Positions 1-64,000 of a stretch of DNA of 64,000 bases are shown one piece after another (position 1 is the first letter of the stretch; each line of letters begins with the position of its first letter). The notes below the pieces were generated by a model that saw only the letters and a list, made by a program, of their open reading frames with translations, had not been told where the DNA came from and searched no databases. The DNA is from Clostridium rhizosphaerae (lineage in GTDB: Bacteria; Bacillota; Clostridia; Clostridiales; Clostridiaceae): NCBI RefSeq assembly GCF_016765585.1, contig NZ_JAESWC010000008.1, forward strand, positions 62,001-126,000. Reading direction: 5' to 3'. A program made the position numbers and the translations under genes.

Positions 1-1711
1 TCAGCGCTGAATGATTTATTAAAGCCTCATTGAGCCCATGCGGAGTTGCAAATCCATAATCAAAAGATGTTGCAGATATCTTTTCTCTCTGCAGAACGCT
101 GCTTTTAAAAGCTTCTTCAACGTATCCTTTTTCATACAGGGCATTGCACATCTTTGTAATCAAATCAACATGGTTGTCCACATCTACATGAACGTAAAAA
201 AATTCTTTCTTAATCAGCTTTAATACCAATAATTTAAAATCATCTTTACATCTAACTTTATCCAATCCATTCAATACCTTGAAAATTTTGTTTTCATCTT
301 CATAATTAACAAATAAAGAAATCTGCTCTGTTACAATGCGCAAGTTATGCTTCAATGGAAGTGTTGTTAATATCAAATCAGGTTTTAAATCATCAATTGC
401 TTTTTTCTCAAAGAAACTCATATGCTCAATAATTTCTAAACGTTCTCCGAATCTATTAAGAATCTTTTCTATACACAAATTTGACATAGCCTCATCCCTA
501 GGATGAATTATAACTACTTTGTATTTATATTTAGAGTTTGCACGAGCATATGCAACTCCTAGATGCAATGCGATAAATGCTATCTCATTTTCACTAATAG
601 TAATATGAAGCTTTTTCTCAAGTTCTTCACAAGCTCTAACCCCCATTTCAAACACTAAAGGATAGTTATGTTTAATTTCTTGAAGGTACAAATTATCTAT
701 ATCAACATTATTTCTATACCGCTCTATTAATGCCCTAATATGTGTTTCCAAACCATTTCTTAGTTCACAGTCGCAGCTAAAGTCAACATCAAATGTCTTT
801 TTTATATCAATGAAAATTTCTGTTAATACTGAGGAAATTGAACAATCACTTTGGCACCGTAATACTTTATCTGTATAAACAGTGCTCCTTCTTCCAAGCA
901 GCAATAAAGCTAGTAAAACAACCTCATCCTCCACAATGTCAATTCTTATTTCTTTTGCCAGCTTTTCAAAAAATGTTTTTGAAATTTTATATTCAAGACT
1001 AAGTTTTAATTCATCATTATTTCTATCAGTCTTTATATAGTTATGCCGTATGATACGTTCAATTGCAATTCCTATATGCATTATTATCATTGTAAATGTA
1101 AGTTCACGAATGTGATAATGATATTCTTCAAATGTATCCTGCAAAATATCCTTTACCTTGATAAGATTAAAATTTTTATAAAAAGAAGCAATCTTATTTA
1201 GGTTTAAAAAGTTGCCTTTTATTTCACTTTCCAACAACTCTTTATACAATTTACGCTTTTGCTCCTCTGTACCTTCCAAGCTTATATGATTTTTACTCCT
1301 TATAAGCTGTAAACCATCATAAGATTCAATTGTTTTTTTTATCTTTTTAATATCATTATCAATAGAATAGCCTGAAACAAAAACCTTATCCTGTAGTAAT
1401 GTCAGGTTAATTTCATTTCTCTCGAATAATAATTCTTTAATAATGTAGATACATCTCTCTTCAGGAGTCTGAGGAATAATTCCATAAGTCTCTATATCTA
1501 AACTTTGAAAATTATCTTCATTCATTCTATATCCTAATCTTATATTTGACTCAATTAAAACATCTTTATAAAATTCATTAATATGAGAGACATCGCTTCT
1601 AATAGTCCGATCTGATACTCCTAATACCCTTGCCAACTCCTTGCCAATGATCCACCCATTATTATCATGCATATACATAATAATTTTTTCTTGCCTTTTA
1701 TTTAACACCAT
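1..1711 (-). CDS. PRD-domain PTS-responsive transcriptional regulator (BglG/MtlR/ManR type), C-terminus beyond window
   Basis: Partial gene: 570 residues are present and the C-terminus runs off the left edge. Domain order is a DeoR/HTH_11-type helix-turn-helix (residues about 5-60), two PTS regulation domains (about 180-290 and 295-397), an EIIB-like domain (about 398-490) and the start of an EIIA domain from about 510. The EIIA phosphorylation site is visible as ATPHG with His557. In the EIIB-like domain the position expected to hold the catalytic Cys reads IIHPRD, so it appears to be His403. Such proteins activate a sugar PTS operon and sense sugar flux by phosphorylation through HPr and EII proteins. 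The target operon is probably left of this window. The start is ATG at 1711 behind a weak AAGAGG. Family assignment is firm; the sugar is unknown. Confidence 0.88.
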   Translation of the reverse strand, partial: MVLNKRQEKIIMYMHDNNGWIIGKELARVLGVSDRTIRSDVSHINEFYKDVLIESNIRLGYRMNEDNFQSLDIETYGIIPQTPEERCIYIIKELLFERNEINLTLLQDKVFVSGYSIDNDIKKIKKTIESYDGLQLIRSKNHISLEGTEEQKRKLYKELLESEIKGNFLNLNKIASFYKNFNLIKVKDILQDTFEEYHYHIRELTFTMIIMHIGIAIERIIRHNYIKTDRNNDELKLSLEYKISKTFFEKLAKEIRIDIVEDEVVLLALLLLGRRSTVYTDKVLRCQSDCSISSVLTEIFIDIKKTFDVDFSCDCELRNGLETHIRALIERYRNNVDIDNLYLQEIKHNYPLVFEMGVRACEELEKKLHITISENEIAFIALHLGVAYARANSKYKYKVVIIHPRDEAMSNLCIEKILNRFGERLEIIEHMSFFEKKAIDDLKPDLILTTLPLKHNLRIVTEQISLFVNYEDENKIFKVLNGLDKVRCKDDFKLLVLKLIKKEFFYVHVDVDNHVDLITKMCNALYEKGYVEEAFKSSVLQREKISATSFDYGFATPHGLNEALINHSAL

Positions 1712-1760
1712 ATTACCTCTTCCCTGAATCATTATTTATATTATTATTATATATTAACAC

Positions 1761-1801
1761 TTCAGTTATTTTACTGAATAATTTTCCTAGTATTAGGAAA
1801 A
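1761..1801. other. two short palindromes upstream of the PRD regulator
   Basis: The 342-base gap 1712-2053 has no gene. It holds TTCAGT/ACTGAA arms at 1761-1778 and TTTTCCTA/TAGGAAAA arms with a 4-base spacer at 1782-1801, both 50-90 bases upstream of the regulator start. They could be operators or simply AT-rich hairpins. The rest of the gap, apart from the terminator at 1968-2001, shows nothing recognisable. Confidence 0.35.
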
Positions 1802-1967
1802 GAAAAATAATCTATATACTTATGAGATTGATTATAGTATATTCATTCCATTACATATTAAATTTTCACCAAAAAACTTTCAAAATTAATTTATTTCTTT
1901 CACATGCTGCTTTATCAAAGAAAAACTTATAAACCAATAAGTACGCTCTATAAATAAATTAATAATT

Positions 1968-2001
1968 AAAAAGGGTATAGCTTCAAAGCTATACCCTTTT
2001 T
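1968..2001 (-). terminator. Rho-independent terminator after the VIT/VWA gene
   Basis: A perfect 14-bp stem (AAAAAGGGTATAGC with its complement) and a 6-base loop; the T-rich arm gives a U-tract on either strand. It lies 53 bases after the stop of the minus-strand VIT/VWA gene. Confidence 0.85.
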
Positions 2002-2053
2002 CACGGTATTTTTAAAAATTATTCTTAAATCGTCTTTAGATCAACTCTTTTTA

Positions 2054-4444
2054 TTATACAGATTTCAATATTCCTAATTTAGCTAAATTATATATTGAAT
2101 CTTTTTCATCAGTAATGATAAGTCTCTCTTTTATAGTTTTACCATCCTCTGAAACATTAAATAAAACAGGAGCAATATTCCTTAATGTAACTCTTGCAGT
2201 TGAATTTATTAAATTAACAGCCTTCTCGTTTCCATAACCTTGAAGCTTAAGGCTTAATTGAGACAACACCCTCTCCGCTTGTTCTGACAACTGACCTTTT
2301 ATTATTCCCTTTTGAGTGCATACCCTTAATGCTAATATCGCCTCAATAGATAGTTTTTCATCAAACCATACTTCATTTTCCTCAAAAGCTTTTAATAAAA
2401 ACTTTATCGATTTTGTAAGCTGATTTGAATACATGCTTATATCATCTTTTCCTAAAGTAAAGGCTAATAATACCATAGCTGTAGTTTCAAGCTTGTTATA
2501 TACCTGGTCTTTATTTATATCTACAAAGCTTCCATCTGCAAATTGATTTTTTGCAAGTACCCTTAGTATATTGGCTCTTGGATACTTAAAATCTAAAACT
2601 GCATTATCTCCATTTTTCTGTATGTCTTCCTTAGCAGGTATTCCCGTCTGCCTGTAAACAAAAGTCGGCACATCAAGAAAGTTTGCATGAGATATATTTT
2701 TTTCAGTTTCCTCTGATACATTAAGAGGAACTATGTGAGTTATTGGCATTCCAAGCACTGGGTCTTCTATAATTTCCAACATGATAAAAGAAGTCTCAGG
2801 ACTTATTATTCCATGTTCCTTAGAAAGTTCGATGACCTTTTTTTTCATTGAGTCATAAACTTCTCCTCTTTCTGTTCTCATTCTCTCTTCTATGGATTCA
2901 ATTCTTTTTCTGCTCCAAACTCTTTGTATAAGTTCAGCGTTTTCCTTGAGGTCCAAACCATCTAAATCTATTGTTTTAATATATTCTTCAATTCCAACTT
3001 TACCTCTTATAGTAATTTTTCCTTCAATTTCTCCTGCAACCTTAGCAAAAATAGAGAAAGGTTCCCTGTTGTACAAATAGTCAATAGTTCTAGGATAGGT
3101 CCTCTCAACTTTCATACTTCCCCAATCTATTTCCTGAATGTCTACCTGTGGACTTTCTATTCTGCTAAATTGCTTAAGAACCATATCATCGATTCTTTCA
3201 CCTTCATAAATGAATTCAGCCTTTCCATAACCAAGCTGAGCAAGCTTATTAATAACATAGCTGTTAGCAGAAGTATCGATTCCAAAAGTAAATATTCTGT
3301 TGTCTCCTATGTTATCTTTAACGTATTGAAGCACTTGTTCTTCGTTTTCTACTATATCATCAGTAAATAAAAGTATAGTGCTACAACCTATAGCATTTCT
3401 CTCTGACAGAGCATATTTTAAAGCTTCAAAAATTTGAGCACCTTTCTTAGCTGAAAGACTGTTAATCCATTCAGTAGCCTTCCTTAAGTTCTCTTCATTA
3501 AAAGGAACCTTCCCAAAATCGGAGAAAAAGTGTAATTTGCTTTCAAAAGCAACAATATTAAAGCTGTCTCCTTCTGATAGATTTCTAATGCAAAGCTGAA
3601 GAGCATTTTTTGCCTCTTCGAGCTTTGTTCCTACCATAGAATGGGATATATCTATAAGAAAAATATAATTATTCGGTTTTTCCTCTTCTAAATTATCAAG
3701 TTTAGGTAGAAGCCTTAAATAAAGAATACCTTTATCTTCATTATCATCCATGTATTCGTAAATCATCCCGGCAGCTTCTACAGGTTTTTCCTCTGTTAAG
3801 AAAAGAACAAAGTCTTCATCTCGTCTAGTATTATTTTCATCAAAAGTTACTTTTGCCAAATTAATATCTTCTTCCCATTCCACATTTATTTTATGAGAAG
3901 GTGATTCAATATTAATTTTAGCTAATGGCTCTATAAGCAGGTTCAAACTGCTTTTGTATTCATTATCCACGTTAGTTTGTTCATAATCCATATGTCTTGG
4001 CTGTAATACAGAAGGTATTGTAAGCATAAGGCTGTCATCTTCGTAAACAAGCATATCCATATAAGAAAATTTTATTTTAACAGATTCCCCAGGCAGTATT
4101 TGACCAACGCTGAATTGATAAACATTAGGAGAGGGTTCCTCTAGTGAAAGAAAGTTCACTTCTGTTTCATTTGAATCCTCATATATCTTTTTAGCTTTTG
4201 CCTTGTCTTCTACTATTGCTTTTAAAGTCCTCCCACCCAAAGCTGCCTCAAAACCTGTTATTACTGCAGTATCAGGTATCGGAAAGGTATATACTCCATC
4301 TATATTTTCTTTACCTTTATTTTCATAAACCTGCTTTATGGAAATCTCAACATATTCCCCACAAATATTTCCACTTATCCCAACCTCTTTTAAATAAACC
4401 TCCCCCTGTAGAAGCTTGCTTCCCTTTAGACCATACCCAATCAT
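2054..4444 (-). CDS. VIT domain and VWA domain protein
   Basis: A 796-residue protein resembling the inter-alpha-trypsin-inhibitor heavy-chain architecture. A VIT domain occupies about residues 8-135, followed by a linker region and a von Willebrand factor A domain at about 258-430. The metal-ion (MIDAS) motif is DISHS at 265-269 with a later FTDD around 360-363; the usual MIDAS threonine segment reads KKGAQIF, so that threonine seems absent. The C-terminal 250 residues are mostly helical. No signal peptide is seen, so it is probably cytoplasmic. Bacterial VIT/VWA proteins are presumed protein-interaction platforms, but their role is not established. AAGGAGGG precedes the ATG. The gene is single, with its own terminator. 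Confidence 0.85.
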   Translation of the reverse strand: MIGYGLKGSKLLQGEVYLKEVGISGNICGEYVEISIKQVYENKGKENIDGVYTFPIPDTAVITGFEAALGGRTLKAIVEDKAKAKKIYEDSNETEVNFLSLEEPSPNVYQFSVGQILPGESVKIKFSYMDMLVYEDDSLMLTIPSVLQPRHMDYEQTNVDNEYKSSLNLLIEPLAKINIESPSHKINVEWEEDINLAKVTFDENNTRRDEDFVLFLTEEKPVEAAGMIYEYMDDNEDKGILYLRLLPKLDNLEEEKPNNYIFLIDISHSMVGTKLEEAKNALQLCIRNLSEGDSFNIVAFESKLHFFSDFGKVPFNEENLRKATEWINSLSAKKGAQIFEALKYALSERNAIGCSTILLFTDDIVENEEQVLQYVKDNIGDNRIFTFGIDTSANSYVINKLAQLGYGKAEFIYEGERIDDMVLKQFSRIESPQVDIQEIDWGSMKVERTYPRTIDYLYNREPFSIFAKVAGEIEGKITIRGKVGIEEYIKTIDLDGLDLKENAELIQRVWSRKRIESIEERMRTERGEVYDSMKKKVIELSKEHGIISPETSFIMLEIIEDPVLGMPITHIVPLNVSEETEKNISHANFLDVPTFVYRQTGIPAKEDIQKNGDNAVLDFKYPRANILRVLAKNQFADGSFVDINKDQVYNKLETTAMVLLAFTLGKDDISMYSNQLTKSIKFLLKAFEENEVWFDEKLSIEAILALRVCTQKGIIKGQLSEQAERVLSQLSLKLQGYGNEKAVNLINSTARVTLRNIAPVLFNVSEDGKTIKERLIITDEKDSIYNLAKLGILKSV

Positions 4445-4522
4445 AAAAACCCTCCTTATACATTTAAACCCAACATTTATATATTACTTATACTTTCCAT
4501 ATAAATAATATTTATTAAACTT

Positions 4523-5644
4523 TTATATTTCTTTTTTATATAATCTGTAGGTTCTGTATAGAATACCGCCTGTTTTCTCTATGTCTGTTCTCATTGCTGT
4601 ATTGGTCTCTCCTATCGTTGAACCCTCACAGTATTGATAACCCTTTTTTAAACCATTTATATATTCTTTATATAATATTGCACCGCTTACTGCCTTTTTT
4701 CTATACTCAGGAATTACAAAAAGCACAAATATTCTAAAGCCAGTTATTTTTCTTTTATACCATAAAAACTTAAAAACTCCAGTGGGAAGCAGCTTTCCAT
4801 TTAACTTCTTTAATACTTGGTTGTAATCTGGAAGAGCTATTGCAAATCCAACAGGTTTATCCTCACTTCTAGCTATAAGTATAAGATCCTCGTCTGCCAA
4901 CGGTTTAAGTCTTGCACCTTCTGCCCTAACCTCTTCTAAAGTAGGCGGAGTCAAATCTTCCCATTCTTCAGGCATTGCAATATCTAATACCTTTTTAATG
5001 TCTTCCATTTCTTTATCAATGTTTTTAAGATCTATGCTGTCTACTCTGAAGTTGTACCTCTTCATTGCATACTCAGCAACCCTTCCATGTCTTTCCATAT
5101 TTACAGCAGTACGAATATCGTGATAATACGCATATAAATCTAAATGTTTTACAAATCCATACTCTTCAAAAAAATCAACATAGTACTTAGGGTTATAAGA
5201 ATTCATTAATACAGGAGATCCTTCAACCCCCTCTACTAAAAGTCCTCGGTTATCATCACCATTTGTTGGTGATACGGGCCCTTTAACAACCTTTTTACCT
5301 CTTTCCTTAAGCCATTTTACGGCTTTATCAAAAAGTGCAAAGGCCACTTCCTTGTTTTCAATACTCTCAAAAAGGGTGATATATCCATCTTCCGCATTTT
5401 TCTTTTCATTTAAACTCTCATTAATACCAACACAAATCCTTCCAGCTGGTTTTTCATTATAATTAGCTATAAAGAAAGCGTGCTCTCCTTCCATGAAAAG
5501 CGGATTGTCCTTTCCAAGCAGAGTATTTAGCATATCTTTTTTTAATGGAGGAACCCATAGTGTGTCCTCCTTATAAATTATCCACTGTAGTTCTATAAAT
5601 TCTTTAAGTTCTTTTTTACTTTTTGCTTCAAGTATATTTATCAT
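4523..5644 (-). CDS. GNAT-fold acyltransferase of the YghO-like family
   Basis: A 373-residue protein in the long GNAT-related family that resembles E. coli YghO. Recognisable parts are an N-terminal segment of about 130 residues ending in KGPVSPTNGDDN, a GSPVLMNSYNP stretch, and a C-terminal GNAT half (about 250-370) with a VIPEYRKK acyl-CoA-binding-type motif. The substrate is unknown. It is transcribed 44 bases behind the GT28-type glycosyltransferase gene on the same strand, so the two are probably co-transcribed. The pairing suggests joint action on a lipid or sugar acceptor, but this is inference. Confidence 0.75.
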   Translation of the reverse strand: MINILEAKSKKELKEFIELQWIIYKEDTLWVPPLKKDMLNTLLGKDNPLFMEGEHAFFIANYNEKPAGRICVGINESLNEKKNAEDGYITLFESIENKEVAFALFDKAVKWLKERGKKVVKGPVSPTNGDDNRGLLVEGVEGSPVLMNSYNPKYYVDFFEEYGFVKHLDLYAYYHDIRTAVNMERHGRVAEYAMKRYNFRVDSIDLKNIDKEMEDIKKVLDIAMPEEWEDLTPPTLEEVRAEGARLKPLADEDLILIARSEDKPVGFAIALPDYNQVLKKLNGKLLPTGVFKFLWYKRKITGFRIFVLFVIPEYRKKAVSGAILYKEYINGLKKGYQYCEGSTIGETNTAMRTDIEKTGGILYRTYRLYKKEI

Positions 5645-5688
5645 GTTTAAAATCCATCCCCGTACTTATTAAGTTACAAATCTATTGC

Positions 5689-7005
5689 TTAATGTGATAA
5701 CGGCGTATTAAGCCCAACTTCAGCATCAAAATCTTTTATTAATTCATATTCATACTTATTATTTAAAATAATTGCTCTTAGTAGCTCACCTTTTTCTTCA
5801 TAACTTCTACAGTATTTGTTTAATAGTTTTTCAATATTGTTTTGATATTGTTCTTTACTTTCTAATATATCTTCTAGTGCTTTTACTATTTCTCTGTTGC
5901 TCTCAACTACCTTGCCAATATTATATTTTTCAATCATTGTCAAAGTACCTTTATCATTTGAAGTAGCTCTTCTAAATGTTATCTCCGGTGTTTTATTTAA
6001 AAGACTTTCAATAAATATACCTGCTGATGGTCTTCCAACAATACAGTCTGCTGCTGCTAAAACTTCATCAAAATTTTCAATATACTTAAAAGTCATTATG
6101 TTAATATTAGGATTTTTTACTTTTATAGAGTTAACTTTATTATAAATATTTTCATCCCTTCCACAAATAACAAGCAAATTTAAAGGTTTCTTATATGTTT
6201 TAGCGATCAATTGAACCATTTGTAATAAAAACTTTCCCCCTATGCTTCCACTGGCTAAAATAGCACTATCAAGTCCATTATCAAATCCATACTTTTTCTT
6301 TATATTTTTAATATCCTTATCAGTAAAATGTTTTTTCTCTGCTAAAGGTCCAATAGCTCTGTAATTAGCGTCATTATTTTCTTCAAGCTCTTTATTTGGA
6401 TTTCTGAAAATGGAATTTCTGTAACCTTGAAAAACATAGTCTCTATAATACTCCAAGATATATTGTATCTTCTCTAATAATGTAGTTTCTTTATTTAATT
6501 TATATGAATGATACGTTTTTGAGAAATCATAACTTCTTATCGCATCACCAGTTTCATTAAAATAACAAATATGAGTTGCATAAGGATTTACTAAATCTAT
6601 GAAAATGGATACTTCTGTAATAAATATGTAAAAAGGTATGCCCTTTTCTTTTGCATATGACCCTACAGCTTTATTAAAGCCATCAGCCGTACAAATAATG
6701 ATATCTGGATTTATCTCCTCAAGTTTTTTATAGAAGGGAGTTGTATTAGATACCTCTATAAAAGGTAGAACAAATATTCTTACTATAAAATTCAATAATA
6801 AATCTACTGTTCTAATATAGTCTTTCCTGATACAGAAATTCCAGAGCTTTACCACTCCATTTATGCTGCTATCTCCAATCATATCACTTCCGGCATATTT
6901 CACTACTTCTACATCATCATCTTTTAAAACATCCTCTAATATCCTAGCCATCCTCAAATGGCCCATACCCATCTTTTCGTAAATAACTAAAACCTTTTTA
7001 GACAT
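5689..7005 (-). CDS. GT28/MGDG-synthase-type glycosyltransferase
   Basis: A 438-residue GT-B-fold glycosyltransferase. The N-terminus, VIYEKMGMGHLRMA, fits the monogalactosyldiacylglycerol-synthase N-terminal domain, whose GxGH loop contacts the acceptor lipid. The C-terminal half has LASGSIGG, LLVICGRDE and an AADCIVGRPSAG donor-binding segment, as in MurG and UgtP. Family members use UDP-sugars to glycosylate diacylglycerol or other lipid acceptors at the inner membrane face. No transmembrane helix is obvious. The ATG is preceded by GAAGGTAGGG. A small stem (GCAGAC/GTCTGC, 7026-7046) lies in its 5' leader. The acceptor is not determined from sequence. Confidence 0.78.
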   Translation of the reverse strand: MSKKVLVIYEKMGMGHLRMARILEDVLKDDDVEVVKYAGSDMIGDSSINGVVKLWNFCIRKDYIRTVDLLLNFIVRIFVLPFIEVSNTTPFYKKLEEINPDIIICTADGFNKAVGSYAKEKGIPFYIFITEVSIFIDLVNPYATHICYFNETGDAIRSYDFSKTYHSYKLNKETTLLEKIQYILEYYRDYVFQGYRNSIFRNPNKELEENNDANYRAIGPLAEKKHFTDKDIKNIKKKYGFDNGLDSAILASGSIGGKFLLQMVQLIAKTYKKPLNLLVICGRDENIYNKVNSIKVKNPNINIMTFKYIENFDEVLAAADCIVGRPSAGIFIESLLNKTPEITFRRATSNDKGTLTMIEKYNIGKVVESNREIVKALEDILESKEQYQNNIEKLLNKYCRSYEEKGELLRAIILNNKYEYELIKDFDAEVGLNTPLSH

Positions 7006-7138
7006 GAAATTCCCTACCTTCCTAGGGCAGACTTAATAATTGTCTGCTTTTACGTAAAATATAGTATAAGTTCTTCCTATAATTATACTACAGTGAAAAA
7101 TAAAACGGAATACCAGTATATATCCGAATTGTAAAGGA

Positions 7139-7165
7139 AAACCTGAGAATAGCGTTCTCAGGTTC
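7139..7165 (-). terminator. terminator after the 5-fold repeat protein gene
   Basis: AACCTGAGAA and its near-complement form a stem with a 4-base loop; minus-strand reading continues into TTTTCC. It lies 20 bases after the stop of the gene at 7186-7539. Confidence 0.75.
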
Positions 7166-7185
7166 ATATTTTAAAAATATTCCAT

Positions 7186-7539
7186 TTAAATCATTGCTTT
7201 AAGTAAAAGAGCCGCTGCTCCAAGAGCTGCTTTTTCATAAATAGATGCATAGCCTTCAATACTAAATAATGCTGTACCTGAGCTATCTTCTCCCTGTCTT
7301 ATTAAATCTCCATCTATCCAGGCTATTATTTCACCATCCTTATCCTTACCTTCTCTTATATACTTTCCATCTACAATAACAAGTATATCGCCATTGCTGC
7401 CGCTGCCTTCTCTAATAACTTTTCCATCTAAATTAACTAATATATGTCCAAAGCTATCTCTGCCTTCCCTTACAAACCTTCCGTCTAAGTTCGCTAACAC
7501 TTTGCCTGTCCCAAGACCTCCATCCCTAATACAACTCAT
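7186..7539 (-). CDS. small cyclic-repeat (beta-flower-like) protein with hydrophobic C-terminal tail
   Basis: A 117-residue protein with four complete 19-residue repeats at about 13-31, 32-50, 51-69 and 70-88. Their consensus is (I/V)LxxxDGKxIREGxDxxG. A fifth repeat is split: its second half (CIRDGGLG) lies at the N-terminus and its first half (TALFSIEG) after repeat four. This arrangement suggests that the chain closes into a five-fold beta structure, as described for small beta-flower proteins. The last 20 residues are hydrophobic and Ala/Leu-rich and may act as a membrane or oligomer tail. The function is unknown. A good GAGGGG site precedes the ATG. The repeat layout is read directly; the fold is inference. 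Confidence 0.7.
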   Translation of the reverse strand: MSCIRDGGLGTGKVLANLDGRFVREGRDSFGHILVNLDGKVIREGSGSNGDILVIVDGKYIREGKDKDGEIIAWIDGDLIRQGEDSSGTALFSIEGYASIYEKAALGAAALLLKAMI

Positions 7540-7658
7540 TTTATCATCCCCTCTTAGTCTAATGCGTCTTTATTAAATTTTATGTTTATAAATCTTTAAT
7601 ATTACAAATAATTTAAGTAGATTGTTAATCAATCGCAATTTTATTAAGGGGTGGTTTT

Positions 7659-8192
7659 GTGCGCTATGTAATAGTTTGTTTAATTAAAGGAGAAGCTTTA
7701 GTATATCATGAAAAGCTTGCAAAAGATATTTGCGAAAAATTTAATGTTAAAAGACAAAGACTTCCTGCTCATTTTACAATTAAGGCACCATTTGAAACTG
7801 ATAATATAGCAGAGCTTGAAAAACTAACGGAAGAATTCTGTAATAACAATATATCTACTCCTATTGTTATAAATAACTTTGGATTTTTCAGGGAAAACGT
7901 AATTTTTATGGATATTAAAGCTTCAAAAGAATGTATAACTACTAATAGTAGTTATATCGATAGACTAAAAAACTTGAGTTGGATTGAATGGAAAAAAAAC
8001 GAAGGAAAAAATAAAGTATTTCACTGTACATTGGTTACAAAGCTTTCACCAGAAAAATTTCATCCCATATGGGACTATGTGTCCGGCCTTGAATGTAGCT
8101 TTAATACACAATTTGATAATATTTCTATATTAAACTGGGATAAAGATAGATGGGTTACTTTCAAAGAATATAGTTTTAAAGACAGGCATTAA
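7659..8192 (+). CDS. 2H phosphoesterase / 2'-5' RNA ligase family protein
   Basis: A 177-residue LigT-like protein with two catalytic HxT motifs: HFT at residues 38-40 in PAHFTIKAPF, and HCT at 122-124 in FHCTLVTK. The 2H superfamily hydrolyses or forms 2',5' or cyclic phosphodiester bonds in RNA or nucleotides. The substrate of this bacterial subfamily is unknown. The start is GTG at 7659, with AAGGGGTGG five bases upstream; no ATG in frame gives a full N-terminal beta strand. It is a single gene, convergent with 8200-8619. Confidence 0.82.
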   Translation: MRYVIVCLIKGEALVYHEKLAKDICEKFNVKRQRLPAHFTIKAPFETDNIAELEKLTEEFCNNNISTPIVINNFGFFRENVIFMDIKASKECITTNSSYIDRLKNLSWIEWKKNEGKNKVFHCTLVTKLSPEKFHPIWDYVSGLECSFNTQFDNISILNWDKDRWVTFKEYSFKDRH

Positions 8193-8204
8193 CCTGTCTT
8201 TAAA
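8175..8204. terminator. bidirectional terminator between convergent genes
   Basis: The stem TTTAAAGACAGG, a short loop and its complement overlap the stop codon of the 2H phosphoesterase gene and the stop of the facing gene. The U-tract is weak, so efficiency is uncertain. Confidence 0.65.
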
Positions 8205-8619
8205 TATCATTATCCTTAAACTTTTGATTTAGTTCTCCAACATCTTCCTTTACTCTGCCAATACTTAGAGCATCATTTTCAAATCTTGCACCCATATTTC
8301 TCATTATACTTTCAACCTTTTCCTGAAGTCCTAATTCAGCTTCTGTGACAATCTTATAGTTATTATCGTTAAATTCGGAAAAACCAGCTGTTACATTAAC
8401 AATCGGACTTATAGAAGTTAACGGATATCTTTTCATATCAGACGGATCTATAACAAGGTTAGAAAGACTATAAGATGAATTTGTATTCGCTAAATTTCTT
8501 TTTATATTCCTGTTATTATCATCAATTTCGATATGAGAATTTGTAAAACCTGCCTCAATTAATTTTGAAAGTGTTTGATTTGCTCTTTCCAAAGTCATAA
8601 AATATCCTTCCACCTTCAT
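8200..8619 (-). CDS. hypothetical protein, general-stress-like N-terminus
   Basis: A 139-residue protein I cannot assign firmly. The start, GYFMTLERANQTLSKLIEAGF, resembles small stress-related proteins in which a short alpha/beta segment handles a 'difference/turnover' motif, but nothing diagnostic follows. A polar, Asn-rich middle (about 30-60) precedes a predicted helix at about 95-120. No membrane segment or signal peptide is seen. The ATG at 8619 has AGGTG nine bases upstream. It is a single gene with its 3' end inside a hairpin shared with the convergent gene. Confidence 0.6.
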   Translation of the reverse strand: MKVEGYFMTLERANQTLSKLIEAGFTNSHIEIDDNNRNIKRNLANTNSSYSLSNLVIDPSDMKRYPLTSISPIVNVTAGFSEFNDNNYKIVTEAELGLQEKVESIMRNMGARFENDALSIGRVKEDVGELNQKFKDNDI

Positions 8620-8792
8620 ATCATTTCACACCTCTTATTTTATTTTGTCTTTCTAATATTTTCACCACATAAGAAATTAATATTCTAATAAAAATAAAAC
8701 CACAGCAATTTTGTTATAGCTTGCATTATATTAGCAGCACTTGGTAATAATACTACTAAAATTACCAATTAATTTTGCAAGGAGAGGATTTT

Positions 8793-9449
8793 ATGCGAAT
8801 TCCTAACCATATTGGTGTAATACCTGATGGAAATAGAAGGTGGTCTTTAGCTAGAGGCTTAAGTAAAGAAAACGGATATGACAAAGGCTTAGATCCTGGT
8901 GTACAGCTTTTTAGGTTGTGTCAGGAAATAGGAATTAAGGAATTAACGTATTATGGTTTTACTATGGATAATACTAAAAGGCCTTCTATACAAACTAAAG
9001 CTTTTACAGATGCATGCATTAGGGCTGTTGAACTTCTTTCAAAAGAAGATGCATCATTATTAGTAGTTGGAAATACAGAATCCCAAATGTTTCCTAAGGA
9101 ACTTATACCCTATACTGAAAGAAAAAATATAGGTAAGGGAGGAATTAAAGTAAACTTTTTAGTCAATTATGGTTGGGATTGGGACTTGAGCAGGCTTATA
9201 TCTGATACAAAAAATATTAAAAACAGTCTTAAAAGCAATATTCTTTGCTATTTAAATTCCTATGACATATCTCGTGTGGATTTAATAATTCGCTGGGGAG
9301 GAATGAGAAGATTAAGCGGCTTTCTTCCTGTTCAATCTATATATTCTGACTTTTACGTAGTCGACGATTATTGGCCTGACTTTAAACCTGAACATTTATT
9401 CAATGCACTAATGTGGTATGACAAACAAGACATAACTTTAGGAGGCTAA
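8793..9449 (+). CDS. divergent undecaprenyl-diphosphate-synthase-family protein (cis-prenyltransferase)
   Basis: A 218-residue protein of the UppS family, shorter than the usual ~245-255. The substrate Asp motif is present (GVIPDGNRRW, Asp12). Other signature blocks are altered: the usual FSTENWxRP reads FTMDNTKRP, NYGGRxEI reads NYGWDWDL, and IRTGGExRxSNFLxWQ reads IRWGGMRRLSGFLPVQ. Activity as a canonical UPP synthase is therefore doubtful, and it may be a paralogue with a different chain length or role. The ATG at 8793 is chosen because AAGGAGAGG lies just upstream; an in-frame TTG at 8775 precedes that site. The AsnB-type gene follows 76 bases later on the same strand. Confidence 0.78.
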   Translation: MRIPNHIGVIPDGNRRWSLARGLSKENGYDKGLDPGVQLFRLCQEIGIKELTYYGFTMDNTKRPSIQTKAFTDACIRAVELLSKEDASLLVVGNTESQMFPKELIPYTERKNIGKGGIKVNFLVNYGWDWDLSRLISDTKNIKNSLKSNILCYLNSYDISRVDLIIRWGGMRRLSGFLPVQSIYSDFYVVDDYWPDFKPEHLFNALMWYDKQDITLGG

Positions 9450-9525
9450 TTGAATATTCACCAAAGTTTAGGCAAAAATAATAATCATGTCTAATAATAT
9501 TTGCTTAATTTTTGGAGGTTACAGA

Positions 9526-11457
9526 ATGTGTGGAATATGCGGCTTTTCTGGTGAGCTAGTTGAAAATCTAGGTATTAAGTCTCTTAAAGAAATGTTAGGA
9601 AGCCTTATTCATAGGGGGCCTGACGATGATGGTATGTACTTCAATAAGCTTATTGGGTTTGGAATGAGAAGGCTTAGTATCATAGATTTAAATAATGGAC
9701 ATCAGCCTATTCACAATGAAAATAAAAACATTTGGACTATTTTTAACGGAGAAATCTACAACTATAAATTTTTAAAAAATTTTCTTCAAATAAGAGGTCA
9801 TAAATTTTATACAAATACAGATACAGAAGTTATTGTTCATCTTTATGAAGAATATGGTGAAGATTTTATACAACATTTATCTGGAGTTTTTGCTATCGCA
9901 CTTTGGGATAATAATTTAAATAAACTTATATTAGTTAGAGATAGGCTTGGAGTTAAGCCTCTTTACTATACAATAAAAAATAATACTATTATCTTTGCCT
10001 CTGAAATAAAATCTATTTTATGCTGTGGTGCAGTAGAAAGGGAAATAAACAATAAAATAATGGGCTCATATCTAACTTTTAGATATATACCAGGAGAGCA
10101 AACCCTTTTTAATAATATATATAAACTTATGCCCGGTAATTCTTTGGTTTTTGTGAATAATAAAATTAGAATCAAACAATTTTGGAATGTAGATTTTAAT
10201 GTAGGCTTTAATGAAAAACCTGAAATTTATTATGAGGATAATATACGTTCATTACTGCAAACTGCTATACAAGACAGATTGATGAGCGACGTTCCAATTG
10301 GAGTGTTTTTAAGTGGAGGATTAGACTCTAGCATTGTACTGGCACTGGCTTCAAAACTTTCTTCAGAAAAATTGAAAACTTTTTCTGTTGCTTTCTCAAA
10401 ACCCTCTGCAAAAACAAGTTTAAGCGAGTTTAACGAACTTAATTACGCTAAAAGGGTAGCTGATTTTTATGGTTCTGAACATTATGAATATACCATAGAT
10501 ACAAAAGAAGTTATTGATGACTTAAATGATATAATTTGGTATTTGGATGAACCTTTAGGAGATCCAACTGCTATTCCTTTATATTATGTGTCAAGACTCT
10601 CTAAAAATCATTCTAAAGTAGTGCTTTCCGGTGAGGGAGCAGACGAAATATTTGCTGGATATGAAATATATAGGGAACCTAATTTAATAAACAAATATAA
10701 TAATATACCTTATTTTATTAGAAAAGGCTTCATAGAGCCTTTAGTTACCAAAATGCCTTTCAAATTTGGCAAAGACTTTTTAAGAAGGACAGAAATGAAT
10801 ATATGCAGCAGATATAGAGGTGTTGGACGTACCTTTAGGGAAGATGAAATCTTAAGACTTCTTAATTTAGATTTCTGTGAAAGTATTACAAACTCACTTG
10901 TTGAAGATTATATTTCTTCTATATACAGGACAACTGAATTAGGTGATGATATAAACAGAATGCTTTACTTTGATCAGAAGGTTTGGCTGCCAGAGGATGT
11001 TCTCATGAAATCTGATAAAATAACTATGGCAAATTCAATAGAACTAAGAGTTCCATTTTTAGATTATAGACTTGTTCAATTTGCATCTAATATTCCATCA
11101 AAGCTTAAATATAAAGGCAAGTGTGAAAAATACATATTAAAACAAGCCTTTGCAGACATACTGCCTGACTTCGTTCTAAAAAGGCAGAAGAATGGCTTTC
11201 CAGTACCTATTACTTCTTTATTAAACAGCGAATATAAAAGTTTTGCCCAAGATATCTTGTTATCTTCCTCATCTATTAACAGAGGATACTTTAACAAAAG
11301 CTATATTGAAAATCTATTTAATACAAATAGTACTCGAAATCCTTATACCTCAAGGCAAATTTGGCTGCTTTTAACCTTTGAATTATGGAATAAGCTCTAT
11401 ATAGACAATTTTAATACTAATGCAAATACTCCAAACATTATAGAGCAAACCTCATAA
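9526..11457 (+). CDS. asnB: asparagine synthase (glutamine-hydrolysing) / AsnB-type amidotransferase
   Basis: A 643-residue class II glutamine amidotransferase fused to an ATP-pyrophosphatase synthetase domain. The start is ATG at 9526 (GGAGGT upstream), which makes Cys2 of MCGICGF the N-terminal glutaminase nucleophile after Met removal; an upstream in-frame ATG at 9487 would bury it. The synthetase half carries the PP-loop FLSGGLDSS and later GEGADEIFAGY. It transfers glutamine ammonia to aspartate, or in some Firmicutes AsnB homologues to a cell-wall carboxylate such as diaminopimelate. Position behind the cis-prenyltransferase paralogue hints at an envelope role, but this is inference. 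Ends at a strong bidirectional terminator. Confidence 0.92.
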   Translation: MCGICGFSGELVENLGIKSLKEMLGSLIHRGPDDDGMYFNKLIGFGMRRLSIIDLNNGHQPIHNENKNIWTIFNGEIYNYKFLKNFLQIRGHKFYTNTDTEVIVHLYEEYGEDFIQHLSGVFAIALWDNNLNKLILVRDRLGVKPLYYTIKNNTIIFASEIKSILCCGAVEREINNKIMGSYLTFRYIPGEQTLFNNIYKLMPGNSLVFVNNKIRIKQFWNVDFNVGFNEKPEIYYEDNIRSLLQTAIQDRLMSDVPIGVFLSGGLDSSIVLALASKLSSEKLKTFSVAFSKPSAKTSLSEFNELNYAKRVADFYGSEHYEYTIDTKEVIDDLNDIIWYLDEPLGDPTAIPLYYVSRLSKNHSKVVLSGEGADEIFAGYEIYREPNLINKYNNIPYFIRKGFIEPLVTKMPFKFGKDFLRRTEMNICSRYRGVGRTFREDEILRLLNLDFCESITNSLVEDYISSIYRTTELGDDINRMLYFDQKVWLPEDVLMKSDKITMANSIELRVPFLDYRLVQFASNIPSKLKYKGKCEKYILKQAFADILPDFVLKRQKNGFPVPITSLLNSEYKSFAQDILLSSSSINRGYFNKSYIENLFNTNSTRNPYTSRQIWLLLTFELWNKLYIDNFNTNANTPNIIEQTS

Positions 11458-11495
11458 AAAATACACTGTCTCTGCTTTAGAGACAGTGTATTTTT
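11456..11495. terminator. strong bidirectional terminator
   Basis: A 17-bp perfect stem (AAAAATACACTGTCTCT with its complement) and a GCTTT loop, with A/T tracts on both sides. It serves asnB (+) and the facing nucleotidyltransferase gene (-), whose stop codon touches its right edge. Confidence 0.92.
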
Positions 11496-13954
11496 TATGC
11501 TAATTCTTCTCTTTCAAATTCTGTAATATATTGAATTCTTTTTACAAATTCTTCACTTAAGCTTTCAGCTTCAGATAAATCTTTAGCCTCAGTATAAACT
11601 TTGCATACAGGCTCTTCTGCATCTGGAAGAATTAAAACCCATCCATTATCATAATTGAGTTTCACACCCTCAATTAAATCTATAGATTTAGAATTATTCT
11701 CTTCTATTATGCTTCTCATTACCATTCCCTTCATGTTCCAAGGGCAGCTGACATCTTGCCTTTTATTATAGTATTTAGGTATTTGAGATACAATTTCCGA
11801 TAACATAATATTCTCTTCAGCCATTATATTAATCATAAAAATACATAAACCTATTGAATCCAAGCTCATTAAATATGAATTTACTACATCTCTTTTTAAT
11901 ATTTTCTTTTCATTTTTTATATAATTTTCCAGTATAGATTTTTGAGACATTTTACATCTTATGAATTTAGCACCGCAAGCTTTTGCAACCTCTTCCATTA
12001 CATTAGAAGCAATTACAGGTGCAACTAAAGTCTTAAATTTTGTTGACTTTAAAAATATAAAAGCACTTAATGCATAATATATATTATCTTTTATAATATT
12101 TCCTGTTTCATCTATGATTACAGCTTCTTCGCCTTCACCGGAAATATTTACACCAAAATTTGCACCACTTTCAACAACTTCTCTGCTAAGCCCTAAATAA
12201 TTATTATATTCGTCATAAAGCTTTATATTTATCCTTAGCTCTAAAAAAATATTTTCTATTACAGATAAAATCAATGGATTCCTAACACACAAGACAGCTT
12301 TGAATTTTTCACTTCTTATATTATGCACTCCGACCTTATTTATTATCTGTCTTACATAATACTCAATACAGTCAGACATATGAGTTATTTTTCTAAAGTC
12401 ATCCGTTTTTACTCTTCTGAAATCTTCTCTTATAAAACTGTTTTCAATTTTTCTTTCGCTAGCTTTATCAATATTACAACCATTTGAATCCATAAATAGT
12501 ATTTTTGCTTTTTGTGAATTCTCGTCATCTATAGAAACATGAATAGCACCCTGTACTCCAAAAAAAAGAATTGCATATCTTGTCATAGGGGTTACAAGCT
12601 TCTTTAAGTCATATACTTCAATACCCATAGATAAAAGACCTGTAGCAAGCGAGTACTTAAAGGTTTGGGATGCTCCATAATCATCACAGCTTATTGCTAC
12701 CTTTGATCCTGGTTTTAATAATGAACCATAAGCAGATCCAAGCTTAGAAACAAACTCCGGAGTTATATCTACATTTACTTCTCCTATTATCCCTTTTTTA
12801 CCAAAAAGAGCTCTTGATAATTTTCCTCCCCAAATTATATTTTCCTTTACAACGGTACAAGCTCCAACTTCTTTATTTGGCCAAATTCTTACACCAGGCT
12901 TTATAATAGCTCTTTCTCCTAATAAGGTTTCATCTCCAATGGCACACTCCTCAAATACTGAAACTTTTGACTCAAGCTGTACATTATTGCATAGTACTGC
13001 TCCTTTAACTTGTGCGTTACTGCCAATATAGCAATTATTTAAAATAATACTTCGTTTTATCCTTGCACCAGTAGATATTATATTAGATCTGCCTAAAATA
13101 CTGTAAGGCCCCAAATTTGAACCAGAATAAATCTTACATCCACTGCCAATATATACTGGCGCTTCAATAACAGCCTTGGGAGAAATTTCACAGCTTTCGC
13201 CTATCCAAATTCCATCCTTATATTTTTCACCTTTTATATCAACCTTCACTAAACCTTTTAGTATATCATAATGACATCTTATATACTGCTCTATATTCCC
13301 TATATCACACCAATAACCATTTTCCACAAAGCCATACATAGGTTTTTGCTCCCTTAGTAAAATAGGGAACAAATCATTACTGAAATCAAACTTTTGTTCT
13401 TTCTCATAATATGAGAAAACTTCCGGCTCCAAAATATATATGCCAGTATTAGCTTTATCGCTAAAAACTTCTCCCCAGCTTGGTTTTTCTAAAAAACCGG
13501 TTACTCTCCCTTCTTTGTCTGTTACCACTACTCCGTATTCAAGAGGCACGGCTACCTCTTTCAACACTAAAGTTGCTGTTGCTTTTCTTTTTTTATGAAA
13601 CTCTATTGCTTTAGAGATATTAATATCTGTAAGTGAATCTCCGCTTATTACAATAAACGTATCATCTAAAAAGTTTTCTGCATTTTTTACACTTCCTGCA
13701 GTTCCAAGAGGCAGCTCTTCAATATAATATCTCAAATTAACACCAAAGTCTTTTCCATCACCGAAGTATCCTATAACTTCATCAGGTAAGTATTGCAGAG
13801 TAACAGCTATATCAGTTATACCATTTTTTCTAAGCAGTTCAACTGTATATTCCATAACAGGTTTCTCAAGTATAGGCATCATTGGTTTTGGAATATTGCA
13901 GGTTAGAGGTCTAAGTCTTGTACCTTCTCCACCTGCCATAATTACCGCTTTCAT
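11495..13954 (-). CDS. sugar-phosphate nucleotidyltransferase fused to a degenerate phosphomannomutase domain
   Basis: An 819-residue protein. Residues 1-235 are a nucleotidyltransferase of the mannose-1-phosphate guanylyltransferase type (GGEGTRL at 8-14, SGDSL at 104-108, FLEKP at 154-158). About 245-375 is a left-handed beta-helix with hexapeptide repeats. About 385-805 has the phosphomannomutase/phosphoglucomutase fold. In that part the catalytic TASHNP loop aligns with SIDDEN (474-479) and the metal loop DGDGDR with SGEGEE (605-610), so phosphotransfer residues are missing. The domain is probably regulatory or structural. It is transcribed 33 bases behind a starch-synthase-like glycosyltransferase, suggesting polysaccharide or glycogen-related metabolism. 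The sugar nucleotide made is not determined from sequence. Confidence 0.87.
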   Translation of the reverse strand: MKAVIMAGGEGTRLRPLTCNIPKPMMPILEKPVMEYTVELLRKNGITDIAVTLQYLPDEVIGYFGDGKDFGVNLRYYIEELPLGTAGSVKNAENFLDDTFIVISGDSLTDINISKAIEFHKKRKATATLVLKEVAVPLEYGVVVTDKEGRVTGFLEKPSWGEVFSDKANTGIYILEPEVFSYYEKEQKFDFSNDLFPILLREQKPMYGFVENGYWCDIGNIEQYIRCHYDILKGLVKVDIKGEKYKDGIWIGESCEISPKAVIEAPVYIGSGCKIYSGSNLGPYSILGRSNIISTGARIKRSIILNNCYIGSNAQVKGAVLCNNVQLESKVSVFEECAIGDETLLGERAIIKPGVRIWPNKEVGACTVVKENIIWGGKLSRALFGKKGIIGEVNVDITPEFVSKLGSAYGSLLKPGSKVAISCDDYGASQTFKYSLATGLLSMGIEVYDLKKLVTPMTRYAILFFGVQGAIHVSIDDENSQKAKILFMDSNGCNIDKASERKIENSFIREDFRRVKTDDFRKITHMSDCIEYYVRQIINKVGVHNIRSEKFKAVLCVRNPLILSVIENIFLELRINIKLYDEYNNYLGLSREVVESGANFGVNISGEGEEAVIIDETGNIIKDNIYYALSAFIFLKSTKFKTLVAPVIASNVMEEVAKACGAKFIRCKMSQKSILENYIKNEKKILKRDVVNSYLMSLDSIGLCIFMINIMAEENIMLSEIVSQIPKYYNKRQDVSCPWNMKGMVMRSIIEENNSKSIDLIEGVKLNYDNGWVLILPDAEEPVCKVYTEAKDLSEAESLSEEFVKRIQYITEFEREELA

Positions 13955-13987
13955 AAATTCTCGTCCCCCTATTTGATTCTAAAAATA

Positions 13988-15334
13988 TTAACTGTTTGCT
14001 TTTTTTCTAGTTCTCTTAGGCTTAACAGTTATCTCCTCAGCAATTTTAACTTCATCTGCCTCTAAGTTATCAACTACTTTAACTACTTCACTCTTTTTTC
14101 TTCTAGTTGTTCCTGTACTTTTTTTCTTAACTTTTTCAATTGACACTTCCCACTCTGTACCCTTAGCTTCTTCTTTTACTTTTTCATACATTTTAACTGT
14201 AGCTTCTGCAACCTTATCCCATGAATACTTTTCTAAAACTGTTTCTATACCCTTTTCCTTTAAATGTTTTCTCAAGTCTTCTCTTCTTAATAGCTCTAAT
14301 AAATTGTCTTTAAGACTATCCTTAGAACCTGTTATTATTTTCATACCATTTGTTTTATGTTCAATAACTTCTTTAAGTCCTCCTATATCTGATGCTACTA
14401 CTGGACAGCCTGCAGCCATAGCCTCTAAAGCTACTATACCAAAGGGCTCATATAACGATGGAAATACTGCGGCATCCGCTGTCTTATACATTTTTTTCTT
14501 TGTTTCATCATCCATGTAACCTGTGAACAGAACTTTATTTTCTAGCCCAAAATATTTCACCTTTTCCTTTAATTCCTCTGTCATATCCCCTTTTCCAGCA
14601 ATAACAAATTTAATATCTTTATAGGAATTTATTATATCCGGTGCTGCATCTATCAATATTTGAACTCCTTTTTCATACACATGTCTTCCGATAAAAAACA
14701 CAATTTTTTCATTATCTAGCGCATAATTTCTTCTAAATTCCAAATCATCAAAATCTACTTTAAAATCCTCAGCATCAACACCATTTGGAATAATGTTTAT
14801 TTTGTCCAAAGGAGCACTTAATACTTGATTTATTTCTTCTTTCATATAATTGCTGCAGGCAACTATCTTCCATGCCTCATAGGTAAGTATCCATTCTGCC
14901 GAAGATATATAGCTTTGCAGTTCAGTTCTTATTCCTCCATTTCTTCCATGTTCAGTAGCATGTATCGTACATACCATAGGTATGTTGAAGGAGTTCTTTA
15001 ATGTCTTTGCTGCATATGAAGTTAGCCAATCATGAGCGTGAATAACATCAAACTTACCATGTTTGCTTATAAGCTTTACTACTTCTTCTATAATTGAAAA
15101 ATTAAGATGCATAACCCACTTTGTAAAATCTGAAGTATTGATATTATAAGGAATAACTCTGTGCACAAATACTCCAGAATCTATGGTTTCCAGTGGTGCT
15201 TCACCCTCAAAGCAAGTAACAACATGAACCTCATTTCCCAATTTCTCAAGTGCTTTTGATAGATAGTAAACGTGATTTGAAAGTCCTCCAATATTTTTAG
15301 GCGGATACTCCCAAGACAGCATTAATATCTTCAT
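13988..15334 (-). CDS. GT4-family (glycogen-synthase-like) glycosyltransferase with basic C-terminal tail
   Basis: A 448-residue GT-B glycosyltransferase. The N-terminus, SWEYPPKNIGGLSNHVYYL, is typical of GT4 and starch-synthase-like enzymes. The C-terminal donor site includes FIGRHVYEKG and PSLYEPFGIVALEAMAAG (the EX7E motif). Catalysis ends near residue 390. The last ~60 residues form a Lys/Arg-rich, low-complexity tail (KKKSTGTTRRKK, KPKRTRKKANS) with an acidic patch between; this is unusual for the family and may bind nucleic acid or anionic polymer. It is first in an operon with the nucleotidyltransferase at 11495-13954. GGGGG precedes the ATG. Donor and acceptor are unknown. Confidence 0.87.
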   Translation of the reverse strand: MKILMLSWEYPPKNIGGLSNHVYYLSKALEKLGNEVHVVTCFEGEAPLETIDSGVFVHRVIPYNINTSDFTKWVMHLNFSIIEEVVKLISKHGKFDVIHAHDWLTSYAAKTLKNSFNIPMVCTIHATEHGRNGGIRTELQSYISSAEWILTYEAWKIVACSNYMKEEINQVLSAPLDKINIIPNGVDAEDFKVDFDDLEFRRNYALDNEKIVFFIGRHVYEKGVQILIDAAPDIINSYKDIKFVIAGKGDMTEELKEKVKYFGLENKVLFTGYMDDETKKKMYKTADAAVFPSLYEPFGIVALEAMAAGCPVVASDIGGLKEVIEHKTNGMKIITGSKDSLKDNLLELLRREDLRKHLKEKGIETVLEKYSWDKVAEATVKMYEKVKEEAKGTEWEVSIEKVKKKSTGTTRRKKSEVVKVVDNLEADEVKIAEEITVKPKRTRKKANS

Positions 15335-15660
15335 TAATAATTCCCCCTTGTATTTCTTATTTTATTAATCTTTAAGTACCTTAGAATAATATGTAATTAT
15401 ATTAAACATGGTGCATAGTATGTTGATGTAAATTATTTAAAATAAAATTATATGCAACTTGAAAATAAAAATATTTCAAGTTTGCTAATCCTATTTTTCA
15501 TTATATTACCAATTATAACCTATAATTTAAAAATTTCAACTATTTGCAATATAATTATCCCAAATTAACCTATTTTTTTATATAACAAATCGATATTTCA
15601 ATTTATCATTATTTATTTTCGTTTTACTCCGTATTTCTTTCATTTTAATGTACATTTAAA

Positions 15661-15685
15661 AACGTTTACATATTATGTAAACGTT
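15661..15685. promoter_or_regulatory. 25-bp perfect palindrome in a divergent intergenic region
   Basis: AACGTTTACAT and its exact complement surround a 3-base centre. It lies in the 511-base gene-free interval 15335-15845 between the divergent glycosyltransferase and 4/5-fold repeat-protein genes. No U-tract follows, so a terminator is unlikely and a dimeric repressor operator is more plausible. The remainder of the interval is very AT-rich and shows nothing else I can support. Confidence 0.5.
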
Positions 15686-15845
15686 CAATTTTATATAAAT
15701 GCAACTTAATCACTTTTTTATTGCATTTAATTAGTGTGTAATTTCTTTTTTGTTTTATTTACTTGTAACAATTATTCCAGATAATCATAGTATGTACTGA
15801 AAAATACAAGCCTACTTTATATAATAATGGAAGGGAGATTTTTAT

Positions 15846-16136
15846 ATGAGAAGAGTATATAATACTTACTTAAGTCCTCTTGGGTATATCCAAGACACCT
15901 CAATCTATGATATTAACAATAATATGGTGGGTTTTTATGATGGCAATACTATTTTTGACGGGTATGGCTATCGTCAAGGCTATTATGACGGCAACAGATT
16001 CTATGATAACTATGGCAACTATGCAGGCTATATGAATACAAACATTATTTATAATTCCTCTAATTCTCCTATAGGCTTTACCGATAATGCATTAGACTTT
16101 TTATTAGCTGCCTCCTTATTATTCTTATTAATCTAA
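15846..16136 (+). CDS. small Tyr/Asn/Gly-rich cyclic-repeat (beta-flower-like) protein with C-terminal membrane tail
   Basis: A 96-residue protein with four 16-residue repeats from about residue 11, of the form xxG(Y/F)(Y/I)DGNxI(Y/F)DxYGN. A fifth is split between the N-terminus (VYNTYLS) and the segment after repeat four (PIGFTDN). The split repeat is what a ring-closing small beta structure would show; proteins of this kind have been called beta-flower proteins. The last 15 residues (LDFLLAASLLFLLI region) are strongly hydrophobic and could anchor it in the membrane. The function is unknown. AAGGGAG precedes the ATG. It shares design, but not repeat length or sequence, with the gene at 7186-7539. 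Confidence 0.7.
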   Translation: MRRVYNTYLSPLGYIQDTSIYDINNNMVGFYDGNTIFDGYGYRQGYYDGNRFYDNYGNYAGYMNTNIIYNSSNSPIGFTDNALDFLLAASLLFLLI

Positions 16137-16170
16137 TAAAAGTGGCAAACATCTTGTTTCTCACTTTTAT
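16136..16170 (+). terminator. probable terminator after the repeat-protein gene
   Basis: ATAAAAGTG pairs with CACTTTTAT, with an inner AAAC/GTTT stem, directly after the stop codon. The stem has an internal loop and a modest U-rich tail. Confidence 0.55.
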
Positions 16171-16202
16171 ATAGATATCACCCTTGAAAATTGAACCACA
16201 TT

Positions 16203-16235
16203 AAAAGACCTGTGACTAAAAATCACAGGTCTTTT
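16203..16235 (-). terminator. terminator of the NfeD/SPFH operon
   Basis: A 13-bp perfect stem AAAAGACCTGTGA with its complement and a 7-base loop, 8 bases after the SPFH gene stop codon. Confidence 0.85.
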
Positions 16236-16242
16236 ATAAATA

Positions 16243-17178
16243 TTACTTTTTAAGCATTTCGCCAATAGCTGCAATATTTCCAAAGGTTGATAATGCTTCA
16301 TTAGGAAGTATGAGCTTATTAGCAGGATTTTTAGCCATTTCTTGAAGAGCCTCAACTTGTTTTAATGCTATAACAGTTTCATTTGTTCCAGATTCAATAA
16401 TTGCCTTATTTACCTGCTCAATAGCTTTTGCCTGAGCCTCAGCAATGGCTTCAATAGCTCTTGCCTTACCTTCTGCTTCAAGAAGCTGGGATTCCTTCAT
16501 ACCTTCAGCACGTCTGATATTTGCTTCCTTATCAGCTTCAGCTGTAAGAATCTTAGCCTGCTTCTCTCCTTCTGCTCTGGCAATATCACTTTGTTTTTCA
16601 CCTTCAGCCTGAAGTATAGCAGCTCTCTTGTCTCTTTCAGCCCTCATTTGTTTTTCCATGGCTTGCTGAATTTCAGCTGGCGGTATTATATTTTTGATTT
16701 CAACAGAAAGTATTTTAATACCATATGCGTCAGTTATCTCATCCACAACTTGCAAAAGCTCTAAATTAATCTTATCTCTACCTGATAATACTTCATCAAG
16801 CGACATATTACCAACTATATTTCTCATATTTGTTATAGTTGAGTAAACAATACCTGATTTGTAGCTTTCAATGTTATAAACAGCATCTCTAGCATTCATA
16901 ACCTTATAGAAAATAACATTATCTATTGATATCTTAACATTATCTAAAGTTATTACATTTTGCGGCTCTATATCGAGTATTTGCTGTTTAGTTGAAATTC
17001 TTTTTCTAACAAAATCTACAAATGGTATTATAAAATGCCATCCTGGTTCTAAAACTCTATGAAACTGTCCTAACCTCTCAACCACAAACAAACTTCCTGT
17101 GTTAACAATTTTTATTGATGATACAACAAGTATTAATAATATTACTAAAACAACAAATGTTAAAAGCAATCCAGCCAT
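16243..17178 (-). CDS. SPFH-domain (stomatin/prohibitin-like) membrane protein
   Basis: A 311-residue protein with an N-terminal transmembrane helix (about 4-24), an SPFH/band-7 domain (about 25-185), and a long Ala/Glu/Lys helix (about 175-265) with repeated AEGEKQ and AEADKE heptads that drives oligomerisation. It matches the QmcA/stomatin group of membrane scaffold proteins linked to membrane microdomains and quality control. It starts one base past the stop of the upstream NfeD gene. NfeD plus SPFH is a widely conserved pair, which supports both calls. It is not HflK or HflC, since no second SPFH gene is present. Confidence 0.92.
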   Translation of the reverse strand: MAGLLLTFVVLVILLILVVSSIKIVNTGSLFVVERLGQFHRVLEPGWHFIIPFVDFVRKRISTKQQILDIEPQNVITLDNVKISIDNVIFYKVMNARDAVYNIESYKSGIVYSTITNMRNIVGNMSLDEVLSGRDKINLELLQVVDEITDAYGIKILSVEIKNIIPPAEIQQAMEKQMRAERDKRAAILQAEGEKQSDIARAEGEKQAKILTAEADKEANIRRAEGMKESQLLEAEGKARAIEAIAEAQAKAIEQVNKAIIESGTNETVIALKQVEALQEMAKNPANKLILPNEALSTFGNIAAIGEMLKK

Positions 17179-17179
17179 A

Positions 17180-17632
17180 TTATTTTATCTCCTCTCTAAC
17201 TTCTTCATTTTTATTTTTTGCAACAACTAATTTATTACCATCGATTCCAGTAATTTTGACTATATCTTCTTTTTTTATAGGTTCACCAGAATTTTTTATT
17301 GTCCAGTATATACCGTCTATTTTAACCTTAGCAGTTTCAATTATATCCTCATCAATTGTTATTTCTCTTCCGATATAACTTTCCTCCATTGTAGGTGTCT
17401 TAGCCACTGAACCTTTTAGCGTTCTTCTCACAAAAGGATACCCTATTCCCATGGAAACAGCACTTACAGCTACAAATACAATTATTTGAACTGCTGTACC
17501 TGCTCCGAAAATCAAAGCTATAATAGCTGCAATTCCCCCTACTGTAAACCATAAAAATAGAAAAGCACTGGTGGCTATGTCCACAACTAACGCCGCTACC
17601 GATATAACTACCCAGAGTAATAACGGTGTCAT
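17180..17632 (-). CDS. NfeD family membrane protein
   Basis: A 150-residue protein of the short NfeD form: three to four hydrophobic segments in residues 1-75, then a soluble OB-fold-like C-terminal domain (about 85-145) with the pattern GREITIDEDI, VKIDGIYWTIKN, IVKITGIDGNKLVV. It lacks the ClpP-class protease domain of long NfeD proteins. In this family the OB-fold is thought to contact the partner stomatin-like protein, here encoded immediately downstream. GGGGGAG precedes the ATG. Confidence 0.9.
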   Translation of the reverse strand: MTPLLLWVVISVAALVVDIATSAFLFLWFTVGGIAAIIALIFGAGTAVQIIVFVAVSAVSMGIGYPFVRRTLKGSVAKTPTMEESYIGREITIDEDIIETAKVKIDGIYWTIKNSGEPIKKEDIVKITGIDGNKLVVAKNKNEEVREEIK

Positions 17633-17866
17633 AATAACTCCCCCTTCTTTTCTAAATAATAATAATTAATACACCTTTGAGTATAATTATATAGCAAACT
17701 TTAGAAATTTAATATTATTTTCAAAAATTTTACTATGTATATATAATACAATATTTCTGATTTTTATTAAAGTTTTGTTTTAGCTTGTAAAACGTTATTT
17801 ATTACCGTCTTTAATCGCTGTTTTTATTACATTTCAACTATCTTAGCATAGCTTGGTTTTTCTTTA

Positions 17867-17931
17867 AAATTCATCATTATACTTTACGAAGATACTTATA
17901 ATGGTATAATAATGATGAAATTGAAAATTAT
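17867..17931 (+). promoter_or_regulatory. nadE promoter within an inverted repeat
   Basis: The 336-base gap 17633-17968 holds a sigma-A-like promoter: TTTACG at 17883-17888, a 16-base spacer and TATAAT at 17905-17910. It is flanked by inverted arms of TTCATCATTATAC and a matching TATAATAATGATGAA (17871-17920 region). The arms bracket the promoter and could be an operator. No other feature is visible in the gap. Confidence 0.6.
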
Positions 17932-17968
17932 ATAAAACAAATGCTTGAAATGATTGGAGTGAAAACAA

Positions 17969-19873
17969 ATGAATTTTATAAGAGTCGCTGCTGCCAGCCC
18001 ATTAACCAATGTAGCTGACATTACCTATAACGTAAATAATATAAAAGAATGCATAGAAAAAGCCTTAAAAGAAAATTCAAAACTTATAGTTTTCCCAGAG
18101 CTCTCCATAACCTCATATACTTGTGGAGATTTATTCCTTCAAGATCAGCTTTATAAAAAGTCCTTAGATGGAATAAAGATGTTATGCGATTTTTCCTTAA
18201 AAAAAGATATACTTGTAGCTGTAGGGGCACCCCTAGTATTTGCAAACAGCATGTATAATTGCGCCTATGTTATATTTAATGGACAAATACTTGGTATTGT
18301 TCCTAAAAGCTATATACCAAATTATACAGAATTTTATGAGAAAAGATGGTTTACTCCAGGCCTTCAAATAAGAGATAAAATAGTAAATTTGCCATTTCAA
18401 AAAAATATTCCTTTTGGCACTAATATAATTTTTTCTTCTGGGTGCTATAAATTTGGATTTGAAATTTGCGAAGACCTTTGGGTAACAATACCACCTAGTT
18501 CTTATTTAAGTCTTTATGGTGCAAATATTATTTCTAATCTTTCAGCTTCAAATGAAGTTGTAAGCAAAGCAGACTATAGAAGAAGCCTTGTCGAAGCTCA
18601 AAGTGCAAGATGCATGTGCTCATATCTATATGCTTCTTCAGGAGTTTTTGAATCCACTACAGATTTGGTCTTCAGCGGTCACTTAATAATAGGCGAAAAT
18701 GGCTCACTATTGAATGAAAATAACCGTTTTAAAAGAGAAAATGACGTTATAACATCCATAATAGATATTGATAGATTAAGAAGCGAAAGAATAAGAAATG
18801 TAAGTTTTAGCGACAGCAGTAAATTTGTTGATATGTCTATAAAAGAAATTGAGTTTAATTTTGAAAACACTGATATAGTAAACTTTGATAGATTTATATA
18901 TAAGCATCCTTTTGTTCCAGCTAATGAAAAACAAAGAGAAGAGCGCTGCAAAGAGATATTTAATATTCAAAGCTCAGCACTTGCTAAAAGGCTGGTACAT
19001 ACCAAACTGACCAAAGCAGTTATTGGAATATCAGGAGGATTAGATTCTACCCTAGCTCTATTGGTAGCTGTAAAGACCTTTGATATGTTAAAGCTTCCAA
19101 GAACGAATATTGTAACTGTTACAATGCCTGGTTTTGGAACTACGGATAGAACTTACACAAATGCAATTAACTTATGTAAAAACTTAAATACAGATTTGCG
19201 TGAAGTAGATATAGTTCCTGCTTGTTTACAGCATTTTAAGGATATCGGACATGATGCAGGCATACATGATATAACCTATGAAAATGTGCAGGCAAGAGAA
19301 CGAACTCAAATATTAATGGATCTTTCCAACAAGGAAGGTGGAATTTTAGTTGGTACTGGTGACTTATCTGAATTAGCCTTGGGCTGGGCTACCTACAATG
19401 GTGATCATATGTCAATGTACTCTGTTAACTGCTCAGTACCTAAAACTCTTGTAAGATATTTAGTTAGATATGCTGCATTAAGCGAGATGGATAAGGCAAC
19501 TTCAGATATTTTACTTGATATACTAGCTACTCCAGTAAGCCCAGAGCTTTTACCTAAGGATAAAAATGGAGAAATCACACAGAAAACTGAAGATATAGTT
19601 GGCCCTTATGAGCTTCATGACTTTTTTCTTTATTACTTCATAAGACAAGGAGCTTCAAAAGAAAAAATCTTATTTTTAGCTAAACATTCCTTTAAAGAAG
19701 ATTACGAAGAAGCCGTCATAGAAAAATGGTTTGATAAGTTTACCAGAAGATTTTTCACACAGCAATTTAAACGCTCTGCACTTCCAGATGGCCCAAAGGT
19801 CGGCACTGTGAGCCTTTCACCTAGAGGCGACTGGAGAATGCCTTCAGACGCAAGTTTTAATTCTTTCATATAA
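17969..19873 (+). CDS. nadE: NAD+ synthetase, glutamine-hydrolysing
   Basis: A 634-residue two-domain enzyme that makes NAD+ from nicotinic acid adenine dinucleotide with glutamine as nitrogen donor. The N-terminal nitrilase-fold glutaminase shows its catalytic triad: Glu44 in FPELSIT, Lys113 in VPKSYIPNY and Cys167 in FEICEDLW. The C-terminal synthetase has the PP-loop GISGGLDSTLA and the later GTGDLSELALGW segment. The full length is typical. GGAGTG lies upstream of the ATG. A single gene with its own promoter; cytoplasmic. Confidence 0.95.
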   Translation: MNFIRVAAASPLTNVADITYNVNNIKECIEKALKENSKLIVFPELSITSYTCGDLFLQDQLYKKSLDGIKMLCDFSLKKDILVAVGAPLVFANSMYNCAYVIFNGQILGIVPKSYIPNYTEFYEKRWFTPGLQIRDKIVNLPFQKNIPFGTNIIFSSGCYKFGFEICEDLWVTIPPSSYLSLYGANIISNLSASNEVVSKADYRRSLVEAQSARCMCSYLYASSGVFESTTDLVFSGHLIIGENGSLLNENNRFKRENDVITSIIDIDRLRSERIRNVSFSDSSKFVDMSIKEIEFNFENTDIVNFDRFIYKHPFVPANEKQREERCKEIFNIQSSALAKRLVHTKLTKAVIGISGGLDSTLALLVAVKTFDMLKLPRTNIVTVTMPGFGTTDRTYTNAINLCKNLNTDLREVDIVPACLQHFKDIGHDAGIHDITYENVQARERTQILMDLSNKEGGILVGTGDLSELALGWATYNGDHMSMYSVNCSVPKTLVRYLVRYAALSEMDKATSDILLDILATPVSPELLPKDKNGEITQKTEDIVGPYELHDFFLYYFIRQGASKEKILFLAKHSFKEDYEEAVIEKWFDKFTRRFFTQQFKRSALPDGPKVGTVSLSPRGDWRMPSDASFNSFI

Positions 19874-19879
19874 AAATAT

Positions 19880-19932
19880 AAAAGGCATAGTGGTACAGTA
19901 TTTCTAATTATAATCTGTATCATCTATGTCTT
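19880..19932 (+). terminator. imperfect hairpin after nadE
   Basis: AAAGGCATAG pairs with CTATGTCTTT (one G-T wobble), with further pairing inside. It is 7 bases past the nadE stop and is a plausible weak terminator. Confidence 0.45.
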
Positions 19933-19952
19933 TCTTTAATACCATCGGCTTG

Positions 19953-19996
19953 CTAACTATATAACTATATAACTATTTATATTGTTATATAGTTAG
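19953..19996. repeat. AT-rich hairpin with tandem AACTATAT units
   Basis: CTAACTATATAAC at 19953-19965 and its exact complement at 19984-19996 flank an 18-base loop; the left side contains AACTATAT in tandem. It lies 25 bases past the stop of yaaR on the minus strand and may end that transcript. Confidence 0.5.
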
Positions 19997-20020
19997 TCAT
20001 TAAACCATTAAGCTAGTCAA

Positions 20021-20446
20021 CTATTTGTAAATATCTACCACAAGTCCTGAAATTTCATCAATAGTGGCTGCTATTTTAAGATTATCCTTCTCCTCTATAA
20101 GCAGTAAATCTGTTAGTTCTTTTAATTTTTCATCAATAGTTTCCACTGTCATAAAATATTGTGTCTGCCAAAAACTTATATCCTTTTTAACATTATACAT
20201 ATACTGCAGCACAGATTTCAAATACTCCTGAATCATCTTTTTATAGGAATGCACGTCCGAATAACATTTGGTTACTACTAATCTATTTCCTTTTTTCTTT
20301 ATGTCATCAAGCATTTGCTTTAACTGCTCTCCATTCTTTCTATCTCTAGCAAAATTAAAGCTTTGCGAAAAATCTTTTTTAATTCCTATTTCTTTTTTAT
20401 CTTCAGAGGCAACTGGAGCATTTCTTTTTACTCTAGATATTTCCAA
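20021..20446 (-). CDS. yaaR: YaaR family protein (DUF327)
   Basis: A 141-residue helical protein matching the YaaR/DUF327 family: a polar N-terminus, then a long helical region with FNFARDRKNGEQLKQMLDDI and DEISGLVVDIYK at the C-terminus. Its function is not established in Firmicutes. The start is TTG at 20446, supported by GGAGGG seven to eight bases upstream. No signal peptide or membrane segment. It lies tail-to-tail with nadE. Confidence 0.78.
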   Translation of the reverse strand: MEISRVKRNAPVASEDKKEIGIKKDFSQSFNFARDRKNGEQLKQMLDDIKKKGNRLVVTKCYSDVHSYKKMIQEYLKSVLQYMYNVKKDISFWQTQYFMTVETIDEKLKELTDLLLIEEKDNLKIAATIDEISGLVVDIYK

Positions 20447-20562
20447 GAATATTCCCTCCCGTATTTGTTTTGTTAATTTTAATATTAACTATACTTATTA
20501 TATCGGATAAAGTGCTAAAATATAAAGATAAATTTATGCCTTATGTTTAATTGCTCTATAAA

Positions 20563-20585
20563 AAATACCGCCTTTAGCGGTATTT
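20563..20585 (-). terminator. terminator overlapping the oxidoreductase stop codon
   Basis: AAATACCGC, a 5-base loop and its perfect complement; the minus-strand stop codon at 20574 lies within it. Minus-strand reading continues into a short T-tract. Confidence 0.8.
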
Positions 20586-21674
20586 AATCTCATTTATATT
20601 TACTTCTCTATTTTCTCTGCTTGACTTGTAGCAGGCCTCAATAACTCTTTGACTTTTAGCTGCCTCTTCAAAATCAGCAGTTATATTGCCATCAACATTA
20701 ATTCCTGAAATCATATTTGCAAAATTTACAAGTCCCGCCTTGTGAGAGTCGTAGAAAAATCCAGCTGCACTTGGTCCGTAATATCTTAGTATCTTATCCA
20801 TGCCTTTAGCACTCTTAATAAAAGTCATATTTTTATTAAAATCATAAATTTCAATACTATCAGCCTTATGAGAAGACATCCTTATAGAGCCTTTAGTGCC
20901 ATATATAACAAAAGATGTTGATTCCTCACTATCCGCAAAAATTCTAGACACCTCTAAATTACCTCTTATTCCATTTTCAAGATAAAGATTGCAGTTAGAA
21001 ATTTCATCTACATTGGTTCTATTTTCAAAAAAAATCCTGCTGCTGCAATTTACCTTTTCAATATTTCCTAAAGTAGCCTGTATAATATCAACCAAATGAA
21101 TTCCCAAATCTAAAAGTGCTCCTCCACCTGAAGCTGAACTTGTTCTCCAAACATCTTTTTTATTGGGATTTAGATAACCCTTATGATATAGCTTAATTTT
21201 GAAATCAATTATTTCTCCAATAGTTCCTTCATTAATCTCATTTATTATTAAACTAATGGAAGGAACAAATCTATATATTAATGCTACGGCGTTTTTTATG
21301 CCTGCCTCTTTAACTGCTTCAGCCATTTCTACTGCTTCATAATAGCTTGAAGATAAGGGTTTTTCGCAATATACAGGCTTTTTATATAATATTGCTTTTC
21401 GCACAATATCTCCATGAGAATCATTTGGAGTGCAAATATCTATAAAATCTATATTCTTATCTTCTAACACCTCTTCAAGGCTTTGTGTATTAGTAACTCC
21501 ATTTATTGAAAACCCAGAAGGTTTTCTAGTGACTGTTTTAACTAAATTTAAATTATATGGAAGATTTAAAGTCATGTTTGCCATATAAGCACTTATGGCA
21601 TGAGTATTTCCAATTCCTCCAAGTCCTACTATGGCAAAATTAATATCTTTTCTCTTTTCTTCATTAGTCTGCAT
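20574..21674 (-). CDS. Gfo/Idh/MocA family NAD(P)-dependent oxidoreductase
   Basis: A 366-residue protein. The N-terminal Rossmann fold begins at VGLGGIGNTHA (about residues 16-26), and CEKPLSS (about 100-106) is the EKP motif with the catalytic-region lysine. The C-terminal alpha/beta domain contains GGGALLDLGIHLVDI, typical of the family. Members oxidise or reduce sugars, inositols or similar polyols; the substrate here is unknown. It follows the SDR-type gene by 12 bases, so they form an operon, probably in sugar metabolism. AGGAGGT precedes the ATG. Confidence 0.88.
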   Translation of the reverse strand: MQTNEEKRKDINFAIVGLGGIGNTHAISAYMANMTLNLPYNLNLVKTVTRKPSGFSINGVTNTQSLEEVLEDKNIDFIDICTPNDSHGDIVRKAILYKKPVYCEKPLSSSYYEAVEMAEAVKEAGIKNAVALIYRFVPSISLIINEINEGTIGEIIDFKIKLYHKGYLNPNKKDVWRTSSASGGGALLDLGIHLVDIIQATLGNIEKVNCSSRIFFENRTNVDEISNCNLYLENGIRGNLEVSRIFADSEESTSFVIYGTKGSIRMSSHKADSIEIYDFNKNMTFIKSAKGMDKILRYYGPSAAGFFYDSHKAGLVNFANMISGINVDGNITADFEEAAKSQRVIEACYKSSRENREVNINEIKYR

Positions 21675-21686
21675 CTTTACCTCCTG

Positions 21687-22553
21687 CTATACTCTATAGC
21701 CAAATTCTTTTATACACCTTGAAACAGCCTCTTCAGTATCTAAAAATTCAATTCCAAAACTTTTTAATTTAGCATTTGATATTCTTAAGTCTCTTGGAAG
21801 TTCCTTAAACTTTTCTTCATCTTTTTCAATGATATCATTGATTCTATAGGATAAACCTAGTTCTTCTACAACATGTTTTGCTATATCATATGTATTTAAA
21901 TTATTTTCACTACCAGTGTGGTAAATTTCGTAAGGAAGGTTCATTATCTTAGGAATGTTATTAATAAGGTCATAAACATACGTCATACCTCTGTATTCAT
22001 TAACTGGAATTTTCATTATATTTCCGCTTAGCGCTGCCCTCATAACATTCCAAACTATATTTGCATTTACCTTTTCAAATCTTTCAGGAAATCCAAACAT
22101 CCATGTAAGCCTTAATATATATGCTTCTTCTAATACTTTTCTTATTTCATCTTCTGCCATAAGCTTATGATTTCCGTAAGTAGTATTAGGCTCTGGCTTA
22201 ACTTCTTCATTGTAAGGTCCCTTTTCAATATTTCCATTAAAAAGCTGCTCAGTACTTAAGTGAATAAGCTTTGCATTAACCAAGCTGCAGCCCTTTGCAA
22301 TATTTCTACTTCCTAGAACATTAATATCATAAGAAGTCTCCTTATCTTGTTCACACTTTCCTGTATCAGCTATTGCAGCAGTGTGTAACACATAGTTTGG
22401 TCTAATATCTTTAATAACATTAAGAACTTTGTTTTCATCTCTTATATCTAAATCATTTCTTTTTAAAGGAATAATTTCGTATCTATCACTGTAATATTCA
22501 CAAAATCTTGAAGCAAAAAATCCACCTGCTCCAGTAACCAATATCTTATCCAT
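21687..22553 (-). CDS. RmlD-like NAD(P)-dependent sugar reductase/epimerase (SDR)
   Basis: A 288-residue extended short-chain dehydrogenase. VTGAGGFFASRF near the N-terminus is the nucleotide-binding GxxGxxG-type loop, and YGNHKLMAE is the active-site YxxxK. LSTEQLF carries the preceding Ser/Thr. The best match is the RmlD-substrate-binding group, such as dTDP-4-dehydrorhamnose reductase, but no other rhamnose genes are present, so the sugar is open. The ATG at 22553 is chosen because GAGGTG lies just upstream; an in-frame ATG 51 bases earlier has no ribosome site. First of two genes shared with the Gfo/Idh/MocA oxidoreductase, or second if the small membrane-protein gene is included. Confidence 0.85.
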   Translation of the reverse strand: MDKILVTGAGGFFASRFCEYYSDRYEIIPLKRNDLDIRDENKVLNVIKDIRPNYVLHTAAIADTGKCEQDKETSYDINVLGSRNIAKGCSLVNAKLIHLSTEQLFNGNIEKGPYNEEVKPEPNTTYGNHKLMAEDEIRKVLEEAYILRLTWMFGFPERFEKVNANIVWNVMRAALSGNIMKIPVNEYRGMTYVYDLINNIPKIMNLPYEIYHTGSENNLNTYDIAKHVVEELGLSYRINDIIEKDEEKFKELPRDLRISNAKLKSFGIEFLDTEEAVSRCIKEFGYRV

Positions 22554-22606
22554 AGTTAATTCACCTCTTGAATATATTTCATCACAACACAAGTTTTTTT
22601 GCAAAT

Positions 22607-22888
22607 TTATTTTTGGTTTTTCATTATATTCTCCACATCTTTTCTTAACTTTTGTTCAATATAATAGGTTTTTCTGGTTGAATCTTTATCATTTTTATTA
22701 AGCTGTTCCATTTTCTTATCTATCGAATTTACCGTTTTAGTAGACATCATGTAGCTGGCATTAAAAAACAAGCCGCAGAATATTACAAAAACTAAAAATA
22801 CTATTAATCCTATTAAAAATCTATTTGCTGTCCATCTATTGTTTCTCTTTATTCTTATGTCTTCAACCATTTCCAAATCCCCTCTCAT
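22607..22888 (-). CDS. small single-pass membrane protein, hypothetical
   Basis: A 93-residue protein with a basic N-terminus (RIKRNNRW), one transmembrane helix at about 25-45, and a charged helical tail with a KxMEQLxKxDKDST pattern. Function unknown. GGAGG lies seven bases before the ATG at 22888; a second ATG six codons in also has an upstream GAGGGG, so either start is possible. Stops 54 bases before the SDR gene start and may be co-transcribed with it. Confidence 0.6.
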   Translation of the reverse strand: MRGDLEMVEDIRIKRNNRWTANRFLIGLIVFLVFVIFCGLFFNASYMMSTKTVNSIDKKMEQLNKNDKDSTRKTYYIEQKLRKDVENIMKNQK

Positions 22889-23006
22889 GTACTTTCCTCC
22901 AAATAATAAATTAAATTTGGATATTTTATTCTATAAATATATTATGAATAAAATATCCATATGTTAATTATTTCCAAATATTTATAAATATTTCATTAAC
23001 CATATA

Positions 23007-23035
23007 TTGAGTTTTTAAAAACCATATGTTATAAT
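23007..23035 (+). promoter_or_regulatory. sigma-A promoter for the riboswitch-controlled ATPase
   Basis: TTGAGT at 23007-23012, exactly 17 bases, then TATAAT at 23030-23035. The start of transcription would fall at about 23041, which is the first base of the riboswitch. Confidence 0.75.
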
Positions 23036-23040
23036 TATAA

Positions 23041-23166
23041 AAAAGGGGAGTAGCAAAAGCTTTATAGCTTCTAATTATTCGTCATTACGGCTTAGGCCCG
23101 GATAATTAACTCAGTTTGAGATTGCAAGACCTTTGCTTAGCATAATGCTTTGCAAAGGTCTTTTTT
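23041..23166 (+). promoter_or_regulatory. yybP-ykoY (Mn2+) riboswitch with intrinsic terminator
   Basis: The signature 5' box AAAAGGGGAGTAGC begins at 23041 and the closing box GCAAGACCTTTGC lies at 23124-23136; they pair as helix P1 (AAAGG with CCTTT). The same AAGACCTTTGC (23126-23136) can instead pair with GCAAAGGTC at 23152-23160, followed by six T, forming a terminator. Ligand binding would favour P1 and read-through, so the downstream ATPase should be induced by Mn2+. The element class is known to sense Mn2+; identification here is by motif, not by a covariance search. Confidence 0.9.
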
Positions 23167-23221
23167 ATATACATTTATGATTTTTTAGTTTTGGTGAATA
23201 ATATGGGAGAGGTGAATTTAT

Positions 23222-25888
23222 ATGTGGTTTCAAAAGAATAAAGATGATGTTATTAAAGAGCTTAATGTTAATGCTCTTCAAGGACTATCTTCTGAAGAAG
23301 TTAATGTGAGACTTCAAAAGTTTGGCGAAAATAAGCTTACAGGTAAGAAAGGTAAAACTTTATTTCAACTATTTTTTTCGCAATTAAATGACGTTATGAT
23401 TTATATTTTAATTGGTGCCGCAATTGTTTCCGGGCTTTTAGGAGAAATAAGCGATGCGTTAATAATCGCAATTGTTATTTTAGTAAATGCTGTTGTTGGT
23501 GTAATTCAAGAATCAAAAGCAGAAAAGGCTTTGGACGCTTTAAAAAAATTATCTACTCCAAAAGCCATTGTAAAAAGAGATGGTGAGCTTAAAGAAATAG
23601 CTTCTGAGGAAATTGTTCCAGGTGACATTATCATAATCGATGCTGGAAGATACATTCCCTGTGATTTAAGGCTAATCGAAAGTGCTAATTTACAAATTGA
23701 AGAATCCGCACTTACAGGAGAATCTGTACCTGTAGACAAAAACGGTGATTTAGTTTTCGAAGCGGATGATACCCCTCTTGGAGATCAAAAAAATATGGCT
23801 TTCATGTCTACTTTAGCTACTTATGGAAGGGGCATCGGGGTAGCTGTTGGCACAGGTATGGATACTGAAATAGGCAAAATTGCTAAAATGCTTGAAGAAG
23901 AGGGAAGCGAGCAGACTCCTCTCCAAAAAAAGCTTGCAGAGCTTGGAAAAATACTTGGTTTTGCCGCACTAGGAATCTGTGCTATGATGTTCGTAGTTGG
24001 TTTAGTTCAGGGAAGAGACTTATTTGAAATGTTCTTTACCTCCATAAGTCTGGCTGTAGCAGCTATACCAGAAGGACTTCCTGCTATAGTTACAATAGTT
24101 CTTGCTATGGGTGTGCAGAGAATGATTAAAGAAAATGCCATAGTTAGAAAGCTTCCTGCTGTTGAAACTTTAGGTTCAGTAAACATAATATGCTCTGATA
24201 AGACCGGTACATTAACTCAAAATAAGATGACTGTAACCAAATTTTATTCTGATAATGCTTTTGGAGACCTATCAGCCTTAAATATAGGAGAACCAGAGCA
24301 TAGACTTTTATTAGAATGTTTGGTGCTTTGTAACGATGCAACCTATTCTGAGGAATCAAAGACCGGCGACCCTACTGAGATAGCCTTATTGGAGGCCGGT
24401 GTAAAATTTAATCTATTTAAAAATGAACTTTATGAGCAGCATGATAGAATAAATGAAGTACCTTTTGATTCTGATAGAAAACTTATGACAACAGTAAATA
24501 AATACGATGAAAATTTCTACGTGTTCACAAAAGGTGCTATAGATAATCTTTTAAAAATATGTAAAAGTGCATATATAGGCGGGGAAATAGTTCCTTTAAC
24601 TGATGATATTAAAGATACAATAATGGATAAATCAAACTCAATGTCTGATGATGCTCTCAGAGTTTTAGGTGCTGCCTTTAAGCAAATTGATTCTCCTCAC
24701 ATAGCTATAGACTGCCTAGAATCGGATCTTGTTTTTATAGGTCTTGTTGGAATGATTGACCCTCCTAGACTTGAGGTTAAGGACTCTATTGCAATATGCA
24801 AAAAATCAGGAATCAGAACAATAATGATAACAGGAGATCATAAGAATACAGCTTTTGCTATAGCTAAGGAGCTTGGCATTGCAGAAGATCAGTCTCAAGC
24901 TATTTCCGGGGCTGAACTAGATAAATTATCAGAAAAAGACTTGACTGAAAAAATTGATAACCTAAGGGTTTTTGCGAGAGTGTCTCCAGAGCATAAGGTT
25001 AAAATAGTAAAAGCCTTTAAGGCAAAAGGTAATATTGTTTCCATGACTGGCGACGGAGTTAATGATGCACCTTCTCTTAAACAGGCTGATATAGGTGTAG
25101 CAATGGGAATTACAGGTACTGACGTAGCTAAAGGTGCTTCTGATATGATACTTACTGATGATAATTTTAGTACTATAGTTTCAGCGATAAAAGAGGGAAG
25201 AAATATTTATAACAACATAAAAAAATCAATAATATTCCTTTTATCTTGTAATGCCGGAGAAATTATTGCCTTATTCTTTGCTATACTCCTTGGCTGGGCT
25301 TCACCTCTTAAGCCAATACACATTTTATGGGTAAATTTAATTACTGATACACTTCCTGCTTTATCACTGGGAGTTGATCCTGGTGATCCGAATGTTATGG
25401 ACGAAAAGCCCCGTAATCCAAAACACAGCTTATTTGCTGAAGGAGCAGGATTAAGCTTAGTATTAAATGGTATACTAATTGGATTATTAACCTTAACAGC
25501 CTTTGTCATTGGAGCTAGAGTTTATACTGGAACTACTGATTTGTTCCCTATTTTTCCTAAAAATATATCTGAAGCGGCTTTAACTCATGCTCAAACAATG
25601 GCCTTTGTGGTATTAAGTGTATCTCAGCTGGTTCACGCACTAAATATGAGGCATCCACATAAATCTATATTCCAGGTTGGCTTGTTCACTAACAAATACT
25701 TAATCGGATCAATCATACTTGGAATTTTTCTTCAGGATATAGTTATAACAGTGCCTTTTTTAGCCTCTGTATTTAAAGTATTTAACTTAAACATGAGAGA
25801 TTGGGGCTTTGTAGCATTATTATCCCTTGTACCTCTTATTCTTAATGAAATTGTAAAGATATTTATAAGAGCAAAAAAGGAAGCCTAG
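23222..25888 (+). CDS. P-type cation-transporting ATPase (P2A-like), probable Mn2+/Ca2+ exporter
   Basis: An 888-residue P-type ATPase with the full set of motifs: TGES (165-168, actuator), the PEGL loop at 283-286 in TM4, the phosphorylated Asp326 in CSDKTGT, TGDGVNDAPSLKQADIG, and a TM6 segment WVNLITDTLPAL whose Asn and Asp match the second Ca2+ site of SERCA-type pumps. About ten transmembrane helices are expected. Similar bacterial pumps export Ca2+; those behind yybP-ykoY riboswitches export Mn2+. The riboswitch 56 bases upstream therefore favours a Mn2+ efflux role. AGAGGTG precedes the ATG. Single gene ending in a bidirectional terminator. Confidence 0.92.
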   Translation: MWFQKNKDDVIKELNVNALQGLSSEEVNVRLQKFGENKLTGKKGKTLFQLFFSQLNDVMIYILIGAAIVSGLLGEISDALIIAIVILVNAVVGVIQESKAEKALDALKKLSTPKAIVKRDGELKEIASEEIVPGDIIIIDAGRYIPCDLRLIESANLQIEESALTGESVPVDKNGDLVFEADDTPLGDQKNMAFMSTLATYGRGIGVAVGTGMDTEIGKIAKMLEEEGSEQTPLQKKLAELGKILGFAALGICAMMFVVGLVQGRDLFEMFFTSISLAVAAIPEGLPAIVTIVLAMGVQRMIKENAIVRKLPAVETLGSVNIICSDKTGTLTQNKMTVTKFYSDNAFGDLSALNIGEPEHRLLLECLVLCNDATYSEESKTGDPTEIALLEAGVKFNLFKNELYEQHDRINEVPFDSDRKLMTTVNKYDENFYVFTKGAIDNLLKICKSAYIGGEIVPLTDDIKDTIMDKSNSMSDDALRVLGAAFKQIDSPHIAIDCLESDLVFIGLVGMIDPPRLEVKDSIAICKKSGIRTIMITGDHKNTAFAIAKELGIAEDQSQAISGAELDKLSEKDLTEKIDNLRVFARVSPEHKVKIVKAFKAKGNIVSMTGDGVNDAPSLKQADIGVAMGITGTDVAKGASDMILTDDNFSTIVSAIKEGRNIYNNIKKSIIFLLSCNAGEIIALFFAILLGWASPLKPIHILWVNLITDTLPALSLGVDPGDPNVMDEKPRNPKHSLFAEGAGLSLVLNGILIGLLTLTAFVIGARVYTGTTDLFPIFPKNISEAALTHAQTMAFVVLSVSQLVHALNMRHPHKSIFQVGLFTNKYLIGSIILGIFLQDIVITVPFLASVFKVFNLNMRDWGFVALLSLVPLILNEIVKIFIRAKKEA

Positions 25889-25899
25889 GCTTCCTTTTT
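25874..25899. terminator. bidirectional terminator overlapping two stop codons
   Basis: AAAAAGGAAGCC, a two-base centre and its perfect complement. It contains the stop codon of the ATPase and the stop of the facing GAF-domain gene. Confidence 0.9.
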
Positions 25900-26395
25900 A
25901 TAATTCTTCCCAATTTATATATTTATTTAGTTTCTCAACAAACTTCACTAGATATATTTCTTCAAGCTCTGTAAATCTATCTAATTCAGGACTATCTAAG
26001 TCCAGTACACCATAAACCTTATCATCTTTAATAATTGGTATAACAAGCTCAGAATTTGATGCAGAATCACAAGCAATATGACCTAGAAATTCATGAACAT
26101 TAGATATTCTCTGAACCTTTCTTTGAGAAACAGCAGTTCCACATACTCCATTTCCTATTTTAATTCTGTTACATGCCGGAAGGCCCTGAAAAGGTCCTAA
26201 AACCAATTCTTCATTTCTCATTAAATAAAAACCTGCCCAATTTAATCTATCAAGAACAGCATTTATTATTGCACCTGCATTGCTTAAATTTGCTAATGGA
26301 TCCTTTTCTGAGCTTAATTGACCTTCTAATAAAATAAGCATATATTTGTATTTTTCTTCTATATTCATCTTTTTTAGAGGCTCTAGTTTAAACAA
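25898..26395 (-). CDS. msrC: free methionine-(R)-sulfoxide reductase (GAF domain)
   Basis: A 165-residue single GAF domain. Conserved cysteines are seen in GNGVCGTAV and HIACDSASNSE, the arrangement of the fRMsr enzymes that reduce free methionine-R-sulfoxide to methionine using thioredoxin. The start is TTG at 26395, giving MFKLEPLKKMNIEEKYKYM; AAGGGAG lies eight bases upstream. The ATG at 26368 has no ribosome site and would clip the family N-terminus. It stands alone after the ATPase, facing it, and is 52 bases downstream of the metallohydrolase gene. Confidence 0.85.
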   Translation of the reverse strand: MFKLEPLKKMNIEEKYKYMLILLEGQLSSEKDPLANLSNAGAIINAVLDRLNWAGFYLMRNEELVLGPFQGLPACNRIKIGNGVCGTAVSQRKVQRISNVHEFLGHIACDSASNSELVIPIIKDDKVYGVLDLDSPELDRFTELEEIYLVKFVEKLNKYINWEEL

Positions 26396-26446
26396 ATTAA
26401 TTTTCTCCCTTCTTATATGGCATAGTAATTTACTCAACTATCTTTT

Positions 26447-27271
26447 TTATTCTATCATTCTATTTGTTAGAATTTCAACTTGTTTATTCCTATTTCCTCT
26501 TCTAGTTATAATACTTCCTAACCTGTCAGTCCTTAAAACTTGAGTTTTATCACTTATAAATCTATTAATGACAACATCATTTGGACTTTCATCGCCATCA
26601 CAGGTTATGACAGCAATACGTGGATTTATAGCTTTTACAAGTTCTTCAGTTGAGCTTGTATCCAAACCATGATGTCCTACCTTCATAATATCAGAATTTA
26701 AAATTTCCTTATTCTCTAATATAATCTTCTCCCTCTCTTTTTCTACATCAGCCATAAAAGCATATTTTAGGTTATCTATGAGCCCATATATAACAGTTCC
26801 ATTATTATTTTCAATATTTAGGTCCTCTTTTTCTGGAAGCATAACTTTTAAGTCTATATTCTTTTCCTTTATATAATAATTAGTATTTATGTATTCAATT
26901 TTTATATTTTTATCTATTAAATAAGAAAAAATATAATCTCTATACTTTTGCTGATGATTTGGAAGAATAACTCTTTTCACATCCTTACTAGAAAGTATTT
27001 TGGGAAGCCCTCCATAGTGGTCATCATGAAAATGAGTAATTATTATATCCTCTATCTTATCAACCCCTTGTGAGTTAAGATATTCTATAACTTTATCTTC
27101 GGTGCGTGGGAGTCCTGTATCTATTAAATAATTTTTTTCACCCTTAATTAAAATACAATCGCTCTGTCCAATATCAATAAAATGCACTTCCGGTTTTATT
27201 GCCTCTGCATGTATTCTCACACTAAAAATTAAAGTAATCAATAAAGCAACAGCTATTATGAGCTTTTTCAT
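26447..27271 (-). CDS. ComEC-like MBL-fold metallohydrolase, secreted
   Basis: A 274-residue protein with a classical N-terminal signal peptide (KKLIIAVALLITLIFSVRIHA, cleavage near residue 21-23) and a metallo-beta-lactamase domain. The metal-binding HFHDDHYGG lies near residue 80, with a VGHHGLDTSS histidine segment farther on and CDGDE near the end. It matches the ComEC/Rec2 C-terminal hydrolase subfamily that occurs as free secreted proteins. The substrate is probably a nucleic acid or nucleotide but is unproven. AGGAGGG precedes the ATG. Confidence 0.85.
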   Translation of the reverse strand: MKKLIIAVALLITLIFSVRIHAEAIKPEVHFIDIGQSDCILIKGEKNYLIDTGLPRTEDKVIEYLNSQGVDKIEDIIITHFHDDHYGGLPKILSSKDVKRVILPNHQQKYRDYIFSYLIDKNIKIEYINTNYYIKEKNIDLKVMLPEKEDLNIENNNGTVIYGLIDNLKYAFMADVEKEREKIILENKEILNSDIMKVGHHGLDTSSTEELVKAINPRIAVITCDGDESPNDVVINRFISDKTQVLRTDRLGSIITRRGNRNKQVEILTNRMIE

Positions 27272-27356
27272 AAAGCATCCCTCCTGATCTTTAAAAATAT
27301 ATATTATATTTTCCTATTTATGAGTAAACATTATTCTTGCCAAAGCATGAAAAAAA

Positions 27357-27388
27357 TATGGATAGCTAACAAATGTTAACTATCCATA
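27357..27388 (-). terminator. terminator of the lrgAB operon
   Basis: ATATGGATAG-C-TAAC pairs with GTTA-A-CTATCCATAT around a 4-base loop; it lies 14 bases after the LrgB stop codon. Confidence 0.75.
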
Positions 27389-27401
27389 TTACTATCTTTA
27401 A

Positions 27402-28109
27402 TTAAAATAATTTCATTAACGTAAAAAGTTTAACCATAATGGGAGCCAGTATTACAGTTATTAATCCTGCTATACCAACTGACAAGCTGCTCATAGCACC
27501 TTCAGTTTCTCCAAGTTCTAATGCTTTTGTAGTTCCTAAAGCATGACTAGATGTTCCTATAGCTATTCCCACAGATACACTGTCCTTAATTTTGAATATT
27601 TTACATATATACGGTCCAATTATTGCTCCTAAAATACCGGTTATAATAATAGCAGCAACTGTAACAGCTGGAATTCCTCCAAGCTGAGAAGATACATCCA
27701 TTCCAATAGGAGTGGTTACTGATTTAGGAATCATAGACAGCCTTAAAAGTTCATTTAGTCCAAAGGCTTTCCCTAGAAGTATAATACTTATCATTCCAAA
27801 AATAGATCCTATAGTTATCCCCGTTAATATAGCAAGAGCATTTGCTTTTAAAAGCTTTAATTTTTTATACAAGGGTACTGCAAGGACAACTGTAGCAGGC
27901 CCTAGGAAGAAAGAAATTAACTGACCTCCTTTATTATAAGCTTCAAAACTGATATGAAATCTTAAAAGAAGTAAAATAATTAAGGTCTGGCTTATAAACA
28001 AAGGATTAAAAAAAGCTATCTTAGTCTTATTATATAAGATACATCCAAATTCAAACGCTAAAAGAGAAATCATTATTCCAAACAATGGTGAGTTTATTAG
28101 TTCTTTCAT
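27402..28109 (-). CDS. lrgB: LrgB-family membrane protein
   Basis: A 235-residue polytopic membrane protein with six to eight hydrophobic helices. The ALGTTKALELGETEGAMSSLSVGIAGL stretch near the C-terminus is characteristic of the LrgB/CidB family. It starts one base after the stop of the LrgA gene, as in the usual lrgAB layout. LrgA/LrgB proteins were described as holin/antiholin-like; in several bacteria the pair acts as a pyruvate or metabolite transporter. No LytSR two-component genes are in the window. Confidence 0.92.
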   Translation of the reverse strand: MKELINSPLFGIMISLLAFEFGCILYNKTKIAFFNPLFISQTLIILLLLRFHISFEAYNKGGQLISFFLGPATVVLAVPLYKKLKLLKANALAILTGITIGSIFGMISIILLGKAFGLNELLRLSMIPKSVTTPIGMDVSSQLGGIPAVTVAAIIITGILGAIIGPYICKIFKIKDSVSVGIAIGTSSHALGTTKALELGETEGAMSSLSVGIAGLITVILAPIMVKLFTLMKLF

Positions 28110-28110
28110 T

Positions 28111-28455
28111 CTACTTGTCCCCTTTTAAAAGCTGTACAGTTATGCCTGTAGTAACCATAACAACTATTGTAGATATTACAATGATAACGAATATAGGAAC
28201 CCAATTACCTTTCATTACATCTAAACTAGATATTATTCCTACCCCTGCAGGCACAAAAAAGAATGCTAAATGATCAAGAAGAAACTCACTGGTCTCTTCA
28301 ATATGTTTAAGTTTTATTACTCCGGTCATAAGTCCTAAAAGCAGTAAAATCATTCCTACGACACTGCCTGGTATTGGCAAATTTAAAACTCTATGAAGTG
28401 CTTCTCCTAAAAAACATATAACAAGTATTATTGCAAATTGTCTTAAAAATTTCAT
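28111..28455 (-). CDS. lrgA: LrgA/CidA-family holin-like protein
   Basis: A 114-residue protein with four hydrophobic helices and the family core GEALHRVLNLPIPGSVVGMILL followed by FLLDHLAFFFVPAGVG. The ATG at 28455 is chosen because GAGGAGAAAAAG precedes it; earlier in-frame starts lack a ribosome site and give an odd charged extension. It is the first gene of a two-gene operon with lrgB. Whether it belongs to the LrgA or CidA subgroup cannot be told from the sequence alone. Confidence 0.9.
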   Translation of the reverse strand: MKFLRQFAIILVICFLGEALHRVLNLPIPGSVVGMILLLLGLMTGVIKLKHIEETSEFLLDHLAFFFVPAGVGIISSLDVMKGNWVPIFVIIVISTIVVMVTTGITVQLLKGDK

Positions 28456-28562
28456 CTTTTTCTCCTCTTTACAACCTTTTTTTATCAATATATATAATAC
28501 CACTTTAAACAAGCTATACATTTATTGTGTGAAAAGAAGAAAAATATAGACAATATAAAAAA

Positions 28563-28597
28563 ATAGACCTTTATTTATTTTAAATAAAGATCTATCT
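28563..28597 (-). terminator. terminator after the DUF350 gene
   Basis: ATAGATCTTTATTTA and a complementary arm (one mismatch) on the minus strand, followed by seven T. It ends just past the gene stop. Confidence 0.75.
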
Positions 28598-28603
28598 TTT
28601 CTC

Positions 28604-28810
28604 TTAAGCCGCTACAACCCTAGAAACTATTAGAGCTATTCCTATTAAAAGTCCAGCTATTAAAATACCTACAGCCATATTTCCTTTTTCAAGTTCTTTA
28701 TTAAAATCTAGTGGTATCATTTTGTCAAATATAACATAGCCTATAGCCATGACAAGTATTCCTAAAAGTCCAAATAATGCGCTTAATCCTAAATTATTTA
28801 ACACTGTCAT
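28604..28810 (-). CDS. DUF350 family membrane protein
   Basis: A 68-residue protein with two transmembrane helices (about 9-29 and 45-66) separated by a short loop with DFNKELEKGNMAVGI, the DUF350 pattern. Family function is unknown; members often sit in groups of small membrane proteins. GGGGGAG precedes the ATG. It has its own terminator, and its neighbours, lrgA and gamma carbonic anhydrase, share the strand but appear separately transcribed. Confidence 0.8.
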   Translation of the reverse strand: MTVLNNLGLSALFGLLGILVMAIGYVIFDKMIPLDFNKELEKGNMAVGILIAGLLIGIALIVSRVVAA

Positions 28811-28888
28811 CGTCTCTCCCCCTTTTAATTATAATATTACCATATAATAATTATTTCACAAAATATGGATTTATTCAATCTATTAGTA

Positions 28889-29395
28889 TTATAATTTAAA
28901 CTTTTTAGATAAATCAATATAATTTTTAGCCGATTGTTCTAAATTTTTCTTTTCTTCTTCAGTAAGTTCACGAACTACTCTTCCTGGAGAGCCTAAAACC
29001 ATAACACCAGAAGGTATTTTCTTTCCTCCAGTTACTACGCTCCCAGCTCCAATAATAGTATAGTCACCTATTTCTGATCCGTCTAATACTATTGCTCCCA
29101 TTCCTATCAAACAGTAGTTTCCAACCTTACAAGCATGCACTATAGCTCCATGGCCAACAGTAACATACTCACCAATTTCTGTTGAATACTTTTCTCCTGC
29201 TATATGTACAGTGCAATTATCCTGTATATTAGTTCCTTTCCCAACTCTTATATAATTTTCATCACCTCTTAAAACAGCTCCGAACCAAATACTACAGTCC
29301 TCTTCAATGACTACATTACCTATAATATCAGCACTTTCTGCCACAAAAACACTTTCATGTATCTTTGGATATTTATCTTCATATTTATAAATCAT
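28889..29395 (-). CDS. gamma carbonic anhydrase family protein
   Basis: A 168-residue left-handed beta-helix protein. Hexapeptide repeats run from about residue 20 to 135. The metal-binding histidine pattern is seen in TVHIAGEK, TVGHGAIVHACKVG and conserved GRVVREL near the end. Family members include true zinc or iron gamma-carbonic anhydrases and related proteins of undetermined activity, such as YrdA and PaaY types; this short form without acidic loop is of the YrdA type. GAGGTG precedes the ATG. Confidence 0.88.
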   Translation of the reverse strand: MIYKYEDKYPKIHESVFVAESADIIGNVVIEEDCSIWFGAVLRGDENYIRVGKGTNIQDNCTVHIAGEKYSTEIGEYVTVGHGAIVHACKVGNYCLIGMGAIVLDGSEIGDYTIIGAGSVVTGGKKIPSGVMVLGSPGRVVRELTEEEKKNLEQSAKNYIDLSKKFKL

Positions 29396-29423
29396 AACTT
29401 CACCTCTTAATAAAATTGTAAAC

Positions 29424-29762
29424 TAAAATGGCCGTAGGCTGCGGCGTAAAGACTTAGAGCCTAGTGTAGAAAATAATATTTTACTTTATGATTGCTTTGC
29501 GTATGTTCTAAGGCTTGCAATACTGAAAAGCTAAGAGCCTCTATAAATTCGCTTCAGCTTCTTGTTTCTTTAACAGCCGCAAGCTTTAAAATATCTTTAG
29601 TAAACTTAAAATACTTTTGGCTTGCTCAGAAGAGAGGCTCTAAGCTTTTCAACATTACTTCGCCAAGAACATGGGCAAAGTTATCAATCAAATTTAAATA
29701 TTATTTCCTACACCTGCTCTCGGTCTCTACACCCAGCCTATGTAGCTTTTATACGCCATTAT
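29424..29762. repeat. long palindromic non-coding element, copy A
   Basis: One of two related elements filling the 1-kb gene-free stretch 29396-30395. The ends pair (AATGGC near 29428 with GCCATT near 29755). Inner paired arms follow: GTAGAAAATAATATT with AATATTATTTCCTAC, CTTTGC..ATGTTCT with AGAACATGGGCAAAG, and TGAAAAGCTAAGAGCCTCT with its near complement ending at 29650. A 21-base block (29624-29644) is identical, inverted, to 30124-30144. No open frame is convincing. See copy B. Confidence 0.7.
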
Positions 29763-30024
29763 AATTATCTATATATACGACTTACTCAATGATCGTTTTT
29801 ATAATTAAAACTTTTGGCTTTGTTAAAAGCTAGTAATGACATTTTTATCATTCACCTATTTAAATATAAACCTATAAAAATATTTAAATATTTACTGCAA
29901 AAATGCTGGTTTGCAGCAGATTTGCTTTCTACAATATTGAAGAATATGCTTACATCAACATTATTATTAAACAGCGCAAAACTTTTTAATGTTTAACCTG
30001 ATTAATTATAGAGCTACAAAAGTA

Positions 30025-30345
30025 TTATAGGCCTGCTTTAAAGTATGTAGGGCAGTGTAGAAAATAATATATAAGATTAATTGAGTACTTTGCCCCTGTT
30101 CTTGGTGAAGTGAAGTCATAAAACTTAGAGCCTCTCTTCTGAGCTAACAAAAAATACAATATGATATTAAAATTTATCATAGAAGCTTCGCTTTAAAGAT
30201 AGCAAAAGTTAAAGCGAATTTTTAGAGGCTCTTGGTTTTATGAATTTACGAACCTTAGAACATCCGCAAAGTAATCACTAATATTATATATTATTTTCCA
30301 CGCATAGCCCTGCGGACTTTAAAGCAAAGCCTGTGCTACCTTTAT
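30025..30345. repeat. long palindromic non-coding element, copy B (inverted relative to A)
   Basis: Read on the minus strand it aligns along its length with copy A: GTGGAAAATAATAT, then CTTTGCGGATGTTCTAAGG, AAGAGCCTCT, the 21-base identical block, and an AAGAACAGGGGCAAAG arm. Its outer arms (AGGC..TGCTTTAAAGT types) differ from those of A but are again self-complementary. Between the copies, 29763-30024 is AT-rich and shows nothing recognisable. Function unknown; could be a mobile palindromic element or a structured RNA. Confidence 0.7.
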
Positions 30346-30353
30346 TATATCAA

Positions 30354-30391
30354 AAAATCAGCAGCATCACTAACAATGATACTGCTGATTT
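30354..30391 (-). terminator. terminator of the amino-acid permease gene
   Basis: AAATCAGCAG and its complement with inner ATCA/TGAT pairing, directly after the permease stop on the minus strand, followed by a T-rich stretch. Confidence 0.8.
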
Positions 30392-30395
30392 ATAA

Positions 30396-31754
30396 TTAAG
30401 CTGCTTTATTAAAATCTCTTAACTGTTTTATTTTTGCAGAGTCCTTAAGCTTCATATAAAGATAGAATGGAACTCCAAATAGTATCAATAAGAATCCGTA
30501 CATAACTGTTTCAGATCCTGAACCGTAAATAGCCCATACGGCATAAGCAAAGCCTGCTAAAGGAACTATAGAAGCCTTTATAAACTTCCAAACATTAAAA
30601 TCAGCATCACGCTTTACGAGCAATATAATCTCTGCCGCTGCGGTGCTGGCATACATTGGCAAATAAGCTAAAGTAGCCAATAGTATTATAAAGTTAAAAG
30701 CTGATAATAGTGACTTTGAGTAATTCATAACTAACAATATATTTGCAAGTACAGCACTTATTATAAGGGATACATGTGGTGTATTATATTTTGGATGAAT
30801 CTTTGCAAAAGCTTCTGGGAAAATTTTATCTTTTCCAGCCGCATATGACATACGAGCTGTTGCAAGAAGCCAGCCTACTGTAGTTCCTAATACACTTATG
30901 ATACATGCAACCAAAAGTACATTTGTAATCCCGCTGCCTAAGTATTGAGCTAATATGTCAACTATAGGAGAGGAACTTTTAGCAAGTGCTTCCTGTGACA
31001 TAGAGCCCATTGCAAAGAAATTAATAGCCATATACATAACAATTGCAATTGTCATTCCAAGTATAGTACTCAGTTTAACATTTCTTTCGGGATTCTTTAT
31101 CTCTCCTGCTGCAACAGATGCTGTTTCAAAGCCGATAAACGCCCATAATGTAGAAGCCGCAGCTGCTGGCACAGTAGCTATGCCTTTATCCACTGGAAAC
31201 ATAGGCTTTAGTAATGCAGGATTAAAATGATATGCTGTTATACCTATAAAGAAAACAAAAAGTAATAGTTCAAATATAGTAATGACCGTTTGAGTTATAC
31301 CTGCTTTTTTAACTCCCATTATATTAATAATTGTAAATATCCAAAGTATTGAACTCGTGTATAAAAATGCAATAAAATGATTATTGTTGATAGCAGGTAT
31401 TAATTTACCTGTATAACTAGCTACTGCAGTAATTATAGCTGCATTTCCAATCCATGAACCATTCCAATATAACCATGCGTTTAAAAATCCCATAAAGTCT
31501 CCAAAAGCTAATTTTGAATACTCGTAGGGGCCACCAGTCTTAGGTATCTTAGAGCCTAAGTTTGCAAAGGAAAGTGCAAGTAAAATAGAACCTAATCCAG
31601 TTAATATCCACGCAAGCATGGTAGAGCCTGGACCTGCTTTAGTTGCAAGCGTTGCAGGAAGCATAAATATCCCTGAACCCATCATATTTCCTACTACAAG
31701 TGCTGTAGCTATAACTAACCCTAATTCCTTTTTTAAGTGGGTACTTTTTTCCAT
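30396..31754 (-). CDS. APC-superfamily amino acid/polyamine permease
   Basis: A 452-residue membrane protein with twelve predicted hydrophobic segments. The TM1 signature GNMMGSGIFMLPA and TGGPYEYSKLAFG in TM3 are typical of the basic amino acid/polyamine antiporter group (agmatine-putrescine, arginine-ornithine types). WAFIGFETASVAAGEIKNP is the conserved TM6 block. The substrate is not determinable; no decarboxylase gene is adjacent that would define it. GGAGG precedes the ATG. Single gene with its own terminator, lying between the palindromic elements and nrdJ, divergent from the latter. Confidence 0.9.
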   Translation of the reverse strand: MEKSTHLKKELGLVIATALVVGNMMGSGIFMLPATLATKAGPGSTMLAWILTGLGSILLALSFANLGSKIPKTGGPYEYSKLAFGDFMGFLNAWLYWNGSWIGNAAIITAVASYTGKLIPAINNNHFIAFLYTSSILWIFTIINIMGVKKAGITQTVITIFELLLFVFFIGITAYHFNPALLKPMFPVDKGIATVPAAAASTLWAFIGFETASVAAGEIKNPERNVKLSTILGMTIAIVMYMAINFFAMGSMSQEALAKSSSPIVDILAQYLGSGITNVLLVACIISVLGTTVGWLLATARMSYAAGKDKIFPEAFAKIHPKYNTPHVSLIISAVLANILLVMNYSKSLLSAFNFIILLATLAYLPMYASTAAAEIILLVKRDADFNVWKFIKASIVPLAGFAYAVWAIYGSGSETVMYGFLLILFGVPFYLYMKLKDSAKIKQLRDFNKAA

Positions 31755-31937
31755 GTATCATTCCTCCAATGCTAAATTTAAAATTACTCTAAAACAATAG
31801 CATAGGGCATGTTTACTGTCAATTATTTTTTGTATAAACTTTCATCCAAATGAATAAATATTATCCTTTTTTGAATTTTTAAATTAGTCAAATTAATCAG
31901 TGGTGAAAAAAACTGTTATTTTGTAGAACGAATTTTG

Positions 31938-31966
31938 TTGAATTCTTATAGTAATTATTCTATAAT
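31938..31966 (+). promoter_or_regulatory. sigma-A promoter of nrdJ
   Basis: TTGAAT at 31938-31943, exactly 17 bases, then TATAAT at 31961-31966. The predicted start of transcription is at about 31973, just before the first NrdR-like box. Confidence 0.75.
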
Positions 31967-31976
31967 AGTCAAAGTG

Positions 31977-32023
31977 ATACTACATATAGTGGTTATTATT
32001 GAATATAATACTATATATAGACA
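31977..32023 (+). promoter_or_regulatory. pair of NrdR-like boxes
   Basis: ATACTACATATAGTGG at 31977-31992 and ATACTATATATAGACA at 32008-32023 resemble the NrdR box (ACACWATATATWGTGT type). They are 31 bp apart, three helical turns, the usual spacing for paired NrdR sites. Both lie just downstream of the promoter, as expected for repression of a ribonucleotide reductase by NrdR. Confidence 0.7.
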
Positions 32024-32045
32024 TTTATTGACTGGAGGTAATACT

Positions 32046-35000
32046 ATGAAAAATACTAGCTTTAAAGACAATAGCAATAACGTAAAGTCTCTATTTAAGA
32101 GAGTTTATACTAAAGAATTAGAAAACAATAAAAACAAGACTGTTTATGATTTATTTCAATGGAAGACAGTTGATGTTTTCTTAAAAGACTATAAAACCTC
32201 TAAGGTAATAGTCGATATGAAAGACTTAGAGTTTCCAGAGCAGTACTCTCAAAATGCCTGCAACATTATAGCATCTAAATACTTCAGAAGAGCAGGAGTT
32301 CCAAACAGTGTTGGTTATGAAAACAGCATGAGGATGGTTGCTCATAGGCTTGTAAGTTTTTGGAGTGAAGCACTTGTTGATGAGGGTATTATTGAAAATG
32401 ATGAAGAGAAAAGCATCTTTTATGATGAAATGGTGTATGGACTTTTAAATCAAATGTATGCTCCTAATTCACCTCAATGGTTTAACACAGGACTTGCTCA
32501 GTCATATAATATACGCGGAAACAAACAAGGAAGCTTTTATTATGATGAGAAGCTTAAAAAGGTTGTTGAGAGTGAAGACAGTTATACAAGAACTCAAGCT
32601 TCAGCTTGCTTTATAGTTTCAATAGAGGATAAGCTTTTAGGTAATCACTCAATTTCCGAGCAGTTTGTTACAGAAACAAAGCTTTTTAAAGGCGGTTCAG
32701 GAACCGGTACTAATTTCAGTACATTGAGAGCAAAGGGAGAAAAACTCTCCGGCGGCGGTGTATCTTCAGGATTAATGAGCTTCTTAAAAGGTTTAGACAG
32801 AAATGCAGGTGCAATTAAATCAGGAGGCACAACAAGACGTGCTGCTAAGATGGTTTGCCTTGACGTTGATCACCCTGAAATAATGGAATTCATAACTTGG
32901 AAAGCAAAAGAAGAAGAAAAAGTACGTGCTCTTGGAAAAATGGGATACGATATGGATATAGACGGCGAAGCTTATGAGACTGTTTCAGGACAAAACAGCA
33001 ACAATTCTATAAGATTTTCTGATAACTTCATGACCAAGGTTAAAAATCTACATAATGATCCTGAAGAAGAAATAGAGCTTAATGGCCGAATGGACAGTAA
33101 TTTAGACAGCAAAATAAAAGTACAGGAAATCTGGAATGCTTTTAATGATTCTGCTTGGCAGTGCGCAGACCCAGCACCTCAATTTGATGATACCTTTAAC
33201 GCTTGGCATACTTGCCCAGCTGGAGAAGATGGGTTATTAGGAGCTAAGCATAACAGAATTAACTCTACTAATCCATGTGGAGAATATGCATTCTTGGATG
33301 ACTCCTCTTGTAATTTAGCTTCAATAAATGTATTTAAATTCTATAATCATTCTGATAAAAGCATTGATATAGATGGTTATATTCACTTGGTAGGTTTAGT
33401 TCAGCTTGCACTTGAAGCATCTATTCATTGGGGGCAGTATCCTACTGAAGATATTGCAAGAAAAACCTATATGTTTAGAACTACAGGTTTAGGTATTGCA
33501 AATATAGCTGCTTTATTTATGGTTATGGGGCACCCCTACGATTCTGAAGAAAGCAGAACCTTGGCGGCTTCATTGATAGGAATTATGACAGGGTATTCTT
33601 ACTACGTATCTTCTTTAATGGCAGAAAAAATTGGTACTTTTGAAAAGTATGATATAAATAAAGATTACATGTTAAGAGTAATAAGAAACCATGCTAGAGT
33701 TTCTGGAAGCTTAGATTCGGAATATGAAGATTTAAATTATGAGCCAGTTAAAGTAAATCACGATCTTTTAAACAGCTTGAATCTTGGTTCCATAAGCAAC
33801 GCTCTTATAAAAACTTGGAAAGCTGCGGTTCTAAAGGGTGAAGCTTTTGGTTTTAGAAATGCACAGGTTTCAGTAATAGCACCAACAGGAACTATCTCCT
33901 TTGCTATGGATTGTACAGCAACTTCTATTGAGCCTTTCTTCAGTCATATTGTATATAAAAAGCTTGTTGGCGGTGGATATATGACTGTAGTAAATCCTGT
34001 AATAGAAATGTCTCTTGAAAACTTAGGCTATACTAAAGAACAAATTGAGGACATATTAAACTATGTTCTTAGAAAAGAAACAGCTAATGAAAACGGGTAC
34101 GAATATGAAAAAATAGCTGACGGCAAGATTGAAGATGCACCTCACTTAAAAGAAGAACATTATGCAATTTTTGATACAGCTAATAAGTGCGGCAGCGGAG
34201 AAAGGTATATTAAACCTATGGGTCACGTTAACATGGTTGCAGCCATAACTCCTTTAATTTCTGGAGCTGTGTCAAAGACTGTTAACTTACCTAAAAATGC
34301 TTCAGTTCAAGATTTTAAAAATGTAGTATTAAAATCCTGGGAACTTGGTGTAAAAGGCATTACTTTATATAGAGATTCTTCCAAGGCAGCACAGCCTCTA
34401 AATACAAGTCTGCTTACTGAATCTGATGATGTAAATCTTGAAAGTCTTACTTATGCTCAGCTTCTTAAAAAGGCAAAGGAAATGCAGGCGCACAAGCACT
34501 ATACAAGAAGAGATAAACCAGAAGGTATTAGATACGGCACTACTCATCCTGCTCAAATTGAGGATGTTAAAATATATACCACTATAAACAGACGCGAAAA
34601 TGGTGAGATTTCTGAGGTTTATATAACTACTGACAGAGAAGGAACAATAATAACAGGGCTTTTAAATTCTCTATCCAAATCAATATCTGTTATGCTTCAA
34701 TATCATGTTCCTCCAAAGGATATTGCCAGAATGCTTAGAGGACAAAAATACGAGCCTTATGGTTTTGTGCAAAAACATCCATATATTAAATATGTATCCT
34801 CTATTTCTGATTTAATAAGCAAAATAATCGATATAGAGTTAGGTGATTTCTCACGCTGCCAGGTTAAGCCTGAGGATTATGTAAGCACAACCATAGAAAA
34901 AAGCCCTTTTTCACAGCATCCAATATCAACTACACCAAGCGAAACTGTTTCTATAGAATCCAGTAATACTTCTCATTCAAAACCTGAGGGAGAGAAGCTC

Positions 35001-35099
35001 TACGGCGTAACATGCCCTACCTGCTCTGGAACAAAGATGGTTATGAACGGAACCTGTAAGGTATGCTTGGATTGTGGTTCAACTACTGGCTGCAGCTAA
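32046..35099 (+). CDS. nrdJ: adenosylcobalamin-dependent (class II) ribonucleoside-diphosphate reductase
   Basis: A 1017-residue class II reductase that makes deoxyribonucleotides without oxygen, using B12 for radical generation. Seen: NSPQWFNTG, SACFIVS (active-site Cys), FKGGSGTGTNFSTLRA, the NPCGEYAFLDDSSCNLAS active-site loop with the radical Cys and Glu, and APTGTISFAMDC. The C-terminal region carries a TSCPD-like domain and then TCPTC and CKVC-CGSTTGCS, the zinc ribbon and terminal redox cysteines. The ATG at 32046 is fixed by GGAGGT just before it; an upstream in-frame ATG would start within the NrdR boxes and has no ribosome site. Length is typical. Confidence 0.95.
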   Translation: MKNTSFKDNSNNVKSLFKRVYTKELENNKNKTVYDLFQWKTVDVFLKDYKTSKVIVDMKDLEFPEQYSQNACNIIASKYFRRAGVPNSVGYENSMRMVAHRLVSFWSEALVDEGIIENDEEKSIFYDEMVYGLLNQMYAPNSPQWFNTGLAQSYNIRGNKQGSFYYDEKLKKVVESEDSYTRTQASACFIVSIEDKLLGNHSISEQFVTETKLFKGGSGTGTNFSTLRAKGEKLSGGGVSSGLMSFLKGLDRNAGAIKSGGTTRRAAKMVCLDVDHPEIMEFITWKAKEEEKVRALGKMGYDMDIDGEAYETVSGQNSNNSIRFSDNFMTKVKNLHNDPEEEIELNGRMDSNLDSKIKVQEIWNAFNDSAWQCADPAPQFDDTFNAWHTCPAGEDGLLGAKHNRINSTNPCGEYAFLDDSSCNLASINVFKFYNHSDKSIDIDGYIHLVGLVQLALEASIHWGQYPTEDIARKTYMFRTTGLGIANIAALFMVMGHPYDSEESRTLAASLIGIMTGYSYYVSSLMAEKIGTFEKYDINKDYMLRVIRNHARVSGSLDSEYEDLNYEPVKVNHDLLNSLNLGSISNALIKTWKAAVLKGEAFGFRNAQVSVIAPTGTISFAMDCTATSIEPFFSHIVYKKLVGGGYMTVVNPVIEMSLENLGYTKEQIEDILNYVLRKETANENGYEYEKIADGKIEDAPHLKEEHYAIFDTANKCGSGERYIKPMGHVNMVAAITPLISGAVSKTVNLPKNASVQDFKNVVLKSWELGVKGITLYRDSSKAAQPLNTSLLTESDDVNLESLTYAQLLKKAKEMQAHKHYTRRDKPEGIRYGTTHPAQIEDVKIYTTINRRENGEISEVYITTDREGTIITGLLNSLSKSISVMLQYHVPPKDIARMLRGQKYEPYGFVQKHPYIKYVSSISDLISKIIDIELGDFSRCQVKPEDYVSTTIEKSPFSQHPISTTPSETVSIESSNTSHSKPEGEKLYGVTCPTCSGTKMVMNGTCKVCLDCGSTTGCS

Positions 35100-35157
35100 A
35101 AATTAAATAATAAGTTTAAAAATATAAAACTTGTCTATAATTTAGACAGGGACTACG

Positions 35158-35203
35158 AAAAAGATAGAATGTGTTGTGGTGGCAGCAGACATTCTATCTT
35201 TTT
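35158..35203 (+). terminator. terminator after nrdJ
   Basis: A 15-bp perfect stem AAAAAGATAGAATGT with its complement around a 16-base loop, ending in T5. A smaller stem (TTGTCTA/TAGACAGG region) precedes it. Confidence 0.88.
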
Positions 35204-35268
35204 CTTTTATCAGGCTCAAATATGAGTTAAAATATTTGTAAATAGCTTTATTAAGGTTGGTGATTGTT

Positions 35269-36867
35269 TTGTCTATTTTTATAAATGGAAATATTATAAC
35301 CCTTGATAACAATAAAATTGCACAGGCGTTTAAAGTAAGGGCTGATAAATTTGAAGCCGTAGGAACATCTGAAGAAGTTTTAACTTTGAAGGAACATGAT
35401 GAGGAAATAATAGACCTTAAGGGTAAAACTGTAGTGCCCGGTTTTAATGATTCGCACATGCATTTTTTAAATTATGCAGTTTTTAAAAGCAGAGTTAATT
35501 TATCAAACATAACTTCTATAGATGAAATGATAGAAACAACAAAGAACTATATAAAGGAAAATAATATCAAAAAAGGTGAATGGATTATATCAAGAGGCTG
35601 GAATCACAATTATTTTACTGATGGCAGGCTTCCAAACAGGTATGACTTAGATAAAATAAGCACAGACAATCCTATTTTCTTTTCCAGGGTCTGCGGTCAC
35701 ATAGGGGTTGCTAACTCAGAAGCTTTAGAAGCCTCAGGTATAACTAATAACACTGATAACCCTGATGGCGGAGTAATTGATAAGGAAAACACAGTACCTA
35801 CAGGCATATTAAGAGAAAATGCAATGAATTTTATATTTGATAAAATTCCTGCAATGACAAAAGAAGATATTAAAAAGGTATTAAAGTCTGCGTTTACCGA
35901 TGCTTTAAAATACGGATTAACTACAATTCACAGCGAAGACCTTGGCACAGCCGGAGATTTAAATAATCTAATTGAAGCCTATAAAGAATTAGATAGTGAA
36001 AATTCGCTGCCTCTGCGTTTTGTTCTTCAGCTTAATCTTATGAACAAGAAAGCTCTTGAAGAAACAAAAAGCTTAGGCTTAAAATCTGGTGAAGTAAGTC
36101 ATATGCTTAAAATCGGCGTGATGAAGCTTTATCAAGATGGGTCTTTAGGCGGCAGAACAGCTGCCATGGAAGAACCGTACTCTGATGTTGAAAGCCATGG
36201 AGTAACTATATATGACCAAAGGGAACTTGATGAGCTAGTGCTTGGCTCTCAAGAGGCCGGCTTTCAAATAGCTATTCATGCTATAGGCGACAGAGCTATG
36301 CATATGATATTAAACTCCTATGAAAAATTACAAGCCGCTTATCCAAACACAGATTTAAGGCCAATTATAATACACTGCCAGTTTACTAATAAAAAGCTTC
36401 TTGAAAGATTTAAGGCACTTAAGGTTATTCCAAATGTTCAACCTTCCTTTGTAATGACAGACTGGCCTATTGTAGAAAAAGCAGTTGGAAAAGAAAGGGC
36501 TGAAGAAAGCTATAATTGGAAAGAAATGCTTGATCTCGGTTTAAAAGTGAGTTTCAGTTCAGATGCTCCTATTGAAAGCTTTAATCCTTTATACGGAGTT
36601 TATGCTGCTGTTACAAGAAAAAGCTTAAAGGGTGATCCTAAACAGGGCTGGTACAGTAATCAAAATTTAACCATTGAAGAAGCTCTCAAATGCTTTACCT
36701 TAGGCTCTGCATATATGAATTTTGAAGAGTCTCTTAAAGGTTCAATAGAAAAAGGAAAGCTGGCTGATTTTGCAGTTTTGTCTGAAAATATTCTAGAGGT
36801 AGATAAAGATTTCATTAAGAATATAAAGATTTTAAATACATATGTAGGCGGTAAGAAGTCATATTAA
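35269..36867 (+). CDS. amidohydrolase-family metal-dependent hydrolase (YtcJ-like)
   Basis: A 532-residue amidohydrolase of the YtcJ/AmiH group. The N-terminal SIFINGNIITLDNNK beta strand and the metal site GFNDSHMHFLNY (two His) are clear. The later segments SEDLGT, FQIAIHAIGDRAM, IIHCQFT and FSSDAPIESFNPLYGVYAAVTRK complete the TIM-barrel set. The substrate is unknown; relatives are N-acyl or N-substituted formamide deformylase-like. The start is TTG at 35269 (GGTGAT upstream), which gives the family N-terminus; GTG or TTG further up are alternatives. Single gene, ended by a bidirectional terminator. Confidence 0.85.
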   Translation: MSIFINGNIITLDNNKIAQAFKVRADKFEAVGTSEEVLTLKEHDEEIIDLKGKTVVPGFNDSHMHFLNYAVFKSRVNLSNITSIDEMIETTKNYIKENNIKKGEWIISRGWNHNYFTDGRLPNRYDLDKISTDNPIFFSRVCGHIGVANSEALEASGITNNTDNPDGGVIDKENTVPTGILRENAMNFIFDKIPAMTKEDIKKVLKSAFTDALKYGLTTIHSEDLGTAGDLNNLIEAYKELDSENSLPLRFVLQLNLMNKKALEETKSLGLKSGEVSHMLKIGVMKLYQDGSLGGRTAAMEEPYSDVESHGVTIYDQRELDELVLGSQEAGFQIAIHAIGDRAMHMILNSYEKLQAAYPNTDLRPIIIHCQFTNKKLLERFKALKVIPNVQPSFVMTDWPIVEKAVGKERAEESYNWKEMLDLGLKVSFSSDAPIESFNPLYGVYAAVTRKSLKGDPKQGWYSNQNLTIEEALKCFTLGSAYMNFEESLKGSIEKGKLADFAVLSENILEVDKDFIKNIKILNTYVGGKKSY

Positions 36868-36868
36868 A

Positions 36869-36917
36869 GAAAAAGACTAATTCAAGGGTATTTAAACCCC
36901 TTAAATTAGTCTTTTTT
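36869..36917. terminator. bidirectional terminator
   Basis: AAAAAGACTAATT and its complement with an inner AAGGG/CCCTT stem; T6 on the plus side. It covers the stop region of both convergent genes. Confidence 0.85.
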
Positions 36918-37301
36918 ATTCTTAACTCTGTTTGGTTTTGCTTTTGGCTTTATTACTATCTTATCTTTTTTACCTTTTTTGTCATAATAGCCTGTTCCTG
37001 AAGAATTTGAAGAATTACTATTTCTTCTATTCCATCCGCTTAAATCAATAAACCAAAGGAACAAAACAATAAATAAACTTGATGGTCCATAAACCCACAA
37101 TGCATTGTTTTGTATGTTTATATGGAGAACAGCAACTAAAATGTTAGGCAAAAGAAGTATAACCATAGCAATCGCAAAAATAACCCACTTATTGATTTTA
37201 ACCTTAATTTTAGATAACACAAAACGTTTAAGCAGATTATACCCTACTAGAACTATAAGTGCATAAACAACCATCTGAAGCAGAAGCTTTAAAAACGGCA
37301 C
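36906..37301 (-). CDS. small membrane protein, hypothetical
   Basis: A 131-residue protein with three hydrophobic segments (about 6-25, 37-60, 67-90). A polar, basic C-terminal tail of about 40 residues follows, SSNSSGTG then KKGKKDKIVIKPKAKPNRVKNKKD, which should face the cytoplasm. No family is recognised. The start is GTG at 37301, with AGGAGGG seven bases upstream. It is a single gene between convergent and divergent neighbours, and nothing in the context suggests a role. Confidence 0.65.
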   Translation of the reverse strand: MPFLKLLLQMVVYALIVLVGYNLLKRFVLSKIKVKINKWVIFAIAMVILLLPNILVAVLHINIQNNALWVYGPSSLFIVLFLWFIDLSGWNRRNSNSSNSSGTGYYDKKGKKDKIVIKPKAKPNRVKNKKD

Positions 37302-37449
37302 CTCAATCCCTCCTCTTATGATAAATGTTATTTATTAGTCTATATAATATTATGATATATTTTTATAAATATATCAATATATTATAATTCTTTTTAATTG
37401 CTCATTAAGGTGCTCTTTTATAAAAAATATGATATAGGAAAGTTATATC

Positions 37450-38070
37450 CTAACAATAAGTCAACAGTTGTCTTATACTACTGATAGCGAAATCGCAAGC
37501 AGGAACATTTCCAAAACCGTACTTTGCAAATATAAAGGGTACTCCTGCAAATACCGATGCCTCATAATCTCCAAGCGTATCTCCAACGTAAACTACGTCA
37601 TCTAAATTATTTCTTTCTATAACAAGTTTTATGTTTTCACCCTTACTTTTACCTGTATCTCCAAAGCACTCATAGTCTTTTATACACTTTTCAATTCCAG
37701 CCTTTTTCATAAATAATTCAATATACCCAGACTGACAGTTGCTTACTATGAACAACTGACATCTTCGCGAAAGTTCTTCAATAGTTTCCTTTACCCCATC
37801 AAAAAGCAGATTATCTGTATTCTCTCTTAAGGCATCATGCTCATATTCACAACACTTTTTGAGAAGCTGCTCTCTTTCTCTCTCACTGGAATCTGGAAAT
37901 AAATTATTTGCAATTACATCCATGGTTTTTCCAAACTCTTTCTTAAGCACTGAAGAGGTTATGTTTGGAGATGTTTTACCTGATTCATGAATTGATCTAT
38001 TCCAAGCTTTAGCTACAACTTCTGTGGTATCCCATAGGGTTCCATCTACATCGAAAATTATGCTCTTCAT
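37450..38070 (-). CDS. HAD-superfamily hydrolase, phosphoglycolate-phosphatase-like
   Basis: A 206-residue HAD subclass I hydrolase. Motif I, FDVDGTLWDT, has the nucleophile Asp; motif II is IVSNCQSG with Ser/Thr; and motif IV is YVGDTLGDYEA with paired Asp. A four-helix cap lies at about 20-90. This resembles small-molecule phosphatases of the phosphoglycolate/beta-phosphoglucomutase group; the W after DGTL is unusual but does not affect catalysis. The substrate is unknown. AGG lies before the ATG. Stands alone, divergent from degV. Confidence 0.88.
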   Translation of the reverse strand: MKSIIFDVDGTLWDTTEVVAKAWNRSIHESGKTSPNITSSVLKKEFGKTMDVIANNLFPDSSEREREQLLKKCCEYEHDALRENTDNLLFDGVKETIEELSRRCQLFIVSNCQSGYIELFMKKAGIEKCIKDYECFGDTGKSKGENIKLVIERNNLDDVVYVGDTLGDYEASVFAGVPFIFAKYGFGNVPACDFAISSIRQLLTYC

Positions 38071-38209
38071 GATAAAAACCTGCTTTCTCTTATTTGTATA
38101 ACTTATTTTATTCCATTGACTTCATACTTTATAATATTATATGATAAATAAGTAACTGTTACAAGCGTATCATATGTAACACACATAATACTTTTATGAG
38201 GTGAATTAC

Positions 38210-39052
38210 ATGAATAAAATAGCTGTTGTTGTAGATAGCACTGCTGTAATTGATAATGAATTATTCGAATGTAATGATAATTTATATTCATTACCATTAC
38301 ATCTAATAATGGATGGCAACTCTTTTAGAGATGGTTTAGATATAACTCCAAGTCAATTCTGCTCAAAGATGAATGAATGTTTAAGTCTTCCAACCACTTC
38401 ACAACCACCTGTTGGGGATGTTTTTACACTTTTTGAGAAGATATTAGATAAATACGATCACATTATATATATTACAATTAGCTCTAGATTGAGTGGTACC
38501 TTCCAAACAGGAATGTTAGTCAGAAGTCAAGTCTCAGAAGATAAAATAATTGTTTTTGATTCACTTTTCACATCCACTATCCAAAAACACATGGCAATAT
38601 CAACTTTGGAATTAATAAAAAGCGGAAGTTCAATTGAATCTATTATTGAGAATCTTGAATATATAAGATCTAATGCAAAAATATATTTAGTAGTGGATGA
38701 TTTATTGCATTTACGTAGGACCGGCAGAATATCTTTATCTGCTTCATCCTTTGGAACCTTTTTAAAGATAAAACCAATTTTGGCTTTTGATAAAGGCGAA
38801 ATATTACTAAAAAGCAAAGTAAGAACAATGAAAAAGGTGTACAACCATTTAGTCGAATTAATTGAAAGCACTAAATTAACTTCAAACTCAAAGATAATCA
38901 TTGCTCATGCAAATGCTTATGATTCAGCTATAAAATTGAAGGAAAAAGTATTGGAGATCTATCCTGAGCATGCAGTTACCATAGAGGAACTTTCGCCGGT
39001 AATAAGTGTACATACAGGTGATAAAAGCTTCGGGCTATCCTGGATATATTAA
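38210..39052 (+). CDS. degV: DegV family protein (fatty-acid-binding)
   Basis: A 280-residue DegV-fold protein. It begins with IAVVVDSTA, then PTTSQPPVGD, ITISSRLSGTFQTG and DDLLHLRRTGRIS, all family blocks involved in fatty-acid binding. Proteins of this family bind long-chain fatty acids, and in some Gram-positive bacteria (FakB) serve the fatty-acid kinase FakA. No FakA gene is nearby. The ATG at 38210 is preceded by GAGGTGA; a GTG nine bases earlier is less likely. Single gene with a strong terminator. Confidence 0.88.
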   Translation: MNKIAVVVDSTAVIDNELFECNDNLYSLPLHLIMDGNSFRDGLDITPSQFCSKMNECLSLPTTSQPPVGDVFTLFEKILDKYDHIIYITISSRLSGTFQTGMLVRSQVSEDKIIVFDSLFTSTIQKHMAISTLELIKSGSSIESIIENLEYIRSNAKIYLVVDDLLHLRRTGRISLSASSFGTFLKIKPILAFDKGEILLKSKVRTMKKVYNHLVELIESTKLTSNSKIIIAHANAYDSAIKLKEKVLEIYPEHAVTIEELSPVISVHTGDKSFGLSWIY

Positions 39053-39085
39053 AGTAGTTTTAAAAATATTATACATTGACAATTA

Positions 39086-39119
39086 TAAAAGCCTATGTGC
39101 AATTTCACATAGGCTTTTA
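39086..39119 (+). terminator. terminator after degV
   Basis: TAAAAGCCTATGTG and its complement around a six-base loop; T-rich on the right edge. It is symmetrical and probably also ends minus-strand transcripts from the nitroreductase gene. Confidence 0.85.
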
Positions 39120-39230
39120 TCTATATATAATGCAATGAAGTTCTTACATTGATGATGTCACAAAATATCCAATCTTCAAGGATTTTTGGGACATCATCAA
39201 TGTATTAGAACTTCTGCATTGTATATATTA
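39120..39230. repeat. ~110-nt long hairpin element with conserved core, copy 1
   Basis: Outer arms of about 38 bases (ATAATGCAATGAAGTTCT... with GAACTTCTGCATTG...) pair almost perfectly. The centre reads CAAAATATCCAATCTTCAA followed by GGATTTTTGGGA (39161-39192 area). This centre recurs nearly unchanged at 59811-59834. It lies immediately after the stop codon of the nitroreductase gene (-). See copy 2 at 59768-59861. Confidence 0.72.
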
Positions 39231-39232
39231 AT

Positions 39233-39832
39233 CTATTTGATTATCTTAACGCGATCTTCCAATGGCTGAAACTGCTTTTCATCTGGCTGAGCAGATGGCT
39301 TTCCGAATGGCATTTGTCCAATAAGCTTCCAATTTCCAGGTATATTCCATTCTTTTTTTACTTCTTCATCTATAAGAGGATTATAGTGTTGAAGAGAAGC
39401 ACCTAGACCTTCATTTTCCAGTGATGTCCATATAACTAGCTGAAGCATGCCTGAAGACTGCTGAGACCAAACTGGGAAATTGTCTTTGTAAAGTGCGAAT
39501 TGCTTTTGAAGCCCTTCTATAATGCTTTTATCTTCAAAGAATAATACAGTACCATACCCATTTCTAAAAGAATTTATCTTCTCTTCAGTAGCTGAGAAGT
39601 TTTCTGCAGGAACTATCTTTCTTAAAGTTTCCTTTGTTATATCCCATAGTTTATTGTGATTCTGTCCAAGTAAAACTACTACTCTTGCACTTTGAGAATT
39701 AAAAGCAGACGGTGTATACTTTACTGCAAACTCAATAATTTCTTGTATTCTATCATCAGATACTGGTGATTCCTTTGTAATTGCATAAATTGATCTTCTT
39801 TCTTGAATTGATGAATTAAAATCTTTATTCAT
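39233..39832 (-). CDS. nitroreductase family protein (Frm2/Hbn1-like)
   Basis: A 199-residue FMN-dependent nitroreductase-fold protein. ERRSIYAI near the N-terminus (FMN-phosphate contact), AFNSQSARVVVLLG, and ENEGLGASLQHYNPLID are the diagnostic blocks of the bacterial subgroup that resembles yeast Frm2 and Hbn1. The physiological substrate is unknown. GGAGGCTAC precedes the ATG. Single gene whose 3' end abuts the hairpin element at 39120-39230. Confidence 0.88.
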   Translation of the reverse strand: MNKDFNSSIQERRSIYAITKESPVSDDRIQEIIEFAVKYTPSAFNSQSARVVVLLGQNHNKLWDITKETLRKIVPAENFSATEEKINSFRNGYGTVLFFEDKSIIEGLQKQFALYKDNFPVWSQQSSGMLQLVIWTSLENEGLGASLQHYNPLIDEEVKKEWNIPGNWKLIGQMPFGKPSAQPDEKQFQPLEDRVKIIK

Positions 39833-40038
39833 AAATGTAGCCTCCGTTTTATTAATTAATTTTTTAACACTATATTATTATCTATTCGATAATTATTTTT
39901 TATTCAGTTACTTTATGTAACTATGATACAATAACTTACTTACTTTTGTCAAGTATGTAATATAAAATATTTTTTATATTCAATTTAAATTATTTATAAA
40001 ATTTCAACATTATACGATTTTTATAAATAATACCTCTT

Positions 40039-40680
40039 TTAAGCTAATCTATGAGACCTTTGTTCTTTGTTCCATAAATATATAGAGTATATGCTTATAA
40101 CAGCTATAATACCTGCGATTATTATTGTATTGTTGGTTGAAGACATAACACTATCTCCAAGGAAGCTGTAGAGTATTATCATTGGCATATTAGCCGCTAT
40201 TATTGTTAATATAAATTTTTTATAACTTAATTTTGCTGAGCTGACCAAGAAACAAACTGCATCTGAAGGAGCTATCGGACATAAAATACCAATAGCCAAT
40301 ATTTTAGTGTTATTCATAAGAAGCAGCTCGTATAGTTTAGGATTTTTATTTATAAGATAATTTTTTATTCCTGAACTAACTAAAACTTTTGATGATAAAT
40401 AAACAATAGTCTCACTTAATACAACCGAAACAAGGGTAAGAGCAAACCCCTGTATAGGTCTAAACATCATGCCACCCAGAATCATAAACACTGCACTAGG
40501 AATTAATGCAGCTATTCTTAAAGAGGATAAAGCAATAAATACTAGAGCCTTATAATTGCCGCGGCTAATAAAAAACTGATTTAAGTTATCTATATTTCCA
40601 GTTAATAAATTCATTCTATATAATATATATATCAAGCCTGCCCAAACAACTATTACTAAAAATTTGCTTATTTTTTTCAT
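40039..40680 (-). CDS. TVP38/TMEM64 (VTT domain) membrane protein
   Basis: A 213-residue membrane protein with five to six hydrophobic segments and a VTT/SNARE-associated core (ILGGMMFRPIQGFALTLVSVVLSETIVYLSS, then CPIAPSDAVCFLVSSAKLSYKKF). Family members are lipid scramblase-like or DedA-type proteins; a role in membrane lipid distribution is likely. The ATG at 40680 is chosen because AAGGAGG lies just before it; a longer upstream frame lacks a ribosome site. Single gene. Confidence 0.88.
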   Translation of the reverse strand: MKKISKFLVIVVWAGLIYILYRMNLLTGNIDNLNQFFISRGNYKALVFIALSSLRIAALIPSAVFMILGGMMFRPIQGFALTLVSVVLSETIVYLSSKVLVSSGIKNYLINKNPKLYELLLMNNTKILAIGILCPIAPSDAVCFLVSSAKLSYKKFILTIIAANMPMIILYSFLGDSVMSSTNNTIIIAGIIAVISIYSIYLWNKEQRSHRLA

Positions 40681-40858
40681 GCTTATTTCCTCCTTGAACG
40701 ACTGAAGTTTAATTAAAAACCATTTTTCATTACTTATATAGTAAACTTTAATTGTCTTAATCATATGGCAAACTTGTGTGAAAATTATGTGATTTAAAAT
40801 CAATACCAGCATACTGCCATCTTGATGCACTCACTAAATCACGAGAGTAGTACATAAT

Positions 40859-40915
40859 TAATAAGCTCCCCTTGATATAAACAGTTTTACTGTTTATATC
40901 AAGGGGAGCTTATTA
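40859..40915. repeat. 27-bp perfect hairpin with three-base loop
   Basis: The 331-base gap 40681-41011 has no gene. It holds an uninterrupted 27-bp inverted repeat starting TAATAAGCTCCCC and ending GGGGAGCTTATTA around a TTT loop. It lies about 100 bases beyond the stop of the Mbeg1-like gene (-), but no T-tract follows on that strand, so a normal terminator is not certain. Both strands could form the same hairpin. Confidence 0.7.
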
Positions 40916-41011
40916 CATCTTATAATTTCCTTCACTCATTAATAAGCGAGTTATATATTTTACTTTAGGGCTATCATATATGAAAAGTTCTTTGGAAACC
41001 CAAAATACTTT

Positions 41012-42211
41012 TCATAGCTCATCCTTTTTAAGTTTGCTTCCTTTAAGCATTGATTTATTCTTAAAAGTTTTATTGAAGTCTGCTTTTGAGCCAATGCTGC
41101 GCTCGTTTTGTTTGTTTCGATACCTGAACATCTTGCTGCCCTCATTAAGCAATAGTCTTATTGTTTTAAAAAGTACCTGTCTATTTTCAATTGGCATACT
41201 GCTTATAACTTTCCTCATTACTGCTACCTTTGACCACTTATCCCTTGATATGTCTCTGGGACTTTTTATATCTGCAGCTTCAAATATGTAAAATAAAGAA
41301 TCAACAAATCGTTCTCTTTCATCTGTATCCATGTTATTTAGCCAAGCCTTTAGTATTGCATCTATACGCTTACTTCCTTCAGTGACTCCAGAAACATATA
41401 CAAACTGTTTGCCAAGCACTTCCCAAGACATAGCATAATGCTGCATTATATATTTTTGCTTGCTTGCAACAACTATATATTCTTCCTCGTGCTCAAGCAT
41501 CATTCCAACTATAGAAGTTTGAGGCACTATTGTTTTAATCCTGCTGCGTATTTCTCTGTATTCTTCAGAGTTTATCATTTCCCTGCTAAATCCAGGTCCA
41601 TCATTATTATAAACCTCGATTATATTTTCTTTTATGTGTAAGCAGCATTTTACAGCAGCATATACTGCTAAGTTTCCCCCTTTTGAATGTCCACCAATTC
41701 TAATTTTACTTTTACCGTCTATTGTAGTTTCTCTTAAATAATTTACTGCCTCAACTTGTGCTGGAATTGTTGTCATAAAACTCATATTAAAATCTTCTTT
41801 CCAGCCAACAAGTGTATCATCGGTTCCTCTATATGCTACATATATGGTTCCATCTTCTAAAGCTATATGTATTGCAGAAAACTGTTTTTGTTCTTCATAA
41901 TGAACCTTATTTACATATTTTGATAACCTTAGCTTTGCAAAACGCTCACAACAAGCCATCTTCTTCATAAGACATACTGATATTTTAGCTACCGATTCCT
42001 CCAGCATGATTTCATACTCATTATAAACTTTAAAAAACAAATCTGAAGCTTCCTTGATTGAAATGCTTTCATCACTATCAATTCCTGGCACTATATTTTC
42101 AAAATCTACGTAAGATAATTGTGCAAGTATAAGATTATCTACTTCATTAAACTCCGAAACAGTCATAGATAAATCTCCTCGCCAGTCCAAGTAATCTATT
42201 ATGTTTGGCAA
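41012..42211 (-). CDS. Mbeg1-like (DUF2974) alpha/beta hydrolase
   Basis: A 399-residue protein with the family start DYLDWRGDLS and NEVDNLILAQLSYVDFE. The lipase-like nucleophile elbow IGGHSKGGNLA (about residues 168-178) is present, and NDGPGFS follows. Similarity to the alpha/beta-hydrolase fold suggests esterase or lipase activity, but no substrate is known. The start is TTG at 42211, which places GGGAGG upstream and restores the typical N-terminus; the ATG fifteen residues further on would lose it. A single gene, probably cytoplasmic. Confidence 0.8.
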   Translation of the reverse strand: MPNIIDYLDWRGDLSMTVSEFNEVDNLILAQLSYVDFENIVPGIDSDESISIKEASDLFFKVYNEYEIMLEESVAKISVCLMKKMACCERFAKLRLSKYVNKVHYEEQKQFSAIHIALEDGTIYVAYRGTDDTLVGWKEDFNMSFMTTIPAQVEAVNYLRETTIDGKSKIRIGGHSKGGNLAVYAAVKCCLHIKENIIEVYNNDGPGFSREMINSEEYREIRSRIKTIVPQTSIVGMMLEHEEEYIVVASKQKYIMQHYAMSWEVLGKQFVYVSGVTEGSKRIDAILKAWLNNMDTDERERFVDSLFYIFEAADIKSPRDISRDKWSKVAVMRKVISSMPIENRQVLFKTIRLLLNEGSKMFRYRNKQNERSIGSKADFNKTFKNKSMLKGSKLKKDEL

Positions 42212-42465
42212 ACTCCTACCTCCCTTTCATACTATAATTTATCTCTATTATATTATATCGCACGCTATTTACTGGTTATATCCATCAAGTTCAATATATT
42301 GTATTTATTTTCTATTATACTATAATTCAGTTGCTATAGATTAAATATACATTGATTTATAAGTTTGTATAAAAAGGATTTTCTAAGTCCTCTTACGTTA
42401 ATCATATTGTGATGCTATAATTATGTTAATAATTATGGTTTACGATTAAAAAGGAGATAAAATTT

Positions 42466-42768
42466 ATGAGACAAATTACTTTAGATGAACTATTTAAGCT
42501 TCTGGATGAATTAAAAAGTTCAAGCTTAGCAGCCATTATTAATGCTTATGAGCTTGACACGGTTTATTGCATTGACCAATTTGATTATGAGCTATCAGAT
42601 GAACGTCGTGGAAGAATACTTAGGCTTATAAGCAAAAATGGTCAAAGAAGCTATTATGATTTTCATGGAATTTATATTAATTTAAAAGATGTTGCAAAGG
42701 TATCAGTTACTGAGGATACAATTTATATATACCTTCAGAATCAGGTAGTAAAACTGAAATTTAAATAA
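42466..42768 (+). CDS. hypothetical small protein
   Basis: A 100-residue soluble protein, no family recognised. The first half is helical (LDELFKLLDELKSSSLAAIINAYELD) and the second beta-rich (YDFHGIYINLKDVAKVSV, IYIYLQNQVVKLKFK), suggesting a small alpha+beta fold. No cysteine, signal peptide or membrane segment relevant to an activity is evident. AAGGAG precedes the ATG. It is a single gene with a terminator 5 bases beyond the stop. Confidence 0.6.
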   Translation: MRQITLDELFKLLDELKSSSLAAIINAYELDTVYCIDQFDYELSDERRGRILRLISKNGQRSYYDFHGIYINLKDVAKVSVTEDTIYIYLQNQVVKLKFK

Positions 42769-42772
42769 AATA

Positions 42773-42817
42773 TAAAGTATGATTCTGGCTTTTATGCCTT
42801 CAATCATACTTTTTTAT
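42773..42817 (+). terminator. terminator after the hypothetical gene
   Basis: AAAGTATGATT and its complement around a 16-base loop, then T6-7 on the plus strand. Confidence 0.85.
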
Positions 42818-42944
42818 TTTATTTACACCAAATCTTCCCTAAGTACATACTATGTATTAGTGCAATCTAAATAGTACCTTAATTAAACTCTTCAGAAAAG
42901 TTTACATAGATTATGAAATTAATAATACTGGAGGGTTAGAGTAC

Positions 42945-43910
42945 TTGATAAAACATAAACGATATTTTATTGTTATTTTGCTTGTATTATTTCATGTATT
43001 TACTCTTACAGGCTGTAAAGATAAAGAACAAATACAATTATTAAGCAATAAAGCTGCTGAACTTGAGAAAAACAAAAAAGACTTAAGTTCTGTAATAACT
43101 GAATTGAAGAAGACTAATGAGGACTTAAGTTCTGCAATAACTGAATTAAAGAAGACTAATGAAGAATTAAACTCCGAAGTTAATCAATTAAAAACTGATA
43201 ATAAAAAGCTTACAGAAAGTAATAATGCACTTCAAAAGCAAAACGATGACCTAAAAAATAAGCAATCCTCTTCAAATTCTATTTTAGATAAAACAGCATA
43301 TTTGACCTTTGACGACGGCCCATCTGATAATACCATTAAAATTCTTGATATATTAAAAGAAAATAATATTAAAGCTACATTTTTTGTAAATGGTCATCCT
43401 GAAAGTAAGAAAATTTATCAAAGAATAATAAACGAAAAGCATACTATAGGCAATCACACCTACTCGCATGATTATGCGGCACTTTATAAGACTATAGAGG
43501 ACTTTGATAAAGATAAACAAAAACTTGATGATCTCATTGCTCAAATTACAGGTAAAAAGCCCAGCATTCTTCGTTTTCCTGGAGGTTCAAATAATCACGT
43601 GAGCTTCAGTTATGGAGGATCCGATTTCATGGATAAGCTTACAAAACATATAAAGCAAAGTGGAATCAAGTATTTTGACTGGAATGTAGATTCTACGGAC
43701 GCATCAGTAGCTACTCAGGATAAGGATAAAATTATAGCTGAGGTATTAAAAGGATCAAAAAATAAGAAGCAAGCAATCATACTCATGCATGACAGCAGTC
43801 CAAAAACAACTACAGTTCTTGCATTGCCTTCTATTATCAGTGGCCTAAAGACTCAGGGTTATAAGTTTTCTACATTATCCGATGAAGTAACTGCCGTTCA
43901 ATTCAAATAG
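42945..43910 (+). CDS. NodB-domain polysaccharide deacetylase lipoprotein with coiled coil
   Basis: A 321-residue exported lipoprotein: signal sequence with lipobox LTGC (Cys24), a coiled coil (about 28-105) with tandem ITELKKTNEDLSS units, and a NodB deacetylase domain from about 116. The metal site reads TFDDGPSD (121-128) with GNHTYSHD supplying His171 and His175. The role is presumably to remove acetyl groups from peptidoglycan or another N-acetylated glycan at the outer face. The start is TTG at 42945 with GGAGGG about ten bases upstream. The tandem repeat in the coiled coil looks like a recent internal duplication. Confidence 0.85.
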   Translation: MIKHKRYFIVILLVLFHVFTLTGCKDKEQIQLLSNKAAELEKNKKDLSSVITELKKTNEDLSSAITELKKTNEELNSEVNQLKTDNKKLTESNNALQKQNDDLKNKQSSSNSILDKTAYLTFDDGPSDNTIKILDILKENNIKATFFVNGHPESKKIYQRIINEKHTIGNHTYSHDYAALYKTIEDFDKDKQKLDDLIAQITGKKPSILRFPGGSNNHVSFSYGGSDFMDKLTKHIKQSGIKYFDWNVDSTDASVATQDKDKIIAEVLKGSKNKKQAIILMHDSSPKTTTVLALPSIISGLKTQGYKFSTLSDEVTAVQFK

Positions 43911-43918
43911 TACTAGAA

Positions 43919-43946
43919 ATAAAAGAGAGGGTGACCTCTCTTTTAT
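43919..43946 (+). terminator. terminator after the NodB gene
   Basis: ATAAAAGAGAGG, a GTGA tetraloop and the perfect complement, ending in TTTTAT. It begins 8 bases past the stop. Confidence 0.9.
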
Positions 43947-44185
43947 GCAAAAACCTAATGAAATCAAGGCAAATCTTGTAAATTTATCAAATTTATTATA
44001 TTATAAATATTTTTTGTTATAAAATTGTCAAAGTATTATTTTATTGATATAATAATATATAGGATTTGTTAAAAACTGTATTGCATATTAATGTGATAAA
44101 AGCTTTAAGCTGATTTTTATAAACAAGCTGTATTTGTTGTGTTAACAAGTATATTCAGCACTTTGTATTCGGGAGGGAGTTATTT

Positions 44186-44665
44186 ATGGATGGGGCATGC
44201 TGCCAGCAATTAGATGATTTAGATTATCAAATACTTAGTATATTATTTAACGACTCTAGAACTCCATTTTTAGAAATTGCCAGACAATGTCATGTTAGCG
44301 GAGGCACAATTCATGTTAGAATGAAGAAAATGGAAGAGCTAGGTATAATAAAGGGAACAAAGCTTATAGTTGATAATTCAAAACTTGGCTATGATATTTG
44401 CTGTTTTATAGGTGTTAAATTGGATAGCACCTTAGATTCTTCAACTATACAAGAAAGCTTAAGCAGGATTAATGAAGTAGTTGAACTTCATTATACAACT
44501 GGGGAATATTCTTTTTTCGTTAAGGTGCTTTGTAAAAATGTTTCTCATCTTCAGTACATTTTAATGCGAAAAATTCAATTAATAAATGGTGTACAAAGTA
44601 CTAATACCTTTATATCCTTATCAAAACCAATTGATAGAAATATAGAACTAGAAAAAATGTACTAA
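44186..44665 (+). CDS. Lrp/AsnC family transcriptional regulator
   Basis: A 159-residue protein with a winged helix-turn-helix (about 9-65: LDDLDYQILSILFNDSRTPFLEIARQ then GGTIHVRMKKMEELGII) and a C-terminal RAM/Lrp ligand-binding domain (about 75-150). It probably senses an amino acid. No adjacent target operon is evident; its neighbour is a convergent lipoprotein. GGGAGG precedes the ATG. A compound palindrome overlaps its stop. Confidence 0.9.
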   Translation: MDGACCQQLDDLDYQILSILFNDSRTPFLEIARQCHVSGGTIHVRMKKMEELGIIKGTKLIVDNSKLGYDICCFIGVKLDSTLDSSTIQESLSRINEVVELHYTTGEYSFFVKVLCKNVSHLQYILMRKIQLINGVQSTNTFISLSKPIDRNIELEKMY

Positions 44666-44688
44666 AAGGAAATTCCTTTTAGTACATT
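44654..44688. terminator. bidirectional palindrome over two stop codons
   Basis: AAATGTACTAAAAGGAA and its exact complement separated by a single base. It covers the stop codon of the Lrp gene and of the facing lipoprotein, so both transcripts could end in it. The loop is very short, so the inner bases must open. Confidence 0.7.
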
Positions 44689-45227
44689 TGCTCTTCTTTT
44701 AAAACTTTTTCTAAAGTTTCACCTTTTGTATTTTTAATTGTAATATTCGGAGTAATTCCTTTTAACTTTACGACCGTATATGGATAGGTTATTGCCTGTG
44801 TTACAATATCCTGCTGTTTAGGAGATTTTTCTTCAACTACAATATTTGTTTTTCCCTCATTATCTTCAACAGACAAAACCTTAATAGAGTAACCTCCTGT
44901 ACTCTTCTTACCGGAGAATACAGTTATATAGTACCAGTCGTTATATTCGGTAATTAAATATCCTCTGTTAGCCTTTAGCACTTTTATCGATGTATCCAAG
45001 TTTGATGGTAAATTTCCTGCCGATACTTCTTCAAAACTAATTTTATTCATAGTTATCCCCTTTTTTGTTTCATTACTGGAATTCTCATTTTTTCCTGGTT
45101 CTTTAGCCGAAGCTGTATCATTGTTTATTTGTGAATTTGATTTTACATTCTGGATCGGAGTCTTATTACATCCAGCTAAAAGCGATAAAACAATAATTAA
45201 TGCGAAAATCTTTTTATATCTTTTCAT
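44679..45227 (-). CDS. PrcB-C-terminal-domain lipoprotein
   Basis: A 182-residue lipoprotein: signal segment ending in the lipobox LLAGC (Cys20), a low-complexity Asn/Lys/Ser linker (about 22-60), and a C-terminal PrcB domain (about 95-170) with the GYSIKVLSVEDNEG and YPYTVVKL motifs. In Treponema, PrcB is linked to a protease complex; in Firmicutes the domain is found in small exported proteins of unknown function. It faces the Lrp regulator tail-to-tail. Confidence 0.75.
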   Translation of the reverse strand: MKRYKKIFALIIVLSLLAGCNKTPIQNVKSNSQINNDTASAKEPGKNENSSNETKKGITMNKISFEEVSAGNLPSNLDTSIKVLKANRGYLITEYNDWYYITVFSGKKSTGGYSIKVLSVEDNEGKTNIVVEEKSPKQQDIVTQAITYPYTVVKLKGITPNITIKNTKGETLEKVLKEEQMY

Positions 45228-45414
45228 CTTTTCATCCCTTTTAATTTTCCTTTTAATAGTATTTTATCCAAAAATAAATAATTTATAAATATACTTCCTT
45301 AATATATATGTATAAAAATAAAAAACATTATTGTTTAGTAAAAGTAATGCTTATATTTTTAGTAATTATGTAAATACTATTGATGTATAAATAAATACGA
45401 AGGAGATGTAATAA

Positions 45415-45636
45415 ATGAGAGTATTAGATACAATAGCATTATTATTAGTTATAATTGGTGCTGTTAATTGGGGTTTAATAGGTTTCTTTGATTTTAATTT
45501 AGTTTCAGCTTTATTTGGAGAAATGACTACATTCTCAAGAATTATATACGCTTTAGTAGGTATAGCTGGTCTTTACTCCTTATCATTCTTAGGAAGAGAT
45601 AGAAACTACGATAATGACCGTGATATCGTCAAATAA
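45415..45636 (+). CDS. DUF378 membrane protein
   Basis: A 73-residue protein with two transmembrane helices (about 4-24 and 40-58), the DUF378 family signature ALLLVIIGAVNWGLIGFF near the start, and a polar C-terminal tail FLGRDRNYDNDRD. Function unknown; YuzA of Bacillus is a homologue. AGGAG precedes the ATG. Single gene with a strong terminator. Confidence 0.85.
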   Translation: MRVLDTIALLLVIIGAVNWGLIGFFDFNLVSALFGEMTTFSRIIYALVGIAGLYSLSFLGRDRNYDNDRDIVK

Positions 45637-45670
45637 CATAAAGTAGTCCACTTAATTTTTATATATTCAA

Positions 45671-45709
45671 AATAAAAGAGCAAGTTCTTCGGATACTTGC
45701 TCTTTTATT
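45671..45709. terminator. bidirectional terminator
   Basis: AATAAAAGAGCAAGT and its complement around a TCTTCGGAT loop, with A/T tracts on both sides. Its right edge touches the stop of the facing gene. Confidence 0.92.
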
Positions 45710-46209
45710 CATTGTAAAAATGCTAAATTATACCTTTCTCTTTCAAGCTTATCCTTATGATTATATCTGTCAATTATTATCTGAATAAAATTAGTGTCCG
45801 CCTGCTCATTAATAATAATTCCATTTGAAAGAGCCTGAGCTCTATTTTTATATATTTGAGCATAACTAATTATAATTTCTTTTTTTAAAAGATACAATTC
45901 TTTAGTAACATCATCTCCCTTTCTCCATTTAAAGGAATCATGAAGCTTTTCTAGTTCATAGGAAGCTCGCTTTAACTTAGAGATTAATTGTCTTTTGCTT
46001 ATTTTCTTTTCTTGATATATGATGTCAAACTTATCCACACTATCAATAGTAGCCTGGAGCTTTTTATTAATCGAACTTTCATAGTGCTTATAGTTTTTAT
46101 ATTCCTGTTTACTGTTCCATGGAAAAAACCAAACTATAAATAATATTAAAGTTATAGATAAATATAATATAACAATCCAGCCTAATATACTTTTAGAAGA
46201 ACTTTTCAA
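45709..46209 (-). CDS. hypothetical protein with N-terminal membrane anchor
   Basis: A 166-residue protein with one transmembrane helix (about 8-28) and a long charged helical exterior or cytoplasmic domain (KKISKRQLISKLKRASYELEKLH region) of coiled-coil character. No family recognised. The start is TTG at 46209, with AGGAGG about eleven bases upstream; this start gives the helix a short polar leader. Single gene, no functional hints from neighbours. Confidence 0.6.
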   Translation of the reverse strand: MKSSSKSILGWIVILYLSITLILFIVWFFPWNSKQEYKNYKHYESSINKKLQATIDSVDKFDIIYQEKKISKRQLISKLKRASYELEKLHDSFKWRKGDDVTKELYLLKKEIIISYAQIYKNRAQALSNGIIINEQADTNFIQIIIDRYNHKDKLERERYNLAFLQ

Positions 46210-46292
46210 ACTTAAGAGAACCTCCTACAATAGTTCTATCTTTATATTTATAAAATTCAAATACAAAAATAGAACTATTATATAAAACATCT

Positions 46293-48050
46293 TTAATTTA
46301 GAGCTTTAATTATATTAAATAATGTTATTGCAGCGTTCTTAGGTCCAGTTTTTTCCTTACCGCTTACTCCAAGGCAAGTCTTAATTTGACCTATCTTAAC
46401 ACCTTTATTAAAGAGCTCCTCAAAATATATGTCTAACAGCTTATCAGTTTCTTCCTGTTTTTGCAGAGGTCCAAAAGGATTTGCAAAATAGGATTCAACT
46501 AAACCTTTTTCTGTTGTCGTACCCTTTGCCATCCTCGCTCCGCTTCTAAATACTTTGACAGCCTCCTTTGGATTATTAAAATATTCTATTTCTGACTCTT
46601 CCTCTTTTACTTCTTCATAATTGTTAGCATACAAAAATAAATCGACAGGATATCCTTTAATTATTTCCTTATAAGTAGCTACAGGCATTACCAGCCTTGC
46701 ATTAATCTTATCCGGATTCATAAATATACTTCTATCTATTTCTTTAAAAGCATAACCTTGATCCAAATCATCAAGTCGTACAAAAGCTCCAATTTCAGTA
46801 CCATACCCTAAAGGCTTTTCTTTCCCATTAAGCTTTAAGACTCCCATGTCATCAAAAACAATAGTCATATCACTTATATAGTCTTCACTTAACCCTCTAA
46901 AGGCTTCTAGGCTTTCTGATTTTCCTGCACCACTGTCTCCCATTATAACAACATTAGCAGACTTTCCGTTTTTCATTACAATATTAACCATAGCCCCATG
47001 TATAGGAAGATATCCCCTTTTAATCATGATGAGGTTATGAAGAGTTAAAGTCATTTTTTTCATATAGCCAAAATAATCTATTGCGTCTCCATAACTTACA
47101 TACCCAAGCATTATATTACTTTTATCATCATCATAAAATACGGTTCTTACTTCTTCACTAACATCTCTTGCCCCAAACACATATACAATGTCTGGTTTTA
47201 CACCCTTATATTCCTCTTCTCTAGCCATTTCAAAAAGATTACACAGTGTAACTCCATGAGACATGAAATCCCTATGGAAATATATATAAGCCAGAAGCTC
47301 CCCTACTTTAGCAGGATAACAGAAAAAATGATCTTTATTTATATTGCAGTCTTTTAACGGATTTTCAAAGGATTCCTTAAAAAAACCATCTCTTGTATTC
47401 TTTTTGGGGTAAGATATAAATGGTGGGTCAAGTATAATTGAAGTAATAAATGGAATGTTTTTGAGTATGGAATATTCCTCAGGAAGATTCCACTTATTGC
47501 TGCTTACGATTAGCCCTGCATTTCCTCCAGCTGGCAGCTGTCTGTATACCGCTGGCTTATGACCTAATACATGCTCTTCAATCCTTCTATAAGTATTTAA
47601 AACAAGCCTTGAAAAGTTAGTATTTGCATCTATAAAACTTACACTTTCATACCCCTCTCCTTCATTTACTCTGCTGCTGTGAACTATTGTATATCTCTCA
47701 AGTTTTCTCCAATAGCCGTATAAATCTTCAATTAAATCAATAAAACTTTCTTTGCTTCTTAAGATTACTTGATACTTATTGTTTAGCTTTATTATGTCTT
47801 CTGCTCTTTCTATTGTCAGCAATTTAAATAACCCGATTAATTCTTTTGCTGCCTGATCTGTGTCCAATATTTCTAAAGAACTTTCTATGAATTTATAAAT
47901 ATTTGTTCTTCTGTTTTTTACTCTTTCTAAATAAGAGCTTACAACTCTATAAAATCCACTGCTGTCTAGCATCTTTTCCATTGTATCACAGTACTTTGCT
48001 GTAAAATTAATCATAACTTTTTCGTTGCTGAGTGAGAATTCTTTTTTCAT
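46293..48050 (-). CDS. PEP carboxykinase-like protein with HPr-kinase-type P-loop
   Basis: A 585-residue protein. An N-terminal helical region (to about 130) is followed by the PEPCK-fold core. The P-loop reads GDSGAGKSES at about 377-386 (counting from this start) and is preceded by LPIHGAMVNI. The ATP-PEPCK kinase-1 motif is normally GLSGTGKTT; GDSGxGKSE is instead typical of HPr kinase/phosphorylase, which shares the fold. Clostridial homologues are generally annotated as phosphoenolpyruvate carboxykinase, but kinase activity on a protein is possible. The ATG at 48050 has AGGAG about eleven bases upstream; an ATG at 48107 lacks a site but remains possible. Confidence 0.72.
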   Translation of the reverse strand: MKKEFSLSNEKVMINFTAKYCDTMEKMLDSSGFYRVVSSYLERVKNRRTNIYKFIESSLEILDTDQAAKELIGLFKLLTIERAEDIIKLNNKYQVILRSKESFIDLIEDLYGYWRKLERYTIVHSSRVNEGEGYESVSFIDANTNFSRLVLNTYRRIEEHVLGHKPAVYRQLPAGGNAGLIVSSNKWNLPEEYSILKNIPFITSIILDPPFISYPKKNTRDGFFKESFENPLKDCNINKDHFFCYPAKVGELLAYIYFHRDFMSHGVTLCNLFEMAREEEYKGVKPDIVYVFGARDVSEEVRTVFYDDDKSNIMLGYVSYGDAIDYFGYMKKMTLTLHNLIMIKRGYLPIHGAMVNIVMKNGKSANVVIMGDSGAGKSESLEAFRGLSEDYISDMTIVFDDMGVLKLNGKEKPLGYGTEIGAFVRLDDLDQGYAFKEIDRSIFMNPDKINARLVMPVATYKEIIKGYPVDLFLYANNYEEVKEEESEIEYFNNPKEAVKVFRSGARMAKGTTTEKGLVESYFANPFGPLQKQEETDKLLDIYFEELFNKGVKIGQIKTCLGVSGKEKTGPKNAAITLFNIIKALN

Positions 48051-48188
48051 GCTATCTATGTCTCCTGTCTTGAAATTAAAATTCGTTGAATGCTTCATTA
48101 TATTCATATTTATTTATACTTTATCATATATTTTGAAATTTATATATAGCTATTATTTCATTTTTACAATTATTTTAAATTTGCATTT

Positions 48189-49103
48189 TTATTTCACTAC
48201 AGGTTCCATAACTTCAATCACATGACTTTTACAATTTAATCTTGCTTTTGCTCCAATTGGCAAAATAAGCTTTGGATTATCATGTCCTGCCATAAAGTTT
48301 ATTAATGTAGGCTTATTTAAACTAAATATATATTGCTCTAAAACTTCGTTTAAAGTAAAAAAGCTTTCTTTCCCTTCATCTATACAGTCGGTAAACTGAC
48401 CTAATATAAAGCCTTCACACTGCTGAAGCTTATTTGCCATAGCAAGCTGTGCAAGCATTCTATCTATTTTATATGGAGGTTCCTCAACATCTTCAATAAA
48501 CAATATTTTATTCTTAGTATCCATTTCGTAAGGTGTCCCTAATGTACTGCAAATCAATGTTAAGTTTCCTCCCGCAATTCTGCCTTCAATACATTTATCC
48601 GTATTACTCAGCATTAAAATTGACTCAGGGTTTTTTATCTCATATTTTTTATCACCTTCGCAAAGAGTGAGCATAATGCTGTTTAATGTATCTTCATTTT
48701 CTAAATCACCAAGCATTGGGCCATGAAAAGCAATAAGACCTGTTTTTTCATAAAACGCATCTAATAATATTGTAATATCACTATAACCCATAAATATTTT
48801 AGGATGCTTTTTAATTTTATTAAAATCTAAATATGGAAATAGCCTGACTGCTCCATATCCTCCCCTAACACATAAGATCATATTTACTTCTTCATCCGAA
48901 AACATATCATTTATATCTTCTGCTCTATCTTTATCCTCTCCAGCAAAGTATCCCCATTTGTCATATATGTGTTTCCCAAGCTTTATATTAAAGCCTAAGC
49001 TTTTAAGTTTATTTATTCCTTTTTCTATCCTGTCTTTATTACCAATTCCAGCAGGAGCAACTATTCCTATAGTATCTCCTTTACATAACTTTTTTCCCAG
49101 CAT
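48189..49103 (-). CDS. ldcA: LD-carboxypeptidase / MccF-like serine peptidase (S66)
   Basis: A 304-residue S66-family peptidase. The N-terminal Rossmann-like half has GDTIGIVAPAG, and VRGGYGAVRL and GYSDITILLDAF hold the nucleophile Ser region. The C-terminal beta part gives AGGNLTLICSTLG, IEDVEEPPYKIDRML (Glu) and AGHDNPKLILPIG (His). The family cleaves the L,D bond in muropeptide tetrapeptides during recycling, or microcin C-like peptides. GAGGTG precedes the ATG. Single gene; its 3' end lacks a clear terminator. Confidence 0.88.
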   Translation of the reverse strand: MLGKKLCKGDTIGIVAPAGIGNKDRIEKGINKLKSLGFNIKLGKHIYDKWGYFAGEDKDRAEDINDMFSDEEVNMILCVRGGYGAVRLFPYLDFNKIKKHPKIFMGYSDITILLDAFYEKTGLIAFHGPMLGDLENEDTLNSIMLTLCEGDKKYEIKNPESILMLSNTDKCIEGRIAGGNLTLICSTLGTPYEMDTKNKILFIEDVEEPPYKIDRMLAQLAMANKLQQCEGFILGQFTDCIDEGKESFFTLNEVLEQYIFSLNKPTLINFMAGHDNPKLILPIGAKARLNCKSHVIEVMEPVVK

Positions 49104-49291
49104 AACTTCACCTCATTTTACTAAATTTACCTTATATTTAAGTATAGCATAATTCCTCATAAGTTGTGTCCAATAAAAAATTTGTTAAACTTATAAAAAA
49201 GTAACTTACAAATTATTTTTTTTAACTTCTATAACAAAAATTCACTTTTAAACATAGTATGTAGGGGATAGCTTTTTTAGGAGGAGTTTTA

Positions 49292-49759
49292 ATGTATTAC
49301 GGTACAGACCAAAATAATTATGAAGAAATGTACAGAGAACAAATGCATCAGAGAGAAAATGTGTTAGATTTAATAAAAGAAGCTATGAAGGATGAAAGAC
49401 ATGACAGAATAAAATATAAAAATATGATGGATATGGCAAAAGACGAAAAAGTAAAAAAGCAAATAGAATTTGCTTATATGGATGAAGGAAAGCACTATAA
49501 AATGTTTCAGCAGATTTACTACATGCTTACAGGAAAAATGATTGACATTCCTGCGCCTAAGGTTGAAGGCTATAACAAATTAATCGATGCTGTAGAGACA
49601 AGTATAAACGGTGAGCTTGAAGCAGTTGAACTTTACAGGAAAATTCAATCTATGCTTCCAAACCAAAAACTCAGAGATATGTTATTTGAAATAATAACTG
49701 ATGAACAAGAACATGCTACAAGATTTGTTTATGTATATTCAATTCTTACCGGCAAATAA
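49292..49759 (+). CDS. ferritin-like domain protein
   Basis: A 155-residue helical-bundle protein with two ferritin-like Glu/His iron-site repeats: DERHDRIKY and MDEGKHYKM, then NGELEAVELYRKI and TDEQEHATRF. This fits the small ferritin-like/rubrerythrin-type group without a rubredoxin tail. Likely roles are iron binding or peroxide tolerance. GGAGGA precedes the ATG. It is followed by a compact hairpin and SspH. Confidence 0.85.
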   Translation: MYYGTDQNNYEEMYREQMHQRENVLDLIKEAMKDERHDRIKYKNMMDMAKDEKVKKQIEFAYMDEGKHYKMFQQIYYMLTGKMIDIPAPKVEGYNKLIDAVETSINGELEAVELYRKIQSMLPNQKLRDMLFEIITDEQEHATRFVYVYSILTGK

Positions 49760-49780
49760 CAACATATTATTAAGCATTAG

Positions 49781-49806
49781 CGGACCACTTAAATGGTCCG
49801 TTTTTA
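49781..49806 (+). terminator. terminator after the ferritin-like gene
   Basis: CGGACCA and its complement around CTTAAA, followed by T5. Confidence 0.9.
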
Positions 49807-49895
49807 TTTTTGCATTATATATACATATTATTCTATGATATTATAAATACTATTTTTAAAAGCATAAAACTTATGACTGCGAGGAGGCACTCTAT

Positions 49896-50084
49896 ATGAT
49901 CATTGACAAAGCAATTGAAATAATGACTTCAACAAAAAATATCAGTGTACTTTATGAAGGAAAACCTATATGGATAGAAAGTGTGGATAAGGATAAAAGA
50001 ACCGCCGTTGTATCAGTTCTTGGAACAAATCAAACTGAAGAAGTTCTTGTTGCAAGTCTCACCTACACTGGTTCTGAAATGTAA
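49896..50084 (+). CDS. sspH: small acid-soluble spore protein, H type
   Basis: A 62-residue protein matching SspH: AIEIMTSTKNISVLYEGKPIWIESV near the start and VSVLGTNQTEEVLVASL near the end. H-type SASPs are made in the forespore and packed in the spore core. It shows that the host forms endospores. GAGGAGG precedes the ATG by about nine bases. A strong terminator follows. I looked for a sigma-G promoter and found none clear. Confidence 0.88.
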   Translation: MIIDKAIEIMTSTKNISVLYEGKPIWIESVDKDKRTAVVSVLGTNQTEEVLVASLTYTGSEM

Positions 50085-50086
50085 AA

Positions 50087-50126
50087 TATAAAGCAATAGG
50101 GCTAAGCTTAGCCCTATTGCTTTATA
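50087..50126. terminator. 19-bp perfect palindromic terminator
   Basis: TATAAAGCAATAGGGCTAA, a GC centre and the exact complement. It serves sspH and probably also the facing AIM24-family gene, whose stop is five bases beyond. Confidence 0.88.
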
Positions 50127-50131
50127 TTATT

Positions 50132-50938
50132 TTAATTACCATCAAGTAAATTCCCTATTGTACCTAGTATGCTTCCTTCATCCTTTCGGCCTCCGGAAAC
50201 TCTTGATGCTGCTAAAACTCTGTCCGCCAATCTACTGAATGGAAGTGACTGTATCCAAACCTTTCCCGGTCCTGTTAAAGTTGCAAAGAATAGTCCTTCC
50301 CCACCAAAGAAAGCTGTCTTAACTCCACCTACAAATTGAATATCGTACTTAACCTCTCTAGTCATAGCTACTAAACAGCCAGTATCTACTCTTAGAGTTT
50401 CTCCATAGCCAAGTTCCTTTTCATAAATAGTTCCGCCTGCATGTAAAAAAGCCAGACCATCACCTTCAAGCTTTTGCATTATAAAGCCTTCGCCTCCAAA
50501 GAACCCTACTCCAAGCTTTCTCTTAAAATCAATACCTACAGATACCCCTTTTGCAGCACATAAAAAGGCATCCTTCTGACAAATTATTTTTCCATTATAC
50601 CTTGTTAAATCCATTGGTATAATTTTTCCTGGGTATGGTGCTGCAAAAGAAACCTGCTGCTTTCCATACCCGCTATTAGTAAATACAGTCATAAAAAGAC
50701 TTTCTCCTGTAAGTACTCTCTTTCCCGCTCCAAAAAGTTTTCCCATAAGTCCGTTACCATTATTTGAAGTCCCATCCCCAAATATGGTTTCCATTTGTAT
50801 TCCAGCAGTCATCATCATCATTGCTCCAGCTTCAGCCACAACACTTTCTTTAGGATCAAGCTCAATTTCAACAAACTGCATATCATCACCATAGATTTTA
50901 AAATCAATATCATGAGCATTTATATATCTTGAATCCAT
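50132..50938 (-). CDS. TIGR00266 / AIM24 family protein
   Basis: A 268-residue beta-rich protein of the AIM24/TIGR00266 family. Recognised blocks: [48 protein letters not shown] and [42 protein letters not shown]. Proteins of this family are widespread but their function is unresolved. GGGAGG precedes the ATG. No partner is evident; the upstream gene ApbE is separated by 87 bases. Confidence 0.88.
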
Positions 50939-51025
50939 GAAATATACCTCCCATATAATTCCTACTTAATTATTATTATAACATTCACTAGTTAATTCTT
51001 TAATAATTAAATTAATATCAGAACT

Positions 51026-52078
51026 TTATTGCACTTCTGTAAAATCCTTGTGTAGATCCGTAAGTCTCTTTTTAAAGCCTGAAGAACTATATAATTTATT
51101 ATCAGTTGTAGTTACTGCACATTCTATGCCAGGAAGGCTTTCAATGAACTTCATACCTTTATCTGCACCTAGTACAAAGACTGTAGTAGTCAGTATATCA
51201 GCCTGCATATTAGCATCAGCTACATTTCCTTTTATTACTATAGTATCGCTCATGACTCCATTATCTGCTGGATAACCTGTAGCAGGATTTAAAATATGGT
51301 GATATCTTTTATTATCTTTTATAAAAAATCTTTCATAATCTCCTGAAGTTGATAGGGCTTCATCAGATATTTTAACAATTCCGAGAAGACCCTCGCTTCT
51401 ATCAAGTCTAGGATGCTGAATTCCTATAGACCATGGGGATTGAGTCTTATTTTTCCCAGAAGCATATATTGAGCTTCCACCAAGATCTATTAGTGCATTT
51501 TCAATATTGTATTTCTTAAATATTTTCATTACTTCATCAGCAGCAAAGCCCTTAGCTATGCCTCCTAAATCAATCGCCATTCCTTCTTTTTCAAGCTTAA
51601 CGGAATTATCAGCTTCTTTTATGCTTATCTTATCGTATCCTACTAAAGAAAGCTTTTCTTTTATCTCCTGGTCTGAAGGTACTCTAGCCTTATCTGTACC
51701 GATTCCCCAAAGATTAATAAGCGGCGATACAGTTATATCAAAGGCGCCATTACTCATCTTTGAATACTTAACAGCCATTTGGATCATTTTAATAGTATCT
51801 GGATTAACTTTAACATAATCCCTCCCAGCACCTTGATTAATCTTCCAAACGTCCCCTTTTTCATTGTTAGGACTGGCCATAACATCAATTTCTTCTAATC
51901 TTTTCATAGCTTCCTTGACAGCTTGTGTAGCTTTTGTACCTGAGGCTCTCAAGTCTACTACTGTATCCATTAAATTTAAATTCTTTTCTTCATAAAATTC
52001 ATTATTTTTCTTAGCACAGCCAGTAAAAACTGAAGCAGCTACTAAAGCTGTTAATGCTAAAGAAATAATTTTTTTCAT
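51026..52078 (-). CDS. apbE: FAD:protein FMN transferase (ApbE), lipoprotein
   Basis: A 350-residue flavin transferase with a lipoprotein signal (lipobox VFTGC). The NLMDTVVDLRASG start of the domain, MAIDLGGIAKGFAAD and ALIDLGGSSIYASG motifs, and HHILNPATGYPADN match ApbE. It covalently attaches FMN to a threonine of partner proteins such as NqrC or RnfG outside the membrane. No such partner is in the window. The ATG at 52078 has AAAGGAG before it; an upstream ATG has no site. Confidence 0.92.
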   Translation of the reverse strand: MKKIISLALTALVAASVFTGCAKKNNEFYEEKNLNLMDTVVDLRASGTKATQAVKEAMKRLEEIDVMASPNNEKGDVWKINQGAGRDYVKVNPDTIKMIQMAVKYSKMSNGAFDITVSPLINLWGIGTDKARVPSDQEIKEKLSLVGYDKISIKEADNSVKLEKEGMAIDLGGIAKGFAADEVMKIFKKYNIENALIDLGGSSIYASGKNKTQSPWSIGIQHPRLDRSEGLLGIVKISDEALSTSGDYERFFIKDNKRYHHILNPATGYPADNGVMSDTIVIKGNVADANMQADILTTTVFVLGADKGMKFIESLPGIECAVTTTDNKLYSSSGFKKRLTDLHKDFTEVQ

Positions 52079-52198
52079 AAATTTTCTCCTTTCACTCGAA
52101 ACACTGATCATTTTGGACTTCAACCTTCATTTTCTGATTAGGGTTTATACATATTTTAAAATATACTATACAGTTTTTTAAATGTAAAGACTTATATC

Positions 52199-53263
52199 TT
52201 ATAGCCACTTCTTTCTTCTAAAATAGTCTAACATTACTAACACGATAATTATTGTAACCGCCCAAAAAGCTGGATAGGCCCATGGTATTTCAAGCTCGGG
52301 GATATTTTTAAAATTCATTCCATATATTCCTGCCAAAAAAGTAAGCGGTATAAATATGGTTGAAAATATAGTAAGCACCTTCATAACGTCGTTTGTTCTG
52401 TTACTTATACTCGAAAGGTATGTATCAAGCATTCCGGACATAATATCTCTATATGATTCTATGATATCTATTACTTGTATAACGTGGTCATAAACATCTC
52501 TTAAATACAAAACAGTATTTTGCTTGATTAATTGCGAATCAGTTCTGGTTAGATTTCCTATAACCTCTCGTAAAGGCCAAATAGAGTTATTTAAATATAT
52601 CATTTCTCTTTTAAGACTGTATATACTTTGAAGCACTTCCTTCTGAGGCTCCTCCATAAGCTTATGTTCAATATCCTCTGAAGTATTACCTATTTGTTCC
52701 AATATAAAAAAGTAACTGTCTACTATTGAATCTACTAATGCATAAATAAGATAATCTGCACCAAGCTTTCTTATATTGCCCTTCCCACTTTGTATTCTTT
52801 CTCTTACTCCATCAAAAACATCACCCTTGAATTCTTGAAAAGAAAACACATAATTATCTACTAGAACAAAGCTTACTTGTTCAGTAACAATTTCCTTAAC
52901 TTCTTCATTATAGTAAACCATTTTAAAAACTATAAAAATATAATCATCATAATCATCCATTTTAGGACGTTGATTTGTGTTTAAAATATCTTCAAGCATA
53001 AGAGGATGAAAATTAAATTTTTTACCTATCTTCTCTATGATACTGATATCATGAAGACCCTCAATATTTACCCATTTTATAGTATCGGTTTCTTTCATTG
53101 AAAAACACTCTTCAATACTATCAAGTTGACTTATTTTTGAAAATCCCTTGTTGTACTCTATCATAGTAAGCTCTATATTCTCTGAGGTATAATCACCTAC
53201 ATGGATAAGGGTACCCGGTGACTTTCCTGCCTTTTTTCTGGTTCCTTTTATATACTTTGACAT
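52199..53263 (-). CDS. corA: CorA-type magnesium/cobalt transporter
   Basis: A 354-residue CorA protein. The large N-terminal cytoplasmic alpha/beta domain carries FHPLMLEDILNTNQRPK and the long helix leads to two C-terminal transmembrane segments. The pore motif YGMNF is at about residue 318-322, and the short loop is ELEIPW. It forms a pentameric Mg2+ channel. GAGGTG precedes the ATG. Lies upstream of the transketolase hairpin region, single gene. Confidence 0.93.
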   Translation of the reverse strand: MSKYIKGTRKKAGKSPGTLIHVGDYTSENIELTMIEYNKGFSKISQLDSIEECFSMKETDTIKWVNIEGLHDISIIEKIGKKFNFHPLMLEDILNTNQRPKMDDYDDYIFIVFKMVYYNEEVKEIVTEQVSFVLVDNYVFSFQEFKGDVFDGVRERIQSGKGNIRKLGADYLIYALVDSIVDSYFFILEQIGNTSEDIEHKLMEEPQKEVLQSIYSLKREMIYLNNSIWPLREVIGNLTRTDSQLIKQNTVLYLRDVYDHVIQVIDIIESYRDIMSGMLDTYLSSISNRTNDVMKVLTIFSTIFIPLTFLAGIYGMNFKNIPELEIPWAYPAFWAVTIIIVLVMLDYFRRKKWL

Positions 53264-53284
53264 AATTCCACCTCATAACAAAAC

Positions 53285-53344
53285 AGGGCTATTGAAAAAC
53301 AGCATTAAACCTTCGCATGTTCTTTGCTATTTTTCAACAGTCCC
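53285..53344 (-). terminator. large hairpin after the transketolase gene
   Basis: GGGCTATTGAAAAACAGC and a complementary arm form about 18 bp with a 22-base loop. It begins 7 bases past the transketolase stop on the minus strand. It acts as a terminator candidate, though the loop is longer than usual. Confidence 0.65.
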
Positions 53345-53350
53345 ATTATA

Positions 53351-55333
53351 CTACTTTACTAAGCTTAATGCTTTTTCAACTACATTTTCTACAGTAAAGC
53401 CAAACTTCTTAAATAATTTATCTGCAGGCGCTGATTCTCCAAAATGATCTAAAGAAATAATATCTCCATCAAGTCCTACATATTTATGCCATCCAAAGGA
53501 TGTTAATGCTTCTACTGCAATTCTGTTTCTGCAAGCATTAGGTAAAATAAGTTCCTTATATTCCTTACTTTGCTTATCAAAAACTTCTAAAGAAGGCATA
53601 CTTACAACTCTTGTATCAATACCTTTTTCCTTTAATATTTTTGAAGCTTCATAAATTAATTCAACCTCTGAGCCTGTTGCCATAAGTATTAAGTCTGGAA
53701 TTTCCTTTTCACTGTCTCTTAATACATAAGCTCCCTTTAAAGCTTCGTTTGAGCTTTCTTCATATAAAGGTAAGTCCTGTCTTGTTAAAACTAAAGCAGT
53801 TGGTCCATCTTCTCTTGTTGCTGCTGAATACCAAGCAGCTGCAGTTTCCTTTGAGTCTGCTGGTCTAAACACATGGAAGTTTGGTATACTTCTTAGTGCA
53901 GCTAACTGTTCAATCGGCTGATGTGTAGGACCATCTTCACCTACTCCAATACTATCATGAGTTAAAACATATACTACTGGAAGCTTCATAAGAGCAGATA
54001 ATCTCATTGCTGCTTTAGCATAATCTGAAAACACAAAGAAAGTTGCAACAAATATCTTTAAGCCTCCGTGAACTGCAATACCATTTCCAATTGCAGACAT
54101 AGCAAATTCTCTTACTCCAAAATGAAGATTTCTTCCGCTTCTATCTTCAGCTGAGTAATCTCCCTTATCCTTCATGTAAGTTTTATTAGATGGAGCTAAG
54201 TCTGCTGATCCGCCTATAAGATTTGGAACTGCGTTAGCCAATCTATTTATAACTTCAAAAGAAGAATTTCTTGTAGCGGCTTTTCCACTGAACTTCCAAA
54301 AGTCTTCGTTATTTAATAATTGTTCAGCTGATTTATTGCTGTGCCATAGTTCCCATTCTGCTGCTAAGTCTGGATATTGCTTTTTATATTCATTAAACAG
54401 TTTATCCCAAGCAGCTTCTTCCTTTTTACCTTCTGATTTTAGAGTATTCATATATTCTCTTACTTCATCTGGCACATGAAATTCTTCGCCATAAGTCCAT
54501 TTTAAGAACTCTCTAGTCTTTTGAAGATTTTCAATTCCAAGAGGCTCACCATGTGCACCTGCTGTGCCCACTTTAGGAGAACCATAGCCTATTTGAGTTT
54601 TTACAACAATCAGACTTGGTTTTTTGTTTTCTGCCTTTGCATTTTTAATTGCTTCACTTATAGCTTCAACATCGTTTCCGTCCTCAACAACTAACACTTG
54701 CCAGCCATATGCTTTGTATCTGTCTTCAACACTTTCTCTAAAAGCTATGTCTGTATTTCCTTCTATGGATATCTTATTTGAATCATATAAAACTATAAGT
54801 TTATCGAGTGCTAAAGTTCCAGCTAGTGATGCTGCCTCGGAAGTTATTCCTTCCATCATGTCTCCATCGCCTGAAAGCACATATGTATAATGGTCTACAA
54901 TCTTAAATCCTGGCCTGTTAAACTTTTCTGCCAAATAGCTTTCTGCAACAGCCATGCCTACAGCGGTAGCAAAGCCTTGGCCAAGCGGTCCTGTAGTTGT
55001 TTCTACTCCTATAGTATGACCATACTCTGGATGTCCTGGTGTCTTACTTCCGAGTTGCCTAAAATTCATTAAATCATCAACTGTAAGTCCATATCCAAAT
55101 AAATGTAATAATGAATATAAAAGCATTGAGCCATGGCCAGCAGATAGAACAAATCTATCTCTATCATACCACTTAGCATTTTCAGGACTATGCTTCATGT
55201 GTTTTGCCCAAAGAGTATATGCCATTGGAGCGGCTCCAAGAGGAAGTCCTGGATGTCCTGACTTTGCTTTCTGTACCCCTTCAGCAGATAATATTCTTAT
55301 GGAGTTGATTGATAATTGGTCAATATTATTCAT
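53351..55333 (-). CDS. tkt: transketolase
   Basis: A 660-residue full-length transketolase of the pentose phosphate pathway. The N-terminal block holds GHPGLPLGAAPMAY, LSAGHGSMLLYSLLHL and the thiamine diphosphate motif GDGDMMEG. The later part has TGSEVELI and ALTSFGWHKYVG, and the C-terminal transketolase domain is complete. It moves two-carbon units between ketoses and aldoses. The ATG at 55333 is chosen because AAAGGAG lies upstream; an earlier in-frame start lacks a site. Single gene ended by a hairpin. Confidence 0.95.
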   Translation of the reverse strand: MNNIDQLSINSIRILSAEGVQKAKSGHPGLPLGAAPMAYTLWAKHMKHSPENAKWYDRDRFVLSAGHGSMLLYSLLHLFGYGLTVDDLMNFRQLGSKTPGHPEYGHTIGVETTTGPLGQGFATAVGMAVAESYLAEKFNRPGFKIVDHYTYVLSGDGDMMEGITSEAASLAGTLALDKLIVLYDSNKISIEGNTDIAFRESVEDRYKAYGWQVLVVEDGNDVEAISEAIKNAKAENKKPSLIVVKTQIGYGSPKVGTAGAHGEPLGIENLQKTREFLKWTYGEEFHVPDEVREYMNTLKSEGKKEEAAWDKLFNEYKKQYPDLAAEWELWHSNKSAEQLLNNEDFWKFSGKAATRNSSFEVINRLANAVPNLIGGSADLAPSNKTYMKDKGDYSAEDRSGRNLHFGVREFAMSAIGNGIAVHGGLKIFVATFFVFSDYAKAAMRLSALMKLPVVYVLTHDSIGVGEDGPTHQPIEQLAALRSIPNFHVFRPADSKETAAAWYSAATREDGPTALVLTRQDLPLYEESSNEALKGAYVLRDSEKEIPDLILMATGSEVELIYEASKILKEKGIDTRVVSMPSLEVFDKQSKEYKELILPNACRNRIAVEALTSFGWHKYVGLDGDIISLDHFGESAPADKLFKKFGFTVENVVEKALSLVK

Positions 55334-55501
55334 ATATCCATTCTCCTTTACAAAAAAGTACAATATTCTAAATCGTCCATAATATAACTTCGTTATATAT
55401 TATAACTCATAAAATTAAAATAATCCATTAGTACTTGACTCATAGTTAGTATATGAATCTTTTATATGCAAATAATAAACTTTGTGAAAGGAGATGTTAA
55501 A

Positions 55502-55756
55502 ATGAAAAATATTGGTGTACAAAAGGAATTGAGTACAATACGCGATTATCTTTCCGATAATGGTTATAAGGTTTTTGAAGTAGATACAACAAACATAACA
55601 AGCAGCACTACTCTTTTAAGCTTTGATGCTGTAGTTGTATCTGGAGCTTCAGATAATATAATGGGTATTGATGATACTGAAGCAAAAATACCTGTTATTA
55701 ATGCTGACGGCCTTACTCCAGTAGATATTTTAGATCAACTAAATAGAACTTTATAG
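55502..55756 (+). CDS. UPF0180 (YkuS-like) protein
   Basis: An 84-residue protein matching UPF0180/YkuS: MKNIGVQKELSTIRDYLSDNGYKVFEV at the start, FDAVVVSGASDNIMGI in the middle and KIPVINADGLTP near the end. Fold is a small Rossmann-like unit of unknown function. The ATG at 55502 has GAAAGGAG about eight bases before; a longer in-frame start has no site. Single gene, next to a divergent transketolase gene. Confidence 0.83.
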   Translation: MKNIGVQKELSTIRDYLSDNGYKVFEVDTTNITSSTTLLSFDAVVVSGASDNIMGIDDTEAKIPVINADGLTPVDILDQLNRTL

Positions 55757-55774
55757 CTTTATCTGGTAAAAAAT

Positions 55775-55831
55775 TAAGAATGAATAATTAAAGGTGGTCT
55801 CTCAAGTGAAATCTTCAATTATTCATTCTTT
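55775..55831. terminator. terminator between convergent genes
   Basis: AAGAATGAATAATT and its complement with a 24-base loop. It lies 19 bases after the YkuS-like stop and 14 bases before the methyltransferase stop, with T-rich flanks on both strands. Confidence 0.7.
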
Positions 55832-55844
55832 TATTCATTTTTTA

Positions 55845-56576
55845 TTATCCTTTAGCTCCCTTAACTACCAATGCAAAAGAATCTTCACTAAAAGGTTCTT
55901 CCGAAAAGCCTCCATAAACCTTTACAGTTTTAAAACCTGCATTTTTAAGCATTTCTTCAAGTTCATTTTTTCTAAGAGCAATTAAATCTACAGAATTAGT
56001 AAGCTTCTCTTCTTTATTGTCATTATGAATTATTAGCTCTGTTTGAAACTCTACTTTTTCCTCATGTTCCTTATAATTATAGTTTCTAATAAACTTAACT
56101 CCCTTTTCGTGTCTATCAATTGTAGGAAGTGATTTTATGTTTTGATTAATAATTCTATCATAATTAACTATTTGAATTATCAATGTTCCTTCTTCATTTA
56201 AGTTCTTGTAAATATCAGCAATAAAGTTTTCTATTTTTCCTTTGTTTTTAAGATGCACAATTGAGTTCCCTATACAATAGACCATATCATACTTTTCACT
56301 ATCAAATACTTCATGGAATCTTGTCATATCACCAACTTTAAAATTAGCAAACAAGCCTCCTTTACCATTTGCAAGAGCAATCATTTCTTCATCTAAATCT
56401 ATTCCATCTACCCTGTGCCCCTTCTGCGCCAAGGCTACCGAGTATGTTCCTGTGCCGCATGCCAGGTCAAGTACCTTTGAGTTATGATTTAGAGCTTTGC
56501 ATAGAAACTTTAAGGTTGTTTCATCCTTAGGAAAAACTATATCATATACTTTGCTTAGTTCTTTATAAAACTTCAT
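55845..56576 (-). CDS. class I SAM-dependent methyltransferase
   Basis: A 243-residue methyltransferase. Motif I is VLDLACGTGTYSVALAQKG (about 36-54) and the following VDGIDLDEEMI supplies the ribose-binding Asp. A VYCIGNSIVHL block and the C-terminal RKNELEEMLKNAGF motif are typical of the UbiE/COQ5-like small-molecule group. The substrate is unknown. AAGGAG precedes the ATG. Transcribed in the same direction as, and 25 bases after, the RNase Z gene. Confidence 0.85.
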   Translation of the reverse strand: MKFYKELSKVYDIVFPKDETTLKFLCKALNHNSKVLDLACGTGTYSVALAQKGHRVDGIDLDEEMIALANGKGGLFANFKVGDMTRFHEVFDSEKYDMVYCIGNSIVHLKNKGKIENFIADIYKNLNEEGTLIIQIVNYDRIINQNIKSLPTIDRHEKGVKFIRNYNYKEHEEKVEFQTELIIHNDNKEEKLTNSVDLIALRKNELEEMLKNAGFKTVKVYGGFSEEPFSEDSFALVVKGAKG

Positions 56577-56600
56577 TTGAATCTCCTTTATCTATTTAAA

Positions 56601-57512
56601 TTACTCTGAAAAATTCAGGGTTTTAGTCATTCTATCCTCACCGAGAAAAGTACTTTTAAATATTTTTCTTGTGCTTTCTATGTAATCTAAGGGTTCAATT
56701 AAGGATGGACTATAATGCGTAAGCCAAAGCTCTTTAACTTCACCTTCATTTCCTAGCGATGCTGCTTCTGAAAAAAGCATATGCTTATTATCAATTGCTT
56801 TTGGCAGAAATTCATCGTCTCCATACATTCCTTCACATATAAAAAGGTCTGAATGCCTAACAAAATCTATCAGCTCTTCTATTGGCCTTGTATCTGTACA
56901 ATAGCTTATTTTTATTCCTTTTCTCCGCTCACCCATAACCAAATCTGGCGTCAATAGTTTTCCTTTATAATTAATCTCTTCTCCCTTTCTCAGTCTGTTC
57001 CAAAACTCCATAGGTATCTTTTCTCTTTCAGCCTTATCTCGGTCAAACTTTCTCATTCTCTCTACTATAAAAGAGTAGGCTAAGCATGGAACAGTATGTT
57101 CTACAGGTAAAACATTTATTATAATACTATCCAGCTTTATGCTGTTTTCCTTATCGCCTCCAAGCTCAATAAGCTTAAGTTCATAGGGTAAGTTTGGAGC
57201 AATTACTGAGAGGCCTTCTACTATTTTTTTCAGTCCTGATGGCCCAATTATAGTTAACGGCTCAGTCCTTCCGGAATTCCCTATGGTAAGAAGAAGCCCT
57301 GGAAAGCCGACTGCGTGATCGGCGTGGTAGTGAGTAAAGCATATTATATCTATATCCTTAAAGCCCCATTTCAAAAGCTTTAAAGATACCTGTGTACCTT
57401 CACCACAATCTATTAAAATCATTTTACCATTATAAGAAAGCAATAGCGAGGTTAGATATCTATTAGGTATTGGCATGCTGCCTCCACAGCCTAAGAGTGC
57501 TGCATCCAGCAT
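56601..57512 (-). CDS. rnz: ribonuclease Z
   Basis: A 303-residue tRNA 3'-processing endonuclease of the MBL fold. The metal site [14 protein letters not shown] (HxHxDH) is clear, together with the start [20 protein letters not shown] and [13 protein letters not shown] later. An exosite is not obvious. The start is ATG at 57512, with AGAGGG upstream; an ATG 18 bases earlier has no ribosome site. In an organism with CCA-less tRNA genes it matures tRNA 3' ends. Its stop lies 24 bases before the methyltransferase start. Confidence 0.9.
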
Positions 57513-57594
57513 ATAATCCCTCTTTTCCATTTTAATATACTTTATTGATTATATCCACATATTAGAGAGTTTATTAACTTTCTTGCATAAAAAA

Positions 57595-57622
57595 CTTAGG
57601 GAGAGGCTAATTCCTCTCCCTA
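57595..57622 (-). terminator. terminator of the HlyD gene
   Basis: CTTAGGGAGAGG and a complementary arm with a 5-base loop (AATTA side), right after the HlyD stop on the minus strand. Confidence 0.85.
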
Positions 57623-57639
57623 GCAATAAATATATTTTA

Positions 57640-58851
57640 TTATTTTACGGCAATCTTAGCTGTTACGCTCATTCCAGGCTTAATATCCTTACCTTGAGCA
57701 TCTAAATCAAATTTAACTGGTATAACTTGATTTGTTTTTGAAGAAGTAGATAGACTAATTCCTGAAGTATTTAATGCTGAAGAAGTTGTTAATCCTATTT
57801 GCTTAACTTTTCCGTCAAAGCTTATTCCTTTGAAAGCATCTAGACTTAACTTAACTGTTTGACCTTCTTTAACTTTTGAAATATCTTTTTCTGCTACTTC
57901 ACCGCTTATTTGAATTTTTGACATATCTACAATTGAAACTGCTCCAATACTTGGAGATGCATTGTCTCCAACCAATACATTAACTTGAACTACTGTTCCA
58001 TCTATTGGTGCCTTTACTTGTGTGTTATCTAAATTTAGCTTCACTAAATCATAATTTGCTTGTGAAACCTTAACCTGCTGCTCTAGTATTGCTATATCCT
58101 TATCAGAAGCTCCAGCATTAGTTAAACTTAACTTACTGTTTGCAGCATCAACATTCGCTTTTGAAGCAGATATTTGTGAATCTGTAGAGCTTATTTGACC
58201 TTTAAGCTGACTTATTTGTGCTTCTAATTGTGATTTTGCAGAAAATAATTGATTTATTGCTTCTGCTTTTGCTGTGTATTGAGCATCACTTAAAGCTCCC
58301 TTTGCTTTTGCAGCATCAAGCAGTCCAATTGCATATCCTGCATCTGGAGTTCCAGTTGATGGATTTTTAAAGTTATCTAATTGAGCTACTAAGTCATTGT
58401 ATTTCTTTTGAGCATCATTTAAAGAATTTTGAAGATTTGTCTTTCCTGTCTTTGCTCCGCTTAAAGCTGCTTGAGCTTGGTCTACCATTGCCTGTGCTCC
58501 TGCTACCTCTTGAGCTCTTGCTCCGCCTGCAGCTTTAGCTAATTGACCCTTTGCAGCTTCTAGAGCAGCTTGAGCCTGATTTAGCTGAATTTGTATCTGA
58601 TCACTTTCTAAGGTAAATAATACGTCGCCTTTTTTAACCTTAGCACCTTGAGTTGCCTTAACTTCAGCGACCTTACCAGCTACCTTAGGACTTACATTAA
58701 GTATATCTGCACTTACTTTTGCATTATCAGCTGCAACATAGTTGCTATTGTCAACAAACCAATATACACCAAAAGCTGCAGCTCCTATAAGAATTAATAA
58801 AACAATAGTCAAAATTACTTTATCAGCTTTTGACTTCTTTTTCTTTTCCAT
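57640..58851 (-). CDS. HlyD/EmrA-type membrane fusion protein
   Basis: A 403-residue efflux adaptor. One transmembrane helix (about 12-33) is followed by a biotin-lipoyl half (SPKVAGKVAEVKATQGAKVKKGDVLFTLE), a long coiled-coil hairpin (about 90-260, Ala/Gln-rich), the second lipoyl half (VKAPIDGTVVQVNVLVGDNAS) and a beta-barrel. Its usual EmrB/MFS or ABC partner is not encoded nearby, so it is an orphan within this window. A TetR regulator lies directly upstream, with palindromic operators on both sides. GGGAGG precedes the ATG. Confidence 0.88.
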   Translation of the reverse strand: MEKKKKSKADKVILTIVLLILIGAAAFGVYWFVDNSNYVAADNAKVSADILNVSPKVAGKVAEVKATQGAKVKKGDVLFTLESDQIQIQLNQAQAALEAAKGQLAKAAGGARAQEVAGAQAMVDQAQAALSGAKTGKTNLQNSLNDAQKKYNDLVAQLDNFKNPSTGTPDAGYAIGLLDAAKAKGALSDAQYTAKAEAINQLFSAKSQLEAQISQLKGQISSTDSQISASKANVDAANSKLSLTNAGASDKDIAILEQQVKVSQANYDLVKLNLDNTQVKAPIDGTVVQVNVLVGDNASPSIGAVSIVDMSKIQISGEVAEKDISKVKEGQTVKLSLDAFKGISFDGKVKQIGLTTSSALNTSGISLSTSSKTNQVIPVKFDLDAQGKDIKPGMSVTAKIAVK

Positions 58852-58936
58852 TAATTTGTTCCTCCCATCCTAAAATAAAATATATATTATATAAAAAATT
58901 ATATACTGCATAAAGTCTTCCTAAATATCTGCCCCC

Positions 58937-58956
58937 TTAACTAACTAGTTAGTTAA
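58937..58956. promoter_or_regulatory. TetR-type operator upstream of the HlyD gene
   Basis: TTAACTAACTAGTTAGTTAA is a perfect 20-bp palindrome in the TetR-HlyD intergenic space. It shares AAC-T/A-ACT type half-sites with the palindrome at 59631-59650 in front of the TetR gene. Confidence 0.6.
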
Positions 58957-58980
58957 TTATATACAAAAATATATAAGCTC

Positions 58981-59610
58981 TTATTTCATCAGCTTGTCAT
59001 AATAACTTAAATATACTTTTTTATACACATCGATAAACTTTTTATCTGCTTCTTCCTTGCTTACCTCATAGTAATCTGCCCACTTATCTGCTAAAGTAAA
59101 ATAAGCTGAGGCTGGAATAATTCCAAAAAAGAACGAATAAATCATAATGCTTAAAGGATCTTTTACCTCTACACCCATCTTATCCATCTTGGCAATCATC
59201 TTTGGAAGAGAAGGAAGTAAAAACTTAAATATTGAAACATCATCAGAGTCAGCCTTTAATGCCTCTATAGTAATTATTCTAAGCAAATCTTTTTTTCCTC
59301 TGAGATATTCAAAAGTTCTGTCAAAAAATTTTTCTCTATCCTCTTTTGTGAAGGTATTAACATCTTTAAGCAGTTCTTCTTTTAAAATCTTTGTCTCTAC
59401 TATATGTTTTTTTATAATTTCTTCAAGTATCTTTTGCTTATTCTCAAAGTAATAGTATATCAGTGCTTTATTTACGCATGCTCTTTTAGCTATTTCATCA
59501 ACTCTTGCACCATCATAACCCTTTTCGGCAAATATTTCTTCTGCAGCTTCCAATATTTTCGCTTGTGTTGCAGCTGCCTTATCAGAGTCATTATTTGCGT
59601 TACCTTTCAT
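58981..59610 (-). CDS. TetR/AcrR family transcriptional repressor
   Basis: A 209-residue regulator with the N-terminal TetR helix-turn-helix (about 14-60: ILEAAEEIFAEKGYDGARVDEIAKRACVNKALIYYYF). The C-terminal ligand domain is all-alpha. The start is ATG at 59610 with GGAGG five bases upstream; a GTG three bases earlier is too close. Promoter and operator placement (59631-59680) suggest autoregulation and control of the adjacent HlyD efflux gene. The inducer is unknown. Confidence 0.92.
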   Translation of the reverse strand: MKGNANNDSDKAAATQAKILEAAEEIFAEKGYDGARVDEIAKRACVNKALIYYYFENKQKILEEIIKKHIVETKILKEELLKDVNTFTKEDREKFFDRTFEYLRGKKDLLRIITIEALKADSDDVSIFKFLLPSLPKMIAKMDKMGVEVKDPLSIMIYSFFFGIIPASAYFTLADKWADYYEVSKEEADKKFIDVYKKVYLSYYDKLMK

Positions 59611-59630
59611 CACTACCTCCTATAGAACAA

Positions 59631-59650
59631 AACTGACTTACCAGTCAGTT
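59631..59650. promoter_or_regulatory. TetR-type operator at the tetR transcription start
   Basis: AACTGACTTACCAGTCAGTT has 8-bp arms and a 4-base centre. It covers the expected transcription start of the TetR gene, fitting auto-repression. Confidence 0.65.
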
Positions 59651-59651
59651 A

Positions 59652-59680
59652 ATTCTATCAAATTTATGTAGCTTATTCAA
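59652..59680 (-). promoter_or_regulatory. promoter of the tetR gene
   Basis: On the minus strand, TTGAAT (59680-59675), a 17-base spacer and TAGAAT (59657-59652). The +1 falls within the operator at 59631-59650. Confidence 0.7.
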
Positions 59681-59709
59681 TATCATAAAATGCATTTTAT
59701 ACTGAATTT

Positions 59710-59746
59710 AAAGGAGAAAAAACACATATTAAGCGTTTTCTCTCCT
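59710..59746 (-). terminator. terminator beyond the helicase gene
   Basis: AAAGGAGAAAA and its complement with a 15-base loop. It lies after the second hairpin element on the helicase strand, followed by a weak T-rich tail. Confidence 0.65.
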
Positions 59747-59767
59747 TTATACTCATGTTATCTATTT

Positions 59768-59861
59768 AGAAAGTATTAGTAATCTTTATATTGAGCTCTG
59801 GCAAAAGGTCCAATCTTCAAAGACTTATGGGATAACTCAATGTAATTAGATTATTACTTTC
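59768..59861. repeat. ~95-nt hairpin element with conserved core, copy 2
   Basis: Outer arms AGAAAGTA..GTAATCT..TATTGAG and their complement overlap the stop of the helicase gene. The core reads CAAAAGGTCCAATCTTCAA then AGACTTATGGGA, almost the same as at 39161-39192. Both copies sit right after a minus-strand stop codon in the same orientation. The short inner stem varies as ATCC/GGAT in copy 1 and GTC/GAC here, so pairing is kept. Confidence 0.72.
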
Positions 59862-62209
59862 TATCTAGTTTTATTGTTCCAAAAATCTTGCAGAGTTTCG
59901 CCTATATTATTTGCTGCTTTTATAACCTGCCATTCAGGTGGAAACAATCTTCTGTAGGTATTATCAGAAAATCTCTCATCTATAAGCATAACTACGCCTC
60001 TGTCTTCTTCAGTACGTATTACTCTTCCCACTGCCTGCATTACCTTATTCATGCCAGGGTAGATATATGCATACTCAAAGCCCATTTCTTTTGTTTCACT
60101 AAAATAATCTCTTATTATATCTCTTTCAAGACAAACTTGAGGCAGACCTACTCCAACAACTATTGCTCCAGACAGCCTATCCCCTGTTAAATCTATACCT
60201 TCTCCAAAAATACCGCCCATAACCGCAAATGCTACAAGTGTATTATTTAATTCTACAGAAAAGCTGTCTAAAAATTTTTCTCTTTCTTCTTCGCTCATGC
60301 CTGCAGTCTGAACTAAGACAGTTACCTCTGTATTTAAATCTATAAACCTTTTGTAAACCTCATTCATATATTGATAAGACGGAAAAAATATAAGGTAGTT
60401 ACCCTTTTTACTTCTTGCAAGGGTATTTACAGCCTCTGCTATCTTGTCGTAAGTAAATTCTCTTCTTTTATACTTTGTCGATATTTTGTCCTGTACTATT
60501 AAGCAAAGATTTTCCCTTGGAAAAGGTGAAGCTAAACGTATCCTGTAGCTCTTTTCGTCTCCGCCTAAAATATCTCTAAAATAATCTATGGGGCTTAAAG
60601 TTGCCGAAAACAAAACCGCTGCTTTTCCCTTTTTCATTCCTTCGCTTAAAAGCTTTGAAGGGTCAAGGCAAAACAGTTTTATAATTACATCATTTCCGAT
60701 ATTCTGTGCATAAGTTATATATCTTTCATCATAATACTCTGCAGTTTTTAAAAAACCATATACGTTAAAATAAAGCTCTAAAAGCTCCTCATTATAAACT
60801 GCATTTTTATGTTCTAAAAGCTCCTTTTCTGCCGATGCTAAGAATTCTGATAAAACTCCATATAGTTCCTTAGGAGCTTCCTTTTGAATGATTCTGCTCT
60901 CTTCATTTTCTTCACATTCTTTCCTTAATTCGATAAATGCCGTATTTATTTTATTTAAGATTTTACTAAGCTTTGGTGCTGCTAATTTGGTCGCCTTCTT
61001 GAGCTCGAGGAATTGCTTCTTATTAAGCTGTGAGGAAAACATTTCCCTAGCTCTATCAACAAGGTTATGCGCTTCATCAATTAGAAAAGCGTAATCACCT
61101 CCGCTTTCCATAAAAAATCTTTTGAGGCTTGCACTGGGGTCAAAAGCATAATTATAATCACAAATAACGCAATCGGCCCAATTGGATAGCTCTAAAGAAA
61201 ACTCAAAGGGGCATAATGTATACTCCCTTGAATATTCCTCAATAAGCTCTCTTGTAAAGCTGTCTTCCTTAAAAATATCCTCTAAAGCAGCTTTTACCCT
61301 ATCAAAATGTCCTTTAGCATACTCACACTTTTCAGGATTACACTCTGCTTTTTCTTTAAAACAGATTTTTTCCTTTGCAGTTAAAGTTAATGTTTTTAAC
61401 TTTAATCCATTATCCTTTAAATTGTTAATAGCCTTCTCCGCTATAGTCCTTGTTATTGTTTTTGCTGTTAAGTAAAAAATTTTAGATGTATGCCCTTCCC
61501 CTAAAGCCTTTATTGTAGGAAACAAGGTAGCCATAGTTTTTCCAATACCTGTTGGAGCTTGAGCAAAAAGCTTATTGCCTTCCTTTATAGTTTTATAAAC
61601 AGCAACCGCAAGTTCCCTTTGTCCTTTTCTGTACACTTCAAAAGGAAAGCTCAGTTTAGCTATGGCTTCATTTCTTTTCTCGTTCCAAGAAACCATAACC
61701 TGTGCCCAATGTAAATAATCCTGAACCAATCTTGAAAAAAAGCTTCTTAGTTCTTCTAATTTTAATTCCTTCAAAAACTTTTTTGTTTCCTTGTTATCTA
61801 AATTGTAGTAAGTAAGCTGAACAGAAATATGGTCAAGGTTGTTTTGCATAGAATAAATATACGCATAGCATTTGGCCTGCGCCCAGTGAAGCAGGTTATA
61901 ATCTTCTTCAACAAACTCTAGATCCAAAGTTGTCGTTTTGATTTCATCGATTATAACCTTATCCTCACCTACATAAAGCCCATCAATTCTGCCTCCAATT
62001 TCTAAGATTATATCCTCAGCTTCTACACTGAAAGAAAGTGGAACTTCCTTGGAAAAACCTTCTCCATAGGCCTTTTGTATGATTTGGTGCGCTTTAATTG
62101 CATCCGTATTTCTTGAGCTTCCTGTAAAACCTGATACAATATCACCATGCATAAGCACAAATTCTACTAAGTTTCTTACTGAAACCTTAACACTTTCTTT
62201 AATCTCCAT
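59861..62209 (-). CDS. DinG/Rad3-like Fe-S helicase fused to a Cas4/RecB-type nuclease-like domain
   Basis: A 782-residue XPD-type superfamily 2 helicase. N-terminal residues 60-120 show all PD-(D/E)xK family motifs: GGRIDG with Asp76, IIDEIK with Glu89 and Lys91, and QAKCY (QxxxY, 111-115). The helicase has Walker A APTGIGKT (218-225), DEAH (378-381), candidate Fe-S cysteines 283, 290, 295 and 333, and a C-terminal VGRVIRTEEDRG box. Such helicases process DNA in repair. It starts 10 bases past the GDPD gene and forms its operon; the ribosome site is weak. Confidence 0.87.
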   Translation of the reverse strand: MEIKESVKVSVRNLVEFVLMHGDIVSGFTGSSRNTDAIKAHQIIQKAYGEGFSKEVPLSFSVEAEDIILEIGGRIDGLYVGEDKVIIDEIKTTTLDLEFVEEDYNLLHWAQAKCYAYIYSMQNNLDHISVQLTYYNLDNKETKKFLKELKLEELRSFFSRLVQDYLHWAQVMVSWNEKRNEAIAKLSFPFEVYRKGQRELAVAVYKTIKEGNKLFAQAPTGIGKTMATLFPTIKALGEGHTSKIFYLTAKTITRTIAEKAINNLKDNGLKLKTLTLTAKEKICFKEKAECNPEKCEYAKGHFDRVKAALEDIFKEDSFTRELIEEYSREYTLCPFEFSLELSNWADCVICDYNYAFDPSASLKRFFMESGGDYAFLIDEAHNLVDRAREMFSSQLNKKQFLELKKATKLAAPKLSKILNKINTAFIELRKECEENEESRIIQKEAPKELYGVLSEFLASAEKELLEHKNAVYNEELLELYFNVYGFLKTAEYYDERYITYAQNIGNDVIIKLFCLDPSKLLSEGMKKGKAAVLFSATLSPIDYFRDILGGDEKSYRIRLASPFPRENLCLIVQDKISTKYKRREFTYDKIAEAVNTLARSKKGNYLIFFPSYQYMNEVYKRFIDLNTEVTVLVQTAGMSEEEREKFLDSFSVELNNTLVAFAVMGGIFGEGIDLTGDRLSGAIVVGVGLPQVCLERDIIRDYFSETKEMGFEYAYIYPGMNKVMQAVGRVIRTEEDRGVVMLIDERFSDNTYRRLFPPEWQVIKAANNIGETLQDFWNNKTR

Positions 62210-62218
62210 ATTAAAAGG

Positions 62219-62947
62219 TTATTTTCCTTCCATAAGTTTTTTTAATTTGTCAGGGTAGTTTGTTATTATTCCATCTATGCCATAGTCAAGAAATCTCTTC
62301 ATAGTCTCTTCATCATTGATAGTATAAGGATTTACCATTACCCCGGCTGCCCTTACTCTATCAATAACTTCCTTGCTGTCTATAGCAGGAAAGTATGGAT
62401 GTATTGCTTCAGCTCCTACTATTTTAGCGTATAGATGAGGCTCGAATAGTCCCTCCATATATAAAAGTCCAGTCTTAATATTTTTGTCAATCTGCTTGCA
62501 CTTGTGTATTGTATAATGATTAAAGCTTGAAATTATAACCTTATCAACTGCATTATATTTATGGATTATTTCAATTAATTTTTGCTCGATATCCTTATAC
62601 CATATTACATCAGTTTTTATTTCAAAATTAATAATAATATCTCTACTATTTGCAAGCTTTATTAATTCTTCAACAGTGGGTATTCTTTCACCGCTAAATT
62701 CTAAGGCTTTCCACTTACCTGCATCAAGCTGCCTTAACTCCTCTAAATTATAGTCTTTTATATATCCCATTCCATCTGTAGTTCTGTCTATCTTTTCATC
62801 ATGCATAAGCACTAAGTATCCATCCTTAGTCATATGAACGTCTGTTTCAATTCCTGTACATCCAAGTTCTATAGCTTTTTCAAAAGCCAAAATAGTATTT
62901 TCCGGGTAATAACCGCTTGCCCCTCTGTGTGCGTAGTTAATAGTCAT
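62219..62947 (-). CDS. glycerophosphodiester phosphodiesterase
   Basis: A 242-residue GDPD-fold enzyme. HRGASGYYPENTILAF and ETDVHMTKDGYLVLMHDE contain the catalytic His pair and metal-binding Glu/Asp. The rest is a TIM barrel of the UgpQ type. It hydrolyses glycerophosphodiesters from lipid turnover to glycerol-3-phosphate and alcohol. No signal peptide, so cytoplasmic. GGGGG precedes the ATG. First gene of an operon with the DinG-like helicase, a coupling without a clear functional reason. Confidence 0.92.
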   Translation of the reverse strand: MTINYAHRGASGYYPENTILAFEKAIELGCTGIETDVHMTKDGYLVLMHDEKIDRTTDGMGYIKDYNLEELRQLDAGKWKALEFSGERIPTVEELIKLANSRDIIINFEIKTDVIWYKDIEQKLIEIIHKYNAVDKVIISSFNHYTIHKCKQIDKNIKTGLLYMEGLFEPHLYAKIVGAEAIHPYFPAIDSKEVIDRVRAAGVMVNPYTINDEETMKRFLDYGIDGIITNYPDKLKKLMEGK

Positions 62948-63114
62948 AATTCTACCCCCTTTTTTTAGATAAACAATATGTAGGCTTATAGTTAATATTA
63001 TTTATCTCTATATAAAACTCTATATCTATTTTATTACATTGCAATAATGATTTCAAAATTATTTTAAGCACTTTATGATAACATACAGCATTAGTTTATA
63101 TAATCAAAAGCAAA

Positions 63115-63154
63115 AATATAACCACAAAAGCTTTAAAGCCTTTATGGTTATATT
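63115..63154 (-). terminator. terminator of mnmA
   Basis: AATATAACCACAAAAG and a complementary arm with two mismatches, loop of 8 bases, in the region after the mnmA stop codon. T-rich on the minus strand. Confidence 0.65.
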
Positions 63155-63171
63155 CTTAAATTCTTTTATTT

Positions 63172-64000
<829 letters not shown>

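Follow-up and report, generated by a model that had tools for sequence, protein, structure and literature searches.

An inverted pair of long palindromes in Clostridium rhizosphaerae is very probably a gene-less, MITE-like mobile element

The TA-type MITEs ERIC, Correia/NEMIS and RUP are about 100–200 bp long, and ERIC occurs inside transcription units with an effect that depends on its orientation, according to the accessible part of one account (PMC2229807). The accessible part of another gives MITEs a size range of 70–300 bp (PMC3733652), and the element described here falls outside it. Among pneumococcal repeats, BOX overlaps the 3′ ends of genes and encodes a stop codon, as stated in the available portion of PMC3049150.

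The window analysed here is a stretch of 64,000 nucleotides from the genome of Clostridium rhizosphaerae. A preliminary description had noted, between an amino-acid permease gene and a gamma carbonic anhydrase gene, two inverted copies of one element that carried a shared 21-base block, were each self-complementary and were explained by no gene. We found that these are two palindromic modules, L and R, which face each other within a single element of about 940 nt. The features of the locus are as follows.

28889–29395, minus strand: gamma carbonic anhydrase gene (Hexapep match; enzyme name from the preliminary description)
29400–29406, minus strand: host Shine-Dalgarno sequence GAGGTGA, directly outside the A-end and shortly 5′ of the ATG of gene 28889–29395
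29407–30346, minus strand: whole element, read from B-end to A-end, the direction of both flanking genes (from the repeated unit and comparison of copies)
29407–29427, no strand: A-end terminal inverted repeat TTAATAAAATTGTAAACTAAA (from comparison of copies)
29407–29764, no strand: module L, self-complementary (from complementarity, comparison of copies and folding)
29624–29644, plus strand: 21-base block GCTCAGAAGAGAGGCTCTAAG, with an inverted counterpart at 30124–30144
29808–29815, no strand: left 8-bp target duplication AAACTTTT (from reading the flanks)
29816–29978, plus strand: nested element of 163 nt with short inverted ends, the left being GGCTTTGTT and the right end reading AACAGCGC
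29979–29986, no strand: right 8-bp target duplication AAACTTTT (from reading the flanks)
30011–30346, no strand: module R, self-complementary and inverted relative to L (from complementarity, comparison of copies and folding)
30124–30144, minus strand: inverted copy of the 21-base block GCTCAGAAGAGAGGCTCTAAG
30355–30391, minus strand: terminator-like hairpin 3′ of the permease gene, just outside the B-end (consensus scan)
30396–31754, minus strand: amino-acid permease gene (AA_permease_2 match)

In the window copy, the B-end thus comes after the terminator-like hairpin of the permease gene and the A-end abuts the GAGGTGA of the carbonic anhydrase gene; the B-end tip, which is TAAGTAGATTGCGAA in other copies, is eroded here, so that position 30346 is approximate. 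The inverted relationship of the modules was confirmed by arms 29612–29713/30055–30156, which are 81% complementary, and arms 29489–29573/30193–30277, which are 76% complementary. Within each module, 54-nt arms are 74% and 23–24-nt arms 88–91% complementary, and both modules, as well as the element as a whole, are palindromic over nearly their full length. Folded as DNA, the modules reached −68.8 and −74.1 kcal/mol (z −8.9 and −13.0; none of 100 shuffles was as low), and the whole element had a z of −13.6 against 20 shuffles. The two central helices that had been described as differing in sequence while keeping their pairing are both present. The element contains no open reading frame longer than 90 aa and its region no tRNA, as had been noted, and at gathering score no Rfam family matched in the window, with one match at E 0.97 when the threshold was loosened to E 1. 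What did not hold was the extent: the two modules, with a unit size of about 330–360 nt each, stood, but the element really runs from 29407 to about 30346, its spacer holds a second element and the modules are not separate insertions. Rather than having inserted independently, L and R together make up a composite that is found repeatedly in the genome.

The genome-wide search bore out the supposition that the element is repeated. In the 4.85 Mb (27 contigs) of the same genome we delimited 34 copies and one additional degenerate piece (L197); at least 112 aligned pieces were found among the best 40 of 162 candidates scored, the long ones being 77–92% identical to the window copy. Alignment and BLAST served to compare the modules. 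Nearly whole L and R modules are present in 11 of the 34 copies (L001–L006, L009, L011–L013 and L021), and the remaining copies lack hairpin tops or a module, often through joins that connect facing positions of the palindrome. Ten of the 34 copies measure 933–1057 nt, the single-module copies L025 and L048 are 359 and 362 nt long, and only the cut-down copies L052 and L062 are near 210 nt. Identity among 22 L modules ranged from a minimum of 81% to 93% for the highest pair (median 87%). Their tree is star-like, with a median end branch of 0.049, which points to an amplification burst that was over some time ago.

Outside this genome the module is rare. It matched in 2 of the 206 genomes of the family that were searched, namely the genome itself and G001, a relative of the same genus. 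G001 has one copy, 75–80% identical and located 5′ of uvrC, with neither recognisable tags nor the nested element; for comparison, the genes of the window region are 69–78% identical in G001. Judged by LrgB, the closest named relative was Clostridium hydrogeniformans, at 68%. The flanks of this copy matched nothing in the own-genome loci compared, except another repeat. A search with the whole element across 225 genomes of the order gave 8 with matches, of which the 6 besides the genome itself and G001 matched only the core of the nested element, and among 39 near genomes 7 matched: the genome itself, G001 and five with single short matches at E 3e-4 to 9e-4. Because few candidates were scored per genome in these searches (2–12), diverged copies could escape them. 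Plasmid and phage records gave no match to the element, and the end pattern retrieved nothing from the collections genome_contigs and viral_contigs, which may omit the genome itself.

Comparison of the 34 copies with 1.2 of the 4.75 Mb of G001 revealed empty orthologous sites at L016, L020, L024, L028 and L049, where the flanks align 19–127 nt apart and the element is absent. The L017 site is similar and less clean, part of its left flank having no counterpart. At the site of the window element, about 10 kb separates the flanking genes in G001, where the carbonic anhydrase gene follows its Shine-Dalgarno sequence with no element between. No paralogous empty sites were seen in the genome itself. 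With at least five orthologous sites empty in G001, the element is a mobile one.

The ends of the element are inverted repeats, TTAATAAAATTGCGAA and TAAGTAGATTGCGAA, mostly with TA at their tips. Comparison of flanks separated two end types, in which the shared inverted sequence comes next: B, which is TA-AGTAGATTGCGAA, and A, which is TA-ATAAAATTGCGAA; the end type of the element is written AATTGCGAA. TA tips were found at 24 of the 29 B-ends scored, at 25 of the 29 A-ends and, in a proportion that counts against the explanation favoured below, at both ends in only 15 of 24 copies. These counts omit the A-ends of L008, L028, L029 and L049, which were guessed, and the eroded or uncertain B-ends of L001, L003, L004, L005 and L011, which were retained among the 34 B-ends scored for Shine-Dalgarno sequences; the A-end of L024 is approximate. 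Regarding target duplications and empty sites, both of which the preliminary description had proposed to look for, the empty sites were found but a duplication longer than 2 bp was not: none stood out, the best z being 2.1 across all offsets tried, and the empty sites in G001 are too diverged to show a TA duplication.

The spacer of the window copy is occupied by the 163-nt nested element. A second set of copies carries the nested element in the opposite orientation to the modules, flanked by a different duplication close by, TAATATTT, whereas the spacer of copy L024 is uninterrupted. We infer that the nested element entered the composite at least twice; the module tree fails to separate the sets that carry it at one or the other place. 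Solo relatives were present at eight fetched places in the genome (L050 and L053–L059), with an 8-bp duplication, AAATTATA, at L054 and approximate or absent duplications at the other seven. The AT-rich core (29855–29912) has short matches in six other genomes of the family (loci L199–L204) among the 225 of the order that were searched, and at several of these loci the match adjoins a motif resembling CATGCTGG/CATGCGGG. No transposase was recognised in the three core-carrying loci whose open reading frames were listed. At one of the six loci (L201), a reverse-transcriptase open reading frame (RVT_1, 235 aa) lies about 0.5 kb from the core match. We take the end sequence of the nested element to resemble those of IS6-type elements. 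Unlike what would be expected for the partner of an IS6-type element, no match to the IS240-type transposase (PF13610) was found in the genome. The 8-bp target duplication is a feature shared with IS6/IS26-type elements, as described in the accessible part of PMC6807381.

The preliminary description had taken the preserved pairing as a sign either of selection on structure or of a mobile palindrome that is copied while folded. The first of these found no support at the present sites. Among copies in the genome, compensatory cells numbered 16 in L (shuffles: mean 11.4, maximum 18) and 9 in R (mean 6.0, maximum 13), and thus lay within the range of the shuffles. When 11 truncated rows of the 48 were included, L gave 49 and R 31 such cells, compared with shuffled means of 22 and 19; dropping those rows reduced the excess to 16 against 11.4 and 9 against 6.0. 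Pairs survived barely more often than expected for independently mutating arms (0.886 versus 0.874 in L, 0.874 versus 0.866 in R). The excess of sense-strand G-U over A-C was also small: 268 versus 237 in the modules, counting only rows with more than 110 aligned pairs (P = 0.18), and 616 versus 552 in the whole element (P = 0.07), with cells taken as independent. In four consensus or single modules, G-T/A-C mismatches stood at 3/4, 2/4, 5/6 and 3/6. Near-equal G-T and A-C, together with arms that mutate almost independently, do not support selection on RNA after insertion.

By contrast, pairing was kept between the modules and between species, so that co-variation, which was missing among the copies of this genome, did appear at these deeper comparisons. 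Watson-Crick pairs of the L consensus that had changed on both sides were still Watson-Crick in 20 of 24 cases in R, 13 of 16 in the L module of G001 and 23 of 29 in its R module, compared with 0–7 of 9–18 in slid controls; taking the structure from the L consensus favoured it over these controls. Single changes that break pairs numbered 25, 30 and 27, respectively, which equals or exceeds the pairs kept by double change (20, 13 and 23) and weighs against the explanation that we favour. These comparisons suggest that pairing was kept in the copied lineage, probably as DNA, either because it mattered or because it was corrected, and that it is slowly lost after insertion. The second idea, that of a mobile palindrome copied in a folded form, is consistent with the dispersed copies, their defined ends, the empty orthologous sites and the pairing kept across the two module lineages and across species.

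One alternative is that the palindrome is kept solely by arm-to-arm correction, through template switching or conversion, with folding unnecessary for movement. The body and the nested element are together reversed against the terminal tags in five copies (L003 and L014 of the first set; L005, L006 and L016 of the second), which suggests strand exchange within the palindrome; these reversals and the deletions that join facing positions make such exchange probable. Frequent correction should, however, show in the present copies, and yet pair survival is only marginally above independence. We regard maintenance by correction alone as improbable. Arm-to-arm correction could nevertheless maintain a palindrome with no role for folding, which counts against the mobile folded element that we favour.

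Relative to neighbouring genes, the copies are strongly biased in both position and orientation. Gene contexts were assigned by an automatic open-reading-frame rule (at least 70 aa) and Shine-Dalgarno sequences called from a motif list of our own. When the 34 copies are read from B to A, the nearest open reading frames run with the element in 18 cases and against it in 2, while 9 contexts are convergent and 5 divergent. Where the neighbouring genes are co-directional, 18 of 20 copies therefore have the same orientation (P = 0.0004), or 15 of 17 when guessed A-ends are left out (P = 0.002). A Shine-Dalgarno sequence with an open start codon follows the A-end in 14 of 30 copies and the B-end in 0 of 34 (P = 3e-6); L024 was assigned its Shine-Dalgarno sequence by a special rule in the script, and without it and the five uncertain B-ends the counts are 13 of 29 versus 0 of 29 (P = 4e-5). 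Stop codons preceded by 60 or more open codons occur at 14 of 34 B-ends and 8 of 30 A-ends. Orientation also agrees with GC skew in 27 of 34 copies (P = 0.0008 against one half), gene direction being confounded with skew. Leaving out copies with |skew| below 0.06, 24 of 28 agree, and in the convergent and divergent contexts among the 28 agreement stands at 8 to 3; the four that disagree are L014, L024, L030 and L051, of which L024 and L030 have their A-end on a Shine-Dalgarno sequence. As module bodies occur in either orientation against the tags, the orientation bias belongs to the ends and not to the body. Its cause may be a choice of target, selection acting on copies once inserted, or replication direction. 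A symmetric, TA-targeting element is not predicted to show such a bias, which is another point against our preferred explanation.

One possible explanation is a mobile palindrome that targets the ribosome-binding site, or transcribed single-stranded DNA there, so that it comes to lie with the B-end at a stop codon or a terminator and with the A-end against the 5′ border of the next Shine-Dalgarno sequence. Operons would then be colonised one-way, with their genes unbroken, and movement would need folded DNA. We put this forward tentatively and consider it unlikely. Within the open-licence titles and the beginnings of abstracts surveyed, we found no report of repeats in register with Shine-Dalgarno sequences, nor of the present family.

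The same contexts bear on whether the element acts as RNA, that is, whether the copies are transcribed between genes and their hairpin is selected for mRNA processing, stability or insulation. The shared orientation of 18 of the 20 copies between co-directional genes and the termination of the element on a Shine-Dalgarno sequence in 14 of 30 are in keeping with such a role, as are two G-U pairs in the sense-strand pairing of the terminal tags and the slight surplus of G-U over A-C. That surplus is non-significant even with cells treated as independent, however, compensatory changes among copies fall inside the shuffle range, module bodies are found in both orientations against the tags, both modules are nearly whole in only 11 of 34 copies, and Rfam gave no match. 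We consider a role as RNA very unlikely. RNA-level selection was set aside as a candidate: the G-U pairs of the paired tags are suggestive, but the mismatch test gave no support.

A further reading is that of a giant GTAG-tagged repeat of the REP/BIME type, which a Y1 (HUH) transposase would move in single-stranded form, with one tag per unit at the foot of the hairpin, no target duplication and strand-specific insertion. Exact GTAG stands directly 5′ of the first strong stem at 19 of 29 B-ends, and the TAG within the tag is the stop codon of the upstream open reading frame in 5 of 34 copies, as has been described for GTAG REPs in the accessible part of PMC3733652. Contexts that are mostly unidirectional (20) or convergent (9) among the 34, the lack of a duplication beyond 2 bp and the tracking of GC skew in 27 of 34 copies agree with this reading, and the genome has one intact Y1 gene:

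L196:2823–3791 (contig C6 of the same genome), minus strand: intact Y1 transposase, 322 aa, the sole intact Y1 match

This gene resembles the TIRYT genes as described in the accessible part of PMC3733652. It is flanked by a 36-nt inverted repeat containing GGGACGGTTAAC, which is unrelated to the ends of the element, and its protein scores 57 against the cut-off of 80 of the NCBIfam REP-transposase model. Moreover, the ends of the element are true inverted repeats, REPs are only 20–40 nt long and the strand preference is not strict, with 4 of 28 copies disagreeing once those with |skew| below 0.06 are left out, two of them on Shine-Dalgarno sequences. We consider a REP/BIME-like repeat rather unlikely. 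The resident Y1 gene was set aside as the partner transposase, its own flanking inverted repeats being different. A broken Y1 remnant is located at C4:58319 of the same genome.

We searched the genome for the transposase families PF01797, PF13358 and PF13610. DDE_3 (IS630-type) had no match, and no transposase sharing the element ends was found among the three families, which counts against the explanation that we favour. The end pattern, with at most 2 mismatches, gave 81 matches, compared with 25 for a reversed-pattern control. Inward-facing pairs of the pattern less than 6 kb apart belonged to one copy of the element or to two neighbouring copies, apart from a single 1.4-kb pair that encloses ordinary genes.

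Taken together, the window element is very probably one copy of a non-autonomous, gene-less, MITE-like element, an inverted pair of long palindromes, that was amplified in a clostridial lineage and moved in trans at TA sites, with DNA folding needed, or tolerated and maintained. In this model, a transposase supplied in trans would recognise the inverted ends with the aid of the folded form and insert the element at TA-containing sites in gene junctions. Copies that gave rise to further copies would have needed the DNA to fold into a hairpin or cruciform, or would have tolerated and retained that ability, and each copy would drift after insertion. Movement in trans, TA as target or duplication, a folded intermediate and DNA rather than RNA as the folded molecule are inferred.

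Two other repeats were observed alongside this family. One, palindromic, about 117 nt long and strongly hairpin-forming, occurs at 39116–39232 of the window and at L169:8632–8781 (94% identical). With at most 40 candidates scored per genome, at least 61 aligned pieces were found in the genome itself and at least 22 in G001, and two further genomes of the genus gave none. Element copy L013 contains one such repeat, and Rfam gave no match in the loci carrying it. A third repeat, about 70–170 nt long and folding into adjacent hairpins, was found at L154:8739–8908, in other fetched regions and in G001, its pieces being 70–97% alike.

The element family is a natural experiment on why mobile repeats of bacteria are palindromes: the lineage that was copied has largely kept its pairing, inserted copies hardly, if at all, and the nearly equal mismatch counts point to DNA as the molecule that folds. 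If the Shine-Dalgarno register reflects target choice, it would represent a new, harmless lifestyle within operons and point towards a transposase not yet recognised. If not, this is another unusually large, probably inactive repeat family.

Comparison with known repeats places the element in familiar company. Like ERIC, Correia and RUP, as the accessible part of PMC2229807 presents them, it is intergenic, lacks a transposase gene, has inverted ends with TA tips and forms a stem-loop along its whole length. It differs from them in size, with about 360 nt for single-module copies and as much as 1.06 kb for the pair, in a junction that is often in register with a Shine-Dalgarno sequence and in that no partner transposase was found; this comparison was made through Rfam and BLAST and otherwise by description. 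With GTAG REPs and BIMEs and their RAYT and TIRYT transposases, in the part of PMC3733652 available, it shares GTAG at one palindrome end, units in opposite orientation, a place beside gene 3′ ends and TAG stops supplied by the tag; GTAG REPs are 20–40 bp there, whereas the present element has inverted ends, is roughly ten times as long and coexists with a Y1 gene that carries other repeats. The pneumococcal BOX, RUP and SPRITE are likewise small interspersed repeats, and all of these families mirror coding-strand bias, with about 61–63% on the leading strand in pneumococcus and 27 of 34 by GC skew here; the accessible part of PMC3049150 describes no paired-palindrome build for them. We class the element with the palindromic MITE/REP-like repeats, as a new form that is oversized and dimeric, and as neither ERIC, RUP nor REP. 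Its class is familiar; what is unusual is its size, its paired build and its tendency towards one-directional placement immediately 5′ of ribosome-binding sites.
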